Source: Thermoproteota archaeon | GTDB lineage: Archaea; Korarchaeota; Korarchaeia; Korarchaeales; Korarchaeaceae | NCBI GenBank assembly: GCA_027491395.1 | Contig: JAOZFI010000050.1 | Coordinates: 1 to 48,115 of the forward strand | Length of the DNA stretch: 48,115 nucleotides | Direction: 5' to 3' | Shown here: positions 1 to 48,115 of the stretch, in pieces | How the letters are laid out: every line of letters starts with the position of its first letter | How positions within the stretch are numbered: position 1 is the first letter of the stretch | The notes under the pieces: generated by a model | Database searches by the model: none | Seen by the model: the letters and a program-made list of their open reading frames with translations, nothing else | What the model was told of the DNA's origin: nothing | Position numbers and translations under genes: made by a program

Positions 1-30
1 CCCTTCGCACGGGATCGGTCGAAGCTGGTC

Positions 31-354
31 TCACTCCACTTCTATCTGTTCCTCAGGTATCCCCCACTTCTCCTTCAGTAGCTTGGCCACCTTGTACCTA
101 TGGTCCCCCTGCAGCAGCACGTATCCATCCTTGTAGGTGCCGCCGCACGCCAGTATTCGCTTCATTTCCTTCAGGAAAGATTTCATGGTCTCCTTGGAGA
201 AAGGTAGGTTCTCGATTATGGTGACGTCCCTTCCCCTCCTTCTCTCAGTCCTTATTCTCACGGGCCTGAGTTCCTTCTCAACTTCCTCCCAAGAGAAAAG
301 CTCGATCGGGAGGCCTGTTACCGGATCCCTCAATCTCTCGTCGAACGCAACCAT
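31..354 (-). CDS. Translation initiation factor aIF1 (SUI1 family)
   Basis: This 107-residue protein is the archaeal counterpart of eIF1. It binds the small ribosomal subunit near the P site and keeps start-codon selection accurate. The SUI1 core spans about residues 30-107: a basic stretch (RIRTERRRGRDVTIIENL), the family signature ACGGTYKDG, then LQGDHRYKVAKLL. The length is right for a complete archaeal SUI1 protein. The ATG at 354 lies about 25-35 nt downstream of a TATA-like TTTTTATATATC on the same strand, so the mRNA probably has little or no leader. The hypothetical gene at 437-868 lies upstream on the same strand, but the promoter between them suggests separate transcription. Family assignment is firm; function is inferred from the family. 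Confidence 0.93.
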   Translation of the reverse strand: MVAFDERLRDPVTGLPIELFSWEEVEKELRPVRIRTERRRGRDVTIIENLPFSKETMKSFLKEMKRILACGGTYKDGYVLLQGDHRYKVAKLLKEKWGIPEEQIEVE

Positions 355-378
355 TCCAAGCTATTCCGTCGCTGGGTG

Positions 379-389
379 ATATATAAAAA
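379..389 (-). promoter_or_regulatory. TATA box of the aIF1 gene
   Basis: On the minus strand this reads GTTTTTATATATC. It is centred about 30 nt upstream of the ATG at 354, which puts the expected transcription start within a few bases of the start codon. Inferred from sequence only. Confidence 0.5.
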
Positions 390-436
390 CATATGGTCGG
401 GGTGGGAAGGTCCTCCCTGATTCGAGAATTGCCGGA

Positions 437-868
437 TCAGAAGAGACCAACAATGTTGCTGGCGGAGTCCATCCACCACCTGTTATACTCATCCCTCTTC
501 CTCTCTAACTCCTCATCCGAGTAGAAGGCGAACCTCACATCGGCAGATGACCTGAAGATCTCTAGGGTCTTGAGTTCCCCAACGTCCCAAACCAATCCAG
601 AGACTTGGGTCTTGAGCCAGTCTAGGGGGTTCTCCCCTTGGGGGGCGAGCTTGGAGGGCCAGTCCACCCTCCCCCTGAACTTGAGGTGGTATCTTCCATC
701 CTCTGTCTTCACTCCCTCAACCATGAATCCATCTAAATCCAGATCCAGCTTTCCCTCCTTTACTTCCTCTATAGATGCACCTAATCTCTCTAAAAAGGAC
801 CTAAGCTGATCTTCATCCTTGAATACGAGCTCCCCCTCTACTTCAACCTCTGAACTCATGCTGATCAC
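437..868 (-). CDS. Hypothetical protein, 143 residues
   Basis: I do not recognise a family. The protein is acidic and soluble with no signal peptide or membrane segment. An alternating acidic/hydrophobic N-terminal half (VEVEGELVFKDEDQLRSFLERLG) suggests an alpha/beta fold, and a Trp-rich C-terminal part contains EYNRWWMD. The first in-frame start is GTG at 868; an ATG three codons later (859) is equally plausible and neither has a clear Shine-Dalgarno. It lies between the prenyltransferase gene (39 nt upstream on the same strand) and aIF1. Good codon structure and no competing ORF make it a likely real gene. Confidence 0.7.
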   Translation of the reverse strand: MISMSSEVEVEGELVFKDEDQLRSFLERLGASIEEVKEGKLDLDLDGFMVEGVKTEDGRYHLKFRGRVDWPSKLAPQGENPLDWLKTQVSGLVWDVGELKTLEIFRSSADVRFAFYSDEELERKRDEYNRWWMDSASNIVGLF

Positions 869-907
869 GGCCTATGGAGGAATAAAAGGTTTGAGGATCC
901 CTAGAAA

Positions 908-1819
908 TTACAGGAGGATCCTGAACAAGCCATCAACGGCGATACCTAGGAACGCCATGCCCTCAACAGGGCTGGCTGTTTTGTACATTCTCTTGGCCCC
1001 CTCTATCACCGGGTTCTTGGCATAGAGGATGGACCTGTACAGGAGCAGTAGGGTGGAGGGCAGGGAAATTATCAGGAAGGCCGGACTGAACGGTCCCACT
1101 ATGAAGAGAGCCAGTTCGCTGGCCAACATGACGACCACTGATGCCACGATGATTTTAGCCGTCCTCTCTACTCCTACCACGACCGGGAGCATGGGAACTC
1201 CGGCTGCCCGGTAGTCCTCAACGTGATAGATGGCAATGTACCATATATGTGCCGGGATCCAAGTCATGGTGATCAGGGCTATGAGTAAAGCCGGAAGCTC
1301 CAGCATTCCTCTAGCTGCAGTCCAACCAGCTAGAGAGGGAGCGGCACCGGCTACTCCACCGAATACTATGGATAGGGGCGTCCTCCTTTTGGTCCAGAGG
1401 GTGTACACGATGAGATCGAACACGACCCCTAGGGAGGTGGAGAAGGCTGTCCAGATGTTGATCAGATACGCAACGGCCACTCCGAGCAGGAACAGGAGTA
1501 CGCCGAAGGACAGTGCTTCGCCCCTGCTGACCCTACCAGCCGGGATGGGTCGCTGCTTGGTCCTCCCCATCATGGAGTCTATGTCCGCATCCAAGGCCAT
1601 GTTCACAGCCGTCGTCCCGGAGATCGATAGGACCATGGCGGCCGTGAGAAGCGTGAGTATATCTAGTCTGTAGCCTCCAGCACCTATGTAAGTGAACACG
1701 GAGGTCAGCAACAAGAGAAACGTCTGTTTGGGCTTGGTCAGGCATACATAGTCGGAGATCCTGCTGGATAGCTTGGATACGGCCCTAGCTTCCATACCGG
1801 AAGGTTGTGAAATGCCCAC
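908..1819 (-). CDS. ctaB: Protoheme IX farnesyltransferase (heme O synthase), UbiA family
   Basis: An integral membrane prenyltransferase that would attach a farnesyl-type tail to protoheme to make heme O, the precursor of heme A/O cofactors of terminal oxidases. The first Asp-rich motif NMALDADIDSMMGRTKQRP (about residues 72-90) is the diagnostic heme O synthase form. A second conserved block is PAHIWYIAIYHVEDY followed by AAGVPMLPVV. About nine hydrophobic segments and 303 residues fit the family. The start is the GTG at 1819; an ATG at 1795 would lose eight residues before the first conserved block. No oxidase genes are nearby, but the window's cytochrome c maturation genes also handle heme. 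Assignment over other UbiA enzymes rests on the Asp-rich motif and the HIW block. Confidence 0.88.
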   Translation of the reverse strand: MGISQPSGMEARAVSKLSSRISDYVCLTKPKQTFLLLLTSVFTYIGAGGYRLDILTLLTAAMVLSISGTTAVNMALDADIDSMMGRTKQRPIPAGRVSRGEALSFGVLLFLLGVAVAYLINIWTAFSTSLGVVFDLIVYTLWTKRRTPLSIVFGGVAGAAPSLAGWTAARGMLELPALLIALITMTWIPAHIWYIAIYHVEDYRAAGVPMLPVVVGVERTAKIIVASVVVMLASELALFIVGPFSPAFLIISLPSTLLLLYRSILYAKNPVIEGAKRMYKTASPVEGMAFLGIAVDGLFRILL

Positions 1820-1912
1820 CTAATAACTTTGTGAATTAGGTTGCATTACCCAATCCCGTCAAGAAAGGACCGTAGAGTGGACACAAACTAGAGGAAGTAT
1901 TAGGGAGAGGGG

Positions 1913-3007
1913 TCAGGGCCTGAAGGCGTAGAGTTTCTCCACCTCTCTGGTCACAGGCTCTCCCTCAACTATCTCGTTATCTACGCTCACTACTATTCCA
2001 CCAAACGGTATCGCAGGATTCACATACTCTACCGTGAACCCGGATACGGCCATTTTCCAGTCTGGATACTTCAGCGCGTACTTTATGACCAGAGTGCCCT
2101 TCACGTACCTCTTCCCTACAGGATGGACGATAGATCTAGGAATATCCTTACCCCCGATCCTCCAAGTGGTCCTGTTATCCACTGACTCCATCTTGAATGC
2201 AATAAAGACTAAGGGCTCTTTAGGGTTGGCTCTCCCTGGCTCAGGACATTTCTCGATACTCACATTAACTTTGTCGTCTATGAATTGGACGGTTCTGCAA
2301 AAGTGAGGCCTTCCCAAGTGATCGAGCAGGTTGATCTCCACTGTGGTGTAGTTGACGCCCAAGTACATGTAGGTCCTCGTCCTAGTCACATTATAGAGGG
2401 TAGTTCCGTTCTCCTCGATCTGACCTAAAACCCTCCACTCATCCGTCCCCCAAGGGATGGGCTGGTATATCCTCTTCTCTTTGTTGTAGTTATACCTCTC
2501 GACGTAGTATATAGCAAAAGAGCCATTGCTAAGAGCGATCTCATAGCCAGCCTTAATCCATAAGCGAGTTATCCCTAGGAGGGTTCGGTCCTTGAAGAAG
2601 AAGGCCGAGGCCTCAAGGGTCTCTCTCCTAGTGTGACCGGCGAGAACGACGATGTCCCTCCCACCTTTAAAGACGGACACTAAGAATGTCCTAGGTTCCT
2701 GTATGAGGGCAGTCGCGTTCTGCGGGGGTATATAGCTGGAGGAGATGTTTCCGACTCCATCGTACGCCTTGGGACCGCCGAGGATCAGGATGACCTCGTA
2801 GTTCTTCAATGCCTCTTTGAAGTCGCTGGGCCCCATTATCTCGTATTCCATGCTCGAGTTGGTGAGTATCTCCCCTATGAACTGGGCGGTGGGCATATCG
2901 GCATCGTTGCTGATAATAGCCACCTTTGGGGCCTTCCCACCGACCGCTTGGTTGAAGGCCATTGGCAGCACAAGCAGAGCGATTAGAGTGGCGACTGCGT
3001 ATCTCAT
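1913..3007 (-). CDS. Secreted protein with S-layer-like N-terminal domain
   Basis: A signal peptide (about residues 1-24) precedes a domain of about 120 residues with VAIISNDADMPTA, VILILGGPKAYDGVG and DIVVLAGHTRRETLEASAFF. This resembles the Rossmann-like segment of Methanococcus/Thermococcus S-layer proteins, where a GG-P loop and a final VLVAG-REGT-A strand-helix recur. The rest (to residue 364) is beta-rich with several N-x-S/T glycosylation sequons and no C-terminal membrane anchor. The N-terminal domain is clearly paralogous to the whole protein encoded at 21186-21692. The ATG at 3007 has a good Shine-Dalgarno (GGGAGGT, six nt away). The gene follows sufB by 47 nt but has its own RBS and probably its own promoter. 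Surface localisation is inferred. Confidence 0.7.
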   Translation of the reverse strand: MRYAVATLIALLVLPMAFNQAVGGKAPKVAIISNDADMPTAQFIGEILTNSSMEYEIMGPSDFKEALKNYEVILILGGPKAYDGVGNISSSYIPPQNATALIQEPRTFLVSVFKGGRDIVVLAGHTRRETLEASAFFFKDRTLLGITRLWIKAGYEIALSNGSFAIYYVERYNYNKEKRIYQPIPWGTDEWRVLGQIEENGTTLYNVTRTRTYMYLGVNYTTVEINLLDHLGRPHFCRTVQFIDDKVNVSIEKCPEPGRANPKEPLVFIAFKMESVDNRTTWRIGGKDIPRSIVHPVGKRYVKGTLVIKYALKYPDWKMAVSGFTVEYVNPAIPFGGIVVSVDNEIVEGEPVTREVEKLYAFRP

Positions 3008-3054
3008 CCCGCAACCTCCCTACCTCGACTTAAAGAGTTTTACGCGTCGCTTGG

Positions 3055-4371
3055 CTACATCCCCTTTATGCTCAGCTCGATGAGCTTCTTTATCTCGTTG
3101 GCGTACTCGAACGGTATGTCCCTCACCACGGGTTCGAAGAATCCCAGCACTATCATGGTGATGGCTTCTTCCTCGCTGAGCCCCCTGCTCATCAGATAGA
3201 AGAGCTTGTCCTCCGCCACCTTCCCCACGTAGGCCTCGTGGCCCAGTTCGGAGTCTATTTCATCGCTCCTCAACGCCGGTATAGTCTCGCTCGAGGCTTC
3301 CGGTGACAGGAGCAGGGAGTCGCATTGAACAAATCCGCTGGATCCTTTGGCGCCCTGAACGATCTCCACCTTCCCGTAGAAGTTGGTGGAGCCCCTGTCC
3401 TTAGCCACGCTTTTACTAATGACCTGACTCTTGGTGTTTGGAGCCAAATGCCTTATCACCACACCAGCATCGTGCCTCTCCTCCCCCTTTACGAAGGAGA
3501 GACCGACGTTCCTAGCTGAGGATCCCTCTCCCCTCAAGTGTATGACCGGCCTTACTGCAGTGTGCTTGCTCCCCATCAGCGACTCAACCCACTCTATCTT
3601 CGCACGGCTCATGGCAACGCCCCTCTTGGTGGGGAGGTTGATCACATGATTCGCCCAGTTCTGCATGGTCGTTATCCTCACCTCTGCGCCGGGATAGGCC
3701 CAGACCTCAGTGACGCCGTAATGCAGGGCCTCCCTTATGTAGGAGGGAGCGGAGCACCCCTCGATGTAGTGAACCTTGGCTCCCTCCTCAGCCACGACAA
3801 TTGTGTGATCGGCCTGAGCGATGGGAAGGGATCTCATCACGAAGAGGGCGCTTACGGGAAACGGGACCTCAACTCCCTCGGGCACGTATATGAAGGTGCC
3901 ACCCGCCCAGAGGGCGTAGTGTAAGGCCAGTATCCTGTTCTCCTCAGGGCCAGCCAGTCTGGCGAAGTAACTCCTCACCAGATCCTCGTGCTCCCTTATG
4001 GCCCTGTCTATGGGCATGGCTATAACACCGAGGGACTTTAGCTGATCGGAGAAAGTCTGGTACACGATGGAGGAGTCCACCTGAACCTGCATCCCCGCCA
4101 ACATCTCCATTTCCTCCTCTGGTATGCCCAGAGCCTCCAGAGTCTCCCTGATCTCCTGAGGCAGCTCCTCCAGCTTCTCCGCCTTCTCCGCCGGGGAGAA
4201 GTATTCCAAGGACTCGAAGTCCACCTTCACGTGTCTAGCGTGTTCAGGCATGTCTAGCTTGAAGAAGAGCCTCGCTGACCTCTCCCTCATCTCCCTCAGC
4301 CAGTCGGGCTCCCCCAGCTCCTTGGATATCTGCCTAGCCTTACTTACTAGAAACTCCTCCGTCAGGCTCAC
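3055..4371 (-). CDS. sufB: Fe-S cluster assembly protein SufB
   Basis: A 438-residue scaffold subunit of the SUF system, a right-handed beta-helix protein that builds Fe-S clusters with the ATPase SufC. The segment VHYIEGCSAPSYIREALHYG holds the conserved Cys of the SufB core. The C-terminal block DSELGHEAYVGKVAEDKLFY plus SRGLSEEEA is typical of the SufB/SufD C-terminus. The start is the GTG at 4371, which overlaps the sufC stop by four nt (GTGA), so the two are translationally coupled. No sufD is adjacent, so SufB may form a homodimer or use a partner elsewhere. Family identity is firm. Confidence 0.95.
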   Translation of the reverse strand: MSLTEEFLVSKARQISKELGEPDWLREMRERSARLFFKLDMPEHARHVKVDFESLEYFSPAEKAEKLEELPQEIRETLEALGIPEEEMEMLAGMQVQVDSSIVYQTFSDQLKSLGVIAMPIDRAIREHEDLVRSYFARLAGPEENRILALHYALWAGGTFIYVPEGVEVPFPVSALFVMRSLPIAQADHTIVVAEEGAKVHYIEGCSAPSYIREALHYGVTEVWAYPGAEVRITTMQNWANHVINLPTKRGVAMSRAKIEWVESLMGSKHTAVRPVIHLRGEGSSARNVGLSFVKGEERHDAGVVIRHLAPNTKSQVISKSVAKDRGSTNFYGKVEIVQGAKGSSGFVQCDSLLLSPEASSETIPALRSDEIDSELGHEAYVGKVAEDKLFYLMSRGLSEEEAITMIVLGFFEPVVRDIPFEYANEIKKLIELSIKGM

Positions 4372-5117
4372 CTAATCACCACCTCGAACCCGCTCTCCTG
4401 GATCCTCTCAAAGAGGTCGCCTCCGCCGCTGGCCACGATCCTGCCGTCGTACATCACATGGACTCTGTCCACCTTCAAGTGCCTGTACAGTCCTCCCGTG
4501 TGGGTTATGAGCAAGAGGGTGATGCCCTCCTGTAGTGCCCTATAGAGCAGCCTTCCAATGACGTTCAGGGAGTCCACATCAACCCCCGAGTCAGGCTCGT
4601 CCAGTATGGCGAGCTTGGGCCTGAGGGCAAACATCTGCAGGATCTCGAACTTCTTCTTCTCCCCTCCAGAGAAGCCCACGTTTATCTCCCTATCCAAGAA
4701 TTCCTCATTGAATCCAAGGGCCTCCAAGTATGGTCCGAGCTTCTCTATCACGAACTCAACCATATGCTCCCTCAGCGGGGTTAAGGGCTTTTCTCCAGTT
4801 CTCTTCTCGATGAGCTTCGCCAGGTAATCGACCATTTTTAGACCCTCTATCTCCACGGGATTCTGAAAAGCTAGAAAGATACCTCTCTTAGCTCTCTCGT
4901 CTGGAGGGAGTGATGTGATGTCCCTACCCTCGAAGAGGATCTTCCCTCCCACCACCTCGTAGGCCGGATGGCCCGCCACAGCGAGGGCTAAGGTGGACTT
5001 CCCGGACCCATTGGGGCCAATGATCAGATGAACCTGTCCCCCTTGAACCTCCAGATCAGCCCCCTTGATTATCTCCCTGTCCTCCACGCGGACCCTGAGC
5101 CCTTCAAGTCTCAGCAT
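4368..5117 (-). CDS. sufC: Fe-S cluster assembly ATPase SufC
   Basis: An ABC-type ATPase that powers SufB-based cluster assembly in the cytoplasm. Walker A is GPNGSGKS (residues 34-41), the signature is FSGGEKKK (about 148-155) and Walker B is LAILDEPDSG (about 168-177), all in the SufC-specific form; the switch His lies in LLLITHTGG. At 249 residues it is normal for SufC. The ATG at 5117 has an upstream AAGGTG. It is the first gene of the sufC-sufB operon, and an A/T-rich box at 5151-5160 may be its TATA element. Confidence 0.95.
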   Translation of the reverse strand: MLRLEGLRVRVEDREIIKGADLEVQGGQVHLIIGPNGSGKSTLALAVAGHPAYEVVGGKILFEGRDITSLPPDERAKRGIFLAFQNPVEIEGLKMVDYLAKLIEKRTGEKPLTPLREHMVEFVIEKLGPYLEALGFNEEFLDREINVGFSGGEKKKFEILQMFALRPKLAILDEPDSGVDVDSLNVIGRLLYRALQEGITLLLITHTGGLYRHLKVDRVHVMYDGRIVASGGGDLFERIQESGFEVVIR

Positions 5118-5193
5118 TTTGGAACACCTTCCCGACTAACTGAAGGCGACTTATTTTACCTTCACCTATAGAACTATCGTTATGGATTCAACA

Positions 5194-5200
5194 TTATAAA
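5194..5200 (+). promoter_or_regulatory. TATA box upstream of the secreted propeller-like gene
   Basis: TTATAAA centred about 25 nt before the ATG at 5222. No Shine-Dalgarno intervenes, so a leaderless transcript is the simplest reading. Confidence 0.5.
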
Positions 5201-5221
5201 GTTACGCAGACTGAGGACGCG

Positions 5222-6529
5222 ATGAAGGGCTTCCCCCTCCTGTTGCTCCTAGCTGCGTTCACCATCTTGCCGATGTTGCACGGCGATGCTCTACCCCTGA
5301 TAGAGGTGTGGATCGAGGACGCCTCTGCCAAACAGGTCGCGATATCCAGCGAACTGATGGCATATCTTAGTGAGAACGGAACTCTCGTGATCACAAGCGA
5401 TCGTGGAAGGCTGGCGATAAGGGTGGGCGAGGGGAAGCTCGTAGCCGGGAGGGATGTGTTCCTTCAGGAAGGGAATGCTCTATACCTAGTCACCGCTAAG
5501 GGCCTCGAGAGAATAATTGGATGCAAGAGATGCTCCTTCTATCCCTATTCCAAGGATAAGATCGCTATAGTGGATTCTAAGGGCCTGCTGCTGATCTCGG
5601 GTGGGGAGAAGAGGAGGCTAAGAGTGAGAGGCACGGTAAGATGGTCCGACGATGGCTCAAGACTCTCGGTAATACCCGGCGATGAGCTCCTCGTCGTGAA
5701 CGCCTCCGGCTCTATAGTATGGAGAAAGGACATGAACACCCAGCTCTTCGATGCCGAGCCGGATGATCTCACTTATGTGTGTATGAAGGGATGCGAGGTG
5801 TACGCGATAAACGACAAGTCCTTCGTGGCTTGGACCAACAAGCTATGCAAGTGCTGCATCCCCGGCAAGCTCGACAGGTCCGGTGATTACATCTTCGTGC
5901 TGATCCAAGGGAAGGAGCTGGCAGTACTGAACGCGAGGAACGGGAGGAGGATTCAGTCCCTGAGCATGGAGGGGTACGAGATAGATGCCATTCCGGGGAT
6001 CGTCGCTGTCAGGGATGGAGACGGGAGGATACATGTGGTGGTGGATGCCAGCAGGGTGCATATCAAGGGGGAGAGCGGTGGTGTGCTGATCAGCTGGGAT
6101 GTCCCCAGCTGGCTGAAGTCCGGAGAGCTCACGGTGGAACACCCCCAAGGCAGGACAGCCATCCCAGTCGGCTCTGACAGCTTTGTGCCGATCCCCGTGG
6201 AGGGAGACGTCAACGTGACCTTGAGGGGTTTCTCTGGAGAGGTCTCCCTTATCGTGGAAGTGAGACCGCTAAACGTGACCGCTACGCCCTTCGGAGATAT
6301 TCGCATCTCCGGAGACGGGGTCTTCGAGGTTGAGGTCGATGGTAGGAGGTACGTTCCCCCTGTCCGGGTGGATACCGGGTGGCTTCCCACATACACTCTA
6401 AGGATTTACAACCACGGCGTTTTGTTGGCCGAGAGCACCTCGATTAACGCGAGATTCTTGGTTATGATGCTTGTAACCTCAATAATGATTATAGCTCTAC
6501 TCTTCTGGAGAGTTCGCTCTAGATCCTGA
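5222..6529 (+). CDS. Secreted membrane-anchored protein, beta-propeller-like
   Basis: A signal peptide (about residues 1-24) and a C-terminal membrane segment (about 412-430, followed by RVRSRS) place a 390-residue domain outside the cell. The middle repeats short beta blades with patterns such as SDDGSRLSVIPGDELLVVNASGSIVW, which looks like a PQQ/WD-type propeller. I cannot assign a named family. Two Cys clusters stand out, CKRC (near residue 102) and CKCC (near 207), suggesting disulfides or metal binding. The last 120 residues are Ig-like beta strands. The ATG at 5222 follows a TATA box by about 25 nt. It is monocistronic, between the SUF operon (divergent) and the SDR gene. Confidence 0.7.
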   Translation: MKGFPLLLLLAAFTILPMLHGDALPLIEVWIEDASAKQVAISSELMAYLSENGTLVITSDRGRLAIRVGEGKLVAGRDVFLQEGNALYLVTAKGLERIIGCKRCSFYPYSKDKIAIVDSKGLLLISGGEKRRLRVRGTVRWSDDGSRLSVIPGDELLVVNASGSIVWRKDMNTQLFDAEPDDLTYVCMKGCEVYAINDKSFVAWTNKLCKCCIPGKLDRSGDYIFVLIQGKELAVLNARNGRRIQSLSMEGYEIDAIPGIVAVRDGDGRIHVVVDASRVHIKGESGGVLISWDVPSWLKSGELTVEHPQGRTAIPVGSDSFVPIPVEGDVNVTLRGFSGEVSLIVEVRPLNVTATPFGDIRISGDGVFEVEVDGRRYVPPVRVDTGWLPTYTLRIYNHGVLLAESTSINARFLVMMLVTSIMIIALLFWRVRSRS

Positions 6530-6555
6530 GATTCAAGGGAGATCTCCTACTACTC

Positions 6556-6566
6556 TTTATTTTTAT
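6556..6566 (+). promoter_or_regulatory. TATA box of the SDR gene
   Basis: TTTATTTTTAT, centred about 23 nt upstream of the ATG at 6584, with no Shine-Dalgarno between. It probably drives a leaderless SDR/M42 transcript. Confidence 0.45.
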
Positions 6567-6583
6567 CCCGCCCTCCATGGCCT

Positions 6584-7363
6584 ATGGAACTGGGATTGGC
6601 CGATAAGCTGGCTGTTGTAACTGGAGGAAGCTCTGGCCTAGGTAAGGCTGCCGCTGTATCTCTACTCAAGGAGGGCGCAAGAGTCCTGATTGCTTCAAGA
6701 ACGGAGGAGAGGTTAAGGAGAGCTATGGGCGATCTATCTAGCCTAGGAGAGGTGCAGGCCTTGAGGACCGACCTGACAAAACCGGATGACATAGAGTCCC
6801 TCTTCAGGAGATCCGAGGAGATGGGTGGAGCCGACATACTTGTGATCAGCTATGGAGGGCCAAGGATAGCCAGATTCCCCGAACTCAACGACAGGGATTG
6901 GTATCACGCCTACGAACTCTTGGTGATGAGTGTCGTGAGGCTCGCCCGGCTGTTCGGCTTCAGGATGAAGGAGAGGGGATGGGGCAGGATAGTTCTGGTC
7001 ACCTCAGTGGCCATCAAGGAGGTGAACATGAACATACCCTTATCCACCAGCGTGAGGCTCTCCTTAGCTGGTCTCGTCAAAGTCCTATCGAGGGAACTAG
7101 CCCCCGAAGTGAACGTTAACGCTGTAATGCCCGGTCATTTCATGACGGAGAGGCAGCAGGATCTCCTCAGATCGAGAGCAGTTGAGAGAGGCCTGTCACT
7201 CGAGGAAATGGAGGTTGAAGCGGCAAAGGAGATACCTCTGGCCAGATTTGGCAGGCCTGAGGAGCTGGGCGATGTGATCTCCTTCCTGGCGAGTGAGAGG
7301 GCGAGCTACATAACGGGCTCCCTTATACCCGTGGATGGGGGTCTGCTGTCCTGCACCCTTTAA
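6584..7363 (+). CDS. SDR family oxidoreductase, atypical (BKR-like, Tyr and Lys replaced)
   Basis: A 259-residue Rossmann protein of the short-chain dehydrogenase family. The nucleotide motif TGGSSGLG (13-20), the conserved NVNAVMPG and the C-terminal ITGSLIPVDGG are present. The catalytic YxxxK is not: the aligned segment is STSVR, so Tyr becomes Ser and Lys becomes Arg. This is the known pattern of a 3-oxoacyl-ACP-reductase-like subgroup without the standard tetrad, so loss is a subfamily feature rather than a mutation. The substrate is unknown and the activity may not be a classical reduction. It is followed by the M42 peptidase gene with a gap of about ten nt, suggesting co-transcription. 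Confidence 0.85.
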   Translation: MELGLADKLAVVTGGSSGLGKAAAVSLLKEGARVLIASRTEERLRRAMGDLSSLGEVQALRTDLTKPDDIESLFRRSEEMGGADILVISYGGPRIARFPELNDRDWYHAYELLVMSVVRLARLFGFRMKERGWGRIVLVTSVAIKEVNMNIPLSTSVRLSLAGLVKVLSRELAPEVNVNAVMPGHFMTERQQDLLRSRAVERGLSLEEMEVEAAKEIPLARFGRPEELGDVISFLASERASYITGSLIPVDGGLLSCTL

Positions 7364-7373
7364 GGTGATGAGG

Positions 7374-8408
7374 ATGTCGGAGTGGATTGATCTTTTGGAG
7401 AAACTGTCGGTTGCAGCCGGTCCCCCCGGCTTTGAGGACGAGGTTAGGGATCTCCTGATAGATGAACTCAGGGAAAGCGTCGATCAGCTGTTCACCGATC
7501 CTTTCGGGAATCTATACGCAGTGAAGAGGGGTAAGAGCGAGAGGAAGCTGATGATTGCTGCCCACATGGATGAGGTGGCTCTCATGGTCAGGTACTTGGA
7601 GCCCAATGGGTTTCTCAGGGTCACTAACTTGGGGGGACTCAATCCGGCTCAGCTCCTATCTCAGAGAGTACTCGTGCATGGAAGGAAGAAGCTCAGGGGA
7701 GTTATAGGAACACTACCCGTTCACATGGGGAAAGAGGAGCCCCCAAAGATCGAGGATCTCTACGTTGATGTGGGGGGCACCAACAGGGAGCAGCTAGAAG
7801 GACTGGGTGTCAGACCTGGAACTCCCGTGACCTTCGACGTCCCCTTCATCCACCAAGAGGACACGGGTGTGTTGATAGGGAAGGCACTGGATGACAGGCT
7901 GGGGTGCCTAGTACTGGCCGAGTCCCTAAAGGGGGTGAATGACCCGGACATGACGGTCTACGGGGTGTTCACCTCTCAAGAGGAGAGGGGGATGAGGGGA
8001 GCGACGGTCGCGGTGAACAGGGTCCAGCCGGATCTGGCATTCGTGCTCGAGGGGACTATAGCGTCCGATGTACCGGGAGTCCCAGCCCACAAGTACGTCA
8101 CCGAGCTGGGTAAGGGACCCGCCTTGAGGGTGATGGATAGGACCGTGATCGTCCAGAGGTGGCTCCTCGAGGAGATGGTATCTAGGGCTGAGGAGCTCGG
8201 CATACCCTACCAGCTGCAGCTCTCTCCGACGAGCGGGACTGACGCAGCTGCAATAAGCGTTGGGGGAAAGGGGACACCCGTCGGGATAGTATCGGTCCCA
8301 GCTAGGTATATCCACACACCCTCCAGTCTCGCTAGGGTCGAGGACGTAGAAAACACGGTAAAGCTGGTGACCGATCTGGCGGGATCACCACCGGAACCTA
8401 GATATTAA
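7374..8408 (+). CDS. M42 family metallo-aminopeptidase
   Basis: A cytosolic dinuclear-metal aminopeptidase of the TET/glutamyl aminopeptidase family, which assembles large tetrahedral particles that trim peptides. The metal and catalytic residues are all visible: AAHMDEV (His and Asp), KALDDRLGC (bridging Asp), SQEERGMRGA (catalytic and metal Glu), then Asp in ASDVPG and His in YIHTPSS. I chose the ATG at 7374 because AGGTGATG sits a few nt upstream; an ATG at 7368 is possible, while earlier starts run into the SDR gene. Length is 344 residues, normal for the family. Its 3' end overlaps the convergent gene at 8398 by 11 nt. Confidence 0.93.
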   Translation: MSEWIDLLEKLSVAAGPPGFEDEVRDLLIDELRESVDQLFTDPFGNLYAVKRGKSERKLMIAAHMDEVALMVRYLEPNGFLRVTNLGGLNPAQLLSQRVLVHGRKKLRGVIGTLPVHMGKEEPPKIEDLYVDVGGTNREQLEGLGVRPGTPVTFDVPFIHQEDTGVLIGKALDDRLGCLVLAESLKGVNDPDMTVYGVFTSQEERGMRGATVAVNRVQPDLAFVLEGTIASDVPGVPAHKYVTELGKGPALRVMDRTVIVQRWLLEEMVSRAEELGIPYQLQLSPTSGTDAAAISVGGKGTPVGIVSVPARYIHTPSSLARVEDVENTVKLVTDLAGSPPEPRY

Positions 8409-9600
8409 GAAGGATTTTTTCTCGAAATTTCATCCCCCTTTTCTTCATCTCATCCAAGAAGGGCCTTGGATCGATGACCTCCTCTGGATAATAAACACCG
8501 GGCAAGCTCAGAATCCCCAGCCCGATCCACTGAGCCGTCAAGGAGGAGGGACTTCCCACGAGCAGGGCCTGAGCGCTCACGTTCCATCTTTCACTCCAGC
8601 TTATCAGGGCCTCCACCAAGATCTCCGCCTTAACTCCCCTTCTCCAACCCCTAGCAATAACCAACATCACATCATGGTCGTTTGGCTCGAATCCCTTTCC
8701 CCTTAAAGAGCCGAGAATCAACTCCCTGATTATATCTCTCGGGACCACGCTCACATTCCCCAACCTTATTGGTCGGTCAGACGTCAATCCTAGGTCGTGG
8801 AGCAGCTTGTACTTCAGAAGGAGGTCTCTGGGGAAGGAGAGCTTGTAGTCGACGAACCTCAATCCCTTACTCTTGAAGGTCTCGCCAAGGGAATAAACCT
8901 CAGGATGCTCGACATAGTATAGCTCCTGCTCTCCAACTGGTGGGGGGAAGGACATAACCTCCCTGCCAGAGAAGGGGGCAACCAGCTCGATACTGCCGTC
9001 CCTCCACACTTCTACAGGTTGATCCATTTCATCGAATATCGTGTCTAGGGAGTATGGAACGGGGAGCGGCACGCCCATCGAATCGTAATCGTTTAGATCT
9101 ACCCACCCCTCCCTCAAGAGAAGCGTATCAACCCTGTCGAGTTCCTTAACGGCCTTAGCAGCCATCACGTTTATGAGCCCCGGGCTCCCGCCCATCTCCA
9201 ATAGAGCAATTAGACCTTTGCTCTTGAACTGATGGTCCATTTCCCTCTGGGCCAATAGTGTCTCTACGTCATCTCCCAAGTCCAGATAGTGGACTTCCGC
9301 CTCTAAAGCAGCTCTCATGACGACCGGTATGGTTGTATAGAGGGCGGCATCGATGACCACGTCTGTCTTGAATTCTTTGAGAGAGGATATCACCTCATCG
9401 AGCTTCGTGGCATCCAGCTTGACATGCTTCACCTCTTTGTACTTGGTTAGAGTGCTCGCCTCATCTGCGACCCGGCGCGCCTTATCACCATCTATATCTG
9501 CAACTAGTACGGACTCGACATCCGGGCTCATTGAATCATCAGCTAGGTCAAGCACTGCCGCTCTCCCCATAATACCGGCTCCTATAACCGCAATTCTCAT
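8398..9600 (-). CDS. Saccharopine dehydrogenase-like NAD(P)-binding oxidoreductase
   Basis: A 400-residue protein with a Rossmann nucleotide site at the extreme N-terminus (VIGAGIMGRAA, then Asp in VLVADID) and the saccharopine dehydrogenase-like core (DAALYTTIPVVMRAALEAEVHYLDLGD; EMGGSPGLINVMA). Archaeal members of this broad family have various or unknown substrates, so lysine metabolism should not be assumed. The ATG at 9600 is the first in-frame start and fits the Rossmann motif exactly. It is monocistronic, convergent with the M42 peptidase and overlapping it by 11 nt. Confidence 0.85.
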   Translation of the reverse strand: MRIAVIGAGIMGRAAVLDLADDSMSPDVESVLVADIDGDKARRVADEASTLTKYKEVKHVKLDATKLDEVISSLKEFKTDVVIDAALYTTIPVVMRAALEAEVHYLDLGDDVETLLAQREMDHQFKSKGLIALLEMGGSPGLINVMAAKAVKELDRVDTLLLREGWVDLNDYDSMGVPLPVPYSLDTIFDEMDQPVEVWRDGSIELVAPFSGREVMSFPPPVGEQELYYVEHPEVYSLGETFKSKGLRFVDYKLSFPRDLLLKYKLLHDLGLTSDRPIRLGNVSVVPRDIIRELILGSLRGKGFEPNDHDVMLVIARGWRRGVKAEILVEALISWSERWNVSAQALLVGSPSSLTAQWIGLGILSLPGVYYPEEVIDPRPFLDEMKKRGMKFREKILLNI

Positions 9601-9740
9601 CGTGCTTCTAACGCATGCTGGTCCATCGAATAATTAAACGATTTTTACTTTAGGACGGCAGCGAGCAGGATCTCAAATTTTCGGTCTGTGCTCTAAATCG
9701 ACGAGTTCAGATTGGAAAGCGCGGAAAGAGGAGAGTCTAC

Positions 9741-9767
9741 TTTATAATTTCACGCGTGAATTATAAA
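9741..9767. promoter_or_regulatory. Imperfect palindrome in the upstream region of the transglutaminase-like gene
   Basis: TTTATAATTTCACG and CGTGAATTATAAA form an inverted repeat centred on ACGCGT with one extra T in the left arm. It is about 80 nt upstream of the proposed start at 9845, in a 244-nt A/T-rich gap that otherwise holds no gene. It could be a regulator site or a second promoter; its role is inferred from symmetry alone. Confidence 0.4.
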
Positions 9768-9809
9768 AAATAATGATTATAATGATGTACATTGTCAAAC
9801 AACGTAAAC

Positions 9810-9820
9810 TTTTATTAAAA
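9810..9820 (+). promoter_or_regulatory. TATA box of the transglutaminase-like gene
   Basis: CTTTTATTAAA, centred about 30 nt before the ATG at 9845. Its position favours that ATG over the upstream in-frame ATG at 9773. Confidence 0.45.
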
Positions 9821-9844
9821 GGTCCCCTGATTGGCCGGGTGCTT

Positions 9845-11428
9845 ATGTCGCTCTCTAGAAAAAACCTGATTAACCTAGCTCTTATCGCCTTAATAGTTGC
9901 TGTTGGTGTCTTGACCTTCACGGGCTCAGCTGCGCTGGGTGGAGAGCCGAAACTGGACATCAATGTGCATTATAAGGAGCAAATAATATCAGCAGCCTAC
10001 AAAGTGTATGGAAGACCGAGCCTGAAATTCTGGGTCGCCAAGACGGTTCTGAAGAACACGGGCGATGTGCCCGTGAGGAACGTCAAGGTGAGTTACTACA
10101 TAGACGGATACACCTCTTGGTCGACCCCCACCGAATACGACGAGATACCACCGGGGGGCGCCGTGGTAGATACCTACTACCCTAAGTTACCGAAAAAGGT
10201 GGCGGAGCTCACTTCCCCAGTCCCAACCAAGCTGTACATAAAGGTAACTTACGATAAGGGTGGGAGGACTGAGGAAATAGTTCAGAGCAAGGATATAGAG
10301 ATCCTAGGAGTCCACGACATAGTATACTCTTCAATACCAGCCGAGGAATCCCTGCTCACATTCCCTGATGTGTTCAGCAACGCTCCGCTTTTGGCCGCTT
10401 GGGTCACTCCAACCGATCCTGTAGTTAGGGAATTCTCTGACTTGGGTAACAAGCTAGCTGGAGGTGCAGGAGCGTCCCTATCAGATGAAGGGGCACTTAA
10501 AACAATGCAAGGGATATGGCAGGCCCTTTTGATAAGAGGAACGACCTATAAAACTGAACCAGAAGGTTTCTGGACTGGGAAATACGCACAGTACGTCAAA
10601 TTCCCCAGGGACACTATCCTAGATGGGGAAGGAACCTGTATAGATTTGGCGATAATGTATGCAAGCCTAGTAGCGGCGCAGGGGCTTACCGATGTTTACA
10701 TAATGCTGGTACCAGGCCATGCTTTCCCCGTCGTTAGACTGCCGAAGAGTGGGGCGATGATACCGATTGAGACCACAACCCTGAATCAAGGCGCCACATT
10801 CAAGCAAGCCGTGCAAACAGCGGTGTATAACTGGCAGCAGAAATTCAGCAAGGGGCCTTACATCCCAATAAGCGTCAAGATGTGGCAAGCTTCTGGAGTA
10901 ACCCCACCAGAACTACCTCCCTTGCCACCCGATATATTGGAGAGAAAGGGGATCAAGCAAAAGATACTTGAGGTCATCAACAAGCTAGGTGGGGAACTCA
11001 GGTCCTATTCCAACAATTACTTCTCCATAAGGTACCCATCATCTTGGAGTGAGGATAGTGGTACGGACGATGAGGGGAGCTTCGTGAGCTGGACCTACCC
11101 GGAGGACGAGGGGATGACCCTCTATGTATCGTGGACCCCCTTCCAAGGATCTCTGAGCGATTACATCTCGTACATCGAGTCCTTGTACGATGAGCATAGG
11201 ATGGGAATGCAACAGGGCCAGATAGGCGCCTGTCCCTACGTAGTGGCATCCTATGCTTGGGAATACGAGGGTCAGCCGTGGATGAGCAATGAAATATACA
11301 TCCTCTGCAAAGGAGTGGGGATACACCTATCTTTCCAAGCGGAGAAACGCTACTGGGACGATGGGACGGCAAGTACCGTCTGGGAGAGGGTGATGGGTAC
11401 GTTCTATCCTATGATAGCGGGGGGATGA
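9845..11428 (+). CDS. Secreted transglutaminase-like protein with CARDB-like and C-terminal domains
   Basis: After an N-terminal membrane/signal segment (about residues 8-30) comes a beta-sandwich resembling CARDB domains (about 45-155, KLDINVHYKEQ to QSKDIEILG). Next is a transglutaminase/protease-like core in which Cys265 (DGEGTCIDLAIMY) and His292 (LVPGHAFPVV) are clear and Glu near 308 (MIPIETTTL) takes the third position. The last 130 residues (SNNYFSIRYPSSW onward) resemble PsbP-like lipoprotein domains. The enzyme probably acts outside the cell on proteins or peptides; the exact activity is unknown. I chose the ATG at 9845 because a TATA box lies about 30 nt before it and the signal segment then starts the protein. 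It is four nt from the next gene, hence an operon. Confidence 0.78.
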   Translation: MSLSRKNLINLALIALIVAVGVLTFTGSAALGGEPKLDINVHYKEQIISAAYKVYGRPSLKFWVAKTVLKNTGDVPVRNVKVSYYIDGYTSWSTPTEYDEIPPGGAVVDTYYPKLPKKVAELTSPVPTKLYIKVTYDKGGRTEEIVQSKDIEILGVHDIVYSSIPAEESLLTFPDVFSNAPLLAAWVTPTDPVVREFSDLGNKLAGGAGASLSDEGALKTMQGIWQALLIRGTTYKTEPEGFWTGKYAQYVKFPRDTILDGEGTCIDLAIMYASLVAAQGLTDVYIMLVPGHAFPVVRLPKSGAMIPIETTTLNQGATFKQAVQTAVYNWQQKFSKGPYIPISVKMWQASGVTPPELPPLPPDILERKGIKQKILEVINKLGGELRSYSNNYFSIRYPSSWSEDSGTDDEGSFVSWTYPEDEGMTLYVSWTPFQGSLSDYISYIESLYDEHRMGMQQGQIGACPYVVASYAWEYEGQPWMSNEIYILCKGVGIHLSFQAEKRYWDDGTASTVWERVMGTFYPMIAGG

Positions 11429-11432
11429 GGAT

Positions 11433-12140
11433 ATGAGGGTCAAACTAAAGCTATTGCTTCTGATCATGATTTCGCTCTTCCTGTATGGTCTACCTCAGTT
11501 GGAAGCCCAGCCCATAGCCTTGGGCCAACCTGTCAAGGGAATAGAGCTTCCGGTAAAGGTGGAGATGGATGACCTGCTGAACATGACCGTACTGGAGAAC
11601 GGCCTAGTCAAGGTCAATGAGGTGGTTAAAGCCACTGCAACTGGTTATCTTGTCTTGAAGCAGCAGTATCCCCTAACCTTCCTGTTCAAGAGGTTTATAG
11701 AGATGGATAAGGCGGATATAGAACTCGAGAACCTAACAGTGAACTTCGACGATGCCAACAGGAGGGTGACGGCGAGCTACGTGGCACTAGGGATGACCGC
11801 CAAGAAAATGGACAAGTGGGTTTTCTCCATAGAGGGAGATGCGAAACTGACAACCAGAGCCGGAAATACCTTGGTCTTCAGCAAGACTTCCCCCCTTCCC
11901 TTGGGCGGGAAGAAGAACATGGTGATAACAGTACACCTCCCCGAGTCGGCTAGCGATGTGTCTGTGACCACCGAGGGAGGCTACACCAAGATCTATTACA
12001 GACTTCCCTCGAATGGATTAAGTGGGAATCCGGTCCTCATCGGTATCCTGGGAATATTGATAGCTCTCCTAGTACTCAACTTGGTGCTGAAAGAGGGATT
12101 GCTGGGTCTTCCAAAGATGTTAAAGAAGGGAAAGAGTTGA
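11433..12140 (+). CDS. Membrane-anchored secreted protein, partner of the transglutaminase-like protein
   Basis: A 235-residue protein with a signal peptide (about 1-26) and one C-terminal membrane helix (about 200-222) followed by a short Lys-rich cytoplasmic tail (KMLKKGKS). The external part is beta-rich and not recognised. The four-nt gap to the preceding transglutaminase-like gene makes co-transcription very likely, so it may anchor, present or regulate that enzyme at the surface. It ends six nt before the convergent glycosidase-like gene. Confidence 0.7.
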   Translation: MRVKLKLLLLIMISLFLYGLPQLEAQPIALGQPVKGIELPVKVEMDDLLNMTVLENGLVKVNEVVKATATGYLVLKQQYPLTFLFKRFIEMDKADIELENLTVNFDDANRRVTASYVALGMTAKKMDKWVFSIEGDAKLTTRAGNTLVFSKTSPLPLGGKKNMVITVHLPESASDVSVTTEGGYTKIYYRLPSNGLSGNPVLIGILGILIALLVLNLVLKEGLLGLPKMLKKGKS

Positions 12141-12146
12141 TGGCTC

Positions 12147-15100
12147 TCACCCTCCCGTACCCAACTTCACTACCTCCTTTATTTCACTCAGTTCCACAGC
12201 ACCATTACCATCATCCGTCCACTCGAGGAGAGTCAATCTATTACTGACCCCTTTATTCACTAGCCAGAGCAATCCCGCCCTAGTTCCATATCTAGTCACG
12301 CCGGCTACCCTGTAAAAGGTGAAGTTACCACATTTCATTCTCTCTATCAACGAATAATCCGTATCTCCGAAACTGGATATGTAGGTTCGATTACCGACCC
12401 TTATACCCACGAACACACCACTGCGTTGGATGAATTTGAAATCCTCGCCGTTCAACCAGCTCGGATCAACGGCGGGTCCTCCCAGTCTTATGACGGCTCC
12501 TGAGGAGGTGAAGGGGGCATCGATTTTGGATATTATATCAGCGTTAAGGGACCTATCTACCCCGAAAGCTGTGATAGCTGCCCTTTTTGGCTTGGAGTAA
12601 CCGCCTTCATCTCCTACAAAAATGAGCAGGAAGGTATCAGGAGCGTCAACATGATCGGAAGCTGGCTCCACCGTGAGCAAATCAAAGTAGAGAACCCATC
12701 CCCTTGGTACGCCTATCTTCCCCTTTACACCCTCAATATTCACTAGAGAGAGCACTTCGCACTTATCTCCAAATCTATCCACTAGGATCCCCCTCGGGAT
12801 CCCCGCTTGAGCTCGAACGAATGTGGGCAAGGATTCAATGTCTATCCTCGCGCCAACTCCCAGCTCCTTAACATCCCCACCACTCTCGTCAAGGACACCA
12901 AGCTTCCCCAAGACTAGGAGTTTGCCCCTGTATGAGGCCAAGATACTCCTAGCCTCGCGACTGAGGACCCTCAACTCAGGAGCGATGAGCACATCGTAGT
13001 GGGATAGCTCCGACTGGGAGGTCATTTCAATAGGAATCACATCGAAATGAACATGTTCCTCGGCCAAGACCCTGACTACCTCCCTGAAGGTCCTTATGTG
13101 GATTGTCCCCTCTACGTCGTAAGGGCCAGCTATGTAGGTGTCCACAAAGTCCCTCGTAAAGGAGGAGAAGAGCACCCCAACCCTGTTCCTCGTACTCCTC
13201 TCCATCCCCGAGAGCATATCCACCAACCAGAAGGCCCGTTTCCTGAATTCGACACCCACACTCCCCGTCATCAGTCCGTTAGAGTTGGTCTCGAAGAAAC
13301 CGTCAGCCAGCGGGAGTAGGAGCCCAAGTTGCTTGGCGGAATCAGAAGCATCCCTCCCGTAGGTCAGGGGGATGATGACACCATCTCGGACGGATCCTCT
13401 CGCATGCTTCAGCATTGCGTAAAAGTGGACCCATTCAGAGAGGCTGGCATTGGAGAGACCCGCCTCCCATGTTGGAGGGCCAATCTCAGGGACTAGGACA
13501 ATTATCGGATCGTATCGTAGGAACACCTGGTCGAATCCCAACTCCGTGGCCCCAGCATCGCAGGCGGAACTCTCCACTAGGAGGACCTTGCCGAGAGAGA
13601 AGGCCTCTTCAGCGACGGCGAGAACGAAGTCGAGCGCCATGTCGTGCCTCCATCTCAGCCACAGTGGGAACGAGGGGTCATCCGTGGAGCTTGGGGAAAA
13701 CACCCAGTATTCCTCTTCGAATCCTTCCTTTCCCCAATCGGAAGCGTCGGGCCACAGATCACTCATCTCCTCTGTTAAATACTCGGGGAGATGAGGAACA
13801 TCTAGCCAGACACCGTCGGCCACTTCCATCAACTTCCTGACCCTGTCAATCAGGATCTCTCTGTGAGGCGACAGGGGGGACATCCAAAGATCGAATTCAC
13901 CTCCCTCCACCCACGGTACATCCAGCTCCTCTCCGGTAATCACCAGCCTCCTTCCGTCCAAGGAAACTTGGGCCCATTCCTTATGGATAGGCTCGTCACA
14001 AACGACCTCCAGAGCGGGAACGTAAACCACCACCCTCATACCTAAGGAGTGGGCCTCTCTGGTGATGACTTTCACGGTCTCTAATGCCTTGGAGAAGTCC
14101 CTATACAGCATGTCGCACGAACTGAGCCCTACATCCAGCTCCACCAAAGACACCCCCTGATCCCTCAGGATAGAGATATCGACATCAGGAGATTCAGTAT
14201 ATACTGAGACCACACGTGCTCCCTTCAACCAATTTGGGGCTTGATAATCCTTGACTCTCCTGAATTCATCGAATATAGCCCTCATCAGCCCATATCTCTC
14301 CTCACCCACGCCCTCCCAGAAGATGTATATGCCGTCTGCTCCGGCGGATGCGATCCAGAAGGCCCTCTTCCTTGCCTCCTCCTCGCTCAACACCGGCAGG
14401 TCTGAAAGATAGGTAGATGCTACCACCTTACTGGCTACTTGACGGGCCTTCCACACGGTTTTGAAGTGCCTCAACCTGCTCTCACTGGACGGGATCATCA
14501 CGTAGAGGGTCCCCGTCACTGCCGCTATACCGGAGAAGTCTATTCCATATGTCTCCAAGGGATCCCATATCAGGAGGTGGGGTCTCACCTCTATGCTAGG
14601 CCTCACCTGTCTGGCTGCCGAGGTGATAATCCTGATCAGCTCTGTAACCTGCTTGGCCCTCCACTCCACCCATTTCCCTCTTATCTGGTCGTTTCCCTCG
14701 ATGAACGATGCCCACTCTTCCGGGGAGTCCCCCTTAACCGTCACACCGGTATCTCTCTCGAACGCTCTCACGGTAAACTCATCGTAGCTCGTCAGAAGGG
14801 ATCGATCCTCTCTTTCCAAGTAGACATCGGAGAACTGGAAGTTGTCGTTGATGTCAATGCCGTCGACACCCAAGGCAGCCACCTCCCTCGCCACACCTCT
14901 CAATAGATCAATACATTCTCTTTCCCTTACTATCCTCGATGGAGGAACTATTCTGTGGAAGTAATCAGAGGAGTAAAAATCGGAGGATCTGCCGTTGGAC
15001 AGAACGGCTATCCACTCAGGATGCTCCCTCAACCACACCTCATGTGGGATATTCACCCATCCATAAACCATCATCCCGAGTTTCCTTGCCTCCCTGATAG

Positions 15101-15371
15101 TTCTGAGGGTAATATCTACCATTTCACCCCTCACTGGAAGCAAGTCAGATGGATACAGGGCGTATCCCTCTCCGTCGACTAAAGTAACTAGTATGGCGTT
15201 GGCCCCCACGTCCTTGAGCTTTCGGAGCATCAAGGATGGATCGCAGGATGGGTCTGTACATGGATCATAGACTCCCAACTCTAAACTCTTCACCTTGTAA
15301 GTGGAAATTCCGATCTGTACATGAAGGGCGAGTGTGAGGAGAGCTAAGGTTAGAGCGTACTTCGAGCTCAC
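12147..15371 (-). CDS. Large secreted glycosidase-like protein with two GHL10-type barrels
   Basis: A 1074-residue exported protein (signal peptide about 1-23). The first part (about 30-370) resembles the glycosyl hydrolase-like GHL10 family: LRKLKDVGANAILVTLVDGEG, REARKLGMMVYGWVNIP and AALGVDGIDINDNFQF are barrel strand-end motifs with acidic residues. A second similar barrel follows (about 385-690: REAHSLGMRVVVYVPALE, VADGVWLDVPHLPEYL). Next comes a trimerisation/GATase-like domain (SELSHYDVLIAPELRVLSREARSIL, about 790-850) as in some GH42 enzymes, then beta domains. The substrate is unknown, plausibly an external polysaccharide or the cell's own glycan. The GTG at 15371 sits about 20 nt from a TATA-like TTAATATAA. 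It is monocistronic. Confidence 0.75.
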   Translation of the reverse strand: MSSKYALTLALLTLALHVQIGISTYKVKSLELGVYDPCTDPSCDPSLMLRKLKDVGANAILVTLVDGEGYALYPSDLLPVRGEMVDITLRTIREARKLGMMVYGWVNIPHEVWLREHPEWIAVLSNGRSSDFYSSDYFHRIVPPSRIVRERECIDLLRGVAREVAALGVDGIDINDNFQFSDVYLEREDRSLLTSYDEFTVRAFERDTGVTVKGDSPEEWASFIEGNDQIRGKWVEWRAKQVTELIRIITSAARQVRPSIEVRPHLLIWDPLETYGIDFSGIAAVTGTLYVMIPSSESRLRHFKTVWKARQVASKVVASTYLSDLPVLSEEEARKRAFWIASAGADGIYIFWEGVGEERYGLMRAIFDEFRRVKDYQAPNWLKGARVVSVYTESPDVDISILRDQGVSLVELDVGLSSCDMLYRDFSKALETVKVITREAHSLGMRVVVYVPALEVVCDEPIHKEWAQVSLDGRRLVITGEELDVPWVEGGEFDLWMSPLSPHREILIDRVRKLMEVADGVWLDVPHLPEYLTEEMSDLWPDASDWGKEGFEEEYWVFSPSSTDDPSFPLWLRWRHDMALDFVLAVAEEAFSLGKVLLVESSACDAGATELGFDQVFLRYDPIIVLVPEIGPPTWEAGLSNASLSEWVHFYAMLKHARGSVRDGVIIPLTYGRDASDSAKQLGLLLPLADGFFETNSNGLMTGSVGVEFRKRAFWLVDMLSGMERSTRNRVGVLFSSFTRDFVDTYIAGPYDVEGTIHIRTFREVVRVLAEEHVHFDVIPIEMTSQSELSHYDVLIAPELRVLSREARSILASYRGKLLVLGKLGVLDESGGDVKELGVGARIDIESLPTFVRAQAGIPRGILVDRFGDKCEVLSLVNIEGVKGKIGVPRGWVLYFDLLTVEPASDHVDAPDTFLLIFVGDEGGYSKPKRAAITAFGVDRSLNADIISKIDAPFTSSGAVIRLGGPAVDPSWLNGEDFKFIQRSGVFVGIRVGNRTYISSFGDTDYSLIERMKCGNFTFYRVAGVTRYGTRAGLLWLVNKGVSNRLTLLEWTDDGNGAVELSEIKEVVKLGTGG

Positions 15372-15432
15372 AGGCGGAGTGCGTTATCATTATATTAACG
15401 AGTTACGGGAGCGATATAACAATTGTAATTCA

Positions 15433-16146
15433 ATGTGGGCGAGGAGCATGCGGGCCCTGAGGGTTCCTAAAGAAAGTGGATTGCTGTCCTTATGGCTAGC
15501 TACCCTGATCTACGCCCTCCTAAAGGTTAGAACGTGGAACCTCCCCGTCTTAGCATCACTAGCTGGTTCAATAGTACTCCTCCTCTTATCAGATGAGATC
15601 CTACACCTAATAGCCAGCAGGAGGATCAAGAAACTTATAAATCAGCTATCAGTAGTTCTAATACTCTATATCCCCCTGCTCCTTGTAAATCCAATGGTCC
15701 TCTTCTTGGGTCTAATTACGGTTCCTTTCATCGTGATCATTCTTCTATCCACTTCTCCCGATAGGGAGATCACACATGGATCCACAATAGCGGGTTCCGC
15801 AGCTGTGGCAATGCACTCACCAGTCCTGATGATCTCAGGAGGTGAACTCGATCCAGCCTATCTGATGATACCGCCCCTCTACTCTATCATGGCTACCAGT
15901 CACGCGTCAATAAGGGTCCTAGGTTGCAATTTAAAGGCCCTCCTCTCGGGAATAGTAGCTGTAGCAATTCTTATCTCAATCACTTTACCGTCCCCAGCTC
16001 TTGCGATCGTAATTTTAGTTGACATATCCAGCAGGCTGCTTCAAGAGGTTACAGGACTATCCTCTAGGGTCAGGGTTAGGACCTTTGGATTCATCGAATT
16101 TGCGAGGTCCTGCCTCACGCTCGCGGTCTCGGCCTTAGTTGGTTGA
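15433..16146 (+). CDS. Polytopic membrane protein, possibly YwiC-like
   Basis: A 237-residue protein with about seven or eight hydrophobic helices. The N-terminal RVPKESGLLSLWLATLIYAL faintly resembles the PKEHG motif of YwiC-like proteins, but the key His is Ser here, so I hold the assignment loosely. An in-frame ORF extends upstream to 15334 across the start of the divergent glycosidase-like gene. The ATG at 15433 fits a TATA-like GATATAAC about 20 nt earlier, and an ATG at 15448 is also possible. The broken DUF422-like gene downstream might indicate a former isoprenoid or carotenoid link. Function unknown. Confidence 0.55.
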   Translation: MWARSMRALRVPKESGLLSLWLATLIYALLKVRTWNLPVLASLAGSIVLLLLSDEILHLIASRRIKKLINQLSVVLILYIPLLLVNPMVLFLGLITVPFIVIILLSTSPDREITHGSTIAGSAAVAMHSPVLMISGGELDPAYLMIPPLYSIMATSHASIRVLGCNLKALLSGIVAVAILISITLPSPALAIVILVDISSRLLQEVTGLSSRVRVRTFGFIEFARSCLTLAVSALVG

Positions 16147-16265
16147 GCGAAAGGCGGATAAGCCGAAAACAGGTACTGTCTAACTGTCTATGTGACGCTC
16201 AGACGCTTTAGAGTATCTATAATCATTCTCAACTTGTATATCTGTTAAATGGACTGATTTTACTT

Positions 16266-16753
16266 TTGAGATCTAGGAGAGAAGCCGACGTGATTCTGTC
16301 AATTTCCCTAATAATCTCTCTGGGCCCCGCATCATCCGAGTGGAGAAGCGCGCCTGCTTTATTCCTGTCTGGATGCCTCGTGGGCTTCTTCATACAACTG
16401 ATAGGAATTCATTACGGGATTTCCTTCAGGAAATACAGCTATCTTTCCTTCGAAGGGGTGAGCTTATGGGATGTACCTATCCCTATAGCGCTGGCTTGGG
16501 GCTTCTACCTTTATACGGCTTACCTAGCATCCCTACCCATGCCCTCAGTATATCCGAGCAACTAACCGGTTCGTCATATCCCATAAGGCGCTCTAGACAA
16601 TCCTACGTCCCTTATCTCGCTAGTTTCTTCCTCATAATGCTAATTATCCGGACCAGAATCGATCCTTACTGCTGCAATCTCGTTCTCCCTTGCTGTAATA
16701 CTGCTGATAGGGATGTATAAAATCACTCGGCGGGCCTCATCGCGCTCCTGAAC
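16266..16753 (+). pseudogene. Broken DUF422 / CruF-like carotenoid hydratase gene
   Basis: The first frame (TTG at 16266 to the TAA at 16563) encodes 99 residues including IQLIGIHYGISFRKYSYL and WDVPIPIALAWGFYLYTAYLA. These match the conserved GxxxGxPFGxYxYT and GVPxxIPLAW blocks of DUF422 proteins (bisanhydrobacterioruberin hydratase family). It then stops. The next hydrophobic stretch lies in another frame (about 16566-16665, SYVPYLASFFLIMLIIRTRIDP), and the last one (about 16650-16751, ILTAAISFSLAVILLIGMYK) is back in the first frame. Intact members are about 240 residues with more helices. Two frame changes and the short length indicate a decayed gene. The 3' end runs into the convergent antiporter gene. 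The 119 nt before it hold nothing I recognise. Confidence 0.5.
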
Positions 16754-18366
16754 TTCGATATGAGTTTGTCAGATCCCGTCACTATTCCCACCGAAAGCAG
16801 GATTACCGATATGAAAGACAGGGGATTAGAGAACGTTAGCACGATCCCCCTCCTGAAGAACTCGTCGGCAATGCTGAGCATGGGAAGGACTGTCATGTAG
16901 AGTATGAGCACTCTAAGCAGGATGCTGAATGCAGAAGAGATGCCCAACTCGCTTATCCTCCTTATGTCGCTGGCCATCCTCTGGAATATTATATAGATAG
17001 CCGCCATTATGGAGGAGAACAGGGCTATGAGTATAACTTGATGGAAACCCACTCTGAGGTTGAAGAGGAAGGACAGCACGTAGGTTATGCTGATTATCAG
17101 GGCCAACTGGTAGACGTGGTACTTGAAGTCCACATCCGCTATGAGGTTGTTTATGAGGTCGCTCACCTCCTCATGGATCTTCAGTATGCTGTCCATCAGG
17201 GGTTTGGGTGTTTTCAGCATTATCGCATTCACTATCGTATCGACCCTCTTGCTTATCACGTTGAGGAAGGTCAGGTTGAACGCGTAGGCGAACATGGCAC
17301 CTAGGGCAAGCTCAGTAGGGAGTTCAACGCCCTGAGCTAGAAGGGTCGCCAGAACGAGCAAGCCGAACTCTCCAGTATTGGCCAGAACAAGGCTCAGCCT
17401 CATCCCCCTTATGAACTCCAGCCCGCTGAGGAAACTCGCCGCGAACAGGGCGATAGCCCTGAACACGTAGGCTAATATTGCGAGGGTGAACCCTATCGAG
17501 GCCGCCTTCGCGTAGACCCAGAAGATCTCGGCTGTGGTGGCCTCCAAGACATGGACCTCGTAAGGCAACGTCATCACGAAGCCCATGAGGGCCAATGTCA
17601 TCAGCCCCTCGAGCACCTCGAACACAGGCTTGTCCATCCCCTGTATGGCCATGGATATGGCTCCGATGAACACAACTAGGGCTTCAGGTAAATGTAGGAA
17701 CTCGGATATGGATATGAGTATCAACATGTAGAGGAGAACCGTAAGCAGCTTGGTGCTCTCACCAGCCCCCCTCACTATCCTGTCTATCCACCTCGCTAGG
17801 ATCACTGTTATGGCTAGTACGACAATGCTCCAAGCGATGAGTCCGTAAACTGCTTCTCTAGAAAGTCCTTCCAGCCCTAAGGTGAAGTAACCCACCGATG
17901 CTAGGAACACGGCCAAGGAATCCTCTAGGATGGAGATGGCTATCCCATAGTTGGCCAGCTCCCTATCGACGCTTTTACCGTACTCGTATGCGAAAGCCTC
18001 GTTTGACGCTATCATTATGGCGGTGAGCGTGAGAGCGCCGGCTGGGTTCATTACCGTCCTCAGGAACCCGTAAAGGGTGAGTAGGATGGAGGCCTCGAAG
18101 AAGATGAAGAGGAGGAGCCTCTCCTTCTCCTTCCTCATGAAATCCACATCTAACTCGACACCAGCTATGAACACCAGCAGAGCGAGGGCGAAAGGGCTCA
18201 AATTTACCAAGAGGGTTGGTATCTCAAGACCGAGGGCCTTCCCCACTAGGGAACCTATCATCAGGGCTGGTAGTATAACGACGGGCCTTATCCTGCTGTA
18301 GGCCACGGCTATCAGCGACACCACGGCCAAGTACAGTATGTGGGGAAGGGCCACCTCGGTCAACAA
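16723..18366 (-). CDS. CPA2-family monovalent cation:proton antiporter
   Basis: A 547-residue membrane protein. Residues 1-370 form the Kef/NhaA-like transport core of about 12 helices, with ALALLVFIAGVELDVDFM (typical of Kef-type proteins), IASNEAFAYEYG and the ion-site-like ISILEDSLAVFLAS, where the conserved Asp follows Glu. The last 170 residues add about four further helices rather than a cytosolic RCK domain, so nucleotide gating is unlikely. The start is the TTG at 18366 with GGAG six nt upstream. It is third in an operon behind two small paralogous genes (21-nt gap). It would exchange Na+ or K+ for H+; the ion is not predictable here. Confidence 0.85.
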   Translation of the reverse strand: MLTEVALPHILYLAVVSLIAVAYSRIRPVVILPALMIGSLVGKALGLEIPTLLVNLSPFALALLVFIAGVELDVDFMRKEKERLLLFIFFEASILLTLYGFLRTVMNPAGALTLTAIMIASNEAFAYEYGKSVDRELANYGIAISILEDSLAVFLASVGYFTLGLEGLSREAVYGLIAWSIVVLAITVILARWIDRIVRGAGESTKLLTVLLYMLILISISEFLHLPEALVVFIGAISMAIQGMDKPVFEVLEGLMTLALMGFVMTLPYEVHVLEATTAEIFWVYAKAASIGFTLAILAYVFRAIALFAASFLSGLEFIRGMRLSLVLANTGEFGLLVLATLLAQGVELPTELALGAMFAYAFNLTFLNVISKRVDTIVNAIMLKTPKPLMDSILKIHEEVSDLINNLIADVDFKYHVYQLALIISITYVLSFLFNLRVGFHQVILIALFSSIMAAIYIIFQRMASDIRRISELGISSAFSILLRVLILYMTVLPMLSIADEFFRRGIVLTFSNPLSFISVILLSVGIVTGSDKLISKFRSAMRPAE

Positions 18367-18387
18367 TTTTACTCCCCGTCGATTCAG

Positions 18388-18972
18388 CTAGACGGTCGAT
18401 AAATAATGGTTACCCAGTTCCATGCAGAGATCTAAGTATGCCCTGTACTTGAGCGGTATGGACAGCGAGGCAGGCACGCTACTGACTACCTTGGACACGG
18501 AAGCTACGGGGGGAGGCGCGAATATGGCTGCCTTAGAGACCTCCAACTCAGCTCCAGCGAACTCCACGATGAACTTCAGTTCTTTCAGCTCTTCCATAAG
18601 GGGGTTGAGGACCCTCTCAACAGACGCGCTTCTGAGAAGGATCCTAGCTCTGAGTTCACCTTCCTCGATCTCCAATCCGACTATCTCATCTCCTCTTCTT
18701 TTGGCCAGCGACTCTAGATCCTTGAGTCTCCCCCTCTCCACGGACAAATTTAGCTCGAAGGTGCCGTCTTCCAGATCGGATTCCCCGAGCTCCCTCAGAT
18801 GACCAATTCCCTCATAAGAAGATTTAGCTTCCTCGAGAGCCTCCCTCAACAGGTTTTCCATATAACTGGGGTTAATCACCACGGTAGCCCTCGCCGAGGT
18901 AAAGTTCACCACGACCTCCTCCACCTCTGGTCTTTCCCAAAGACTTCTCGCTACTGACAGTAACTCTCTCAT
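18388..18972 (-). CDS. Hypothetical protein, paralogue of the upstream His-rich protein
   Basis: A 194-residue soluble protein of unknown family. It aligns over most of its length with the preceding gene product: both have an amphipathic N-terminal helix, an acidic strand-helix unit (VERGRLKDLESLAKRRGDEIVGLEIEEGELRARIL here; VEGDLNSLDNLVEVAKKSEDV there) and a C-terminal strand pair. The ATG at 18972 overlaps the upstream stop by four nt, and the antiporter follows 21 nt downstream. The operon suggests a cytosolic role linked to transport or ion sensing, but this is inference only. Confidence 0.7.
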   Translation of the reverse strand: MRELLSVARSLWERPEVEEVVVNFTSARATVVINPSYMENLLREALEEAKSSYEGIGHLRELGESDLEDGTFELNLSVERGRLKDLESLAKRRGDEIVGLEIEEGELRARILLRSASVERVLNPLMEELKELKFIVEFAGAELEVSKAAIFAPPPVASVSKVVSSVPASLSIPLKYRAYLDLCMELGNHYLSTV

Positions 18973-19535
18973 GGGATAACCCCCTCCCCCTCATCCCCGT
19001 GTTCATGTTCGTGCTCATGTTCATGGGCATGCTCATGCTCAGGTGAACATTCCTCCGCCGTCGAAACGTACACGGAGACCTCGACACACTCCCTCGTAAG
19101 CTCGTAACCAATGAGGGAGAACGTCTTCACCTCAGGTGGAAGTACCTTGGATATCAGATAGGCCATATGGATTGAAAAGGCACTCAGAGAACCTCTAGGA
19201 TATATAAGGGCACCGAATTTATCATCCTTCAGCTCTAAAGTACCTATTACATCCTCGCTCTTCTTGGCCACCTCGACTAAATTATCTAGGGAGTTCAGAT
19301 CGCCCTCAACATATATCCACGCGTCAACGCCCTCCTCATCCATTCCCCCCTCGGAGACTTTCCCGTACCTCTTCTCCGCGTTAACGTACGACTCTCGAAG
19401 CACCTCCTTCATGTGGGTGATCTCCTCTCTAGGGAAGCGGATGGTGACTATGAAGAGGACGGGATCCTCTGGATCCCTAGACACTTTAGTAACTGGGGCG
19501 ATCCCCTTGATGGCCTCTAGTATCTTGAGAAGCAT
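18969..19535 (-). CDS. Hypothetical protein with histidine-rich C-terminal tail
   Basis: A 188-residue soluble protein ending in a run of alternating His and Glu (HEHAHEHEHEHEH, then an acidic end). Seven His in the tail could bind Ni, Zn, Co or Cu. The globular part is paralogous to the next gene product; only this copy carries the tail. I chose the ATG at 19535 because GGAGGG lies eight nt upstream; the in-frame ATG at 19598 has no RBS and adds an unsupported leader. It is first gene of the operon with its paralogue and the CPA2 antiporter. Family unknown. Confidence 0.7.
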   Translation of the reverse strand: MLLKILEAIKGIAPVTKVSRDPEDPVLFIVTIRFPREEITHMKEVLRESYVNAEKRYGKVSEGGMDEEGVDAWIYVEGDLNSLDNLVEVAKKSEDVIGTLELKDDKFGALIYPRGSLSAFSIHMAYLISKVLPPEVKTFSLIGYELTRECVEVSVYVSTAEECSPEHEHAHEHEHEHEHGDEGEGVIP

Positions 19536-19632
19536 AGTCCATCCCTCCGGAGGGGCTGAACTTAAAAGTCCATCCACACATGGGAGCCGTGTCAACATTT
19601 AATATATCACGCATCAGACCATCCGGGTGGAG

Positions 19633-19878
19633 ATGACTAGGGTCGAGGTCTCTCAAGGAGTTTACGTCATCTGCGAGATCAAAGAGGAGAACGGAGGCAC
19701 TTTCCTCGAGTGCAGCCTTCGAAGACAGGGGAGGCTGGGATTGAAGCTTCATGAGAAGCTTAGGAATGTGGAAGAGATCGAGGAGATAATGAAGAGACCT
19801 AGGTGGCTGGGGGAGGAGTCCGATAGAGCTTTGAGAAGGGCGCTGTCCCTCTTACTCGGGAAGGTGAGGGAGAATTAG
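19633..19878 (+). CDS. Small hypothetical protein, 81 residues
   Basis: An acidic/basic soluble protein of unknown family: a beta-rich N-terminus (VEVSQGVYVICEIKEENGGTFLECSL) and a helical C-terminus ending in RRALSLLLGKVREN. The ATG at 19633 follows GGGTGGAG closely; a GTG two codons earlier is possible. It is divergent from the His-rich operon and followed 40 nt later by another small gene on the same strand. Confidence 0.55.
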   Translation: MTRVEVSQGVYVICEIKEENGGTFLECSLRRQGRLGLKLHEKLRNVEEIEEIMKRPRWLGEESDRALRRALSLLLGKVREN

Positions 19879-19918
19879 CCTCAATCTCACCAAACTGGAT
19901 GTTCTGGATAAAATAGAC

Positions 19919-20161
19919 ATGGTGTGCGTGGGAGCTGAGAGGGTGGACGAGTACGAGGCCGAGGGATTTCTCCTGAGGGATGAGGAGGGATACACGGTCC
20001 TAGTAGTGGAAAGAGAAAATTTAGAGGGAAGGTTTCCGGCCGTCTGGATAGGTAAATTCTCTAACTTGGAGGAGGCTAGGAACGCGCTTAGGGACATGCT
20101 CTACAACTTGGGTAGGCTGAACGACAGGGGATTCGGCTGTCATGAGGCTCCTCTGACCTGA
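19919..20161 (+). CDS. Small hypothetical protein, 80 residues
   Basis: A compact alpha/beta protein of unknown family with FLLRDEEGYTVLVVERENLEG and NLEEARNALRDMLYNLG. The open frame extends upstream by about 14 codons without a standard start, so the ATG at 19919 is used. It probably forms one transcript with the gene ending at 19878. Its last 22 nt overlap the convergent gene at 20140. Confidence 0.55.
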   Translation: MVCVGAERVDEYEAEGFLLRDEEGYTVLVVERENLEGRFPAVWIGKFSNLEEARNALRDMLYNLGRLNDRGFGCHEAPLT

Positions 20162-21183
20162 TCACCCGTTTCCAATGAAATTAGGGCGACTCCCCTCTCC
20201 TTGAACGGCCAAGGAATGGCACTTACTCCCATAGGCCTACCGACCCTCTCGAAAGCCCCTTCTCCCTGCTTGCTCATCCAAAGGTCAGGAGCTGACGGGT
20301 AAATAGCGTAAAACCTTAGAATCTTCCTCCTTAACTTGGCTCCAAGCAGCGAGATTTTCCTCCTTCGACTCCAATCCCTCAACTCATTAGATAGCTGATC
20401 CAAGACCTCCTCAAGGGAGGAGATTCTCGGCAGCTTGGCGCGTAGGAGCCTTCTCATGATCAGATAGATCTTCACCCTTAGCTCTCCGTAAATCTCACCA
20501 ACGTCTTGGGCGAACCTCAACAACTCCAAGGTCTCGGACTTGGGAACGGGGAGATAGACGCAAAGACCCTTTCTCAGGCGCAACATCTTCGATGAGACCT
20601 CTTCGGGCACATCAGACGATCTGAGGGGGAGGAAGCCCTTGGCCGTGCCACCGTACCCGAAGGGGTAGAGGATCAACTTCACTAGGGAATTCAGGCTCTT
20701 CCTGCTAAGGAGGGGTTCTAACCCCAGTGACATGAGGTAAAAGGCTTCTTTGGAGCTCGGCCCCCACCTGCTCGCGTAGTCCCTCATGTATTCCAGGTAA
20801 AGCTCTCTCATGTCCTTTATAGGAATCCTTTCTCCCCATCCGATGCGGTTAAGGAGCATCCAAGCTAGGGAAAAGAGGACCACATCTCTGAGCGGGGAGA
20901 CCGCGTACCTGCTGCCGACACCGAGTGGGCTTGGGGCAACGGGTTTGATTAGGCCTTCCCTTCCCAATCTCTCCATCCTCCGGATGTCACCCTCCAAGGG
21001 GACTAGTGGAGGACCGGAGAGTATGAGAGCTTCTGTCAGGGATGTCTCACTATTCGGGGTCCAGAGTATCCCCTCACCTATCTCAGGGGAGAAGTCTCGA
21101 GGTGAGACTTCCCCTCCCCTCAACAGGCGCTCCATCAGTTGGGCCAGCCTCTCCACTCCCGCCTCTTGGGAGCGAGAGGTCAT
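20140..21183 (-). CDS. Hypothetical protein, 347 residues
   Basis: Unrecognised. A basic, Arg- and Leu-rich protein without signal peptide or membrane helices. The middle is mainly helical (DMRELYLEYMRDYASRWG; SLEEVLDQLSNELRDWSRRRK). The start ATG at 21183 is two nt downstream of the stop of the S-layer-like gene and preceded by GGGTGG, so the two are an operon. An intracellular protein paired with a secreted one is unusual, but no function can be proposed. Confidence 0.65.
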   Translation of the reverse strand: MTSRSQEAGVERLAQLMERLLRGGEVSPRDFSPEIGEGILWTPNSETSLTEALILSGPPLVPLEGDIRRMERLGREGLIKPVAPSPLGVGSRYAVSPLRDVVLFSLAWMLLNRIGWGERIPIKDMRELYLEYMRDYASRWGPSSKEAFYLMSLGLEPLLSRKSLNSLVKLILYPFGYGGTAKGFLPLRSSDVPEEVSSKMLRLRKGLCVYLPVPKSETLELLRFAQDVGEIYGELRVKIYLIMRRLLRAKLPRISSLEEVLDQLSNELRDWSRRRKISLLGAKLRRKILRFYAIYPSAPDLWMSKQGEGAFERVGRPMGVSAIPWPFKERGVALISLETGDQVRGAS

Positions 21184-21185
21184 GC

Positions 21186-21692
21186 TCAGCCACCCGCTGG
21201 GGTTCCCATTATAACAACAACGGGGCCGGGAGAGGAAATTAAGGCATCCACTTGCCTCAACCCCTTCAGCAGGAAAGTATTGGCCGCTCTGTAGGTTCCA
21301 TACCTATCATTGCCCGCCACGACGACCACGGGCTTCCTTCCAGGGCCTCTCTTGACGAAGTAGTAAGCGTAGTTCTTCCTTTCAAGCTTGATCTTCTCCT
21401 CAGGGGACAGAAGAGATGAAGATATCTGACCTATCCCCTCCGGAGCCTTGTGCCCGCCCAACACTATGACGAACTGACCGTATTCCAGCGCCTCGCTGTA
21501 TTCCTGTGGGGAGAAGATCCTCACCCCGAACCCCATGCCCTCCAGTACGGACTTCATTCTCTCAGCAGTGGACATATCGATCGAGTTGGAGACTATAGCT
21601 ACGGGTCCCGTGAGAGAAGAAGCTTGGATCAGTATTAAGGACTGAGCTAAGAGGATTGCGAGGGTCATAAATGCGAGGGGGTTTCTCATCAT
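21186..21692 (-). CDS. Small secreted protein with S-layer-like domain
   Basis: A 168-residue protein with a signal peptide (about 1-27) and a single domain: VAIVSNSIDMSTAERM, QFVIVLGGHKAPEGIGQISSS, PVVVVAGNDRYGTYRAANTFL. The same motifs in the same order make up the N-terminal domain of the 364-residue protein at 1913-3007, so the two are paralogues. The VVVVAGxDRxGTxxAA strand-helix is characteristic of S-layer proteins of Methanococcus and Thermococcus. The start is one of two ATGs at 21692/21689. It is the first gene of an operon with the 347-residue hypothetical. Confidence 0.7.
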   Translation of the reverse strand: MMRNPLAFMTLAILLAQSLILIQASSLTGPVAIVSNSIDMSTAERMKSVLEGMGFGVRIFSPQEYSEALEYGQFVIVLGGHKAPEGIGQISSSLLSPEEKIKLERKNYAYYFVKRGPGRKPVVVVAGNDRYGTYRAANTFLLKGLRQVDALISSPGPVVVIMGTPAGG

Positions 21693-21796
21693 TGATGAAA
21701 GCTAGGGAGCTGTATTAAAGGTTTACCTGTCGTTCGCTTTCAGTACGATCGACAGATCCTCCAGAAAACGTTAAATGTCCTCCTCGGGAGTCGAAT

Positions 21797-21860
21797 GGGC
21801 CGATGATGATAATTCCTTAAACCAACTCAAGATGAGGTCTGACGGGCGGACTGAAGGCCC
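21797..21860 (+). ncRNA. C/D box guide RNA, predicted target 16S C1402
   Basis: The sequence has a 5-bp terminal stem GGGCC (21797-21801) with GGCCC (21856-21860), box C ATGATGA (21803-21809), and box D CTGA (21851-21854). Internal boxes are degenerate: D'-like CTCA (21826-21829) and C'-like AGATGAG (21830-21836). The D guide holds TGACGGGCGG (21840-21849), an exact 10-nt complement of the universal 16S rRNA segment CCGCCCGUCA. By the D-plus-five rule the G at 21846 faces C1402 (E. coli numbering), which would be 2'-O-methylated by aFib/Nop5/L7Ae. The D' guide target is not identified. Spacing, stem and target all agree, which is hard to get by chance. Confidence 0.85.
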
Positions 21861-21875
21861 CCTATCCCATTCAGG

Positions 21876-22397
21876 GTGATTCCGCTGGGGGAGACATCTG
21901 GAGAACCTAGTAAAAGTAGGAAAATAGCACTGATCCCAGTGAGGAGGAAGGATAAGGAGATAAGAGATCTAGAAGAGATAGAAGAAATCCTGAGGAGGGC
22001 ATTTGTTTGCAGAATAGCGTTATGCGAGGACGACAGGCCCTATTGCGTTCCCATGATATACTGCTACAAGGAGGGCGCTATATACCTCCACTCTGCCAAG
22101 GAGGGAAAGAAGCTTGAAGTATTGAAGAAGAATAACAGGATATGCTTCGAGGTGGAGATGGATGTCGGGTTGGTCACGGAAGGGAGACCCTGCTCTTGGA
22201 CCTTAAGATACAGGAGCGTCGTGGGGAGGGGGAAGGGTTACATAGTTGATGATCTGAACGAGAAGAGGAAAGCCTTGGAATGCATGGTGGAGAGGTTTTC
22301 GCCCGTCTACAAGTACCAGTTCACTGAAGAAGAGTTGGATAGTGTCGTCGTAATAAGGATAGAAGTGGATGAGTTGAGTGGTAAGAAATCCGAATGA
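21876..22397 (+). CDS. Pyridoxamine 5'-phosphate oxidase-like flavin-binding protein
   Basis: A split-barrel flavoprotein of the NimA/PNPOx-like group (173 residues from the longest start): VRRKDKEIRDLEEIEEILRRAFVCRIAL, DDRPYCVPMIYCYKEGAIYLHSA and GKKLEVLKKNNRICFEVE follow the family order. Such proteins bind FMN or F420 and reduce small molecules; the substrate is unknown. The start is uncertain: GTG at 21876 or GTG at 21939, and the latter begins exactly where homologues usually begin (VRRKDKEI). The longer start would lie 15 nt after the C/D RNA. Monocistronic. Confidence 0.82.
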   Translation: MIPLGETSGEPSKSRKIALIPVRRKDKEIRDLEEIEEILRRAFVCRIALCEDDRPYCVPMIYCYKEGAIYLHSAKEGKKLEVLKKNNRICFEVEMDVGLVTEGRPCSWTLRYRSVVGRGKGYIVDDLNEKRKALECMVERFSPVYKYQFTEEELDSVVVIRIEVDELSGKKSE

Positions 22398-22481
22398 TCA
22401 CATTTTCCGAGCGTATAGCAATCTTTTTTAATGATGGAATCACACCGTGCGAGGTGATGCGTCTTTGCGGAGAGTAACTTC

Positions 22482-22871
22482 TTGGTAGTTGCTTACTCTC
22501 CTGATCCTCTCTCGATCCCTAGTGTGGCCTCCCGCAATGGGGGAAATGTTCTCCTCTCTCCTCAGAAAGTTTTTCAATGGCATTCTTTGGAAGGGGCGTT
22601 GACGAACCAATGTGTAGTGAAGGTGGAGGTCTCGAACGATGAGGGATTGGAACACACCTACCTGCTAGCCTTCCCCTCTGAGAAGGGAGTACAGGACTTT
22701 CTAACGGATATATCGACTGTTGCACACCTCAAAGCGGTGGTGGAGGTACCTTCCCAAGAGATCGATGCTCTAGCGCCGAAGTGGGTCATCTTCAAAGTAT
22801 CGAAGTACGAGGGAGGGGCACGCTACAGCATGGCGGAAAAATGGATGGGGGCTCAGGAGATCTTGATTTAG
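22482..22871 (+). CDS. Hypothetical protein, 129 residues
   Basis: Unrecognised soluble protein. The centre alternates strands and helices (VVKVEVSNDEGLEHTYLLAFPSEKGVQDFL; VVEVPSQEIDALAPKWVIF). The only standard in-frame start is the TTG at 22482, preceded by GGAGAG seven nt upstream. A stronger GAGGTG at 22451 is followed by an ATG in another frame that stops after six codons, so the start is not certain. It is convergent with ilvC, ending 18 nt before it. Confidence 0.5.
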   Translation: MVVAYSPDPLSIPSVASRNGGNVLLSPQKVFQWHSLEGALTNQCVVKVEVSNDEGLEHTYLLAFPSEKGVQDFLTDISTVAHLKAVVEVPSQEIDALAPKWVIFKVSKYEGGARYSMAEKWMGAQEILI

Positions 22872-22889
22872 CCCCCTTGTGATCCCTTT

Positions 22890-23873
22890 TTAGTCCCCGA
22901 ATATGAGCCTCCTGACTCGGCGGCCCACCTCCTCTATGGGATGCTCCTCTACCCTCCTCATCAGCTCGTTGAATCTCTCCCATCCGTTCCTGTAGACCTT
23001 CACCCACTCCCTCGCGAACTCGCCGCTGACCACTCTCTCAGCGTACCTCCTCATCCTATCCTTGACCCCGTCGTCCAGCACCTTGGGTCCGACGGTCAGT
23101 CCACCATATCTAGCGGTCACCGACACCCTCTCTAGCATCCCCTTTATGCCGTACCTCCATATCAGGTCCATTATCAGCTTAGCCTCGTTTAACGCCTCGA
23201 AGTACGCCACCTCCGGCTGGTAGCCCATGTCCACCAAGGTCTCCCAGCCCTTCAGAATTAGCTCCATTAACCCGCCGACCAGCACATTCTGCTCACCTAT
23301 CAGGTCCGTCTCCGTTTCCTCCGCGAAGGTCGTCTCTATAACCCCTGCCCTCGTGGCGCCGATTCCCTTGGCTATGGCTAAAGCATACTCTAGGGCCATT
23401 CCCGAGCTGTCTTGGTGAACAGCCACTAGCGCGGGTACCCCCCTACCCCTGAGGAACTCCTCCCTCACGGCCGCACCCGGAGCCTTCGGGGCTACCATCA
23501 CGACATCCACGCTGCTCTTGGGCTTTATCAGTCCGTAGTGCACGGTGAAGCCGTGTGCGAAGTCGACCACCGCTCCATCCCCGAGGTTGGGCTCCACCTC
23601 GTTCATCCACACGTCGGGTTGCACCATGTCAGGTAGGAGGTATAGTATGACATCCGCCTTGGAGACGGCTTCTCCCACCTCATACACCTCGAAACCCTCT
23701 CCTTCAGCCCTTTCCCAAGATTTACCTCTCCTCACTCCCACAATCACGTCCACACCGCTGTCTCTAAGGTTCAGGGCTTGCGCCCTGCCCTGTATTCCGT
23801 AGCCGACGACCGCCACCCTCTTCCCCATTAGGGGGTCTAGGCTGACGTCCTCGTCCGTGTACATCTTGGCCAT
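22890..23873 (-). CDS. ilvC: Ketol-acid reductoisomerase
   Basis: Converts acetolactate or acetohydroxybutyrate to the dihydroxy acid in valine, leucine and isoleucine synthesis, using NAD(P)H and Mg2+. The N-terminal Rossmann motif [19 protein letters not shown] (about 22-40) is followed by a cofactor loop [18 protein letters not shown] and MVAPKAPG, the first metal-binding Asp/Glu ([10 protein letters not shown]) and the second ([10 protein letters not shown]) are present. At 327 residues it is a class I enzyme. I chose the ATG at 23873 because GAGGTGAT lies just upstream, overlapping the end of ilvN; a GTG at 23882 is the longer option. Third gene of the ilvB-ilvN-ilvC operon. Confidence 0.95.
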
Positions 23874-23883
23874 TCCAATCACC

Positions 23884-24162
23884 TCACGGCAGCACCACTT
23901 CGGTGAGGGGATCCTCGAACTCCACCCTCCTCGGCCTCGGCTCCACTGACAGCACTTCCGGCAGAACAGACATCTTCTTCATGACCCACTCCACTTCCTC
24001 CGCCCTACCTTCGAGCTCCATACAGGCCACAGCATGTCCATCCTCGAACTTGGCCTCCATGCCCCTGTAGACCACCTTTCCCCTCCTAGCTATATTCAGG
24101 ACACGAGTCAACTGATCCAGACCTCCGAACACCTTCACACACAACTTGGTCTCGACCCACAT
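23884..24162 (-). CDS. ilvN: Acetolactate synthase regulatory subunit-like ACT protein
   Basis: A 92-residue protein with an ACT-like beta-alpha-beta pattern ([31 protein letters not shown], then [21 protein letters not shown]). It sits between ilvB and ilvC, so it is most simply the valine-sensing small subunit of acetolactate synthase. It is shorter than classical IlvN and sequence similarity is modest, so context carries much of the call. The start ATG at 24162 has a perfect GGAGGTGAT that overlaps the ilvB stop; the upstream in-frame extension within ilvB is rejected. Confidence 0.75.
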
Positions 24163-24167
24163 ACAGA

Positions 24168-25892
24168 TCACCTCCACTCGAGGCTCACATCCATTCCCGG
24201 GGGCAGTATCGCCTGGGTGAGCCACTTCCCAGGCTGAACCCACGGGAGGACCACATCCTTCTCATTATCCAAAAGAACATCCAATATGAGGGGCTCGTTA
24301 TTCCTGACAGCCCATTCCACCTGCTTCTCGAGATCATCGTAGCTCTCAGGCCTCCTGTAATCGATGTTGTAGGCGTCAGCCACCTTGGCGAAGTCCGGAT
24401 TCTCCTTGAACTCTGTGGCGATGATTCTCCTATCGTAAAGGTACATCTGCCACTGCTTTACCAGCATGAGAGCTCTGTTGTCGAAGATCACCTCGATAAA
24501 GGGGAGATTGTAGTCCCTGACCAGTGAGAGGTTGTTTAAGGTCATCTGGAATGAGCCGTCGCCGTCAATGCAGACCACCTGCCTGTCCCTAGCAGCGAGC
24601 TTCGCTCCCAGCGCGGCAGGGATGCCGAAGCCCATGGTCCCCAGTCCAGCCGATGTTACGAACGTGCCAGGTACGAGGACATCCCAGTGGATCTCCGCCC
24701 ACATCTGGTGTCCTCCTACTCCCGTGACCGTTATGGTATCGTTGGGAACGGATCTTCTGACTGTCTTCAGGACCCTCCACGGGACTAGCCCGTTAAACTC
24801 CTTCTCCCACTCCTTTATCGACCTCTCGAATTCCTTCCTTACGTGCTGGAGCCATGAAACGTACTCCTTTCTCCCCTCAGACTCTACGGATTTAATGACG
24901 TCGAGGAGCATCCTAAGTGCGATTCTAGCATCTCCCCTTATAGCTACGGCTGTGGGGAGATTCTTTCCAAGCTCGCTATCGTCCAGATCTATGTGTATGA
25001 TCTTCTTCTCCCTCATCTCGTCAAACCTACCCACGGTCCTGTCCGAGAACCTGGTTCCCACGGCGAGTACCACGTCTGCGTTGGCGAGAGCAGCGTCAGC
25101 CTCAGCTCTACCATGCATTCCAGCCGGACCCATCACTAGGGGGTGATTGAACGGCACTGAGTTCTTCCCTGGGAGCGTCGTGACCACCGGGGCGAGCATG
25201 TACTCAGCCAATCTCAGCACCTCCTCCCAGGCATTGGCCCAGTATACGCCGCCACCGACGAGTATCACTGGCCTCTCAGCCTTCTTGAGTAGCTCAGCTG
25301 CCTCCCTGACATGGTCCAAGCTTGGCTCGACGGGAGCGTATTTGCTGAAGTCAACAGGCAGGAGCTCCCCATTCCACTCCGCCTTCTTAGCCACCTGAAT
25401 ATCCCTCGGGAGGTCCACGAGGGTCGGACCAGGTCTTCCCATGCTGGCGACCTTGTAAGCGGTTGCGACGGCAGGTAGGGCCTCTTCTGGTTTCTTAACT
25501 TGGTACACGAACTTGGTTATGGGGGACACGACGCCAAACATGTCCGTTTCTTGGAATGCGTCTCTACCGAACACTTCAGTGGCTACTTGCCCGGTGAGGG
25601 CCATCACGGGGGAGGAATCCATGTAGGCGTTCGCTATCCCGGTCACCAGATTCGTGGCCCCGGGTCCGGATGTGGCCATCATGACTCCGGGCTTCCTCGC
25701 AATTCTCCCGTATGCGTCGGCTGCGTGGGCCGCTCCCTGCTCGTGCTTGAACATGACGACCTCTATTTCGTCCCTGTACGGGTAGAGAGCATCATAGAGA
25801 GGCATTATGGAGCCGCCAATCACACCCATGAGGGTGCTCACACCTAATTCCGGTAAAAGAGACGCGATCGCGTCAACAACGCGATCACTCAC
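24168..25892 (-). CDS. ilvB: Acetolactate synthase large (catalytic) subunit
   Basis: A thiamine diphosphate enzyme condensing pyruvate with pyruvate or 2-oxobutyrate, the first common step of branched-chain amino acid synthesis. The cofactor-activating Glu is Glu51 (FKHEQGAAHAADAYGR). The ThDP motif GDGSFQMTLNNLSL begins at about residue 438, and the FAD/central domain holds AVGTRFSDRTVGRFDEM. At 574 residues it is a normal IlvB. The start is the GTG at 25892 without a clear Shine-Dalgarno; codons 3-10 form two overlapping DNA palindromes. It is first gene of the ilvB-ilvN-ilvC operon, downstream of a PadR regulator. Confidence 0.95.
   Translation of the reverse strand: MSDRVVDAIASLLPELGVSTLMGVIGGSIMPLYDALYPYRDEIEVVMFKHEQGAAHAADAYGRIARKPGVMMATSGPGATNLVTGIANAYMDSSPVMALTGQVATEVFGRDAFQETDMFGVVSPITKFVYQVKKPEEALPAVATAYKVASMGRPGPTLVDLPRDIQVAKKAEWNGELLPVDFSKYAPVEPSLDHVREAAELLKKAERPVILVGGGVYWANAWEEVLRLAEYMLAPVVTTLPGKNSVPFNHPLVMGPAGMHGRAEADAALANADVVLAVGTRFSDRTVGRFDEMREKKIIHIDLDDSELGKNLPTAVAIRGDARIALRMLLDVIKSVESEGRKEYVSWLQHVRKEFERSIKEWEKEFNGLVPWRVLKTVRRSVPNDTITVTGVGGHQMWAEIHWDVLVPGTFVTSAGLGTMGFGIPAALGAKLAARDRQVVCIDGDGSFQMTLNNLSLVRDYNLPFIEVIFDNRALMLVKQWQMYLYDRRIIATEFKENPDFAKVADAYNIDYRRPESYDDLEKQVEWAVRNNEPLILDVLLDNEKDVVLPWVQPGKWLTQAILPPGMDVSLEWR
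25861..25886. promoter_or_regulatory. Overlapping palindromes at the 5' end of ilvB
   Basis: GATCGCGT (25866-25873) and ACGCGATC (25879-25886) are perfect 8-nt arms with a 5-nt loop. GACGCGATCGCGTC (25861-25874) is itself a 14-nt perfect palindrome. Both lie within the first ten ilvB codons. They may form an mRNA hairpin near the start or bind a regulator; they could also be a by-product of Asp-Ala-Ile-Ala codons. Confidence 0.35.
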
Positions 25893-26045
25893 AGGAGACC
25901 TGCTAGTTGGATCAACAATCCCACCCTATAGAGGTTTGGGCTCCGAACCTCGTGTAAATATAAAGATTACTACTCAGCAACACATGAGCTGCTGCATCTT
26001 CGAGATACAAGGTATATCCTCCAGCTTTATACAATGAAATTGCAT

Positions 26046-26585
26046 TTACGAATGATGAGAGTAAGGGCCTTGATTCTCACGATTATTGGAATTTAAGGAC
26101 GAAATTAATCTTTCATTTAGCAGATATCCTCGTTTCTCCTTTGACAGGAGTGACAGAGCATCTGAACGCAGCTCACTTATTCTCTCGCTGAGGAAATCTA
26201 GATGTGAGACGAGCCTCCTCACTAACTCGTCTGGGCCACTCAACAGCTTAAGCGCGATTATCTGGCTCTCCATGAACCCTAGTATTGATGGTATGGCTCT
26301 AGACATCAAACTATCCGCTCTCTCCACCAGGTACTCAATTCCCTTCCTAGTTATGCTGTAGATGACTCTCTTACTGCCCTTTATACTCTCCTCCTTCGCC
26401 GTCACCAACCCCTCCTTCACTAGCTCATTCAGCGTGGGATAAAGCGATCCGGGGGCGGGGACCCACTCGCCGCCAGTTATCCTCTCGACCTCCTTTATCA
26501 TCGCGTAGCCATGCATCGGCCCCTTCACCAGCATAGCTAGGACGGATATCCGCAGCCAGCCTCTCACCCTCTGCCTCCTCGCCAT
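26046..26585 (-). CDS. PadR family transcriptional regulator
   Basis: A 179-residue winged-helix repressor. The PadR signature is clear: ISVLAMLVKGPMHGYAMIKEVERITGGEWVPAPGSLYPTLNELVKEGLV (about 13-62). The remainder is the helical dimerisation region, ending in a Ser/Asn/His-rich tail. Inducers are usually small hydrophobic or phenolic compounds; here none can be named. The start is the ATG at 26585. An 8-nt palindrome GATATATC at about 26595-26604 lies just upstream and could be an operator. It precedes ilvB by 153 nt on the same strand, so read-through or regulation of the ilv operon is possible but unproven. Confidence 0.9.
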   Translation of the reverse strand: MARRQRVRGWLRISVLAMLVKGPMHGYAMIKEVERITGGEWVPAPGSLYPTLNELVKEGLVTAKEESIKGSKRVIYSITRKGIEYLVERADSLMSRAIPSILGFMESQIIALKLLSGPDELVRRLVSHLDFLSERISELRSDALSLLSKEKRGYLLNERLISSLNSNNRENQGPYSHHS

Positions 26586-26748
26586 CCTATACCCCTAGAT
26601 ATATCGCTCATCGCGCGGTCAGACCACTCTTCCTTCCAAGCCTGCTCAAGCTTCCCAAGTGGAAATCCGCCAAGAAGACCCTAATGTGATCCCCCATTCT
26701 TTTCACCTTGGATTTTTTAAATCGCGGCTTCTTGAGGGGAATAAGCAG

Positions 26749-26758
26749 GAAAAAAAGG
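26749..26758 (-). terminator. Oligo-T terminator after the TauE/SafE gene
   Basis: Seven consecutive A on the plus strand (T on the transcribed minus strand) start within ten nt after the stop at 26765, as expected for archaeal U-tract termination. The rest of the 179-nt gap up to the PadR start shows no gene. Confidence 0.45.
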
Positions 26759-26764
26759 GTAAGT

Positions 26765-27553
26765 TCAGATCTGGATGCCGAAGCCTTTTAAGATGAATCT
26801 AAGAGATACATAGAGAAATATTAGGCCAAAGAGAAGCTTTATCGCCCAAGATGGGGTCTTAGGCACCAGTTTAGCGCCTCCTTGAGCACCTATCGCGGTC
26901 CCTAGCCCTAGCAGCATAGCTGCGTACAGATCCACGTGGCCAGCTACCATCTTGAAACCTGCAGAGATCACGCTCATGGCTATGAATGATGCTAGGGAAG
27001 TGCCCACTGCTATCTTAACCGGGGATTTCAACAGGTATATGAAGGACGGGACCAGTGCATAGCCTCCGCCCAACCCGACGATGCCGGTCAATATACCTAT
27101 CAAGAAGCCCAACACCCCCTTTTGAGCATCGGATCCCGGGATTCTCTTCTCCGACACCGTCGAGGTGGGTGAGACCCTTCTAACCCCTTCATAGATCATC
27201 CTCAACGATGTGTAGACGAAGGCCAGACCTATTACCACGTTAAGTACGCTCGCTCTTTCCACCAAATACTCAAAGGCCATAGATCCAGCTAGAGCGCCAA
27301 TTCCTCCGCTGATCGTGATAACAGCGGCTGTCCCGTAGTCGACGTTCTTCATTCTTATATGGGCTATGCTACCGGATACCGCCGTTATAATCACTGCAGT
27401 AATCGTCGTTCCTATCGCAGCTGGAAGCTCGTAGTTGAACAGGAAGTACAGGGCTGGAAGCATGATTGAGCAGCCTCCTATCCCTAGAAGACCACCCACA
27501 ACCCCAGCCAGTAGTCCGAAGAGGAATATGACCACGGAGGAGAGCGGATCCAT
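26765..27553 (-). CDS. TauE/SafE family sulfite/anion exporter
   Basis: A 262-residue membrane protein with two repeats of about four helices, each opening with the family pattern: FGLLAGVVGGLLGIGGCSIMLPAL near the N-terminus and IGILTGIVGLGGGYALVPSFIYL in the middle. These proteins export sulfite, sulfoacetate, or related sulfur anions, though many have unknown substrates. I chose the ATG at 27553 because the ORF's longer N-terminus runs across the divergent regulator gene and has no RBS. It shares a TATA region with the divergent Lrp-type regulator, which probably controls it. A T-run follows the stop. Confidence 0.85.
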   Translation of the reverse strand: MDPLSSVVIFLFGLLAGVVGGLLGIGGCSIMLPALYFLFNYELPAAIGTTITAVIITAVSGSIAHIRMKNVDYGTAAVITISGGIGALAGSMAFEYLVERASVLNVVIGLAFVYTSLRMIYEGVRRVSPTSTVSEKRIPGSDAQKGVLGFLIGILTGIVGLGGGYALVPSFIYLLKSPVKIAVGTSLASFIAMSVISAGFKMVAGHVDLYAAMLLGLGTAIGAQGGAKLVPKTPSWAIKLLFGLIFLYVSLRFILKGFGIQI

Positions 27554-27582
27554 TTCATGCACCGGATTCAATCTAAAACGCA

Positions 27583-27590
27583 TTTTATAA
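27583..27590. promoter_or_regulatory. Shared TATA element of the TauE/SafE and Lrp genes
   Basis: TTTTATAA reads as a TATA box on both strands (core TTATAA is self-complementary). It is 25-32 nt before the ATG at 27615 on the plus strand and 30-37 nt before the ATG at 27553 on the minus strand. No other A/T box lies in the 61-nt gap, so both genes probably use it. Confidence 0.5.
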
Positions 27591-27597
27591 GAATGAT

Positions 27598-27612
27598 GTT
27601 TCATATTGAAAC
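27598..27612. promoter_or_regulatory. Operator-like palindrome GTTTCA-TAT-TGAAAC
   Basis: A perfect 6-nt inverted repeat with a 3-nt spacer, immediately before the ATG at 27615 and over the expected transcription start of the regulator gene. Size and symmetry suit an Lrp/AsnC dimer, and its position would block its own transcription. Binding is inferred. Confidence 0.5.
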
Positions 27613-27614
27613 AT

Positions 27615-28217
27615 ATGAGATCGAGGATTCTAGACGATAGGGATCTGAGGATACTCACTCTCTTATCAGAAAATCCGAGGATACCGCTCAGCTCGCTGGC
27701 CAAGTTGCTGGGAATATCTCACACGGCAATCAGCAGGAGATTGAGGAGGTTAACGGATTCTGGTATCCTCAGACAGGCTGTCACCTTGAATTTCGATAAG
27801 TTACGTTTCAAAATAGCGATCATGCTCTTGGAAGTTGATACCATTAAGAATCTAAGGGAGATAGCGAGAAGGTTTGAGGACTGCCCGAGACTAATCCATC
27901 TATTTCAGGGGAGGGGTTCCCTTAACTTGATCGCGGTCATGGCCGCGGAGAACGAGGAGGTCCTGAACTCAATAACGGGTACTTGCATGATTAGGACCTA
28001 CAAGGGGGTGAGGAGGAGCGAGATAGTGGAAATAGCGGAGCCACTAGTGAACCCCTACCTCCCAATAGAGGTGCCCCGGATGGATATGGAATCGGCTCCT
28101 TGCGGTGCGGACTGCTCCTCATGCCCGAGGTATGTAGAGGAATCGTGCCTCGGATGTCCCAGCTTCGTGGGATACAGGAAGGCTGCTTTCGCCTACCGTG
28201 ACGGAGATGGAATCTAA
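27615..28217 (+). CDS. Lrp/AsnC-type regulator with cysteine-rich C-terminal tail
   Basis: A 200-residue protein. Residues 5-60 are an AsnC-type winged helix (LDDRDLRILTLLSENPRIPLSSLAKLLGISHTAISRRLRRL), and 65-145 a RAM/ACT-like ligand and oligomerisation region. The C-terminus adds five Cys in C163-x3-C167-x2-C170-x7-C178-x2-C181 (CGADCSSCPRYV then CLGCPS), which could hold Zn or an Fe-S cluster and make the regulator redox-responsive. I chose the ATG at 27615, which fits the TATA box at 27583-27590 as a leaderless start; a TTG at 27606 would lie inside the palindrome. It is divergent from the TauE/SafE exporter. Confidence 0.85.
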   Translation: MRSRILDDRDLRILTLLSENPRIPLSSLAKLLGISHTAISRRLRRLTDSGILRQAVTLNFDKLRFKIAIMLLEVDTIKNLREIARRFEDCPRLIHLFQGRGSLNLIAVMAAENEEVLNSITGTCMIRTYKGVRRSEIVEIAEPLVNPYLPIEVPRMDMESAPCGADCSSCPRYVEESCLGCPSFVGYRKAAFAYRDGDGI

Positions 28218-28242
28218 TCCATCATTTTATCTTGGGAATCCC

Positions 28243-28249
28243 TTTATAA
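28243..28249 (+). promoter_or_regulatory. TATA box of the DUF998 gene
   Basis: TTTATAA centred 26 nt upstream of the ATG at 28272, with no Shine-Dalgarno between; it suggests a leaderless mRNA. Confidence 0.5.
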
Positions 28250-28271
28250 CGCGACACCGGATCCTCCGGCT

Positions 28272-28853
28272 ATGGTGAGACTCCTCAAGCTCTGGGGGCT
28301 TACGGGCCTTAGTTCCCTTGCCGTAGCTTTGACCACCATATTCGTATGCTGGTACATGAATCCTTGGTTCGACTTCTGGAGGGATGCGTTCAGCGATTTC
28401 GGGGTCTCTAGAGCCTGCTGTCCGTGGCTCTACAATTATGGGCTGATTGCTTCCGCGTTTCTCCTTATGATTTACTCCCTGTTCATACTCAGAGCTTCCA
28501 AGAGCAAGTTGGAATCCTTCTCAAGCGGTCTCCTCTTCACAGCCTCCATCTTCTTGGCTTTAATAGGGGTGTTCCCCGGAGGGACGAGGCCTCACACTTT
28601 TGTATCTACATGGTTTTTCGTCCAAGCGTTCATGGGTCTGACCGTCTTGGGCATAGCCCTTCTCTTTGATGGACATGCCAAGGGGATTTTCGTGGCCCTC
28701 CTATCTGGCTCGGCACCTATCCTGGCCATATTAGTAGATTTGACGGTAAGATGGCCTTCAGCTGCTGTTGCTGAGGCCGCCGGGATCCTTATAATTGGAA
28801 TGTCCGTCTTCACGATCACTCCTCATTACTTGAACCTCATGGACGAGAAATAA
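28272..28853 (+). CDS. DUF998 family membrane protein
   Basis: A 193-residue protein with about six helices. The family pattern is visible at the N-terminus: MNPWFDFWRDAFSDFGVSRACCPWLYNYGLIASAFLL matches the WFsFthnalSDLG ... wiyNyGL blocks of DUF998. Function is unknown in the family. Monocistronic, with a TATA box 26 nt upstream of the ATG. Confidence 0.82.
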   Translation: MVRLLKLWGLTGLSSLAVALTTIFVCWYMNPWFDFWRDAFSDFGVSRACCPWLYNYGLIASAFLLMIYSLFILRASKSKLESFSSGLLFTASIFLALIGVFPGGTRPHTFVSTWFFVQAFMGLTVLGIALLFDGHAKGIFVALLSGSAPILAILVDLTVRWPSAAVAEAAGILIIGMSVFTITPHYLNLMDEK

Positions 28854-28880
28854 ATGTCCCTTCTCTTCACGGAGGCCTAC

Positions 28881-28919
28881 CGGACTCTTTCTCCGGAGAG
28901 CAACTCACATCCGAGTCCG
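28881..28919. repeat. Intergenic inverted repeat, possible stem-loop
   Basis: CGGACTC (28881-28887) and GAGTCCG (28913-28919) are perfect 7-nt arms, and the interval contains the palindrome CTCCGGAG (28891-28898). It lies 28 nt after the DUF998 stop in a 239-nt gap with no gene. It may be a terminator-like or processing structure; no U-run follows, so the role is unclear. Confidence 0.35.
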
Positions 28920-29092
28920 ATTAGGTTTCTCAGGATAACTCAAGGAGGATAGATCATTCAACTGCTCTGCTGGCGAGATAGATCAGACATGAATCAGCCA
29001 TCATCCTAAGATTAGAATCAGGATGCATCTGCGTTTCAGAATTATCGAAATGGGTATTAGTGATGAACCGCTCTTGGCTATAGCGGGGGCAT

Positions 29093-29746
29093 ATGGGTAA
29101 GAGGACCATCATTGCAATCCTCTTCGCCCCATTCATGCTCAATCTGATCGCCTCGTTTCTTATATACTCAATGGTGCCACGTCATCTCTGGATTTTGAAA
29201 CCGAAAGAAGCTATGAAAGAGCTTTACGTCCTGATATGGAGCTATCAATCCATCTTCATGATAACGATTCAAGTGTCCTTCGGGCTAGCCCTGTTCACCA
29301 AGACTAGAGTAGCATACGACCTGAGGAGAGGAGATATATTGCTGATCGCTTTATTGGTACTGGCAGCAGAGCTCCTGTTCTTCATAGAGAACTCCATTCA
29401 GCCTTACGGATACGAGTGGTTCCTAGATGTGATACGCAGGATCCCCGCTTGGGCCAAGTACATGAATTTCCTAGTAGCTCCATTTACCGCTGGCATATTC
29501 GAGGAGATCATATGGAGGGGATTTGGAATAGGGAGCTTACTAAGATTCACTTCCGAGGTAAAAGCGATTCTAATTCAGGCCATAGCCTTTGCGCTGTGGC
29601 ACATATCCCCTATACACGTGATCTTCGTGTTCTTCATAGGTCTGGCTTACGGCTTTGCTTTCGTTAAGAGAAGGAGCCTAGCCCCTCTGATAATCGCTCA
29701 CATTCTGACGGACTTGATAGGGTTCTCCGTGTTCATCTTCGCATGA
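29093..29746 (+). CDS. CPBP-family intramembrane metalloprotease
   Basis: A 217-residue membrane protein of the CAAX protease/ABI (Rce1-like) family. The motifs are complete: E137-E138-xxx-R142 (GIFEEIIWRGFG), F-xxx-H170 (IAFALWHIS) and H203-xxx-D207 (IIAHILTDLIG), with about six or seven helices. In bacteria such proteins cleave prenylated proteins or give immunity against peptides; archaeal substrates are unknown. The ATG at 29093 follows GCGGGGGC. A short ORF with a strong RBS begins 45 nt after its stop. Confidence 0.88.
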   Translation: MGKRTIIAILFAPFMLNLIASFLIYSMVPRHLWILKPKEAMKELYVLIWSYQSIFMITIQVSFGLALFTKTRVAYDLRRGDILLIALLVLAAELLFFIENSIQPYGYEWFLDVIRRIPAWAKYMNFLVAPFTAGIFEEIIWRGFGIGSLLRFTSEVKAILIQAIAFALWHISPIHVIFVFFIGLAYGFAFVKRRSLAPLIIAHILTDLIGFSVFIFA

Positions 29747-29790
29747 AAGATGCATAGTGAGTTAGTACCTACTCCCGCCAAGGAGGTATA

Positions 29791-29886
29791 ATGGCATCCC
29801 CTAGCTGCAAGAAACTCCCTGAAAGAGAAAGGAAAGAGGTCTACCGTTACAGATCCTCCTCAGAGATGAGTTGCCACCTCGAGTGA
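29791..29886 (+). CDS. Possible small protein, 31 residues, after the CPBP protease gene
   Basis: AAGGAGGT ends three nt before an ATG, giving 31 codons: MASPSCKKLPERERKEVYRY, then SSSEMSC and a terminal HLE before TGA. The near-perfect Shine-Dalgarno is the main evidence, since most genes here lack one this strong. The peptide is charged, with two Cys and no signal or membrane segment. It might be co-transcribed with the protease (45-nt gap). It is too short for composition tests, so it could be fortuitous. Confidence 0.4.
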   Translation: MASPSCKKLPERERKEVYRYRSSSEMSCHLE

Positions 29887-29909
29887 GAGGAGTTTTGAGG
29901 AGGGCCCAG

Positions 29910-30142
29910 TCACGACGACCCTAGCCCCTTGTCGAGGAGGTTCCTCACTGCCCTCTCCCATACTTCAACACTTTTGGACTTCAACCGGGAGAATCCAACG
30001 GCAGCTCTTCTAGGGCCTACAAATGTTATAGCTCTATTAACACTCATTTTAAGGGGCAAGGAGACCTCTTCCTCACTAAGATCAGGCGGCCTTAGTTCGA
30101 TAGAATCCGCCAATACTCTTCTAAGAGCGATCTGCTAACCAT
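29910..30142 (-). pseudogene. Frame-broken small gene with intact expression signals
   Basis: A TATA-like CTATATATAG (30190-30199) and a strong AGGAGGGG (30150-30157) precede an ATG at 30142 on the minus strand. That frame stops after 16 codons, at 30092. Another frame, open from about 30134, continues for some 70 residues to 29910 with a protein-like sequence (LADSIELRPPDLSEEEVSLP; ITFVGPRRAAVGFSRLKSK; VEVWERAVRNLLDKG). One base change in the first dozen codons would join them. I do not recognise the family. Alternatives: an authentic TTG start at 30113 or ATG at 30047, an assembly error, or recoding. Confidence 0.4.
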
Positions 30143-30184
30143 AACTATACCCCTCCTAAATAGAGGGAAATTAATCACAAGATC

Positions 30185-30204
30185 TTTCCCTATATATAGA
30201 GAAA
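30185..30204. promoter_or_regulatory. Palindromic bidirectional promoter-like element
   Basis: TTTCCCTATATATAGAGAAA is a 20-nt palindrome with one mismatched pair, centred on TATATATA. On the minus strand it lies about 45 nt before the RBS/ATG of the broken gene at 29910-30142. On the plus strand it lies about 22 nt before GGGTGGTA-ATG (30219), which opens a 15-codon frame. Its symmetry suggests transcription in both directions or a regulator site. Confidence 0.35.
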
Positions 30205-30218
30205 ATACAGGGTGGTAA

Positions 30219-30533
30219 TGCAGCTACCGCGGACTTTCTTTGCTATGAGGTACCTCAACGAGTAGCTCACGCCAGCTGAATATGTGGTGGCTGGCGGTGA
30301 AGTGGTCTTTTCTTAATGCTGTTGATGGAACGCCTCAAAATCTCGCAATAACACTAGCTCTCAGGATAGCGCGCTACAATGTGATTCCTCAAGCGTTCAT
30401 CGGCTTTGACCATCCTTGTACGGCCTTATTGTTTAAGGTATCCTATAGGATTGTGACCTTCCGTCAGATCGGTTCCCTTGCTGGCACCACGCGAAAAGGA
30501 TCAACCGCGCTTGGGCTGCTTGAATCAACTTAA
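30219..30533 (+). other. Possible gene relic, unidentified
   Basis: From the ATG at 30219 a frame reads 15 residues (MQLPRTFFAMRYLNE) to a TAG and would continue another 16 residues in the same frame. A second frame (30282-30533) then stays open for 83 codons with protein-like composition (GTPQNLAITLALRIARYN; IPQAFIGFDHPCTALLF). Neither has a convincing RBS or recognised homologue. It may be the remains of a gene, or non-coding. The rest of the 29747-30586 interval, apart from the small ORF, the broken gene and the palindrome, shows nothing I can identify. Confidence 0.25.
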
Positions 30534-30586
30534 CTGGCGCATCCATGAAGGAGCCCCTCTAATCCTCCCAGTTGATGGACAGCTCG

Positions 30587-30985
30587 TCACTCATAGGAGC
30601 TATAATTAATGGTCTCCTCCATTAAGCACTTGCCCCATATCACATTGATCCCGGCTTTCAAGCACTCTCTGATGACCTCTTCATCCTCAGAGCCCGGTTG
30701 AAACCATATCATCTTTATTCCCATTCGTATCGCGTCTCTCACTACCTCCCTAGCCACAGTGGGGGGAACAACGAGATTCACTAGGTCAGGCTTTTCCGGT
30801 AGACTTCTCAGATCGGGATAGGCCTTATCATCATCTATTTCCTCAGCTCTAGGGTTCACCGGATATACTTTCCTGTAGTATCTCTTGAAAAACCGGTATA
30901 GCCTGTAACCCCACTTCTTCGGGTTTCTAGATGCTCCTACCACGGCGACAGTGTTCTCCCTCTTAAGAAAAGGCTCCAAATTCAT
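30587..30985 (-). CDS. CoA-binding protein (YccU-like)
   Basis: A 132-residue Rossmann-type CoA-binding domain: VAVVGASRNPKKWGYRLYRFFKR (CoA phosphate loop), KVYPVNPRAEEI, LRSLPEKPDLVNLVVPP and a C-terminal AGINVIWGKCLMEE. The family lacks catalytic residues, and its role in cells is poorly known. The start ATG at 30985 has GAGGTGAT just upstream and follows the HerA-like gene by nine nt, so they are co-transcribed. The same fold makes up the N-terminal domain of the acyl-CoA synthetase at 45850-47247. Confidence 0.88.
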   Translation of the reverse strand: MNLEPFLKRENTVAVVGASRNPKKWGYRLYRFFKRYYRKVYPVNPRAEEIDDDKAYPDLRSLPEKPDLVNLVVPPTVAREVVRDAIRMGIKMIWFQPGSEDEEVIRECLKAGINVIWGKCLMEETINYSSYE

Positions 30986-30994
30986 GTGATCACC

Positions 30995-32428
30995 TCACTC
31001 GAGCTCCTTTAGGATCCTCCTGACCATTTTCAGTCTCTTCTCCAAACCCTTTATCTCCCTCTGGAGCCTCCATATCCTCCACTTCACGGCTACCCTCTTC
31101 AAGGGGTTGACCCTCCTAGATAAAAGTGCCTCCACGATGTTCCTCCTGTCCTCTATCGCCGCTTCCAGTAAGAGGCTCGCCTCCATGGCTTCCGTCCTGT
31201 AGGGCTCTAGGTCCTCCTCTAAGAGACCAAGCTCCCTCTCGTACTCTTCTTTGAGCATCTGGTATACCGCTTCATCCATGACCTCCTTCCTGCCCTCCAA
31301 GGTGCTGAGCAAGTCCCTCATCTCATTCCTCCTCTTAACTAAGTCCTTAACGACATCTGACCTCAGTCTGGCCGGAGGTAAGGACCATATCTCAGGAGAT
31401 CTGACTGAAATACTCTTAATTCCTCTTTCCTTAGCTTTGACCCTAGATTTTGGGGCCCTCCTTACGAATTTCTTCTCACTCCTTCCTCTTCCACTCTCTC
31501 CCTTTATCCCCTCCTCTATCACCTCATCCTTCAACTTCCTTCCTGCATCCTCGGTCTCAGATACGGTGATCTCCGTCTGGATCGAGAGGAACCTGACCAC
31601 CTCTTGCAAGCTGGGAGGGGGTCTTGGCTTGGGATTCGGGGTGGAACCCAAGTGGGCGCTCTTAACACTACCTACCTTCACGAAACCGGGTCTGAAGGTG
31701 AAGGGCCCCTCCACATAAGCCACTCCCCTCTCGAGGCTGCTTATCCTCGAGGCCACGTCCTTGCTGAGCCCCAAGTACTGGATCACAGCGGACAGGTCCC
31801 TGATGTACTCTACCCTCAGGACGATCTTGTTCTCAGCCTGACTGAGCAAAGTCTTCGAAACCAGCTGGGGCCTCTGGGTTGAGAACATTAGCCCTATACC
31901 CTTTTTCCTCCCCCTAGTTGCCAGTGTATTCAGCCACGTTAGTGTGCTCATCGCCTCCTTGCCCAGGGTGCTTCCAGCTCCCTTCTCAGGAGCTAGCTCC
32001 TTGGCCTCATCCACCACGACTAGAAATCCATCCGAGCTTCCTATCTTCATCAGACCCTCAATGATTCCGGCTGCCAACTTAGTAGAGGTATCTGGCTTGT
32101 ACTTGGACATGTCGAGGATGAAGCTGACTCCCTTGACGGCCACCTGGGCTAATCTACTAGGGGAGGCTCTCGTGAGATCTACATCCCCATCGGGAGATAT
32201 AATAAGCATGTTGAATACATCAGCTAGGGAGGTGTGCTCTCCCTCCGGGTCTATGATACCTACGGGATAGCCCCTCTCCAGCAGCTCCTCAACCACCTTC
32301 CTTATGGTCCAAGACTTGCCGTAACCCGTTTTGGCTATAACGGCAGTCCTTCCCGTCACTAATTCGGCTATTTTCAGTTTAAATTCCTCTCCGCTATCGA
32401 TCTCCCGCCCTAGAACTATCGTGTCCAT
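30995..32428 (-). CDS. HerA-like DNA-translocating ATPase
   Basis: A 477-residue P-loop ATPase of the HerA/FtsK-like group. Residues 1-25 form a HAS-like beta segment, Walker A is AKTGYGKS (32-39), IIDPEGEHTSL follows as in HerA, and Walker B is FLVVVDEAKELAP (about 135-147). TRGRKKGIGLMFSTQRPQLV is the usual sensor region. After about residue 270 a Pro-rich and charged linker leads to a C-terminal coiled-coil (about 350-477), a less common addition. HerA works with NurA in end resection, but no nurA is in the window, so this may be a paralogue with another DNA role. The ATG at 32428 is preceded by AGTGATG. Confidence 0.82.
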   Translation of the reverse strand: MDTIVLGREIDSGEEFKLKIAELVTGRTAVIAKTGYGKSWTIRKVVEELLERGYPVGIIDPEGEHTSLADVFNMLIISPDGDVDLTRASPSRLAQVAVKGVSFILDMSKYKPDTSTKLAAGIIEGLMKIGSSDGFLVVVDEAKELAPEKGAGSTLGKEAMSTLTWLNTLATRGRKKGIGLMFSTQRPQLVSKTLLSQAENKIVLRVEYIRDLSAVIQYLGLSKDVASRISSLERGVAYVEGPFTFRPGFVKVGSVKSAHLGSTPNPKPRPPPSLQEVVRFLSIQTEITVSETEDAGRKLKDEVIEEGIKGESGRGRSEKKFVRRAPKSRVKAKERGIKSISVRSPEIWSLPPARLRSDVVKDLVKRRNEMRDLLSTLEGRKEVMDEAVYQMLKEEYERELGLLEEDLEPYRTEAMEASLLLEAAIEDRRNIVEALLSRRVNPLKRVAVKWRIWRLQREIKGLEKRLKMVRRILKELE

Positions 32429-32614
32429 CGTAGGTCATCACTTCCCTGGAAATTTAAGGGGACCGGCGTAAAGTTAGAAAAATCAGATAAATAAAATAAA
32501 ATTAGATAAGTCTAAGTTAACTCCGTGAACTTTATGTTTCGCGTAACGATTTTAAGTTATACCATGCGTCAAGACATTACTACGACGGATCTCCCACCTC
32601 GGGAGGCCTGAAAT

Positions 32615-34567
32615 ATGAGGAAGATGTTCTGGTTACCAATCCTGTCCATAGCTGCGCTGACGTTGGCGTTCGCATTACTACCAGTGCTGGCTAACCCCGG
32701 GGAGGTCGGTTTCGGAGATGCTCAGAGCATCGAGGCATCAGCGCAGGAAGTTCTGGCTAGGGTGAGCCCGGAAACTAAGGCCTGTCTGAACTGCCACGCT
32801 GACCCCAATACTGTTAAGATGCAGGTTCCCTATTACGACTGGTTGAGGAGTAAGCACGCCTGGCATACTCCAGATGAACTGGAAGCCTATTACAGGAACA
32901 TCTTCGGAGAGGACGCCAATCTGGCCAGCAAGTTCAAGGGATACCCGTACGTCGTGGGATGTTATGAATGCCACGGAATGTTCGCCGATTCCGACAGGCC
33001 CGATGTCGTTGACCACAATGGCTACAAGATCGTGGTGGATGTGACCCCGAAGGACTGCCAGCAGTGTCACTATAAGGAGACCAAGGAGATGAGCTGGACT
33101 AAGCACGCGTTCGCCGCACTTAACGCTAACCTCAAGCCTTGGTACACCCTCGTACTCCAGAAGACCTATGGAGATGTCGCCAAGGCTGAATACGACAAGC
33201 TGTTCAAGGATGTGGTCGAGTGGCCGTTTTACAAGAAGTACGCGAAGGACTTCTATAACGGAGACGAGAAGGCCGTGAACGCGAGCAAGTACTACTTCTA
33301 CGGCGACAAGTTCAAGTTCGTATCGACCCTCTATCCATCTCACGGGATGCTCACTCACGAGGTGCCCAACCTGACCGCCAACTACTTGGGCATCGACTAC
33401 CACTTCATCATGGAGCACCCCAAGTACAACAACTCCTACGTTTACTTGGCCTGTATGGAGTGTCACGGCTCCGCAGTGCTACCGGCCAAGCCCAACGCCA
33501 TAGTTGGTGTTGACGCGCCCTATGCTAAGGTCGATGGCACTCCCGACATGGTGCTCCTCGGATGGCCCAACAACGGCGCTGGGAGGGTAAACCCCGACGG
33601 GAGCCTTGGCAGCTGCGCCACATGCCACACGAGACATACCTTCAGCATGGAGGAGGCTAGGAAGCCCCACACTTGTGGTCAGTGCCATCTCGGATATGAC
33701 CACCCGCAGATAGAGATCTACGAGGAAAGCAAGCACGGTAACATATACGATTCCGAGGGAGAATCTTGGAACTACACCAACCTGCCGTGGGTGCCCGGAG
33801 TGGACTTCAGGGCCCCGACCTGCGCTACCTGCCACATGAGCCACCTCGCCGACAAGAATGGCAAGATTATAGTGCCGGGAACTCACGACCTCGGAGCTAG
33901 GCTGACTTGGGAGATACAGGCCAAGTGGAGCTTCGGTCAGACGTACTATCCTGACCCACTGAACAACAAGTTCAATAAGAAGAGGCCAGACTGGAAGAAC
34001 CCGCTCACCATGGGCAACGCCGCCCTATCCTCGACTGACAACCCGAGGGGCAGGATGATGTCAGTGTGCAAGAGCTGCCACTCCAGCGAATGGGTGTACT
34101 CGTACTTCACTTGGTACGACAGCGTAAACATGGACTACAACATAACGTGGAAGTACGCAATAGACATGCTCAAGAAGGCCTACGAGCAGGGAATACAGGA
34201 GGATAGGAAGGGCCAGACCATAATGGATAGGAAGGCTTTGGGAGATGACACGGACGAGTACATGGAGATCATGTACTATTACATATGGCACCACGACGGC
34301 AGGAGGTGGAGGATGGGAGCCTCCATGATGGGTCCGGACTACACGCACTGGCTCGGTATAGTCGATACGGTCATGGACAAGCTAGGGAGGATGTCCGCCT
34401 ATTACGAGACCCAGCTCAAGATAAAGCAGCTGGAGAGCAAGGTTGAGAAGGTATCAGGAGCTGGCGTTGGCGCCGGAATGAACATGTTCACCTTCATAGC
34501 GACGGTGCTCTCTCTGGTGGCCATCGTGCTGGTCCTCATCGACATCCTAGTAAGGAGGAAGAAGTAA
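32615..34567 (+). CDS. Membrane-anchored octaheme c-type cytochrome, hydroxylamine oxidoreductase-like
   Basis: A 650-residue exported cytochrome with a signal peptide (about 1-26) and one C-terminal membrane helix (about 622-645, then VRRKK). Eight CxxCH sites start at Cys57, 116, 148, 280, 334, 354, 403 and 485, the octaheme count and uneven spacing of the HAO family. The C-terminal HHDGRRWRMGASMMGPDYTHW is also a typical HAO-family block. Members oxidise hydroxylamine or hydrazine, or reduce nitrite to ammonia; direction here is unknown, and whether the active-site crosslinking Tyr is present needs structural alignment. An upstream A/T-rich region (32465-32560) holds the likely promoter and GGGAGG precedes the ATG. 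The Ccm operon follows directly. Confidence 0.88.
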   Translation: MRKMFWLPILSIAALTLAFALLPVLANPGEVGFGDAQSIEASAQEVLARVSPETKACLNCHADPNTVKMQVPYYDWLRSKHAWHTPDELEAYYRNIFGEDANLASKFKGYPYVVGCYECHGMFADSDRPDVVDHNGYKIVVDVTPKDCQQCHYKETKEMSWTKHAFAALNANLKPWYTLVLQKTYGDVAKAEYDKLFKDVVEWPFYKKYAKDFYNGDEKAVNASKYYFYGDKFKFVSTLYPSHGMLTHEVPNLTANYLGIDYHFIMEHPKYNNSYVYLACMECHGSAVLPAKPNAIVGVDAPYAKVDGTPDMVLLGWPNNGAGRVNPDGSLGSCATCHTRHTFSMEEARKPHTCGQCHLGYDHPQIEIYEESKHGNIYDSEGESWNYTNLPWVPGVDFRAPTCATCHMSHLADKNGKIIVPGTHDLGARLTWEIQAKWSFGQTYYPDPLNNKFNKKRPDWKNPLTMGNAALSSTDNPRGRMMSVCKSCHSSEWVYSYFTWYDSVNMDYNITWKYAIDMLKKAYEQGIQEDRKGQTIMDRKALGDDTDEYMEIMYYYIWHHDGRRWRMGASMMGPDYTHWLGIVDTVMDKLGRMSAYYETQLKIKQLESKVEKVSGAGVGAGMNMFTFIATVLSLVAIVLVLIDILVRRKK

Positions 34568-34597
34568 GTTAGAGGAGCTAAACTCCCCCAACAACAT

Positions 34598-34608
34598 TAT
34601 TTTTTATT
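34598..34608 (+). promoter_or_regulatory. T-rich element: TATA box of ccmC and possible terminator of the cytochrome gene
   Basis: TTATTTTTTAT lies 31 nt after the octaheme cytochrome stop and about 27 nt before the ATG at 34630. It can act as a U-rich terminator for the former and a promoter for the ccm operon, allowing separate expression levels. Confidence 0.4.
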
Positions 34609-34629
34609 CGAGGCGTGAGGGATCCCCCA

Positions 34630-35670
34630 ATGAGAAAGCTAGTAGCGGCGCTGGCTGTCACGTCACTAGCGGATGCTGCAACCCTGTGGATCTCCCAGGT
34701 GTTAGGCCCGTTTCCTTCCGTGGTTCCCTTAGGAAATCCGACCGCTTACAGGAACCTGTATGTGCATGTCCCCATCTCAGTGTCTACTTATCTACTCTTC
34801 ACCTTGGGATTCTTCCTAGCGCTCTCCTACCTCCTCAAGGGAAAAGGATGGATGGAGGAGATGGCCCATTCCTTCATATTAGCGGGCCTCGTGACGGGCT
34901 TCTCCACCCTAGTCACCGGCATGATATGGGCATCGGAATCATGGGGCTCAGCTTGGAACTGGGATCCCAGAGAGACAGGGGTCCTCTTCATGTTCTTAGC
35001 CTTCTTAGTTTACTTGGCTGTCAGGTCTAGCATAAAGGACCCTGATGTGAGGCCCAAGGTATCTATGGCCTTCGCCGTTGCCGCCTACGCCACAATCCCA
35101 CTGAGCTTCTTGGTCCCCTACTTGATGCCCAGCCTGCATCCCACCATGCCGGAGACCAGCATGTTCATCAGAGGAGGGCTCACTCCCCTGATCTTCGGGG
35201 GCAGAATAATCTTGGTCTCACTGGAAGGAGCACTCTTGGCCCTTCTTATTAGATCCGGAGGTGTGAGAGGCGCTAAGCTTGCGGTCATCCCGGTGGTTCT
35301 GGTGGCCGTGCTGTTGCTAGCGATGCAGCTGCCCCCCAACTTGGCAGGGGGCGAGACTCTCAAGGTCCAGGTGATATCTGGCACGATGGAGAACGGGACC
35401 CTACATCTGAAGGTGAGGTCTTCTCAAGGAACTTACGACCTCCTCTACAAAGGGAAACCACCGATAAATCCGCTTTTCGTCACATTCGGTGGGGGGAGGA
35501 GGCTAACTCTGGAGAAGCACTGGCTGCTGGTGGAAGGGAGGGTCGAGGACGGTACCATAGTGGCGAGCAGCCTGAAGCTGATACCCTATTGGGGGAATCC
35601 CGTCAACGCGATGATATACGCGCTAACCCTTTTCACCCTCGCCTACCTAGCAGGGAGGGAGAGGAAATGA
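34630..35670 (+). CDS. ccmC: CcmC-like heme-handling protein with an added CcmE-like OB domain
   Basis: Delivers heme to the chaperone CcmE in System I cytochrome c maturation. Residues 1-235 hold about six helices and the tryptophan-rich WWD motif WGSAWNWDPRETG (105-117); His46 (YVHVP) and His near 164 are candidate heme ligands. The next 95 residues are an outer-face domain with the CcmE order (LKVQVISGTMENGTL, YDLLYKGKPPINPLF, LLVEGRVEDGTIVASSLKL) but no heme-binding His or Cys, then a final helix. This CcmC-CcmE-like fusion is unusual. I chose the ATG at 34630 over the GTG at 34615 because of TATA spacing. Its stop overlaps the ccmE start (ATGA). Confidence 0.83.
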   Translation: MRKLVAALAVTSLADAATLWISQVLGPFPSVVPLGNPTAYRNLYVHVPISVSTYLLFTLGFFLALSYLLKGKGWMEEMAHSFILAGLVTGFSTLVTGMIWASESWGSAWNWDPRETGVLFMFLAFLVYLAVRSSIKDPDVRPKVSMAFAVAAYATIPLSFLVPYLMPSLHPTMPETSMFIRGGLTPLIFGGRIILVSLEGALLALLIRSGGVRGAKLAVIPVVLVAVLLLAMQLPPNLAGGETLKVQVISGTMENGTLHLKVRSSQGTYDLLYKGKPPINPLFVTFGGGRRLTLEKHWLLVEGRVEDGTIVASSLKLIPYWGNPVNAMIYALTLFTLAYLAGRERK

Positions 35671-36080
35671 AGGGAGTGTTGCTGGCAGCGTCCATAGCCT
35701 TGGTGGTCCTCTTGGTGGGATACATGGCCATAACCTCCAGCTCATATGAGCAGGTATCTCAGCTCGCCAAGTATAGGAAGCCCACGATGGTCACGGTCAG
35801 GGCCCTTGTGGCTGACATCAAGACCCTGCCCGAGAAGGATCTGATACTCTTCTTGCTGGAGGACGAGAACGGGAGCAAGATCTACGCCTTTTATGGCCTC
35901 ACTAGGTTTATCAGCCAGTACGGGGCCCCACCCTCTCACTCGACGGTGGAACAGGAGGTCATCATTAGGGGGATGTTCTATCCCGAGAGGATGGGAGATG
36001 TTCTGGGGAGGATGGAGATAAAGGAGATCCTGCAGGGGTGCCACAAGGCCTACGAGGCCCCTCCAGCCACGGGTGGTTGA
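35667..36080 (+). CDS. ccmE: Heme chaperone CcmE, Cys (CxxxY) type
   Basis: A 137-residue membrane-anchored OB-fold protein (helix about 3-22) that carries heme covalently from CcmC to CcmF. The OB strands run from PTMVTVRALVADIKTL to VIIRGMFYPER. The heme-binding residue is Cys125 in GCHKAYEAP, with Tyr129 four residues on; most bacteria use His in HxxxY, whereas CxxxY is the variant known from some archaea and sulfate reducers. The ATG at 35667 overlaps the ccmC stop; the longer ORF start inside ccmC is rejected. The ccmA start is immediately adjacent. Confidence 0.85.
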   Translation: MKGVLLAASIALVVLLVGYMAITSSSYEQVSQLAKYRKPTMVTVRALVADIKTLPEKDLILFLLEDENGSKIYAFYGLTRFISQYGAPPSHSTVEQEVIIRGMFYPERMGDVLGRMEIKEILQGCHKAYEAPPATGG

Positions 36081-36710
36081 GTGATACTCGAGTTCAGGGA
36101 TGTGTGGAAGAGCTTCGGGAGCGGGTACGTGATAAGGGGGATCACCCTCTCCTTAGGAAGGGGGGAGCTGGTGGCGATAGTAGGCCCCAATGGTTCCGGG
36201 AAGACCACCATCCTGAGGCTAGCCTCGGGCCTCATAGCTCCCTCGAGGGGAGAGGTACTAGTGGAAGGGAAGGATGCCAGAAGCCCCGCTGCCAAGGCCC
36301 TCCTAGGTTATGTCCCCCACTATCCACCCATCTACGGAGACCTGACCGTTCGGGAGAATCTGATATATTACGCGGGCCTCTACGGATATGCTGACCTGTC
36401 CAACGTAGAGCCCATCTTGAAGGAGCTCGGTCTGGACGCCTTCTTTGACAGGAGAGTCGTCGAGTTGAGTTACGGGTGGAGGAAGAGGGTAGATATTGTG
36501 AGGGCCCTCCTCCACGACCCACCCCTACTCCTTATTGACGAACCGTTCTCCGGACTGGATGACGCAGGGAGGAGGTGGCTGATCGAGTTCCTCACCCGGT
36601 TGGTGTCAGCTGGCAGGACAGTGGTCATGACATCTCCAAGGGCGGATGTGGAGCTGGAAGCGAAGGTGTACGAGATCAGGGAGGGAAGATTGAGTGCTGC
36701 TACAGGTTAA
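36081..36710 (+). CDS. ccmA: Heme exporter ATP-binding protein CcmA
   Basis: A 209-residue ABC ATPase. Walker A is GPNGSGKT (35-42), the signature is LSYGWRKRVDIVRAL (about 134-148) and Walker B is LLLIDEPFSGLDD. With CcmB and CcmC it drives release of heme-loaded CcmE rather than simple heme export. The start is the GTG at 36081, directly after the ccmE stop; ccmB begins 17 nt before its end. Specific assignment comes from the operon. Confidence 0.87.
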   Translation: MILEFRDVWKSFGSGYVIRGITLSLGRGELVAIVGPNGSGKTTILRLASGLIAPSRGEVLVEGKDARSPAAKALLGYVPHYPPIYGDLTVRENLIYYAGLYGYADLSNVEPILKELGLDAFFDRRVVELSYGWRKRVDIVRALLHDPPLLLIDEPFSGLDDAGRRWLIEFLTRLVSAGRTVVMTSPRADVELEAKVYEIREGRLSAATG

Positions 36711-37338
36711 GAGGATCCTGTGGAAAGACCTGAAGCTCGAGGCTAGGAACCTGCCAGAGCTGGGCGGAGCGGCCATATTCTCGGTGGCATCGTCCAGCTT
36801 GCTGGGCTTCTCACTAAGCAGGTTGTCGGTTGAGGATCCCCTTCCCTTTGCAGGTACCGGCCTCATGCTCATCGCCCTCTTCCTATCGGTCTTCACCTCG
36901 GTCATGACCGTTGTGAGGGAGGAGGATCTTGGCACGCTGGATGGAGTCAGGATGTCGCCCGTCGAACCGGTAACCTTCTTCCTAGCGAAACTCCTTCTTA
37001 CTTTCATCCTGTTGGAGACCCTGATCACGCTGTCCTTCCTGACCATCGTGGGTCTGTCTGGCTGGACCGAGGGAGCGATCTACCTCTATTCCCTAGTAGC
37101 CTCATCCGGGGTCTATCTGGCGTCAATATCGGCCCTATCCTCAGCTATTTCCGTCTACCTGAGAGCGAGGGGAGTTCTCTTACCTACCATGATCCTCGTG
37201 CTGAGCCTCCCGATAATTCAGGAGACCCTCTCATTCCTGACCTCTGGGGATTACTCTCGAACCGTGATACTAGCTACTTCGGGCCTCTTGTTCTCACTGA
37301 TCGCCTCTTGGTTGGCTGGTTACATTCTGGAGGTGTGA
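36694..37338 (+). CDS. ccmB: Heme exporter membrane protein CcmB
   Basis: A 214-residue permease with six helices. LLQVKRILWKDLKLEARN at the start and VREEDLGTLDGVRMSPVEPVTFFLAKLL in the middle (compare the RDEAGGTLDQLLLSP-type motif of bacterial CcmB) identify it. It forms the CcmA2B2 complex acting on CcmC/CcmE. The start is the GTG at 36694, overlapping ccmA by 17 nt; the thioredoxin-CcdA gene follows after three nt. Confidence 0.87.
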   Translation: MLLQVKRILWKDLKLEARNLPELGGAAIFSVASSSLLGFSLSRLSVEDPLPFAGTGLMLIALFLSVFTSVMTVVREEDLGTLDGVRMSPVEPVTFFLAKLLLTFILLETLITLSFLTIVGLSGWTEGAIYLYSLVASSGVYLASISALSSAISVYLRARGVLLPTMILVLSLPIIQETLSFLTSGDYSRTVILATSGLLFSLIASWLAGYILEV

Positions 37339-37341
37339 GTA

Positions 37342-38409
37342 ATGAGGGTAAGCTATCAGAACATCTTGGCCATTGTCATCGTGCTGACGTCCGTGGGTCT
37401 CGGCCTCCTAGTCTCCTTCAGCAGCAAGGGTGTTGCCATACAGATCTATGCAGGGGAGCTGGACAGGCAGCTCAAGGAGGGAGTAGTGGCCGTCATGTTC
37501 TGGAGCGAGACCTGCTCCTCCTGCGAGTTGATGAAGCCCTACTGGATGCAGGTGGAGGCCTCTCCGCCCGAGGACGTCCGCGTGATGGATGTGCCCCTCG
37601 TTCCCGGGGAGACTGACCGGCTCTTCATGGAGTACGGGGTCACGGAGACCCCCACCTTCTTAGTCCTCAGGGAGGGCGCCGTGGTGGCCAAGATCGTGGG
37701 CCCGGTTCAGTCCGACGACCCGGCCCTATACTTCAGGAGATGGATAGAATCAGCTGCTAAGATGGCGAGTACCTCCGAAGAGCAGGTCACGGGATGGGAA
37801 CCGGCCACACTTGCCCTTCTCCCATTCTTGGGTGCGCTGGTCGCCCTATCTCCCTGCTCGGCGCCTATAGTCGCTGCCTACGCCACCATGAGGAGGGTGA
37901 GGGGGAAGGGAGATTACGCTGTCTGTCTGGGATCCTCGTTCTTCGGTACAATGGTTTTGGGTTCTCTCATGGTCGTTGCCGCTTCCTTCGTGGCGGGCCT
38001 CATCAAGGGATTGACCTTCGCCCTAGCCGTGGCCGCCATACTTTTCGGGTCGCTCACCATCTTCACTGCCTCTGAATCCTGTCCTTTACCGGGCCAGAGG
38101 GTGAGAGGGTTACTATCATCCGGCCTACCAGCGGCGTGCTTCAGCTTCGGTCTGGTATCCCTTCAGTGCAGCCTGCCCTTGCTCGCTGGCTACATAGCCC
38201 TCATAAGCGCGACCGGTGATGTGCTCGGCGGGGTAGCGGGCGTGGCTCTGCTCGCCCTAGGCATGGCAGCCGCGCTTGTCGCCTCCCTCTACTTGGCGAA
38301 GAGGGCGACCGGAGCCTTCTCCAAGGCCATGAAGAACCCCGCTTGGCTGGAGAGGATAAGCGGTGGTATTCTCGTAGCCTTGGGCATCTACCTCCTGCTT
38401 GTGGGGTGA
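37342..38409 (+). CDS. Thioredoxin-CcdA fusion protein (thiol transport for apocytochrome c)
   Basis: Residues 1-28 are an anchor, 30-145 an extracytoplasmic thioredoxin domain with active site C58-SS-C61 (WSETCSSCELMKPYW) and cis-Pro in TETPTFLVL, and 155-355 a CcdA-like unit of about six helices with the two reactive Cys, C172 (LSPCSAP) and C276 (VSLQCSLPLLAGY). Electrons from cytosolic thioredoxin would pass through the CcdA part to the fused outer thioredoxin and reduce CxxCH cysteines before heme attachment. Fusion places CcdA and CcmG-like roles in one chain. It lies within the ccm operon, three nt after ccmB. Confidence 0.85.
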   Translation: MRVSYQNILAIVIVLTSVGLGLLVSFSSKGVAIQIYAGELDRQLKEGVVAVMFWSETCSSCELMKPYWMQVEASPPEDVRVMDVPLVPGETDRLFMEYGVTETPTFLVLREGAVVAKIVGPVQSDDPALYFRRWIESAAKMASTSEEQVTGWEPATLALLPFLGALVALSPCSAPIVAAYATMRRVRGKGDYAVCLGSSFFGTMVLGSLMVVAASFVAGLIKGLTFALAVAAILFGSLTIFTASESCPLPGQRVRGLLSSGLPAACFSFGLVSLQCSLPLLAGYIALISATGDVLGGVAGVALLALGMAAALVASLYLAKRATGAFSKAMKNPAWLERISGGILVALGIYLLLVG

Positions 38410-38413
38410 ACTC

Positions 38414-41400
38414 ATGCATTACACGGGATTGATAGCTCTTATGGGCGGCGCGATCCTCCTCGCCGACCTCGCTTACTCCTCGATCAAGAGGAGGATCATC
38501 AAGCTCGGACTCGTGGCCTACGCGATCCTCCTCGCCGACTGGCTCCTCTACGTGTGGGCCTTTGTGACTCAGGACTACACGCTCAAGCCCGTCTACGAGA
38601 CATCTTCCATAGGGCTCCCCCTCATGTTCAAGATAGCCTCGAGCTGGTCCAGCGGGGGCGGGAGCCTCTTCCTCCTGACCACGGTCCTGACCACCGTGGC
38701 ACTCATCCACAGGAGGTACCACAGGGATACAATGCTGAACGCCGGATACGGCGCACTGATAATCTCATCCCTAGCCCTGGCGTTCCTGAACGGTGCATTC
38801 GAGTCCTTCCACGGTGATGTGGCGACCGGCATGGGGCTGAATCCCCTGCTGAAGAGCCCTTGGATATATCCTCATCCCCTCTCGACCTTCACAGCCTACG
38901 CCTTGATCGCTGCCTCAGCCGTCTCCCTGTACAGCGGGCACGAGAAGGCAAGTGATCTACTGGCTAGGACCGGATGGCTCCTACTGACCTTGGGTATAGC
39001 TATAGGGGGCTACTGGAGCTACGTTACCTTCGGATGGGGTGGCTACTGGGCTTGGGATCCGGTGGAAACGGCTGAGTTGACTCCTTGGCTTGCCCTAACT
39101 GCGGCATTCCACGTCAAGTCCCTAGACAGGAAGCTCTCCTACGCTACTCAGATGGCCGCAGCGGGTAGCGTCTTCTTGGCTATACTCGTCACCAGGGTGG
39201 GCATCTCTCCCCTCCACAGCTTCGCCTCCCCCCAGTCCATGACCAGCGCTTTAACGCTTCTATTAACCTTCCTCTTCATAGCCGAAGGCATAAGAGGATC
39301 TCGAGGGGCTGGTATCGGGATAGGGAAAGTGACCTCCAGCCCCTACAGGACAGGACTCGTCCTCTCTTACTTCTCTCTGTTTATGATGTTCTTGGTGCTC
39401 TTCTCGGTGCTTGCTGGCGGGTCCATAGGCAGCGTCTTGGGTATGAGGGTCGATGTTCCACAGATGGACTCCGGTATAGAATTCTTTCACCAGTTACTTT
39501 TCCCCTTCGCCCTCCTGCTCATGGTCTCCCTCCCGATGTGTACCATAGGGGCGAGACTCGGATGGAGGGAGATACTGGGTGTCATTGAGGGCCTCTCAAT
39601 AGTGTCAGCTATCCTGCTCTACCTGGCCTTCAAGAGGGACATCATATGGTCACCGGCTAGCTCGCTCACCACGAACCTCATCATATCCATAATGCTTCCC
39701 TTCACCGTAGCTGGCCTCTTCTCAGGGCTGGCGGCCCTCTACATCTACGCTAGGGACAGGTTGAGTACCATGTCCTCGGTGTCGCTTCTGCATGCCGCCA
39801 TGGCCCTCACGATGCTCGGCGTACTCATGAGCGGACCCTTCGCCTACAACAGATCCTACTTCAGGGATATCACACTCCCCTACTATCGGGAGCTGGATGT
39901 GGACGGATTGGGGATGAAGCTTAAGGGATACGAGTACAGCCTCTACGGCGGTAAAGTGGACCTCTATACCCCCTACGTTGGGAGATCGGACATATACAGG
40001 AGGGCGAGCCTTACCATGCTCTCCTTGGCGATCAACTTCGGCGATGCCCTACGGGAGATGAAGGAGGGAGAGAAGCGACTGGAGGAGACCGGCATCCTAG
40101 GGATATATAGGGACCTCAAGGGGGGTGTCAGGATGAGTGGGAGCTACAGGGCCAACGCCAGCGCCGTCTTGACTGAGGTGAGCAATGCTTCCAAGGAATC
40201 CAAGGATTTGGGCGAGGTGTCCGTCTCCGTCTCGGATCCCGTGATTGCGTCCTTCTTGGGCGCCAGTGCTAATGAGACCACCCTCAGGATGATAGTAGTG
40301 GGAAACGTGACCCTCGGAGGGAACCTGACCTCGATTAGGGCCTCCCCAGCCGTGATGATTAACCTCACCTTCCAAAGACCCCTAATCCTGAACGCTCCCG
40401 AGGGGACGGTGGAGATAGGGAGGGCATCCATCGTATTCTTCGACATGCTGAAGCAGGGTCACTCCCTACCCAAGAACCTCAACGGCACCATAGTGGCCCC
40501 AAACTCGACTCTCGTGATAGAGAAGGGCGTTTATCACGGAGAGAGGGATGTGGAGATACCGGCAACCATTAGAGGGAGGGACGTGGTCCTCTACGTTGCG
40601 TTCACCCAAGGAACAATCTCCTCCGATGTCCTGAAGATACTCGAAGATCACGGTCTGTCCAGACTGCTTACCAACGAGACATTCGCCTCTAAGCTGTTGA
40701 GTGACCTGCTTCCAGGGAACTGTAAGGAGCTCGTCCACGAGCGTCAGGGGGCGGCCATCAACTGCCTAGGATACCTCCCAATACCGAAGGAGCTGCCGGA
40801 GGGTGCGAAGCTCTCCCTCACATTGGAGGCCGGAGACTCGGAGGAGCTTCTGGAGATAAGGTTCGATGCCAACGGCGAGGCTCAGGGCATCCACGGCCTA
40901 GTCGCCCACGTGCTGACCCTACCTAGCGGTCTGGGCGACCTTTACATGGTGTTCCATCCTCCCGTCGTCAAGGACAGGAAGTGGAGCATAGGCTTCCACG
41001 AGCTAATGGTTTACTACCTCCACGAATCGTTCAGGGGGCTTAACGAGGAGCAGAAGCTTGCCTTAGCTTCTCTCTTCGCCTCGGCTTACTTGGGTCAGTC
41101 CGTCCAAGAGGAGATGATGCTGCCCTACACGTTGGACCTCTACGATCTGGCCCACCGCTTCGATCCCTCTAACTCGACCCTCATGACCTCGGGCGCGTTC
41201 CTTCAGGTGAAGGTGATACCGTACGTCCAACTGCTGTGGTGGGGGATAATCCTAATGGCCCTTTCAGAGCTCTACCTGATCATAGAGGGGATGAGGAGAT
41301 CCAGAACGACCTCAGCCCCCGAGGAACAGCAGACCAACTTGAGCCGGGAGCCAGAGGGAGATGGGAATGGTGAGCCCGGGGAGGGACCTCCCGGCCCTGT

Positions 41401-41422
41401 AAAGGACCCAGAGAGTCAGTAG
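38414..41422 (+). CDS. ccmF: CcmF-like cytochrome c heme lyase, greatly enlarged
   Basis: The synthase joining heme from CcmE to CxxCH. Residues 1-470 hold the membrane core: SSWSSGGGSLFLL in place of the usual WGGHEGS block, GMGLNPLLKSPWIYPHP (139-155) with a candidate heme His, and the WWD motif GWGGYWAWDPVETAELTPW (207-225). After the HAAMALTMLGVLMSGP segment, about 450 residues of outer-face beta domains with many N-x-S/T sites follow, then one helix (near 945) and a Pro/Glu/Gly-rich tail. Bacterial CcmF is about 650 residues. The ATG at 38414 has GGGGTGA upstream. The tail's DNA overlaps the convergent protease gene by 111 nt. Confidence 0.85.
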   Translation: MHYTGLIALMGGAILLADLAYSSIKRRIIKLGLVAYAILLADWLLYVWAFVTQDYTLKPVYETSSIGLPLMFKIASSWSSGGGSLFLLTTVLTTVALIHRRYHRDTMLNAGYGALIISSLALAFLNGAFESFHGDVATGMGLNPLLKSPWIYPHPLSTFTAYALIAASAVSLYSGHEKASDLLARTGWLLLTLGIAIGGYWSYVTFGWGGYWAWDPVETAELTPWLALTAAFHVKSLDRKLSYATQMAAAGSVFLAILVTRVGISPLHSFASPQSMTSALTLLLTFLFIAEGIRGSRGAGIGIGKVTSSPYRTGLVLSYFSLFMMFLVLFSVLAGGSIGSVLGMRVDVPQMDSGIEFFHQLLFPFALLLMVSLPMCTIGARLGWREILGVIEGLSIVSAILLYLAFKRDIIWSPASSLTTNLIISIMLPFTVAGLFSGLAALYIYARDRLSTMSSVSLLHAAMALTMLGVLMSGPFAYNRSYFRDITLPYYRELDVDGLGMKLKGYEYSLYGGKVDLYTPYVGRSDIYRRASLTMLSLAINFGDALREMKEGEKRLEETGILGIYRDLKGGVRMSGSYRANASAVLTEVSNASKESKDLGEVSVSVSDPVIASFLGASANETTLRMIVVGNVTLGGNLTSIRASPAVMINLTFQRPLILNAPEGTVEIGRASIVFFDMLKQGHSLPKNLNGTIVAPNSTLVIEKGVYHGERDVEIPATIRGRDVVLYVAFTQGTISSDVLKILEDHGLSRLLTNETFASKLLSDLLPGNCKELVHERQGAAINCLGYLPIPKELPEGAKLSLTLEAGDSEELLEIRFDANGEAQGIHGLVAHVLTLPSGLGDLYMVFHPPVVKDRKWSIGFHELMVYYLHESFRGLNEEQKLALASLFASAYLGQSVQEEMMLPYTLDLYDLAHRFDPSNSTLMTSGAFLQVKVIPYVQLLWWGIILMALSELYLIIEGMRRSRTTSAPEEQQTNLSREPEGDGNGEPGEGPPGPVKDPESQ

Positions 41423-42079
41423 GATACCTGCATCAAGGGCTGCCAAGGGTAAGATGGAGAGGTATGTGGGAAGGGACCTGAATGAGACCGCTGCAGCCAT
41501 GGAATAGCAGAACACATCCCCCATCCCCATGGAGACATCTCCGTGGAACACCATTAGGGGATCCAAGGGATCCTCTTGGGAGACCATCAGGAGCTCGCTC
41601 AACGGTCCCCTGAAGACTGAATAAGCATCGTATAGGGCGAGACCCCCGAGGAGGAAGTATATGAAGAGGTCATTGAAGAAGACCACGAAGAGGTAGGCTA
41701 GCGAAGCTGAGAGGAGTGACTTAGCCAAATTACCTATCAGGTCCCTGCGAAAGCTCAGCCAAGCGATTGCAACTGATATGAGTAGCTCTAGGGGCCAAGG
41801 AAATGATATGAAGGCGCTTATAAGGGTGTCCAAGGAGACAAGCGTCGAATAAACGAAGAAGATACCTATCATTATCCGTATAAGCCGAACCATCTTCCTT
41901 CTGACCAAGTAAACCATCAGGACGGCCATACCGAATACCAGCACTATGTAGACTAGAGAGAGGCCAGCAGACTCTTGAACAGATAGTTCGACTTCCGGCT
42001 GGGGTCTAGTGCTTAACACCACTAGTCCAGCAAATATCTCGGCCAGAAGAGGCCAGAGAATAACAGAATACCTTTCCAC
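41312..42079 (-). CDS. Presenilin/signal peptide peptidase-like intramembrane aspartyl protease
   Basis: A 255-residue protein with about nine helices. The two catalytic Asp motifs of the family are present: D151 in LALYDAYSVF (YD) and D188 in SMGMGDVFCYS (GxGD). SLPGLTIPISL near residue 233 is the weaker PAL-like third motif. Archaeal members (formerly DUF1119) cleave helices within the membrane; natural substrates are unknown. I chose the GTG at 42079 because GGAGGG lies six nt upstream; the ORF extends to 42124. It is convergent with ccmF, and its last 111 nt, encoding the PAL region, lie antisense to the ccmF tail. Confidence 0.83.
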   Translation of the reverse strand: MERYSVILWPLLAEIFAGLVVLSTRPQPEVELSVQESAGLSLVYIVLVFGMAVLMVYLVRRKMVRLIRIMIGIFFVYSTLVSLDTLISAFISFPWPLELLISVAIAWLSFRRDLIGNLAKSLLSASLAYLFVVFFNDLFIYFLLGGLALYDAYSVFRGPLSELLMVSQEDPLDPLMVFHGDVSMGMGDVFCYSMAAAVSFRSLPTYLSILPLAALDAGILLTLWVLYRAGRSLPGLTIPISLWLPAQVGLLFLGG

Positions 42080-42187
42080 CGCTAACCCTCCTTCCTCCCT
42101 ATTACCTGTCCACTTGATGACCACAACTGGCCAAGAGGTTTAAATTTCTTTACAAGAGAGTAGGAGCTGACAGGGTGCTTAAAAAAT

Positions 42188-43198
42188 ATGAAGGAGGAGG
42201 TAGTGGCTGCCGAAAACCTCAGAAAAAGCTACGAAACATACCTTAGGAGGGGGCTGTTCAATAGGGAGAGGAAGGTCGTGGAGGCCCTGAAGGGAGTTTC
42301 CTTCCGCATATACCGGGGCGAGGTATTCGGGCTGCTCGGACCCAATGGAGCTGGAAAGACGACCACTGTGAAGATACTCAGCACCCTCCTCCTGCCCGAT
42401 TCGGGAGTGGCCACGGTCTTGGGATACGATGTCGTCAAGGAGGCTGTCGAGGTGAGGAGGAGGATAGGTGTCTCTCTAACCGTGGAGAAGGGTTTCTTCT
42501 GGAAGCTGACAGGAAGGGAGAACCTGATGTACTTCGGCATGCTTTACGGCATGGATGGAGCGGAACTCAAACAGAGGGTTCAGAAGATGCTGGAACTAGT
42601 AGGACTGGAGGAGCTGGGTTCATCGGATAAGCTCTACGAGGAATACTCTCTCGGTATGAAGGCTAGGCTGAGCATAGCGAGAGCCCTGCTCACCGATCCC
42701 GAGCTGCTGATACTCGACGAACCCACCCTAGGACTGGATCCCCCATCGGCGAGGCTGTTGAGGGAACTCCTGATAAAGGTGGCCCATCAAGAGGGGAAGA
42801 CCGTCCTGATTACGACGCACAACATGTTCGAAGCCGAGATAATGTGCGATAGACTGGCCATAATAAACGAAGGAACTATAGTGGCCATGGACACGGTAGA
42901 GGGCTTGAAGAAGCTCGTATCCGATGAGATAACCCTCGAGATGCTGGTCGTGCTGCCAGCCAGGGTCAGCCTCAAGCAGCTCAGGGAGGAGATATCCGAA
43001 GTGGTATCCAGCAGGGTGGAGGTCGATCCGATGGAGGAGGGCACTAGGATTAGGGTCGTCATGAGGCCCTTAGAGAAGGAGCAGGCCACTCAAGAGATGC
43101 TCAGGAGGTTACACTCCATGGGGTGCTCCGTGAGGAGGATAGAGGTGAAGGAGCCCACCCTAGAGGACGTCTTCATTGAACTCACGGGAGGAAACTGA
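42188..43198 (+). CDS. ABC-2 type exporter ATP-binding protein (DrrA-like)
   Basis: A 336-residue ABC ATPase. Walker A is GPNGAGKT (51-58), the signature is YSLGMKARLSIARALL, Walker B is LLILDEPTLGLDP and the switch His is in LITTHNMFEAE. The C-terminal 90 residues form the extra domain of drug, lipid or polysaccharide exporters (ending PTLEDVFIELTGG, the usual DrrA ending). A TATA-like TTTAAATTTC lies about 45 nt upstream and AGGGTG precedes the ATG. First of three genes with two membrane subunits. Substrate unknown. Confidence 0.9.
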   Translation: MKEEVVAAENLRKSYETYLRRGLFNRERKVVEALKGVSFRIYRGEVFGLLGPNGAGKTTTVKILSTLLLPDSGVATVLGYDVVKEAVEVRRRIGVSLTVEKGFFWKLTGRENLMYFGMLYGMDGAELKQRVQKMLELVGLEELGSSDKLYEEYSLGMKARLSIARALLTDPELLILDEPTLGLDPPSARLLRELLIKVAHQEGKTVLITTHNMFEAEIMCDRLAIINEGTIVAMDTVEGLKKLVSDEITLEMLVVLPARVSLKQLREEISEVVSSRVEVDPMEEGTRIRVVMRPLEKEQATQEMLRRLHSMGCSVRRIEVKEPTLEDVFIELTGGN

Positions 43199-43199
43199 T

Positions 43200-44012
43200 A
43201 TGGGGCTGTGGACCCTCCTGAAATCGGGGCTGGTTCTGGACATATACTTCTTCAAGAACAACAGGGCCCAGCTGGTCTCTATGTTTGCCTGGCCCTACAT
43301 ACTCCTGGCGCTCATGCTAGGGATGGGATTCCTATTCGGGTCCGCGGAGACCTTCAAGTCCAACGTGGGCGTCGAGGCAGATCCCGTGGTGTTCTTCGTC
43401 GCCTCCACGCTGATAGCAATGGCCTCCTTGTCGGTTATGTGGGAGGTAGGGGGTACTGTCCTCTACCACAGGTGGATAGGGACCCTCCCATACGTGCTGA
43501 TCGCTCCCTACAGGACATCCATAACGCTGGTGATGTCTTACATACCCAGATACCTCCTCTGGTCCTTCATGCAGCTTTCTGAATTCGTTCCCGTGCTCAT
43601 ATGGAGAGAGGGCTTGGTTGGAGGGCTGGCCGACACGCTGGTGATGGGCCTGGCCATCGTCATAGGGATGCTGCCCCTGCTGGGCTTCGCGGCGATATTC
43701 GGTTCCTTCCTCCTAACGATAAAGGAGGAGACTAACGTACTCAGTTGGCTCAACCCCATAATTCTGATACTGTCAGGAGCCTTCTACCCTGCCTATCTAT
43801 TCCCGATCTGGGCTAGGTTCCTCTCCATGCTCCTACCGACCACCTACACGTTCGAGCTCGCCCGTCTCTCATCACTAGTCGGGGCGCCGAAGCTCGCTGA
43901 AATGACATTCTTGATAGCCGTGCTGCTGGGAATGTCCTTCCTTTACAACGCTCTGTCATTCACCCTCATGGGTAAGGCTGAGAAGAGGGCCCTGAAGAGC
44001 GGGGCGGTGTGA
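43200..44012 (+). CDS. ABC-2 type exporter membrane subunit 1
   Basis: A 270-residue permease with six helices. The C-terminal SWLNPIILILSGAFYPAYLFPIWARFLSMLLPTTYTFELAR is the ABC-2 consensus. I chose the ATG at 43200, directly after the ATPase stop; the ORF extension inside the ATPase gene is rejected. It probably forms a heterodimer with the next gene product. Confidence 0.88.
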   Translation: MGLWTLLKSGLVLDIYFFKNNRAQLVSMFAWPYILLALMLGMGFLFGSAETFKSNVGVEADPVVFFVASTLIAMASLSVMWEVGGTVLYHRWIGTLPYVLIAPYRTSITLVMSYIPRYLLWSFMQLSEFVPVLIWREGLVGGLADTLVMGLAIVIGMLPLLGFAAIFGSFLLTIKEETNVLSWLNPIILILSGAFYPAYLFPIWARFLSMLLPTTYTFELARLSSLVGAPKLAEMTFLIAVLLGMSFLYNALSFTLMGKAEKRALKSGAV

Positions 44013-44015
44013 TCT

Positions 44016-44804
44016 ATGTGGGTGAAGGTGAAGGCGGTAATCTGGCTCCACACCCTGAGGCTGTGGAGGTACGGGATGAGCTTCATCAACATGATACTCT
44101 CTCAAGTACTCTGGATCCTCCTCTTCATAATGGGCGTCCTCCTGTTCGTACCTCCCGAGCACCTGACCGTCGCACTGAGGATGGCCTACTGGACCATCGC
44201 AGCTTGGAGCGTAATATCCAGCTTCTCCTCACTGGTGGGGGGATGGACCTCCTTCTTCATTCTCATGGGAATGGTCGAGGAGCACCTGCTAAGGAACACC
44301 TCTCCCTTCACCACGATCATCGGGAGGGTCCTCACAGGGACCACAGTTTCCTTCGCCATAATGATAGCAATGGGTTACGCCTTCAGCTGGATATTCGGTA
44401 GGGTGCTCATGACCGTCGAACGGCCCCCTCTAATTCTCATGGCCTTTGCTCTGCTCATCGTGGAGAGTCTTTCATACGCTCTCTCTATATCGGCCACCTC
44501 CATGAGGACGAGCATATCCGAGCAGTTCTTGGAGATACTCAACTTCGGAATAATAGGGCTGCTGATAATTCCCGTCAGTGTCCTGCCTGAGTATGCTAGG
44601 CTGATCTACCTAGCGATCCCGTATGTGGCGCCAACATACATGATCAAGGTTTCCGTGGGTGGTGAGAGCCCCATCCTCATGAGGGAAGCAGCCCTGATCA
44701 GCGTTATTGAGTCGATATTGATGGCCTTCATCGCGCTCAGACTCATAAGATCTGTGGAGGAGCATATAAGGAGGAAGGGGGTTAGGGCGGTTGGTTTCTG
44801 GTGA
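44016..44804 (+). CDS. ABC-2 type exporter membrane subunit 2
   Basis: A 262-residue permease with six helices, three nt after subunit 1 and weakly similar to it (SEQFLEILNFGIIGLLIIPVSVLPEYARLIYLAIPYVAPTYMIK). Two unlike permeases plus one ATPase indicate a heteromeric exporter. It ends 35 nt before the peroxiredoxin gene, which has its own TATA box. Confidence 0.87.
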   Translation: MWVKVKAVIWLHTLRLWRYGMSFINMILSQVLWILLFIMGVLLFVPPEHLTVALRMAYWTIAAWSVISSFSSLVGGWTSFFILMGMVEEHLLRNTSPFTTIIGRVLTGTTVSFAIMIAMGYAFSWIFGRVLMTVERPPLILMAFALLIVESLSYALSISATSMRTSISEQFLEILNFGIIGLLIIPVSVLPEYARLIYLAIPYVAPTYMIKVSVGGESPILMREAALISVIESILMAFIALRLIRSVEEHIRRKGVRAVGFW

Positions 44805-44811
44805 TGTAAAC

Positions 44812-44819
44812 GTTTTAAA
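44812..44819 (+). promoter_or_regulatory. TATA box of the peroxiredoxin gene
   Basis: GTTTTAAA centred about 25 nt before the ATG at 44840, consistent with a leaderless transcript separate from the exporter operon. Confidence 0.45.
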
Positions 44820-44839
44820 TCCAAGATGGGTGACTGGAT

Positions 44840-45313
44840 ATGTCCGAGCTGACCGAGGGTTCTGAAGCACCGGATTTCTGCCTGCCCGATCAAGACGGAC
44901 AGGAGGTCTGCCTGGGCGAGTATAGGGGTAAGTGGGTGATCCTGTACTTCTACCCAAAGGACAACACGCGCGGGTGCACTCAGGAAGCCAAGGACTTCAC
45001 CACCCTAATTGAGGAGTTCGAGAGGCTAGGAGCCGTTGTGCTGGGAGTTAGCCCGGACTCCGTGAAGAGTCATAAGAGGTTCCAAGATAAGCACGGACTG
45101 AGGGTCAGGCTTCTCAGCGATCCAGGGAAGGAGGTGATTAGGAAGTATGGAGCGTGGGGTAAGAAGAAAATGGCGGGTAGAGAGTACTTCGGGGTTATCA
45201 GGAGCACCTTCCTCATAGATCCTGAAGGCAAGGTGAGGAAGGTGTGGCCCAAGGTGAAGGTGAAGGGACACGCTGAAGAGGTCTTAAACACCCTCAAATC
45301 CCTCATTTCCTAG
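44840..45313 (+). CDS. PrxQ/BCP-type peroxiredoxin
   Basis: A 157-residue thiol peroxidase that reduces hydrogen peroxide and organic peroxides. The active site YPKDNTRGCTQEAKDF contains the peroxidatic Cys46 with the PxxxTxxC pattern. The resolving Cys found five residues later in many PrxQ proteins is Lys51 here, so it is either 1-Cys or uses Cys14/Cys24 near the N-terminus. STFLIDPEGKVRKVW is conserved. Its last 11 nt overlap the convergent methyltransferase gene. Confidence 0.92.
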   Translation: MSELTEGSEAPDFCLPDQDGQEVCLGEYRGKWVILYFYPKDNTRGCTQEAKDFTTLIEEFERLGAVVLGVSPDSVKSHKRFQDKHGLRVRLLSDPGKEVIRKYGAWGKKKMAGREYFGVIRSTFLIDPEGKVRKVWPKVKVKGHAEEVLNTLKSLIS

Positions 45314-45878
45314 CCACTAGGAGGTAACTCCCCATGCCCCCCTCCCTAGCCTTCTCTATCACCAAACCCAAGCCCACAACTATATCCTTGATCTGATCTA
45401 ATGAATAGAAGTCCGAGGAGATACCGAACAACCTCTCAACCACCCTCAACAGCTTAGTCGTAAGCTTGCTCCCGTCGAAATCGAACACCGCTAGCAACCC
45501 ACCATCTCTGAGTACCCTCACTCCTTCCTTCAGGGCCTCGATCCTGCCGGGTATGTGGTGAAGGGAATCGAAGAAGTAGACCAGATCGAAATAGGAATCC
45601 CTGAAGGGAAGACTGGAGGCATCTCCCACGACGATGTGGACCCTCGAGGAGCCAAGCCTCTCCCATGCCTTCTCTGCCATAGCCCCCTCGATCTCTAGGA
45701 GGAAGGCCTCATCTACATAGGGGGATATCAGCTCTACTGCTATCCCATACCCGGCCCCGACGTCAAGGACCCTCCCCGCCCTCCCCTCCCTCACCAGTTC
45801 CACTAGGGGTGTATACAATCCCTTCACCCTAGGTGTGGAGTAAACCAGCCTATACGCTAGAGGCTCCCTGTCTCTCAT
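45303..45878 (-). CDS. Class I SAM-dependent methyltransferase
   Basis: A 191-residue methyltransferase with motif I VLDVGAGYGIAVELI (about 38-52), acidic motif LLEIEGAMAEKA, VVGDASSLPF, YFFDSLHHIPGR and VLRDGGLLAVFDFDG. This small UbiE-like domain acts on unknown small molecules. Its start at 45878 lies 29 nt inside the 3' end of the acyl-CoA synthetase gene, so the two are co-transcribed. It is convergent with the peroxiredoxin gene. Confidence 0.88.
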   Translation of the reverse strand: MRDREPLAYRLVYSTPRVKGLYTPLVELVREGRAGRVLDVGAGYGIAVELISPYVDEAFLLEIEGAMAEKAWERLGSSRVHIVVGDASSLPFRDSYFDLVYFFDSLHHIPGRIEALKEGVRVLRDGGLLAVFDFDGSKLTTKLLRVVERLFGISSDFYSLDQIKDIVVGLGLVIEKAREGGMGSYLLVARK

Positions 45879-47247
45879 GACCCCACCACCAGAGCGCTAG
45901 CGAGGCTGAGGCGAACTCCCTGACATCGTCGTACGTCGGTATGCCTGCCTCCTCTAGCAAGGACCTCTTCTCTCTCGTGTAGCGGCCGCCCGCTGCGAAA
46001 ACTAGCAGGGGCTTACCGGCAGTATCGAACCAGGATAGGACCTCCGTAAAATTGTCCTCCAGCGGGGAATCTTGGAAGACAACGAAGACCCCCAGTAAAC
46101 CGACCTCCTCTGACTTAGCCAGTACCTCCAAGGCATTAAGGTAGTCGGAAGTGTTGGCGCTTCCTGTGAGGTCTATCACGAAGTCACCCACCAAGACGTA
46201 AGGAGGAAGCGAGCCTTTGAGCTCCTCCTTCGTGTCCTCGCTCAGCTGGGCTAGGGGAACTCCCCTCATCACCAGCTCGTCTGCGGCCATGACGCAGGGT
46301 CCGGCGCCGTTGGTTACCATGACGACCCCACCACCCTTCATCACCGGCTGCTTGGCCAAGGCCTTTACTGCGGCGTAGAGCTCACCGAAGGAGTCAACCA
46401 GCAGGGCACCGGCCTGCCTTAAGGCAGAAGACGCCACCTCGTGCTTGGCCACCATCCTGCCGGTATGCGATACTGCAGCCAATGAACCTTTCTCCGTTTT
46501 GCTAGCCTTGTAAACGACCACTGGCTTACCAGCATCCCTCACCGCTTCCATGAACTCCCTTCCTCTGGTGAAGCTCTCTACGTAAACCCCGATGACGTGA
46601 GTTTTCGGGTCCCCCGCGAAGTATGATATGAGGTCGGCCTCGTCCACATCTGCCCTGTTCCCCAAGCTCACCATCTTGCTGACTCCTAGGTGATCCTCGG
46701 CCGCCCAGTCCAAGAAGGTGGCTCCGAAGGTGCCGCTCTGGCTTAGGAAAGCCACGACCCCTGGGCCGGGTCTACCCATCCTCTCATGAGGCTGGAATGA
46801 AGTGTCTACCCTGCTGTATCCGTCGAACACGCCTATGCAGTTGGGACCAATGATCCTGATCCCTCCCTCCTTGGCCAGCCTCACGACCTCCTCCTCTATT
46901 CTCTTTCCCTCCGGCCCGGCCTCGCCAAAGCCGCCTGATATTATGACCACGGCCCTGACACCCTTCTTCAAGCAGTCCTTCATCGCATCGACGACTGAGC
47001 GAGCGGGTAACGTTATGACAGCTAAGTCGACCTCATCCGGAACATCGAGGAGAGAAGGATAGGCCCTGAGGCCTAGGATCTCGTCAGCTCGAGGATTCAC
47101 AGGATAGACCTTTCCGGAGTATCCCGTCATCAAGAGGCTCCTCAGAGATTCGTGACCTATCTTGCCTGGCTTGGAGGAAGCCCCTATAAGGGCTACAGTC
47201 TTGGGTTTGAAGAAGTAGTCCAAGGAGGGGTCCGCCCTTCGCATCAT
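45850..47247 (-). CDS. ADP-forming acyl-CoA synthetase, alpha subunit
   Basis: Interconverts acyl-CoA + ADP + Pi with acid + CoA + ATP, the archaeal route from acetyl-CoA to acetate and ATP, or acid activation. The N-terminal CoA-binding domain has IGASSKPGKIGHESLRSL; two flavodoxin-like domains follow (IIGPNCIGVFDGY; AFLSQSGTFGATFLDWAA). The phosphorylated His is H261 in AAVSHTGRM. At 465 residues it is an alpha subunit alone; the ATP-grasp beta subunit is not in the window. The ATG pair at 47247/47244 lies about 25 nt from a TATA-like CGTTTTTACG on the same strand. The acid substrate is unknown. Confidence 0.9.
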   Translation of the reverse strand: MMRRADPSLDYFFKPKTVALIGASSKPGKIGHESLRSLLMTGYSGKVYPVNPRADEILGLRAYPSLLDVPDEVDLAVITLPARSVVDAMKDCLKKGVRAVVIISGGFGEAGPEGKRIEEEVVRLAKEGGIRIIGPNCIGVFDGYSRVDTSFQPHERMGRPGPGVVAFLSQSGTFGATFLDWAAEDHLGVSKMVSLGNRADVDEADLISYFAGDPKTHVIGVYVESFTRGREFMEAVRDAGKPVVVYKASKTEKGSLAAVSHTGRMVAKHEVASSALRQAGALLVDSFGELYAAVKALAKQPVMKGGGVVMVTNGAGPCVMAADELVMRGVPLAQLSEDTKEELKGSLPPYVLVGDFVIDLTGSANTSDYLNALEVLAKSEEVGLLGVFVVFQDSPLEDNFTEVLSWFDTAGKPLLVFAAGGRYTREKRSLLEEAGIPTYDDVREFASASLALWWWGHERQGASSV

Positions 47248-47311
47248 GTGGTCGACCCGACTACACGTAAAAACGTAGCACCGAACTATTTCATAGGAAC
47301 ATCACAGGATT

Positions 47312-47324
47312 AAGGTTAAACCTT
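47312..47324. promoter_or_regulatory. Palindrome AAGGTTAAACCTT upstream of the secreted protein gene
   Basis: A perfect 6-nt inverted repeat around a central A, ending 28 nt before the ATG at 47353. The GTTAAAC core could act as a TATA element, or the whole may be an operator. It lies in the 105-nt gap between two divergent genes. Confidence 0.35.
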
Positions 47325-47352
47325 TCCTTGTTAATGTTAGAGCGATCTAAGA

Positions 47353-48115
47353 ATGCGGGATCTGTCGAAGCCCCGATCAATATTCCTGATCTCCATACTC
47401 TTGCTCTCATATCTCGCAATCATTAGCAGTTATGCTCCCCTCTCCACCGCTCACATCAACCTGCCTGTGACGATAGTCGAGGACAGCTTCTCTTCAAGCG
47501 AGAGAACCCACCAGCGATTTGATCTCACGACGGAAGTATACGACGCTGGGACTACCGGGAATTCTCAAGTTGGCGTGGATGAGGCGAACGGCTGGCTGGT
47601 GTTCACGGGATTCAACGAGGAAAATGCCGATAATCCCAAGAAAGATGAGCCTATAGCCGTATTAAAGGCATATCAGGAACCGGATGGCTTTCCCCATTAC
47701 TTGAGGCTTCCCTGCAATTACACGGTTTATGTAGATTTCTCACTACCTCTTGGGAGTAAGGGCCACTTCTACGTCCTGCCTAGGTACGGCTCCGTGGCCA
47801 ACAAGTACGAGGTGGTCGTGGACACTGATTTCAACAACTTGGTCTTCAACGTGGTCCTCTCGGGTGAATGGAGGGAGCTCAAAATATCTCCTCTGGGATT
47901 TGATATAGAGGAGGGCAAGTGGTACAGGCTCCAGGTCACGGTGATATGGATCACTGACCCATCAACTGGTGATAAAACGAACCGCATAATAGCTACGGTC
48001 ACGGACCTCGCTGATCCCGTCAATACGCGCAGCGACGAGATAATCGATGCCTCTATTCCCCCATCGGCTCACAATGGGCTGGCCATCTTGGGCTTCCATC
48101 CAACGAAAGACTTCA
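47353..48115 (+). CDS. Secreted beta-sandwich (lectin/glucanase-like) protein, 3' end missing
   Basis: The frame opens at the ATG at 47353 and runs without a stop to the window edge (254 codons seen). Residues 9-33 form a signal/membrane segment (SIFLISILLLSYLAIISSYA). The rest is beta-rich, with pieces such as YVDFSLPLGSKGHFYVLPRYG and GFDIEEGKWYRLQVTVIW, and is reminiscent of concanavalin A-like jelly-roll domains that bind sugars. The family is not certain. It is divergent from the acyl-CoA synthetase. Length and C-terminal architecture cannot be told from this window. Confidence 0.65.
   Translation, partial: MRDLSKPRSIFLISILLLSYLAIISSYAPLSTAHINLPVTIVEDSFSSSERTHQRFDLTTEVYDAGTTGNSQVGVDEANGWLVFTGFNEENADNPKKDEPIAVLKAYQEPDGFPHYLRLPCNYTVYVDFSLPLGSKGHFYVLPRYGSVANKYEVVVDTDFNNLVFNVVLSGEWRELKISPLGFDIEEGKWYRLQVTVIWITDPSTGDKTNRIIATVTDLADPVNTRSDEIIDASIPPSAHNGLAILGFHPTKDF

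Follow-up and report, generated by a model that had tools for sequence, protein, structure and literature searches.

A gene of a vent archaeon, in a 48,115-nucleotide stretch of DNA (the window), encodes a cytochrome with eight heme sites and its own membrane tether, and the question it raises is whether this protein reduces or oxidizes nitrogen compounds, acts on other inorganic compounds, or only conducts electrons. The original prediction described an HAO-type octaheme working outside the cell on hydroxylamine, nitrite or other inorganic substrates, with an anchor that may replace a separate quinol-linked membrane cytochrome. The gene is an ORF of 650 aa with an ATG start on the + strand, and its boundaries hold. 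Its features are as follows.

32615..34567, + strand: octaheme cytochrome c of the HAO family, 650 aa (ORF, Pfam and PDB matches)
32621..32701, + strand: N-terminal hydrophobic segment, a putative signal peptide or signal anchor, hydrophobic at residues 3-29 (hydropathy)
32783..32797, + strand: heme motif 1, CLNCH
32960..32974, + strand: heme motif 2, CYECH
33056..33070, + strand: heme motif 3, CQQCH
33452..33466, + strand: heme motif 4, CMECH, by order the presumed HAO catalytic heme (motif, alignment with 4qo5 and HAO)
33614..33628, + strand: heme motif 5, CATCH
33674..33688, + strand: heme motif 6, CGQCH
33698..33703, + strand: Asp362-His363, the counterpart of Asp267-His268 in Nitrosomonas HAO (profile alignment)
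33821..33835, + strand: heme motif 7, CATCH
34067..34081, + strand: heme motif 8, CKSCH
34286..34351, + strand: C-terminal HAO-family block WHHDGRRWRMGASMMGPDYTHW, with His578 at 34346-34348 (alignments of relatives)
34484..34552, + strand: predicted C-terminal transmembrane anchor, ~45 residues past the GPD motif (hydropathy)

The eight CxxCH sites originally described are present and account for all 16 of the 16 cysteines. In 2000 shuffles of the protein, the mean number of CxxCH motifs was 0.024 and the maximum was 2, and the first Cys of each of the eight motif columns is Cys in 35/35 aligned relatives. The protein matches Pfam Multi-haem_cyto (PF13447; E 5.9e-23, 81.9 bits, above the cut-off of 21.9). 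A search of solved structures with the single sequence gave 4qo5 as the best match (2.4e-61), followed by HAO-type enzymes of anammox bacteria and Nitrosomonas. With a profile built from 19 relatives (alignment A1), the values were 1.7e-106 for 4qo5 and 1e-28 for Nitrosomonas HAO, and all eight heme motifs align with those of 4qo5, which we take to be IhOCC (Igni_0955), the octaheme cytochrome of Ignicoccus hospitalis. IhOCC was reportedly described in FEBS J in 2016 as reducing nitrite and hydroxylamine and as having no Tyr cross-link. The block WHHDGRRWRMGASMMGPDYTHW is kept in relatives and lines up with the C-terminal end of 4qo5. Judged by these sequence matches, the octaheme is a member of the HAO family. 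A pentaheme NrfA, with five hemes and a CxxCK catalytic heme, is ruled out by the eight CxxCH motifs that use every cysteine. AlphaFold models reached a mean pLDDT of 50.1 for the full length (19 rows) and 47.9 for residues 48-602 (22 rows), too low for the models to be used.

A contig scan for relatives gave 22 loci, five of the same genus at 84-91% and 17 at 39-48%, the latter mostly from Pyrodictiaceae, Acidilobaceae and other Desulfurococcales-type MAGs. Of 394 genomes searched with a profile, 26 matched, two of them (G169 and G250) only in the coiled-coil/anchor part, and 16 different octahemes were taken from the loci of this search together with L008. Close relatives are recorded as Crenarchaeota/Thermoproteota, in agreement with an archaeal protein. 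A 32-row tree that takes the IhOCC-like proteins of L065 and L066 as its root and leaves out L008, L078 and L029 separates three groups: this genus, clade 2 (12 proteins of three families, f6, f12 and f61) and clade 3 (the Desulfurococcales-type set). The branch order among these three anchored clades is untrustworthy, as it carries a long-branch warning. Another tree with L008 as outgroup is dominated by a branch of length 9.6; it serves for grouping only and is superseded by the 32-row tree.

Hydropathy bears out the predicted C-terminal anchor, a strongly hydrophobic stretch at residues ~617-649 that is followed by RRKK. A C-terminal hydrophobic helix is present in 5/5 rows of this genus, 12/12 of clade 2 and 10/14 of clade 3; among the four clade-3 rows without it, L021 and L029 are cut off by the end of the contig, and L025 and L028 have an early stop of the ORF. 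The stretch from the GPD motif to the helix is 45-48 residues long in this genus versus 113-215 in ten Desulfurococcales-type rows, whose long stalks look like coiled coil. By these counts and lengths, the anchor is a property of the whole clade with a stalk of variable length. As a general rule, the idea that the anchor substitutes for a quinol-linked membrane partner fails: relatives with the anchor have a tetraheme, an FeS protein and NrfD alongside as well, and the anchor is found in nearly all members. At the window locus itself, neither a tetraheme nor NrfD lies beside the octaheme, and the window's genome yielded no tetraheme of this kind. We note that in L090 (G133:C1:446000-462000), on a contig of 1.5 Mb, the octaheme frame at 6767-9158 is split by stops into three ORFs, which is either a pseudogene or a sequence error.

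The residues around the predicted catalytic heme bear on the direction of the reaction. Asp267-His268 are pocket residues of Nitrosomonas HAO; counted along the printed profile alignment, they correspond to Asp362-His363, and this pair is present in 31/31 rows of the anchored clade. Via relative L008, a His is aligned with Tyr467 of Nitrosomonas HAO, and the same column is His578 in the window protein. The cross-linking Tyr, for which an alignment with HAO was originally proposed, is absent, and His578 lies in its place. Among the 30 rows that have this column, 25 carry His, two Gln, two Phe and one Tyr. According to a 2025 study (PMC12758564), reductive HAO carry His and oxidative HAO carry Tyr at this key site. 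Oxidation of hydroxylamine, one side of the chemistry originally suggested, is unlikely because the position is His and His there marks reductive forms in that account; the window protein, having no Tyr at the key site, falls on the reductive side by this measure. Tyr576 was considered as an alternative cross-linking residue and discarded, as its column is Trp in 9/12 and Phe in 1/12 rows of clade 2 and Phe in 5/13 rows of clade 3 that have it. Only one row of the anchored clade, L026:3701-6286 from a Pyrodictiaceae MAG, has Tyr at this position (DYAYW), as reported for oxidative HAO, and this could be an independent switch. Outside the heme motifs, eight His (81, 164, 341, 363, 374, 424, 559 and 560) do not vary in any A1 row that covers them (18 or 19 rows); in the wider set, position 81 is Met instead of His in 2/12 clade-2 rows. 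Eight such His would fit seven distal ligands with a single pocket His, and they are candidate ligands.

Directly 3' of the octaheme gene lies a set of genes for cytochrome c maturation, in the order ccmC, ccmE-like, ccmA, ccmB, thioredoxin/CcdA-like fusion and ccmF.

34615..35670, + strand: ccmC-like heme export/handling protein (PF01578, TIGR01191)
35589..36080, + strand: ccmE-like heme chaperone with a probable start close to 35667 and the C-x-x-x-Y motif CHKAY (position, size and motif only)
36081..36710, + strand: ccmA-like ATPase (PF00005, TIGR01189)
36694..37338, + strand: ccmB-like permease (PF03379)
37342..38409, + strand: thioredoxin domain fused to a membrane region, putatively CcdA-like (PF00085; the L024 homologue matches DsbD_TM weakly)
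38399..41422, + strand: ccmF-like heme lyase, 1007 aa (PF01578, TIGR00353)

These genes represent an archaeal variant of System I maturation, with CcmA, B, C and F present; their Pfam matches are above the cut-offs, and their NCBIfam matches are under the stricter cut-offs of that collection. The ccmE-like ORF matched no family model in Pfam or NCBIfam. The same octaheme-ccm order is found in G001 and G006 (loci L011 and L013), and in G002 the thioredoxin and ccmF genes lie on a different contig. At least two genes of the set lie near the octaheme in 8/13 Desulfurococcales-type loci compared (L019, L020, L021, L022, L024, L025, L026 and L031). Within the genus, the octaheme occurs in 7/16 genomes and CcmF in 7/7 of these. 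CcmF occurs in one of the nine genomes without an octaheme (G003), three of the nine being less than 80% complete. The ccm cluster of G003 (L051, L042; G003:C46) adjoins one gene for a c-type diheme protein and one for a cytochrome-b-like protein, another client for the same maturation genes. A scan of the whole window genome found 59 CxxCH codon patterns, against 52 in a reversed control, and a cluster of them in the octaheme gene only. A same-frame CxxCH pair on contig C55 was dismissed as a second multiheme, as it does not lie in one ORF and the single long ORF at that place runs on the opposite strand. The octaheme is the only multiheme protein found in this organism. Together with the co-occurrence of octaheme and CcmF, this suggests that the ccm set serves mainly this one protein, so that in this genus cytochrome c maturation looks like a natural system with a single client. 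In a 12-row CcmF tree, this genus groups with Desulfurococcales L022 (97/99) and not with G027 of its own phylum. This grouping, in a tree of few rows with long outer branches, hints that the octaheme-ccm cassette may have been transferred.

The neighborhoods of the relatives point to nitrogen chemistry. In clade 2, NapA is encoded in the examined stretch of 6/12 loci (L088, L089, L092, L093, L094 and L095); these NapA calls are best matches (2.7e-202, 4.8e-197) that lie under NCBI's strict cut-offs. In four of the six, NapG, NapH and a gene like the beta subunit of F420 hydrogenase lie between NapA and the octaheme. The last of these genes, for a coenzyme F420 hydrogenase beta-like protein, is found between NapH and the octaheme in L088 (5154-6281), L093, L094 and L095, a position that suggests F420H2 as the electron source for nitrate/nitrite reduction in these loci. 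Two of the 12 clade-2 loci (L087 and L099) have tetraheme, NrfC-like and NrfD-like genes 3' of the octaheme. L091, L096 and L097 are short contigs or lie at a contig edge, and in L098 neither NapA nor the tetraheme/NrfC/NrfD set was found in the examined stretch. A tetraheme, an FeS protein, NrfD and a monoheme-like gene adjoin the octaheme in 5/17 Desulfurococcales-type loci (L016, L020, L021, L024 and L027), and many of the other loci are short. Nap genes beside a HAO-like gene have been reported in two ammonifying bacteria without NrfA (PMC5276818). Related many-helix membrane proteins of 715-882 aa are encoded directly 3' of the octaheme in L018, L020, L022 and L024; a Pfam scan of those in L022 and L024 gave no match. 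We set this protein aside as a partner of the window octaheme, as no homologue was found in the window's genome, although an empty search shows nothing by itself.

As the octaheme lies beside NapA or the tetraheme/FeS/NrfD genes in relatives, reductive nitrogen chemistry is the best reading of the locus. This keeps as probable the nitrogen redox chemistry originally proposed, with hydroxylamine oxidation as an unlikely part of it. We believe, with a fair margin for error, that the protein is a tethered reductive octaheme of the HAO family that would reduce nitrite, or hydroxylamine/NO, to ammonium at heme 4. The family, the motifs, the ligand candidates, the loss of Tyr, the anchor, the ccm operon and the linkage to NapA or NrfCD-tetraheme genes in relatives are observed; the substrate, the direction, heme 4 as the active site and the electron donor are inferred. 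The octaheme would be secreted, then given its eight hemes by the Ccm set encoded downstream, and its C-terminal helix would tether it to the membrane on the outside. The heme chain would take up electrons from the quinol pool and pass them on to heme 4, which would be five-coordinate and would convert nitrite, or hydroxylamine/NO, to ammonium with the aid of the Asp-His pair. In the window's organism, nitrite would come from outside, as no nitrate reductase was found in the genome, or the enzyme may have a scavenging or detoxification role.

Several observations count against reduction of a nitrogen compound. Searches of the window's genome found no NarG/NapA among its four PF00384 matches (one formate-dehydrogenase-type, two thiosulfate/polysulfide-reductase-type and one unassigned Fdh-like), no hybrid cluster protein (HCP) and no siroheme nitrite/sulfite reductase (NIR_SIR). 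The genome has instead a NiFe hydrogenase, molybdenum enzymes of the formate dehydrogenase and Psr/Phs types, and NrfD proteins with the Psr/Phs type. The lack of an adjoining tetraheme or NrfD at the window gene also counts against it, as does the pocket of IhOCC, which was reportedly assayed and differs from that of the anchored clade. The probable orthologue Pyrde_0496 was present with nitrate and ferrihydrite alike (PMC8105010). As to the genome itself, the NiFe hydrogenase, with a DsrK/HdrD-like subunit, adjoins a formate dehydrogenase-N-type operon with FdhE in L046 (G000:C43:66000-85900). Two near-identical PhsA-type fragments (L047, G000:C32; L048, G000:C28) both stop at a contig edge and at one and the same residue, and a duplicated Psr/Phs operon is the probable reason why the assembly broke there. 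Elsewhere in the window, at 22890-25892, a ketol-acid reductoisomerase gene adjoins one for a TPP enzyme (branched-chain amino acid synthesis).

The redox enzymes of the genome, with no nitrate reductase found among them, suit the main rival, in which the octaheme reduces a sulfur compound (sulfite, thiosulfate or polysulfide) rather than a nitrogen compound. For the Auka vents, reduction of sulfur species has been suggested for HAO-family members outside the nitrogen-cycle clade (Speth 2022, PMC9213671). We nevertheless consider this rival unlikely, since the nearest sister clades adjoin NapA/NapG/NapH, and the Auka proposal concerns another part of the family and is termed speculative by its authors. 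The octaheme might instead be no enzyme at all, but a tethered conduit through which electrons reach minerals, partners or other cytochromes at the surface. Pyrde_0496 is expressed on ferrihydrite as on nitrate, and growth on iron raises another octaheme, Pyrde_0784, 60-fold (PMC8105010); the coiled-coil-like stalks of 113-215 residues in relatives could reach through an S-layer. A pure conduit, however, would not need the pocket pair, which is invariant, and this genus has a short stalk and no second multiheme as electron acceptor, so we regard a conduit as quite improbable. An enzyme oxidizing hydroxylamine or hydrazine like bacterial HAO/HDH is highly improbable: hydrazine dehydrogenase is the best named NCBIfam match and the Asp-His pair is that of HAO, but the match scores 55 bits, far under the equivalog cut-off of 900, His578 stands at the Tyr position, and the window genes that were scanned showed none for ammonia oxidation.

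Hydroxylamine and hydrazine oxidation presumably evolved from a stock of reductive octahemes. Testable proteins near that stock are provided by a clade of hyperthermophilic archaea that combines the HAO pocket, His for Tyr and linkage to nitrate reductase genes, and this clade could identify the missing nitrite-reduction step in vent archaea without NrfA. A wider picture may be drawn, although we find it rather doubtful as a whole: an archaeal, NrfA-free nitrate/nitrite ammonification built around an anchored octaheme with an intact HAO pocket and wired in three ways (to NapAGH and an F420-type subunit; to tetraheme/NrfC/NrfD; or alone with a private ccm operon), in which the octaheme-ccm cassette of this genus would derive from Desulfurococcales-like vent archaea and a single tethered octaheme would be the whole multiheme inventory of the cell. 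As relatives adjoin nitrate-reduction genes in other archaea, the enzyme is informative, not unprecedented. HAO-like archaeal octahemes, including a membrane-bound example and the probable orthologue, have already been described (PMC4429474, PMC8105010). A literature search, with subscription papers mostly outside its reach, found no published account of the NapA linkage of the anchored clade.

Among known systems, the complex of Pyrodictium delaneyi resembles some relatives' loci in gene content. Pyrde_0496 is described there (PMC8105010) as the octaheme of a putative membrane complex that also has a tetraheme, monohemes and two genes related to sulfur reductase; it was detected on nitrate and on ferrihydrite, and its abundance was not differential. 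The gene set is the same as that of L016, L020, L021, L024 and L027, and orthology is probable from this gene set only; the window gene is without that module, and its protein has a shorter stalk. The reductive HAO of Campylobacterota (epsilon-HAO) and of anammox bacteria (PMC12758564, PMC9213671) share the absence of the cross-linking Tyr and the reductive direction; here they were aligned only through the PDB matches 6h5l, 6t5e and 4n4j. NrfA with NrfH or NrfCD is alike in its working, as a multiheme reductase beside tetraheme, NrfC-like and NrfD-like proteins in relatives, but the window protein is an octaheme without a CxxCK heme and outside the NrfA family. Nitrosomonas europaea HAO (1fgj, 4fas) shares the family, the eight hemes and the Asp267-His268 pair, yet differs in that its Tyr467 is His578 here, the window protein is membrane-anchored, and the profile match is ~1e-28. 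IhOCC shares the order of the eight CxxCH motifs, the strong profile match, an archaeal host and membrane association. Unlike the window protein, IhOCC has Asp-Val in place of Asp-His (position 363 is Val), and Met, Lys and Leu-Phe in place of the clade's His81, His164 and His559-His560. The IhOCC-like proteins of L065 and L066 form a separate group with no C-terminal helix, and one genome, G252, carries both the IhOCC-like and the anchored kind. We therefore reject the view that the window protein is an orthologue of IhOCC, as the D-V, M, K and LF residues are absent from it and the HAO-type Asp-His and the candidate distal His are kept. As far as sequence can tell, the window octaheme is nearest to IhOCC among solved structures, yet it has a HAO-like set of candidate ligands that IhOCC is without.

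Follow-up and report, generated by a model that had tools for sequence, protein, structure and literature searches.

Bacterial CcmF normally works together with CcmH, and the question raised by this locus is how a CcmF-like protein with a greatly enlarged extracytoplasmic domain could attach heme in an archaeon in whose genome no CcmH is found. The gene lies at 38414..41422 (+) of the window, which here means the whole analyzed stretch of 48,115 nucleotides, and its open frame encodes 1002 residues, beginning with an MHYTG start that is kept in relatives. The protein matches Pfam PF01578 over the cut-off (6e-17), NCBIfam TIGR00353 (CcmF/NrfE) under the curated cut-off (3.4e-30) and the PDB entry 6zmq of Thermus thermophilus CcmF (5e-17), while Pfam CcmF_C found no match in it. 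We are highly confident that it is a member of the CcmF/NrfE family with the anatomy described below, and from the family and the operon we infer that it attaches heme to apocytochrome c. That so large a CcmF results from a frameshift, a misassembly or the fusion of a gene pair is practically ruled out, because the identical architecture recurs in independent assemblies of many species, some of them single-contig genomes. As an overall explanation, we give a probability of about one half to an archaeal System I heme lyase that does without CcmH, has an intact membrane core and uses its enlarged domain for the docking of partners.

The operon has the order ccmC, ccmE, ccmA, ccmB, a thioredoxin/CcdA-like gene and ccmF. 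The ccmC gene (34627..35670, +; PF01578 and TIGR01191) encodes a C-terminal extension of approximately 115 residues, which is extracytoplasmic, includes an extra hydrophobic helix and is found in many related archaeal CcmC proteins. By eye this extension is suggestive of a CcmE-like OB domain, but the hhalign probability of 0.3% speaks against this assignment. The following ccmE (35664..36080, +) is not matched by the Pfam CcmE profile and was recognized by its position and by a CxxxY motif (CHKAY) that is conserved in relatives, with GCHKAY or GCHSSY found in the CcmE of the window and its relatives. The genes ccmA (36081..36710, +; TIGR01189 at 4e-37, just under the cut-off) and ccmB (36694..37338, +; PF03379, just over the cut-off) are followed by a gene whose product joins a thioredoxin with a CSSC motif to a polytopic membrane domain containing Cys-Pro motifs like those of CcdA (37342..38409, +). 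This gene is directly upstream of ccmF here and lies upstream in 28 related loci; PF02683 does not match its product, which possibly represents a divergent CcdA family linked to the expanded CcmF. For Pyrodictium, it has been suggested that a gene of the CcdA superfamily close to ccmF serves as a functional CcmH (PMC5556600). The operon is preceded by a gene for a membrane-anchored octaheme cytochrome of the HAO/HDH-like type (32615..34567, +), identified by profile searches and carrying eight CXXCH motifs. Relatives of this cytochrome are encoded near expanded ccmF genes in the Pyrodictiaceae and Desulfurococcales loci L034, L036, L055 and L056. Cytochromes were counted within the window, and the octaheme protein is a probable client of the neighboring CcmF.

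The first-pass annotation had suspected an altered heme-ligand region in this protein, as the usual WGGHEGS segment reads SSWSSGGGS. The replacement itself is present as claimed (residues 76-84; 38639..38665, +, by alignment), but the worry about heme ligation is unsupported, since the segment holds no heme ligand, the WGGHEGS histidine is variable across CcmF (present in 2 of 11 standard-type proteins compared) and the four actual ligands are in place. Alignment with E. coli CcmF, which rules out a change of heme ligands, identifies H154 as P-His1 (E. coli H173; 38873..38875, +), H233 in model helix 7 as TM-His1 (E. coli H261; 39110..39112, +), H268 as P-His2 (E. coli H303; 39215..39217, +) and H460 in model helix 14 as TM-His2 (E. 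coli H491; 39791..39793, +). All four are kept in 17 of 17 CcmF proteins compared and are each invariant in the 33 sequences of the family alignment. The roles of these histidines have been described before (PMC10663686, PMC10746174, PMC8975832); one of these studies prints TM-His2 as residue 461 (PMC8975832), while the E. coli residue found here is 491. Together with P-His1 and P-His2, the WWD heme-handling segment is also present as GWGGYWAWDP within TFGWGGYWAWDPVETAELTPW (residues 205-225; 39026..39088, +; from sequence and family conservation). The AlphaFold model, for which 33 homologues were used, places the helices TM1 to TM14 of the membrane core in residues 1-478 (38414..39847, +) and has 15 transmembrane helices in all, as many as have been described for CcmF of T. 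thermophilus and of E. coli (PMC10746174).

What distinguishes the protein is the region behind this core. After TM-His2 there are 542 residues, compared to 156 in E. coli CcmF, 143 and 169 in two further bacterial CcmF proteins and 152-195 in most other archaeal ones, resulting in an excess of approximately 350-390 residues. This bears out the earlier estimate of a roughly 350-residue excess as well as its placement between the last core helices and the final helix, as the enlargement sits between TM14 (451-478) and TM15 (938-966) in the model and increases the extramembrane domain about fourfold, from approximately 110 to approximately 460 residues. The model is confident for the whole protein (mean pLDDT 88.3, pTM 0.80) and for residues 479-936 modeled alone (pLDDT 91.6, pTM 0.84). 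The structure prediction that had been suggested as a check thus yields more than a standard ectodomain: a MAFFT alignment that includes CcmF of E. coli and further standard-type proteins shows that the standard beta domain is retained and is split by two inserts, and the ectodomain matches standard CcmF with an hhalign probability of 97% (E 5e-11).

The first part of the standard beta domain comprises residues 484-516 (39863..39961, +; AlphaFold strands and MAFFT with E. coli CcmF). It is followed by insert 1, an alpha/beta element of approximately 276 residues (517-792; 39962..40789, +; AlphaFold) that consists of a long helix, a long-stranded all-beta block (577-720) and further helices (722-784). 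The second part of the standard domain (793-848; 40790..40957, +; AlphaFold, MAFFT and hhalign) carries the clade signature with the consensus IRFEANGExQGIHGLV at residues 815-830, in which R816, G821, E822, G825, I826, G828, L829 and V830 are shared by all 33 sequences. Insert 2 is a helical element of approximately 79 residues (849-927; 40958..41194, +; AlphaFold and MAFFT), after which the last standard-domain strand and TM15 follow (928-966; 41195..41311, +; AlphaFold, MAFFT and hhalign). The mean pairwise identity is 32% in the first part of the beta domain, 44-51% in its second part and last strand and 33% in insert 2, while insert 1, with 19-22%, is fast evolving. The C-terminal tail (967-1002; 41312..41422, +, stop codon included) is of low confidence (pLDDT < 50). 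The part of ccmF encoding this tail is precisely overlapped by a convergent open frame of 270 residues (41312-42124, -), whose YD and GMGD motifs resemble those of presenilin-like intramembrane proteases and which finds no match in Pfam; the overlap is preserved in several close relatives.

The inserts have no recognizable relatives in the collections searched. Pfam gave nothing significant for either insert, the ectodomain profile found no match among the PDB sequences, and in structural comparisons the enlarged domain matched neither a PDB fold (Foldseek) nor an entry of a viral structural library at E <= 0.001. The full-length model has 6zmq as its sole PDB match at this threshold, and the superposition is loose (TM 0.57 by target, rmsd 19 A) and thus unfit for residue-level claims. 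CcmH is characterized by a CXXC motif in a three-helix bundle and CcmE by an OB fold with an H/CxxxY motif, and a resemblance of the new region to CcmH, CcmE or the TPR part of CcmI had been considered at the outset. None was detected: hhalign revealed no relation of the inserts to E. coli CcmE, CcmG, CcmH or the CcmI TPR part, with probabilities of at best 2.2% for CcmI TPR and below 1% for CcmH and for the CcmE OB fold, there is no CXXC within the insert, and the PDB fold matches include no TPR and, among the matches listed, no CcmE. A domain of any of these four proteins inside the insert is therefore ruled out by hhalign and Foldseek. An internal duplication of the beta domain was likewise not found by hhalign.

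The extra region is indeed rich in glycosylation sequons, as had been noticed in the first reading. Residues 476-930 contain 11 of them and residues 1-475 none, with 2.3 expected in 476-930 from composition shuffles, of which none out of 5000 reaches 11. This high density suggests an alternative in which the inserts form a glycosylated shield or spacer that stabilizes, protects or positions CcmF in a hot pseudo-periplasm under the S-layer and has no role in heme attachment. Such a function would suit the fast evolution of insert 1, which has no known fold, and the fact that carriers are mostly from groups known as thermophiles. Passive shielding would not, however, require the good conservation of insert 2 and of the signature, and although relatives commonly hold 5-14 sequons, these are almost absent in some members (one each in L033 and L051). 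We therefore regard this alternative as unlikely, if still worth serious consideration.

It had also been proposed that the new domain may replace CcmH and CcmI in presenting the apocytochrome. CcmH (PF03918) was found neither in the source genome nor in 22 others with an expanded CcmF (23 in total), in a search in which control genomes matched as expected, and to this extent the proposal holds. It is weakened by the situation in other archaea, where CcmF commonly occurs without CcmH (PMC4429474, PMC9084895). In another archaeal phylum, CcmH was detected in 9 of 119 genomes, and several genomes there with CcmF and without CcmH have a CcmF of standard size. As most archaea with a standard-size CcmF also lack CcmH, its loss is not tied to the inserts. 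Methanosarcina acetivorans, moreover, requires only CcmABCEF (PMC9084895).

A further point against replacement is provided by the cysteines. The sole conserved pair in the insert, Cys770/Cys784, is present in 15 of 33 sequences and missing altogether in the other 18, and never does one of the two occur singly, a pattern that looks like that of a dispensable structural disulfide. The pair is invariant in the near kin of the window's protein, which could point to a built-in CcmH whose redox dithiol reduces or holds the apocytochrome. Apart from the all-or-none distribution and the absence in most of the family, which largely refute a CcmH-like dithiol, the 13-residue spacing and the variable loop between the cysteines are unlike the CXXC of CcmH, and we consider a built-in CcmH very improbable.

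To place the expanded form within the family, relatives were sought in 84,980 genomes by two core peptide patterns. The resulting 42 relatives, a non-exhaustive count, are nearly all from Desulfurococcales, Pyrodictiaceae, Acidilobaceae, Aeropyrum, Pyrobaculum and the window's own group. Among Thermoproteota, 24 of 299 genomes matched, with CcmF-like open frames near 637-669, 708-786, 865-904 and 966-1052 residues, and in the window's phylum the expanded CcmF is present in 9 of 29 genomes; in another archaeal phylum (246 genomes), the longest open frame among the matches listed has 809 residues. In a tree computed from the membrane core alone, with ectodomain and inserts excluded, 50 expanded CcmF proteins form a single clade with an SH-aLRT support of 100. 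The expansion is thus a character of a whole archaeal clade (Thermoprotei and the window's phylum) and not, as the first reading of a single protein had it, a peculiarity of one sequence or of the source genome. Most simply, the sequences suggest that the enlargement arose once.

Two types of smaller relatives are informative in this respect. With a bacterial root, the core tree places three proteins of the L012 type as sister to the expanded clade; these L012/L080-type archaeal CcmF proteins have a tail of 184-195 residues and possess neither insert 1 nor the signature. A Thermoproteales type with a tail of approximately 310 residues falls inside the expanded clade and differs from the full form in that it has insert 1 only partially, while the signature is kept (ARFDASGELKGIRGLV in L067). 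This type may be either an intermediate or a reduced form (AU p 0.14). The P-His2 loop is one residue shorter in the expanded CcmF, the L012 type and the ~310 type. A separate and smaller TM14-TM15 insert occurs in a CcmF of another archaeal lineage (L019:400-2691, -), which has 271 residues after TM-His2 and lies outside the expanded clade in the core tree; this insert has a faint OB-fold match that stays under the cut-off (E 0.06).

Some carriers encode a pair of CcmF proteins, which are either alike or different in size. This observation, together with the HAO-like gene that belongs to the same cluster here and lies close to ccmF in several further loci, could be explained by a client-specific lyase that resembles NrfE beside CcmF, with the domain recognizing certain multiheme cytochromes, for example the HAO-like octaheme protein. 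The source genome (1.7 Mb, 98% complete), however, has only one ccmF, so that its product must serve every c-type cytochrome, and many expanded ccmF loci have no HAO-like gene nearby. Client specificity is thus improbable.

With the bacterial CcmF/NrfE proteins (6zmq of T. thermophilus and the E. coli protein), the expanded CcmF shares the 15 transmembrane helices, the WWD segment, P-His1 and P-His2, TM-His1 and TM-His2 and the TM14-TM15 beta domain, and it differs from them by the two inserts and the signature. With the archaeal variant System I, reportedly described by Allen et al. in 2006, it shares the CxxxY-type CcmE and the lack of a detected CcmH. M. acetivorans differs in having a five-component CcmABCEF system with CcmF split into two genes (PMC9084895), in contrast to the one large CcmF and the adjacent thioredoxin/CcdA-like gene here; whether CcmF by itself performs the task of CcmFH was left undecided in that study (PMC9084895). 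No description of the expanded form was found in the open-access full-text literature searched.

In the heme lyase without CcmH that we favor, the WWD/P-His site of CcmF would accept heme from the CxxxY-type CcmE, and the enzyme would then attach it to the CXXCH motifs of exported apocytochromes, with the adjoining octaheme cytochrome as a likely client. The enlarged and probably glycosylated domain would lie over the active site and contact the apocytochrome and/or holo-CcmE, thereby making contacts that CcmH and CcmI make in bacteria, and the co-encoded thioredoxin/CcdA-like protein may, judging from the gene neighborhood, keep the CXXCH cysteines reduced. That the enlarged domain docks the apocytochrome and/or CcmE is suggested by its location, flanked by TM14 and TM15, and by the absence of CcmH and CcmI; we propose this role tentatively, at somewhat less than even odds. 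Against it counts that standard-size archaeal CcmF functions without CcmH (PMC9084895), which makes the inserts dispensable for this, and also that no fold or sequence link of the ectodomain to any apocytochrome-binding domain emerged from the PDB, the viral library or hhalign. The more far-reaching view that the insert is a new fold binding both the apocytochrome and holo-CcmE, so that a single protein does the work of bacterial CcmF, CcmH and CcmI, appears doubtful to us.

The expanded proteins represent a well-defined clade within CcmF: their large ectodomain is predicted with confidence and is structurally unmatched, no CcmH was found with them, and relatives of intermediate size exist. 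They bear on how archaea attach heme without CcmH and CcmI.
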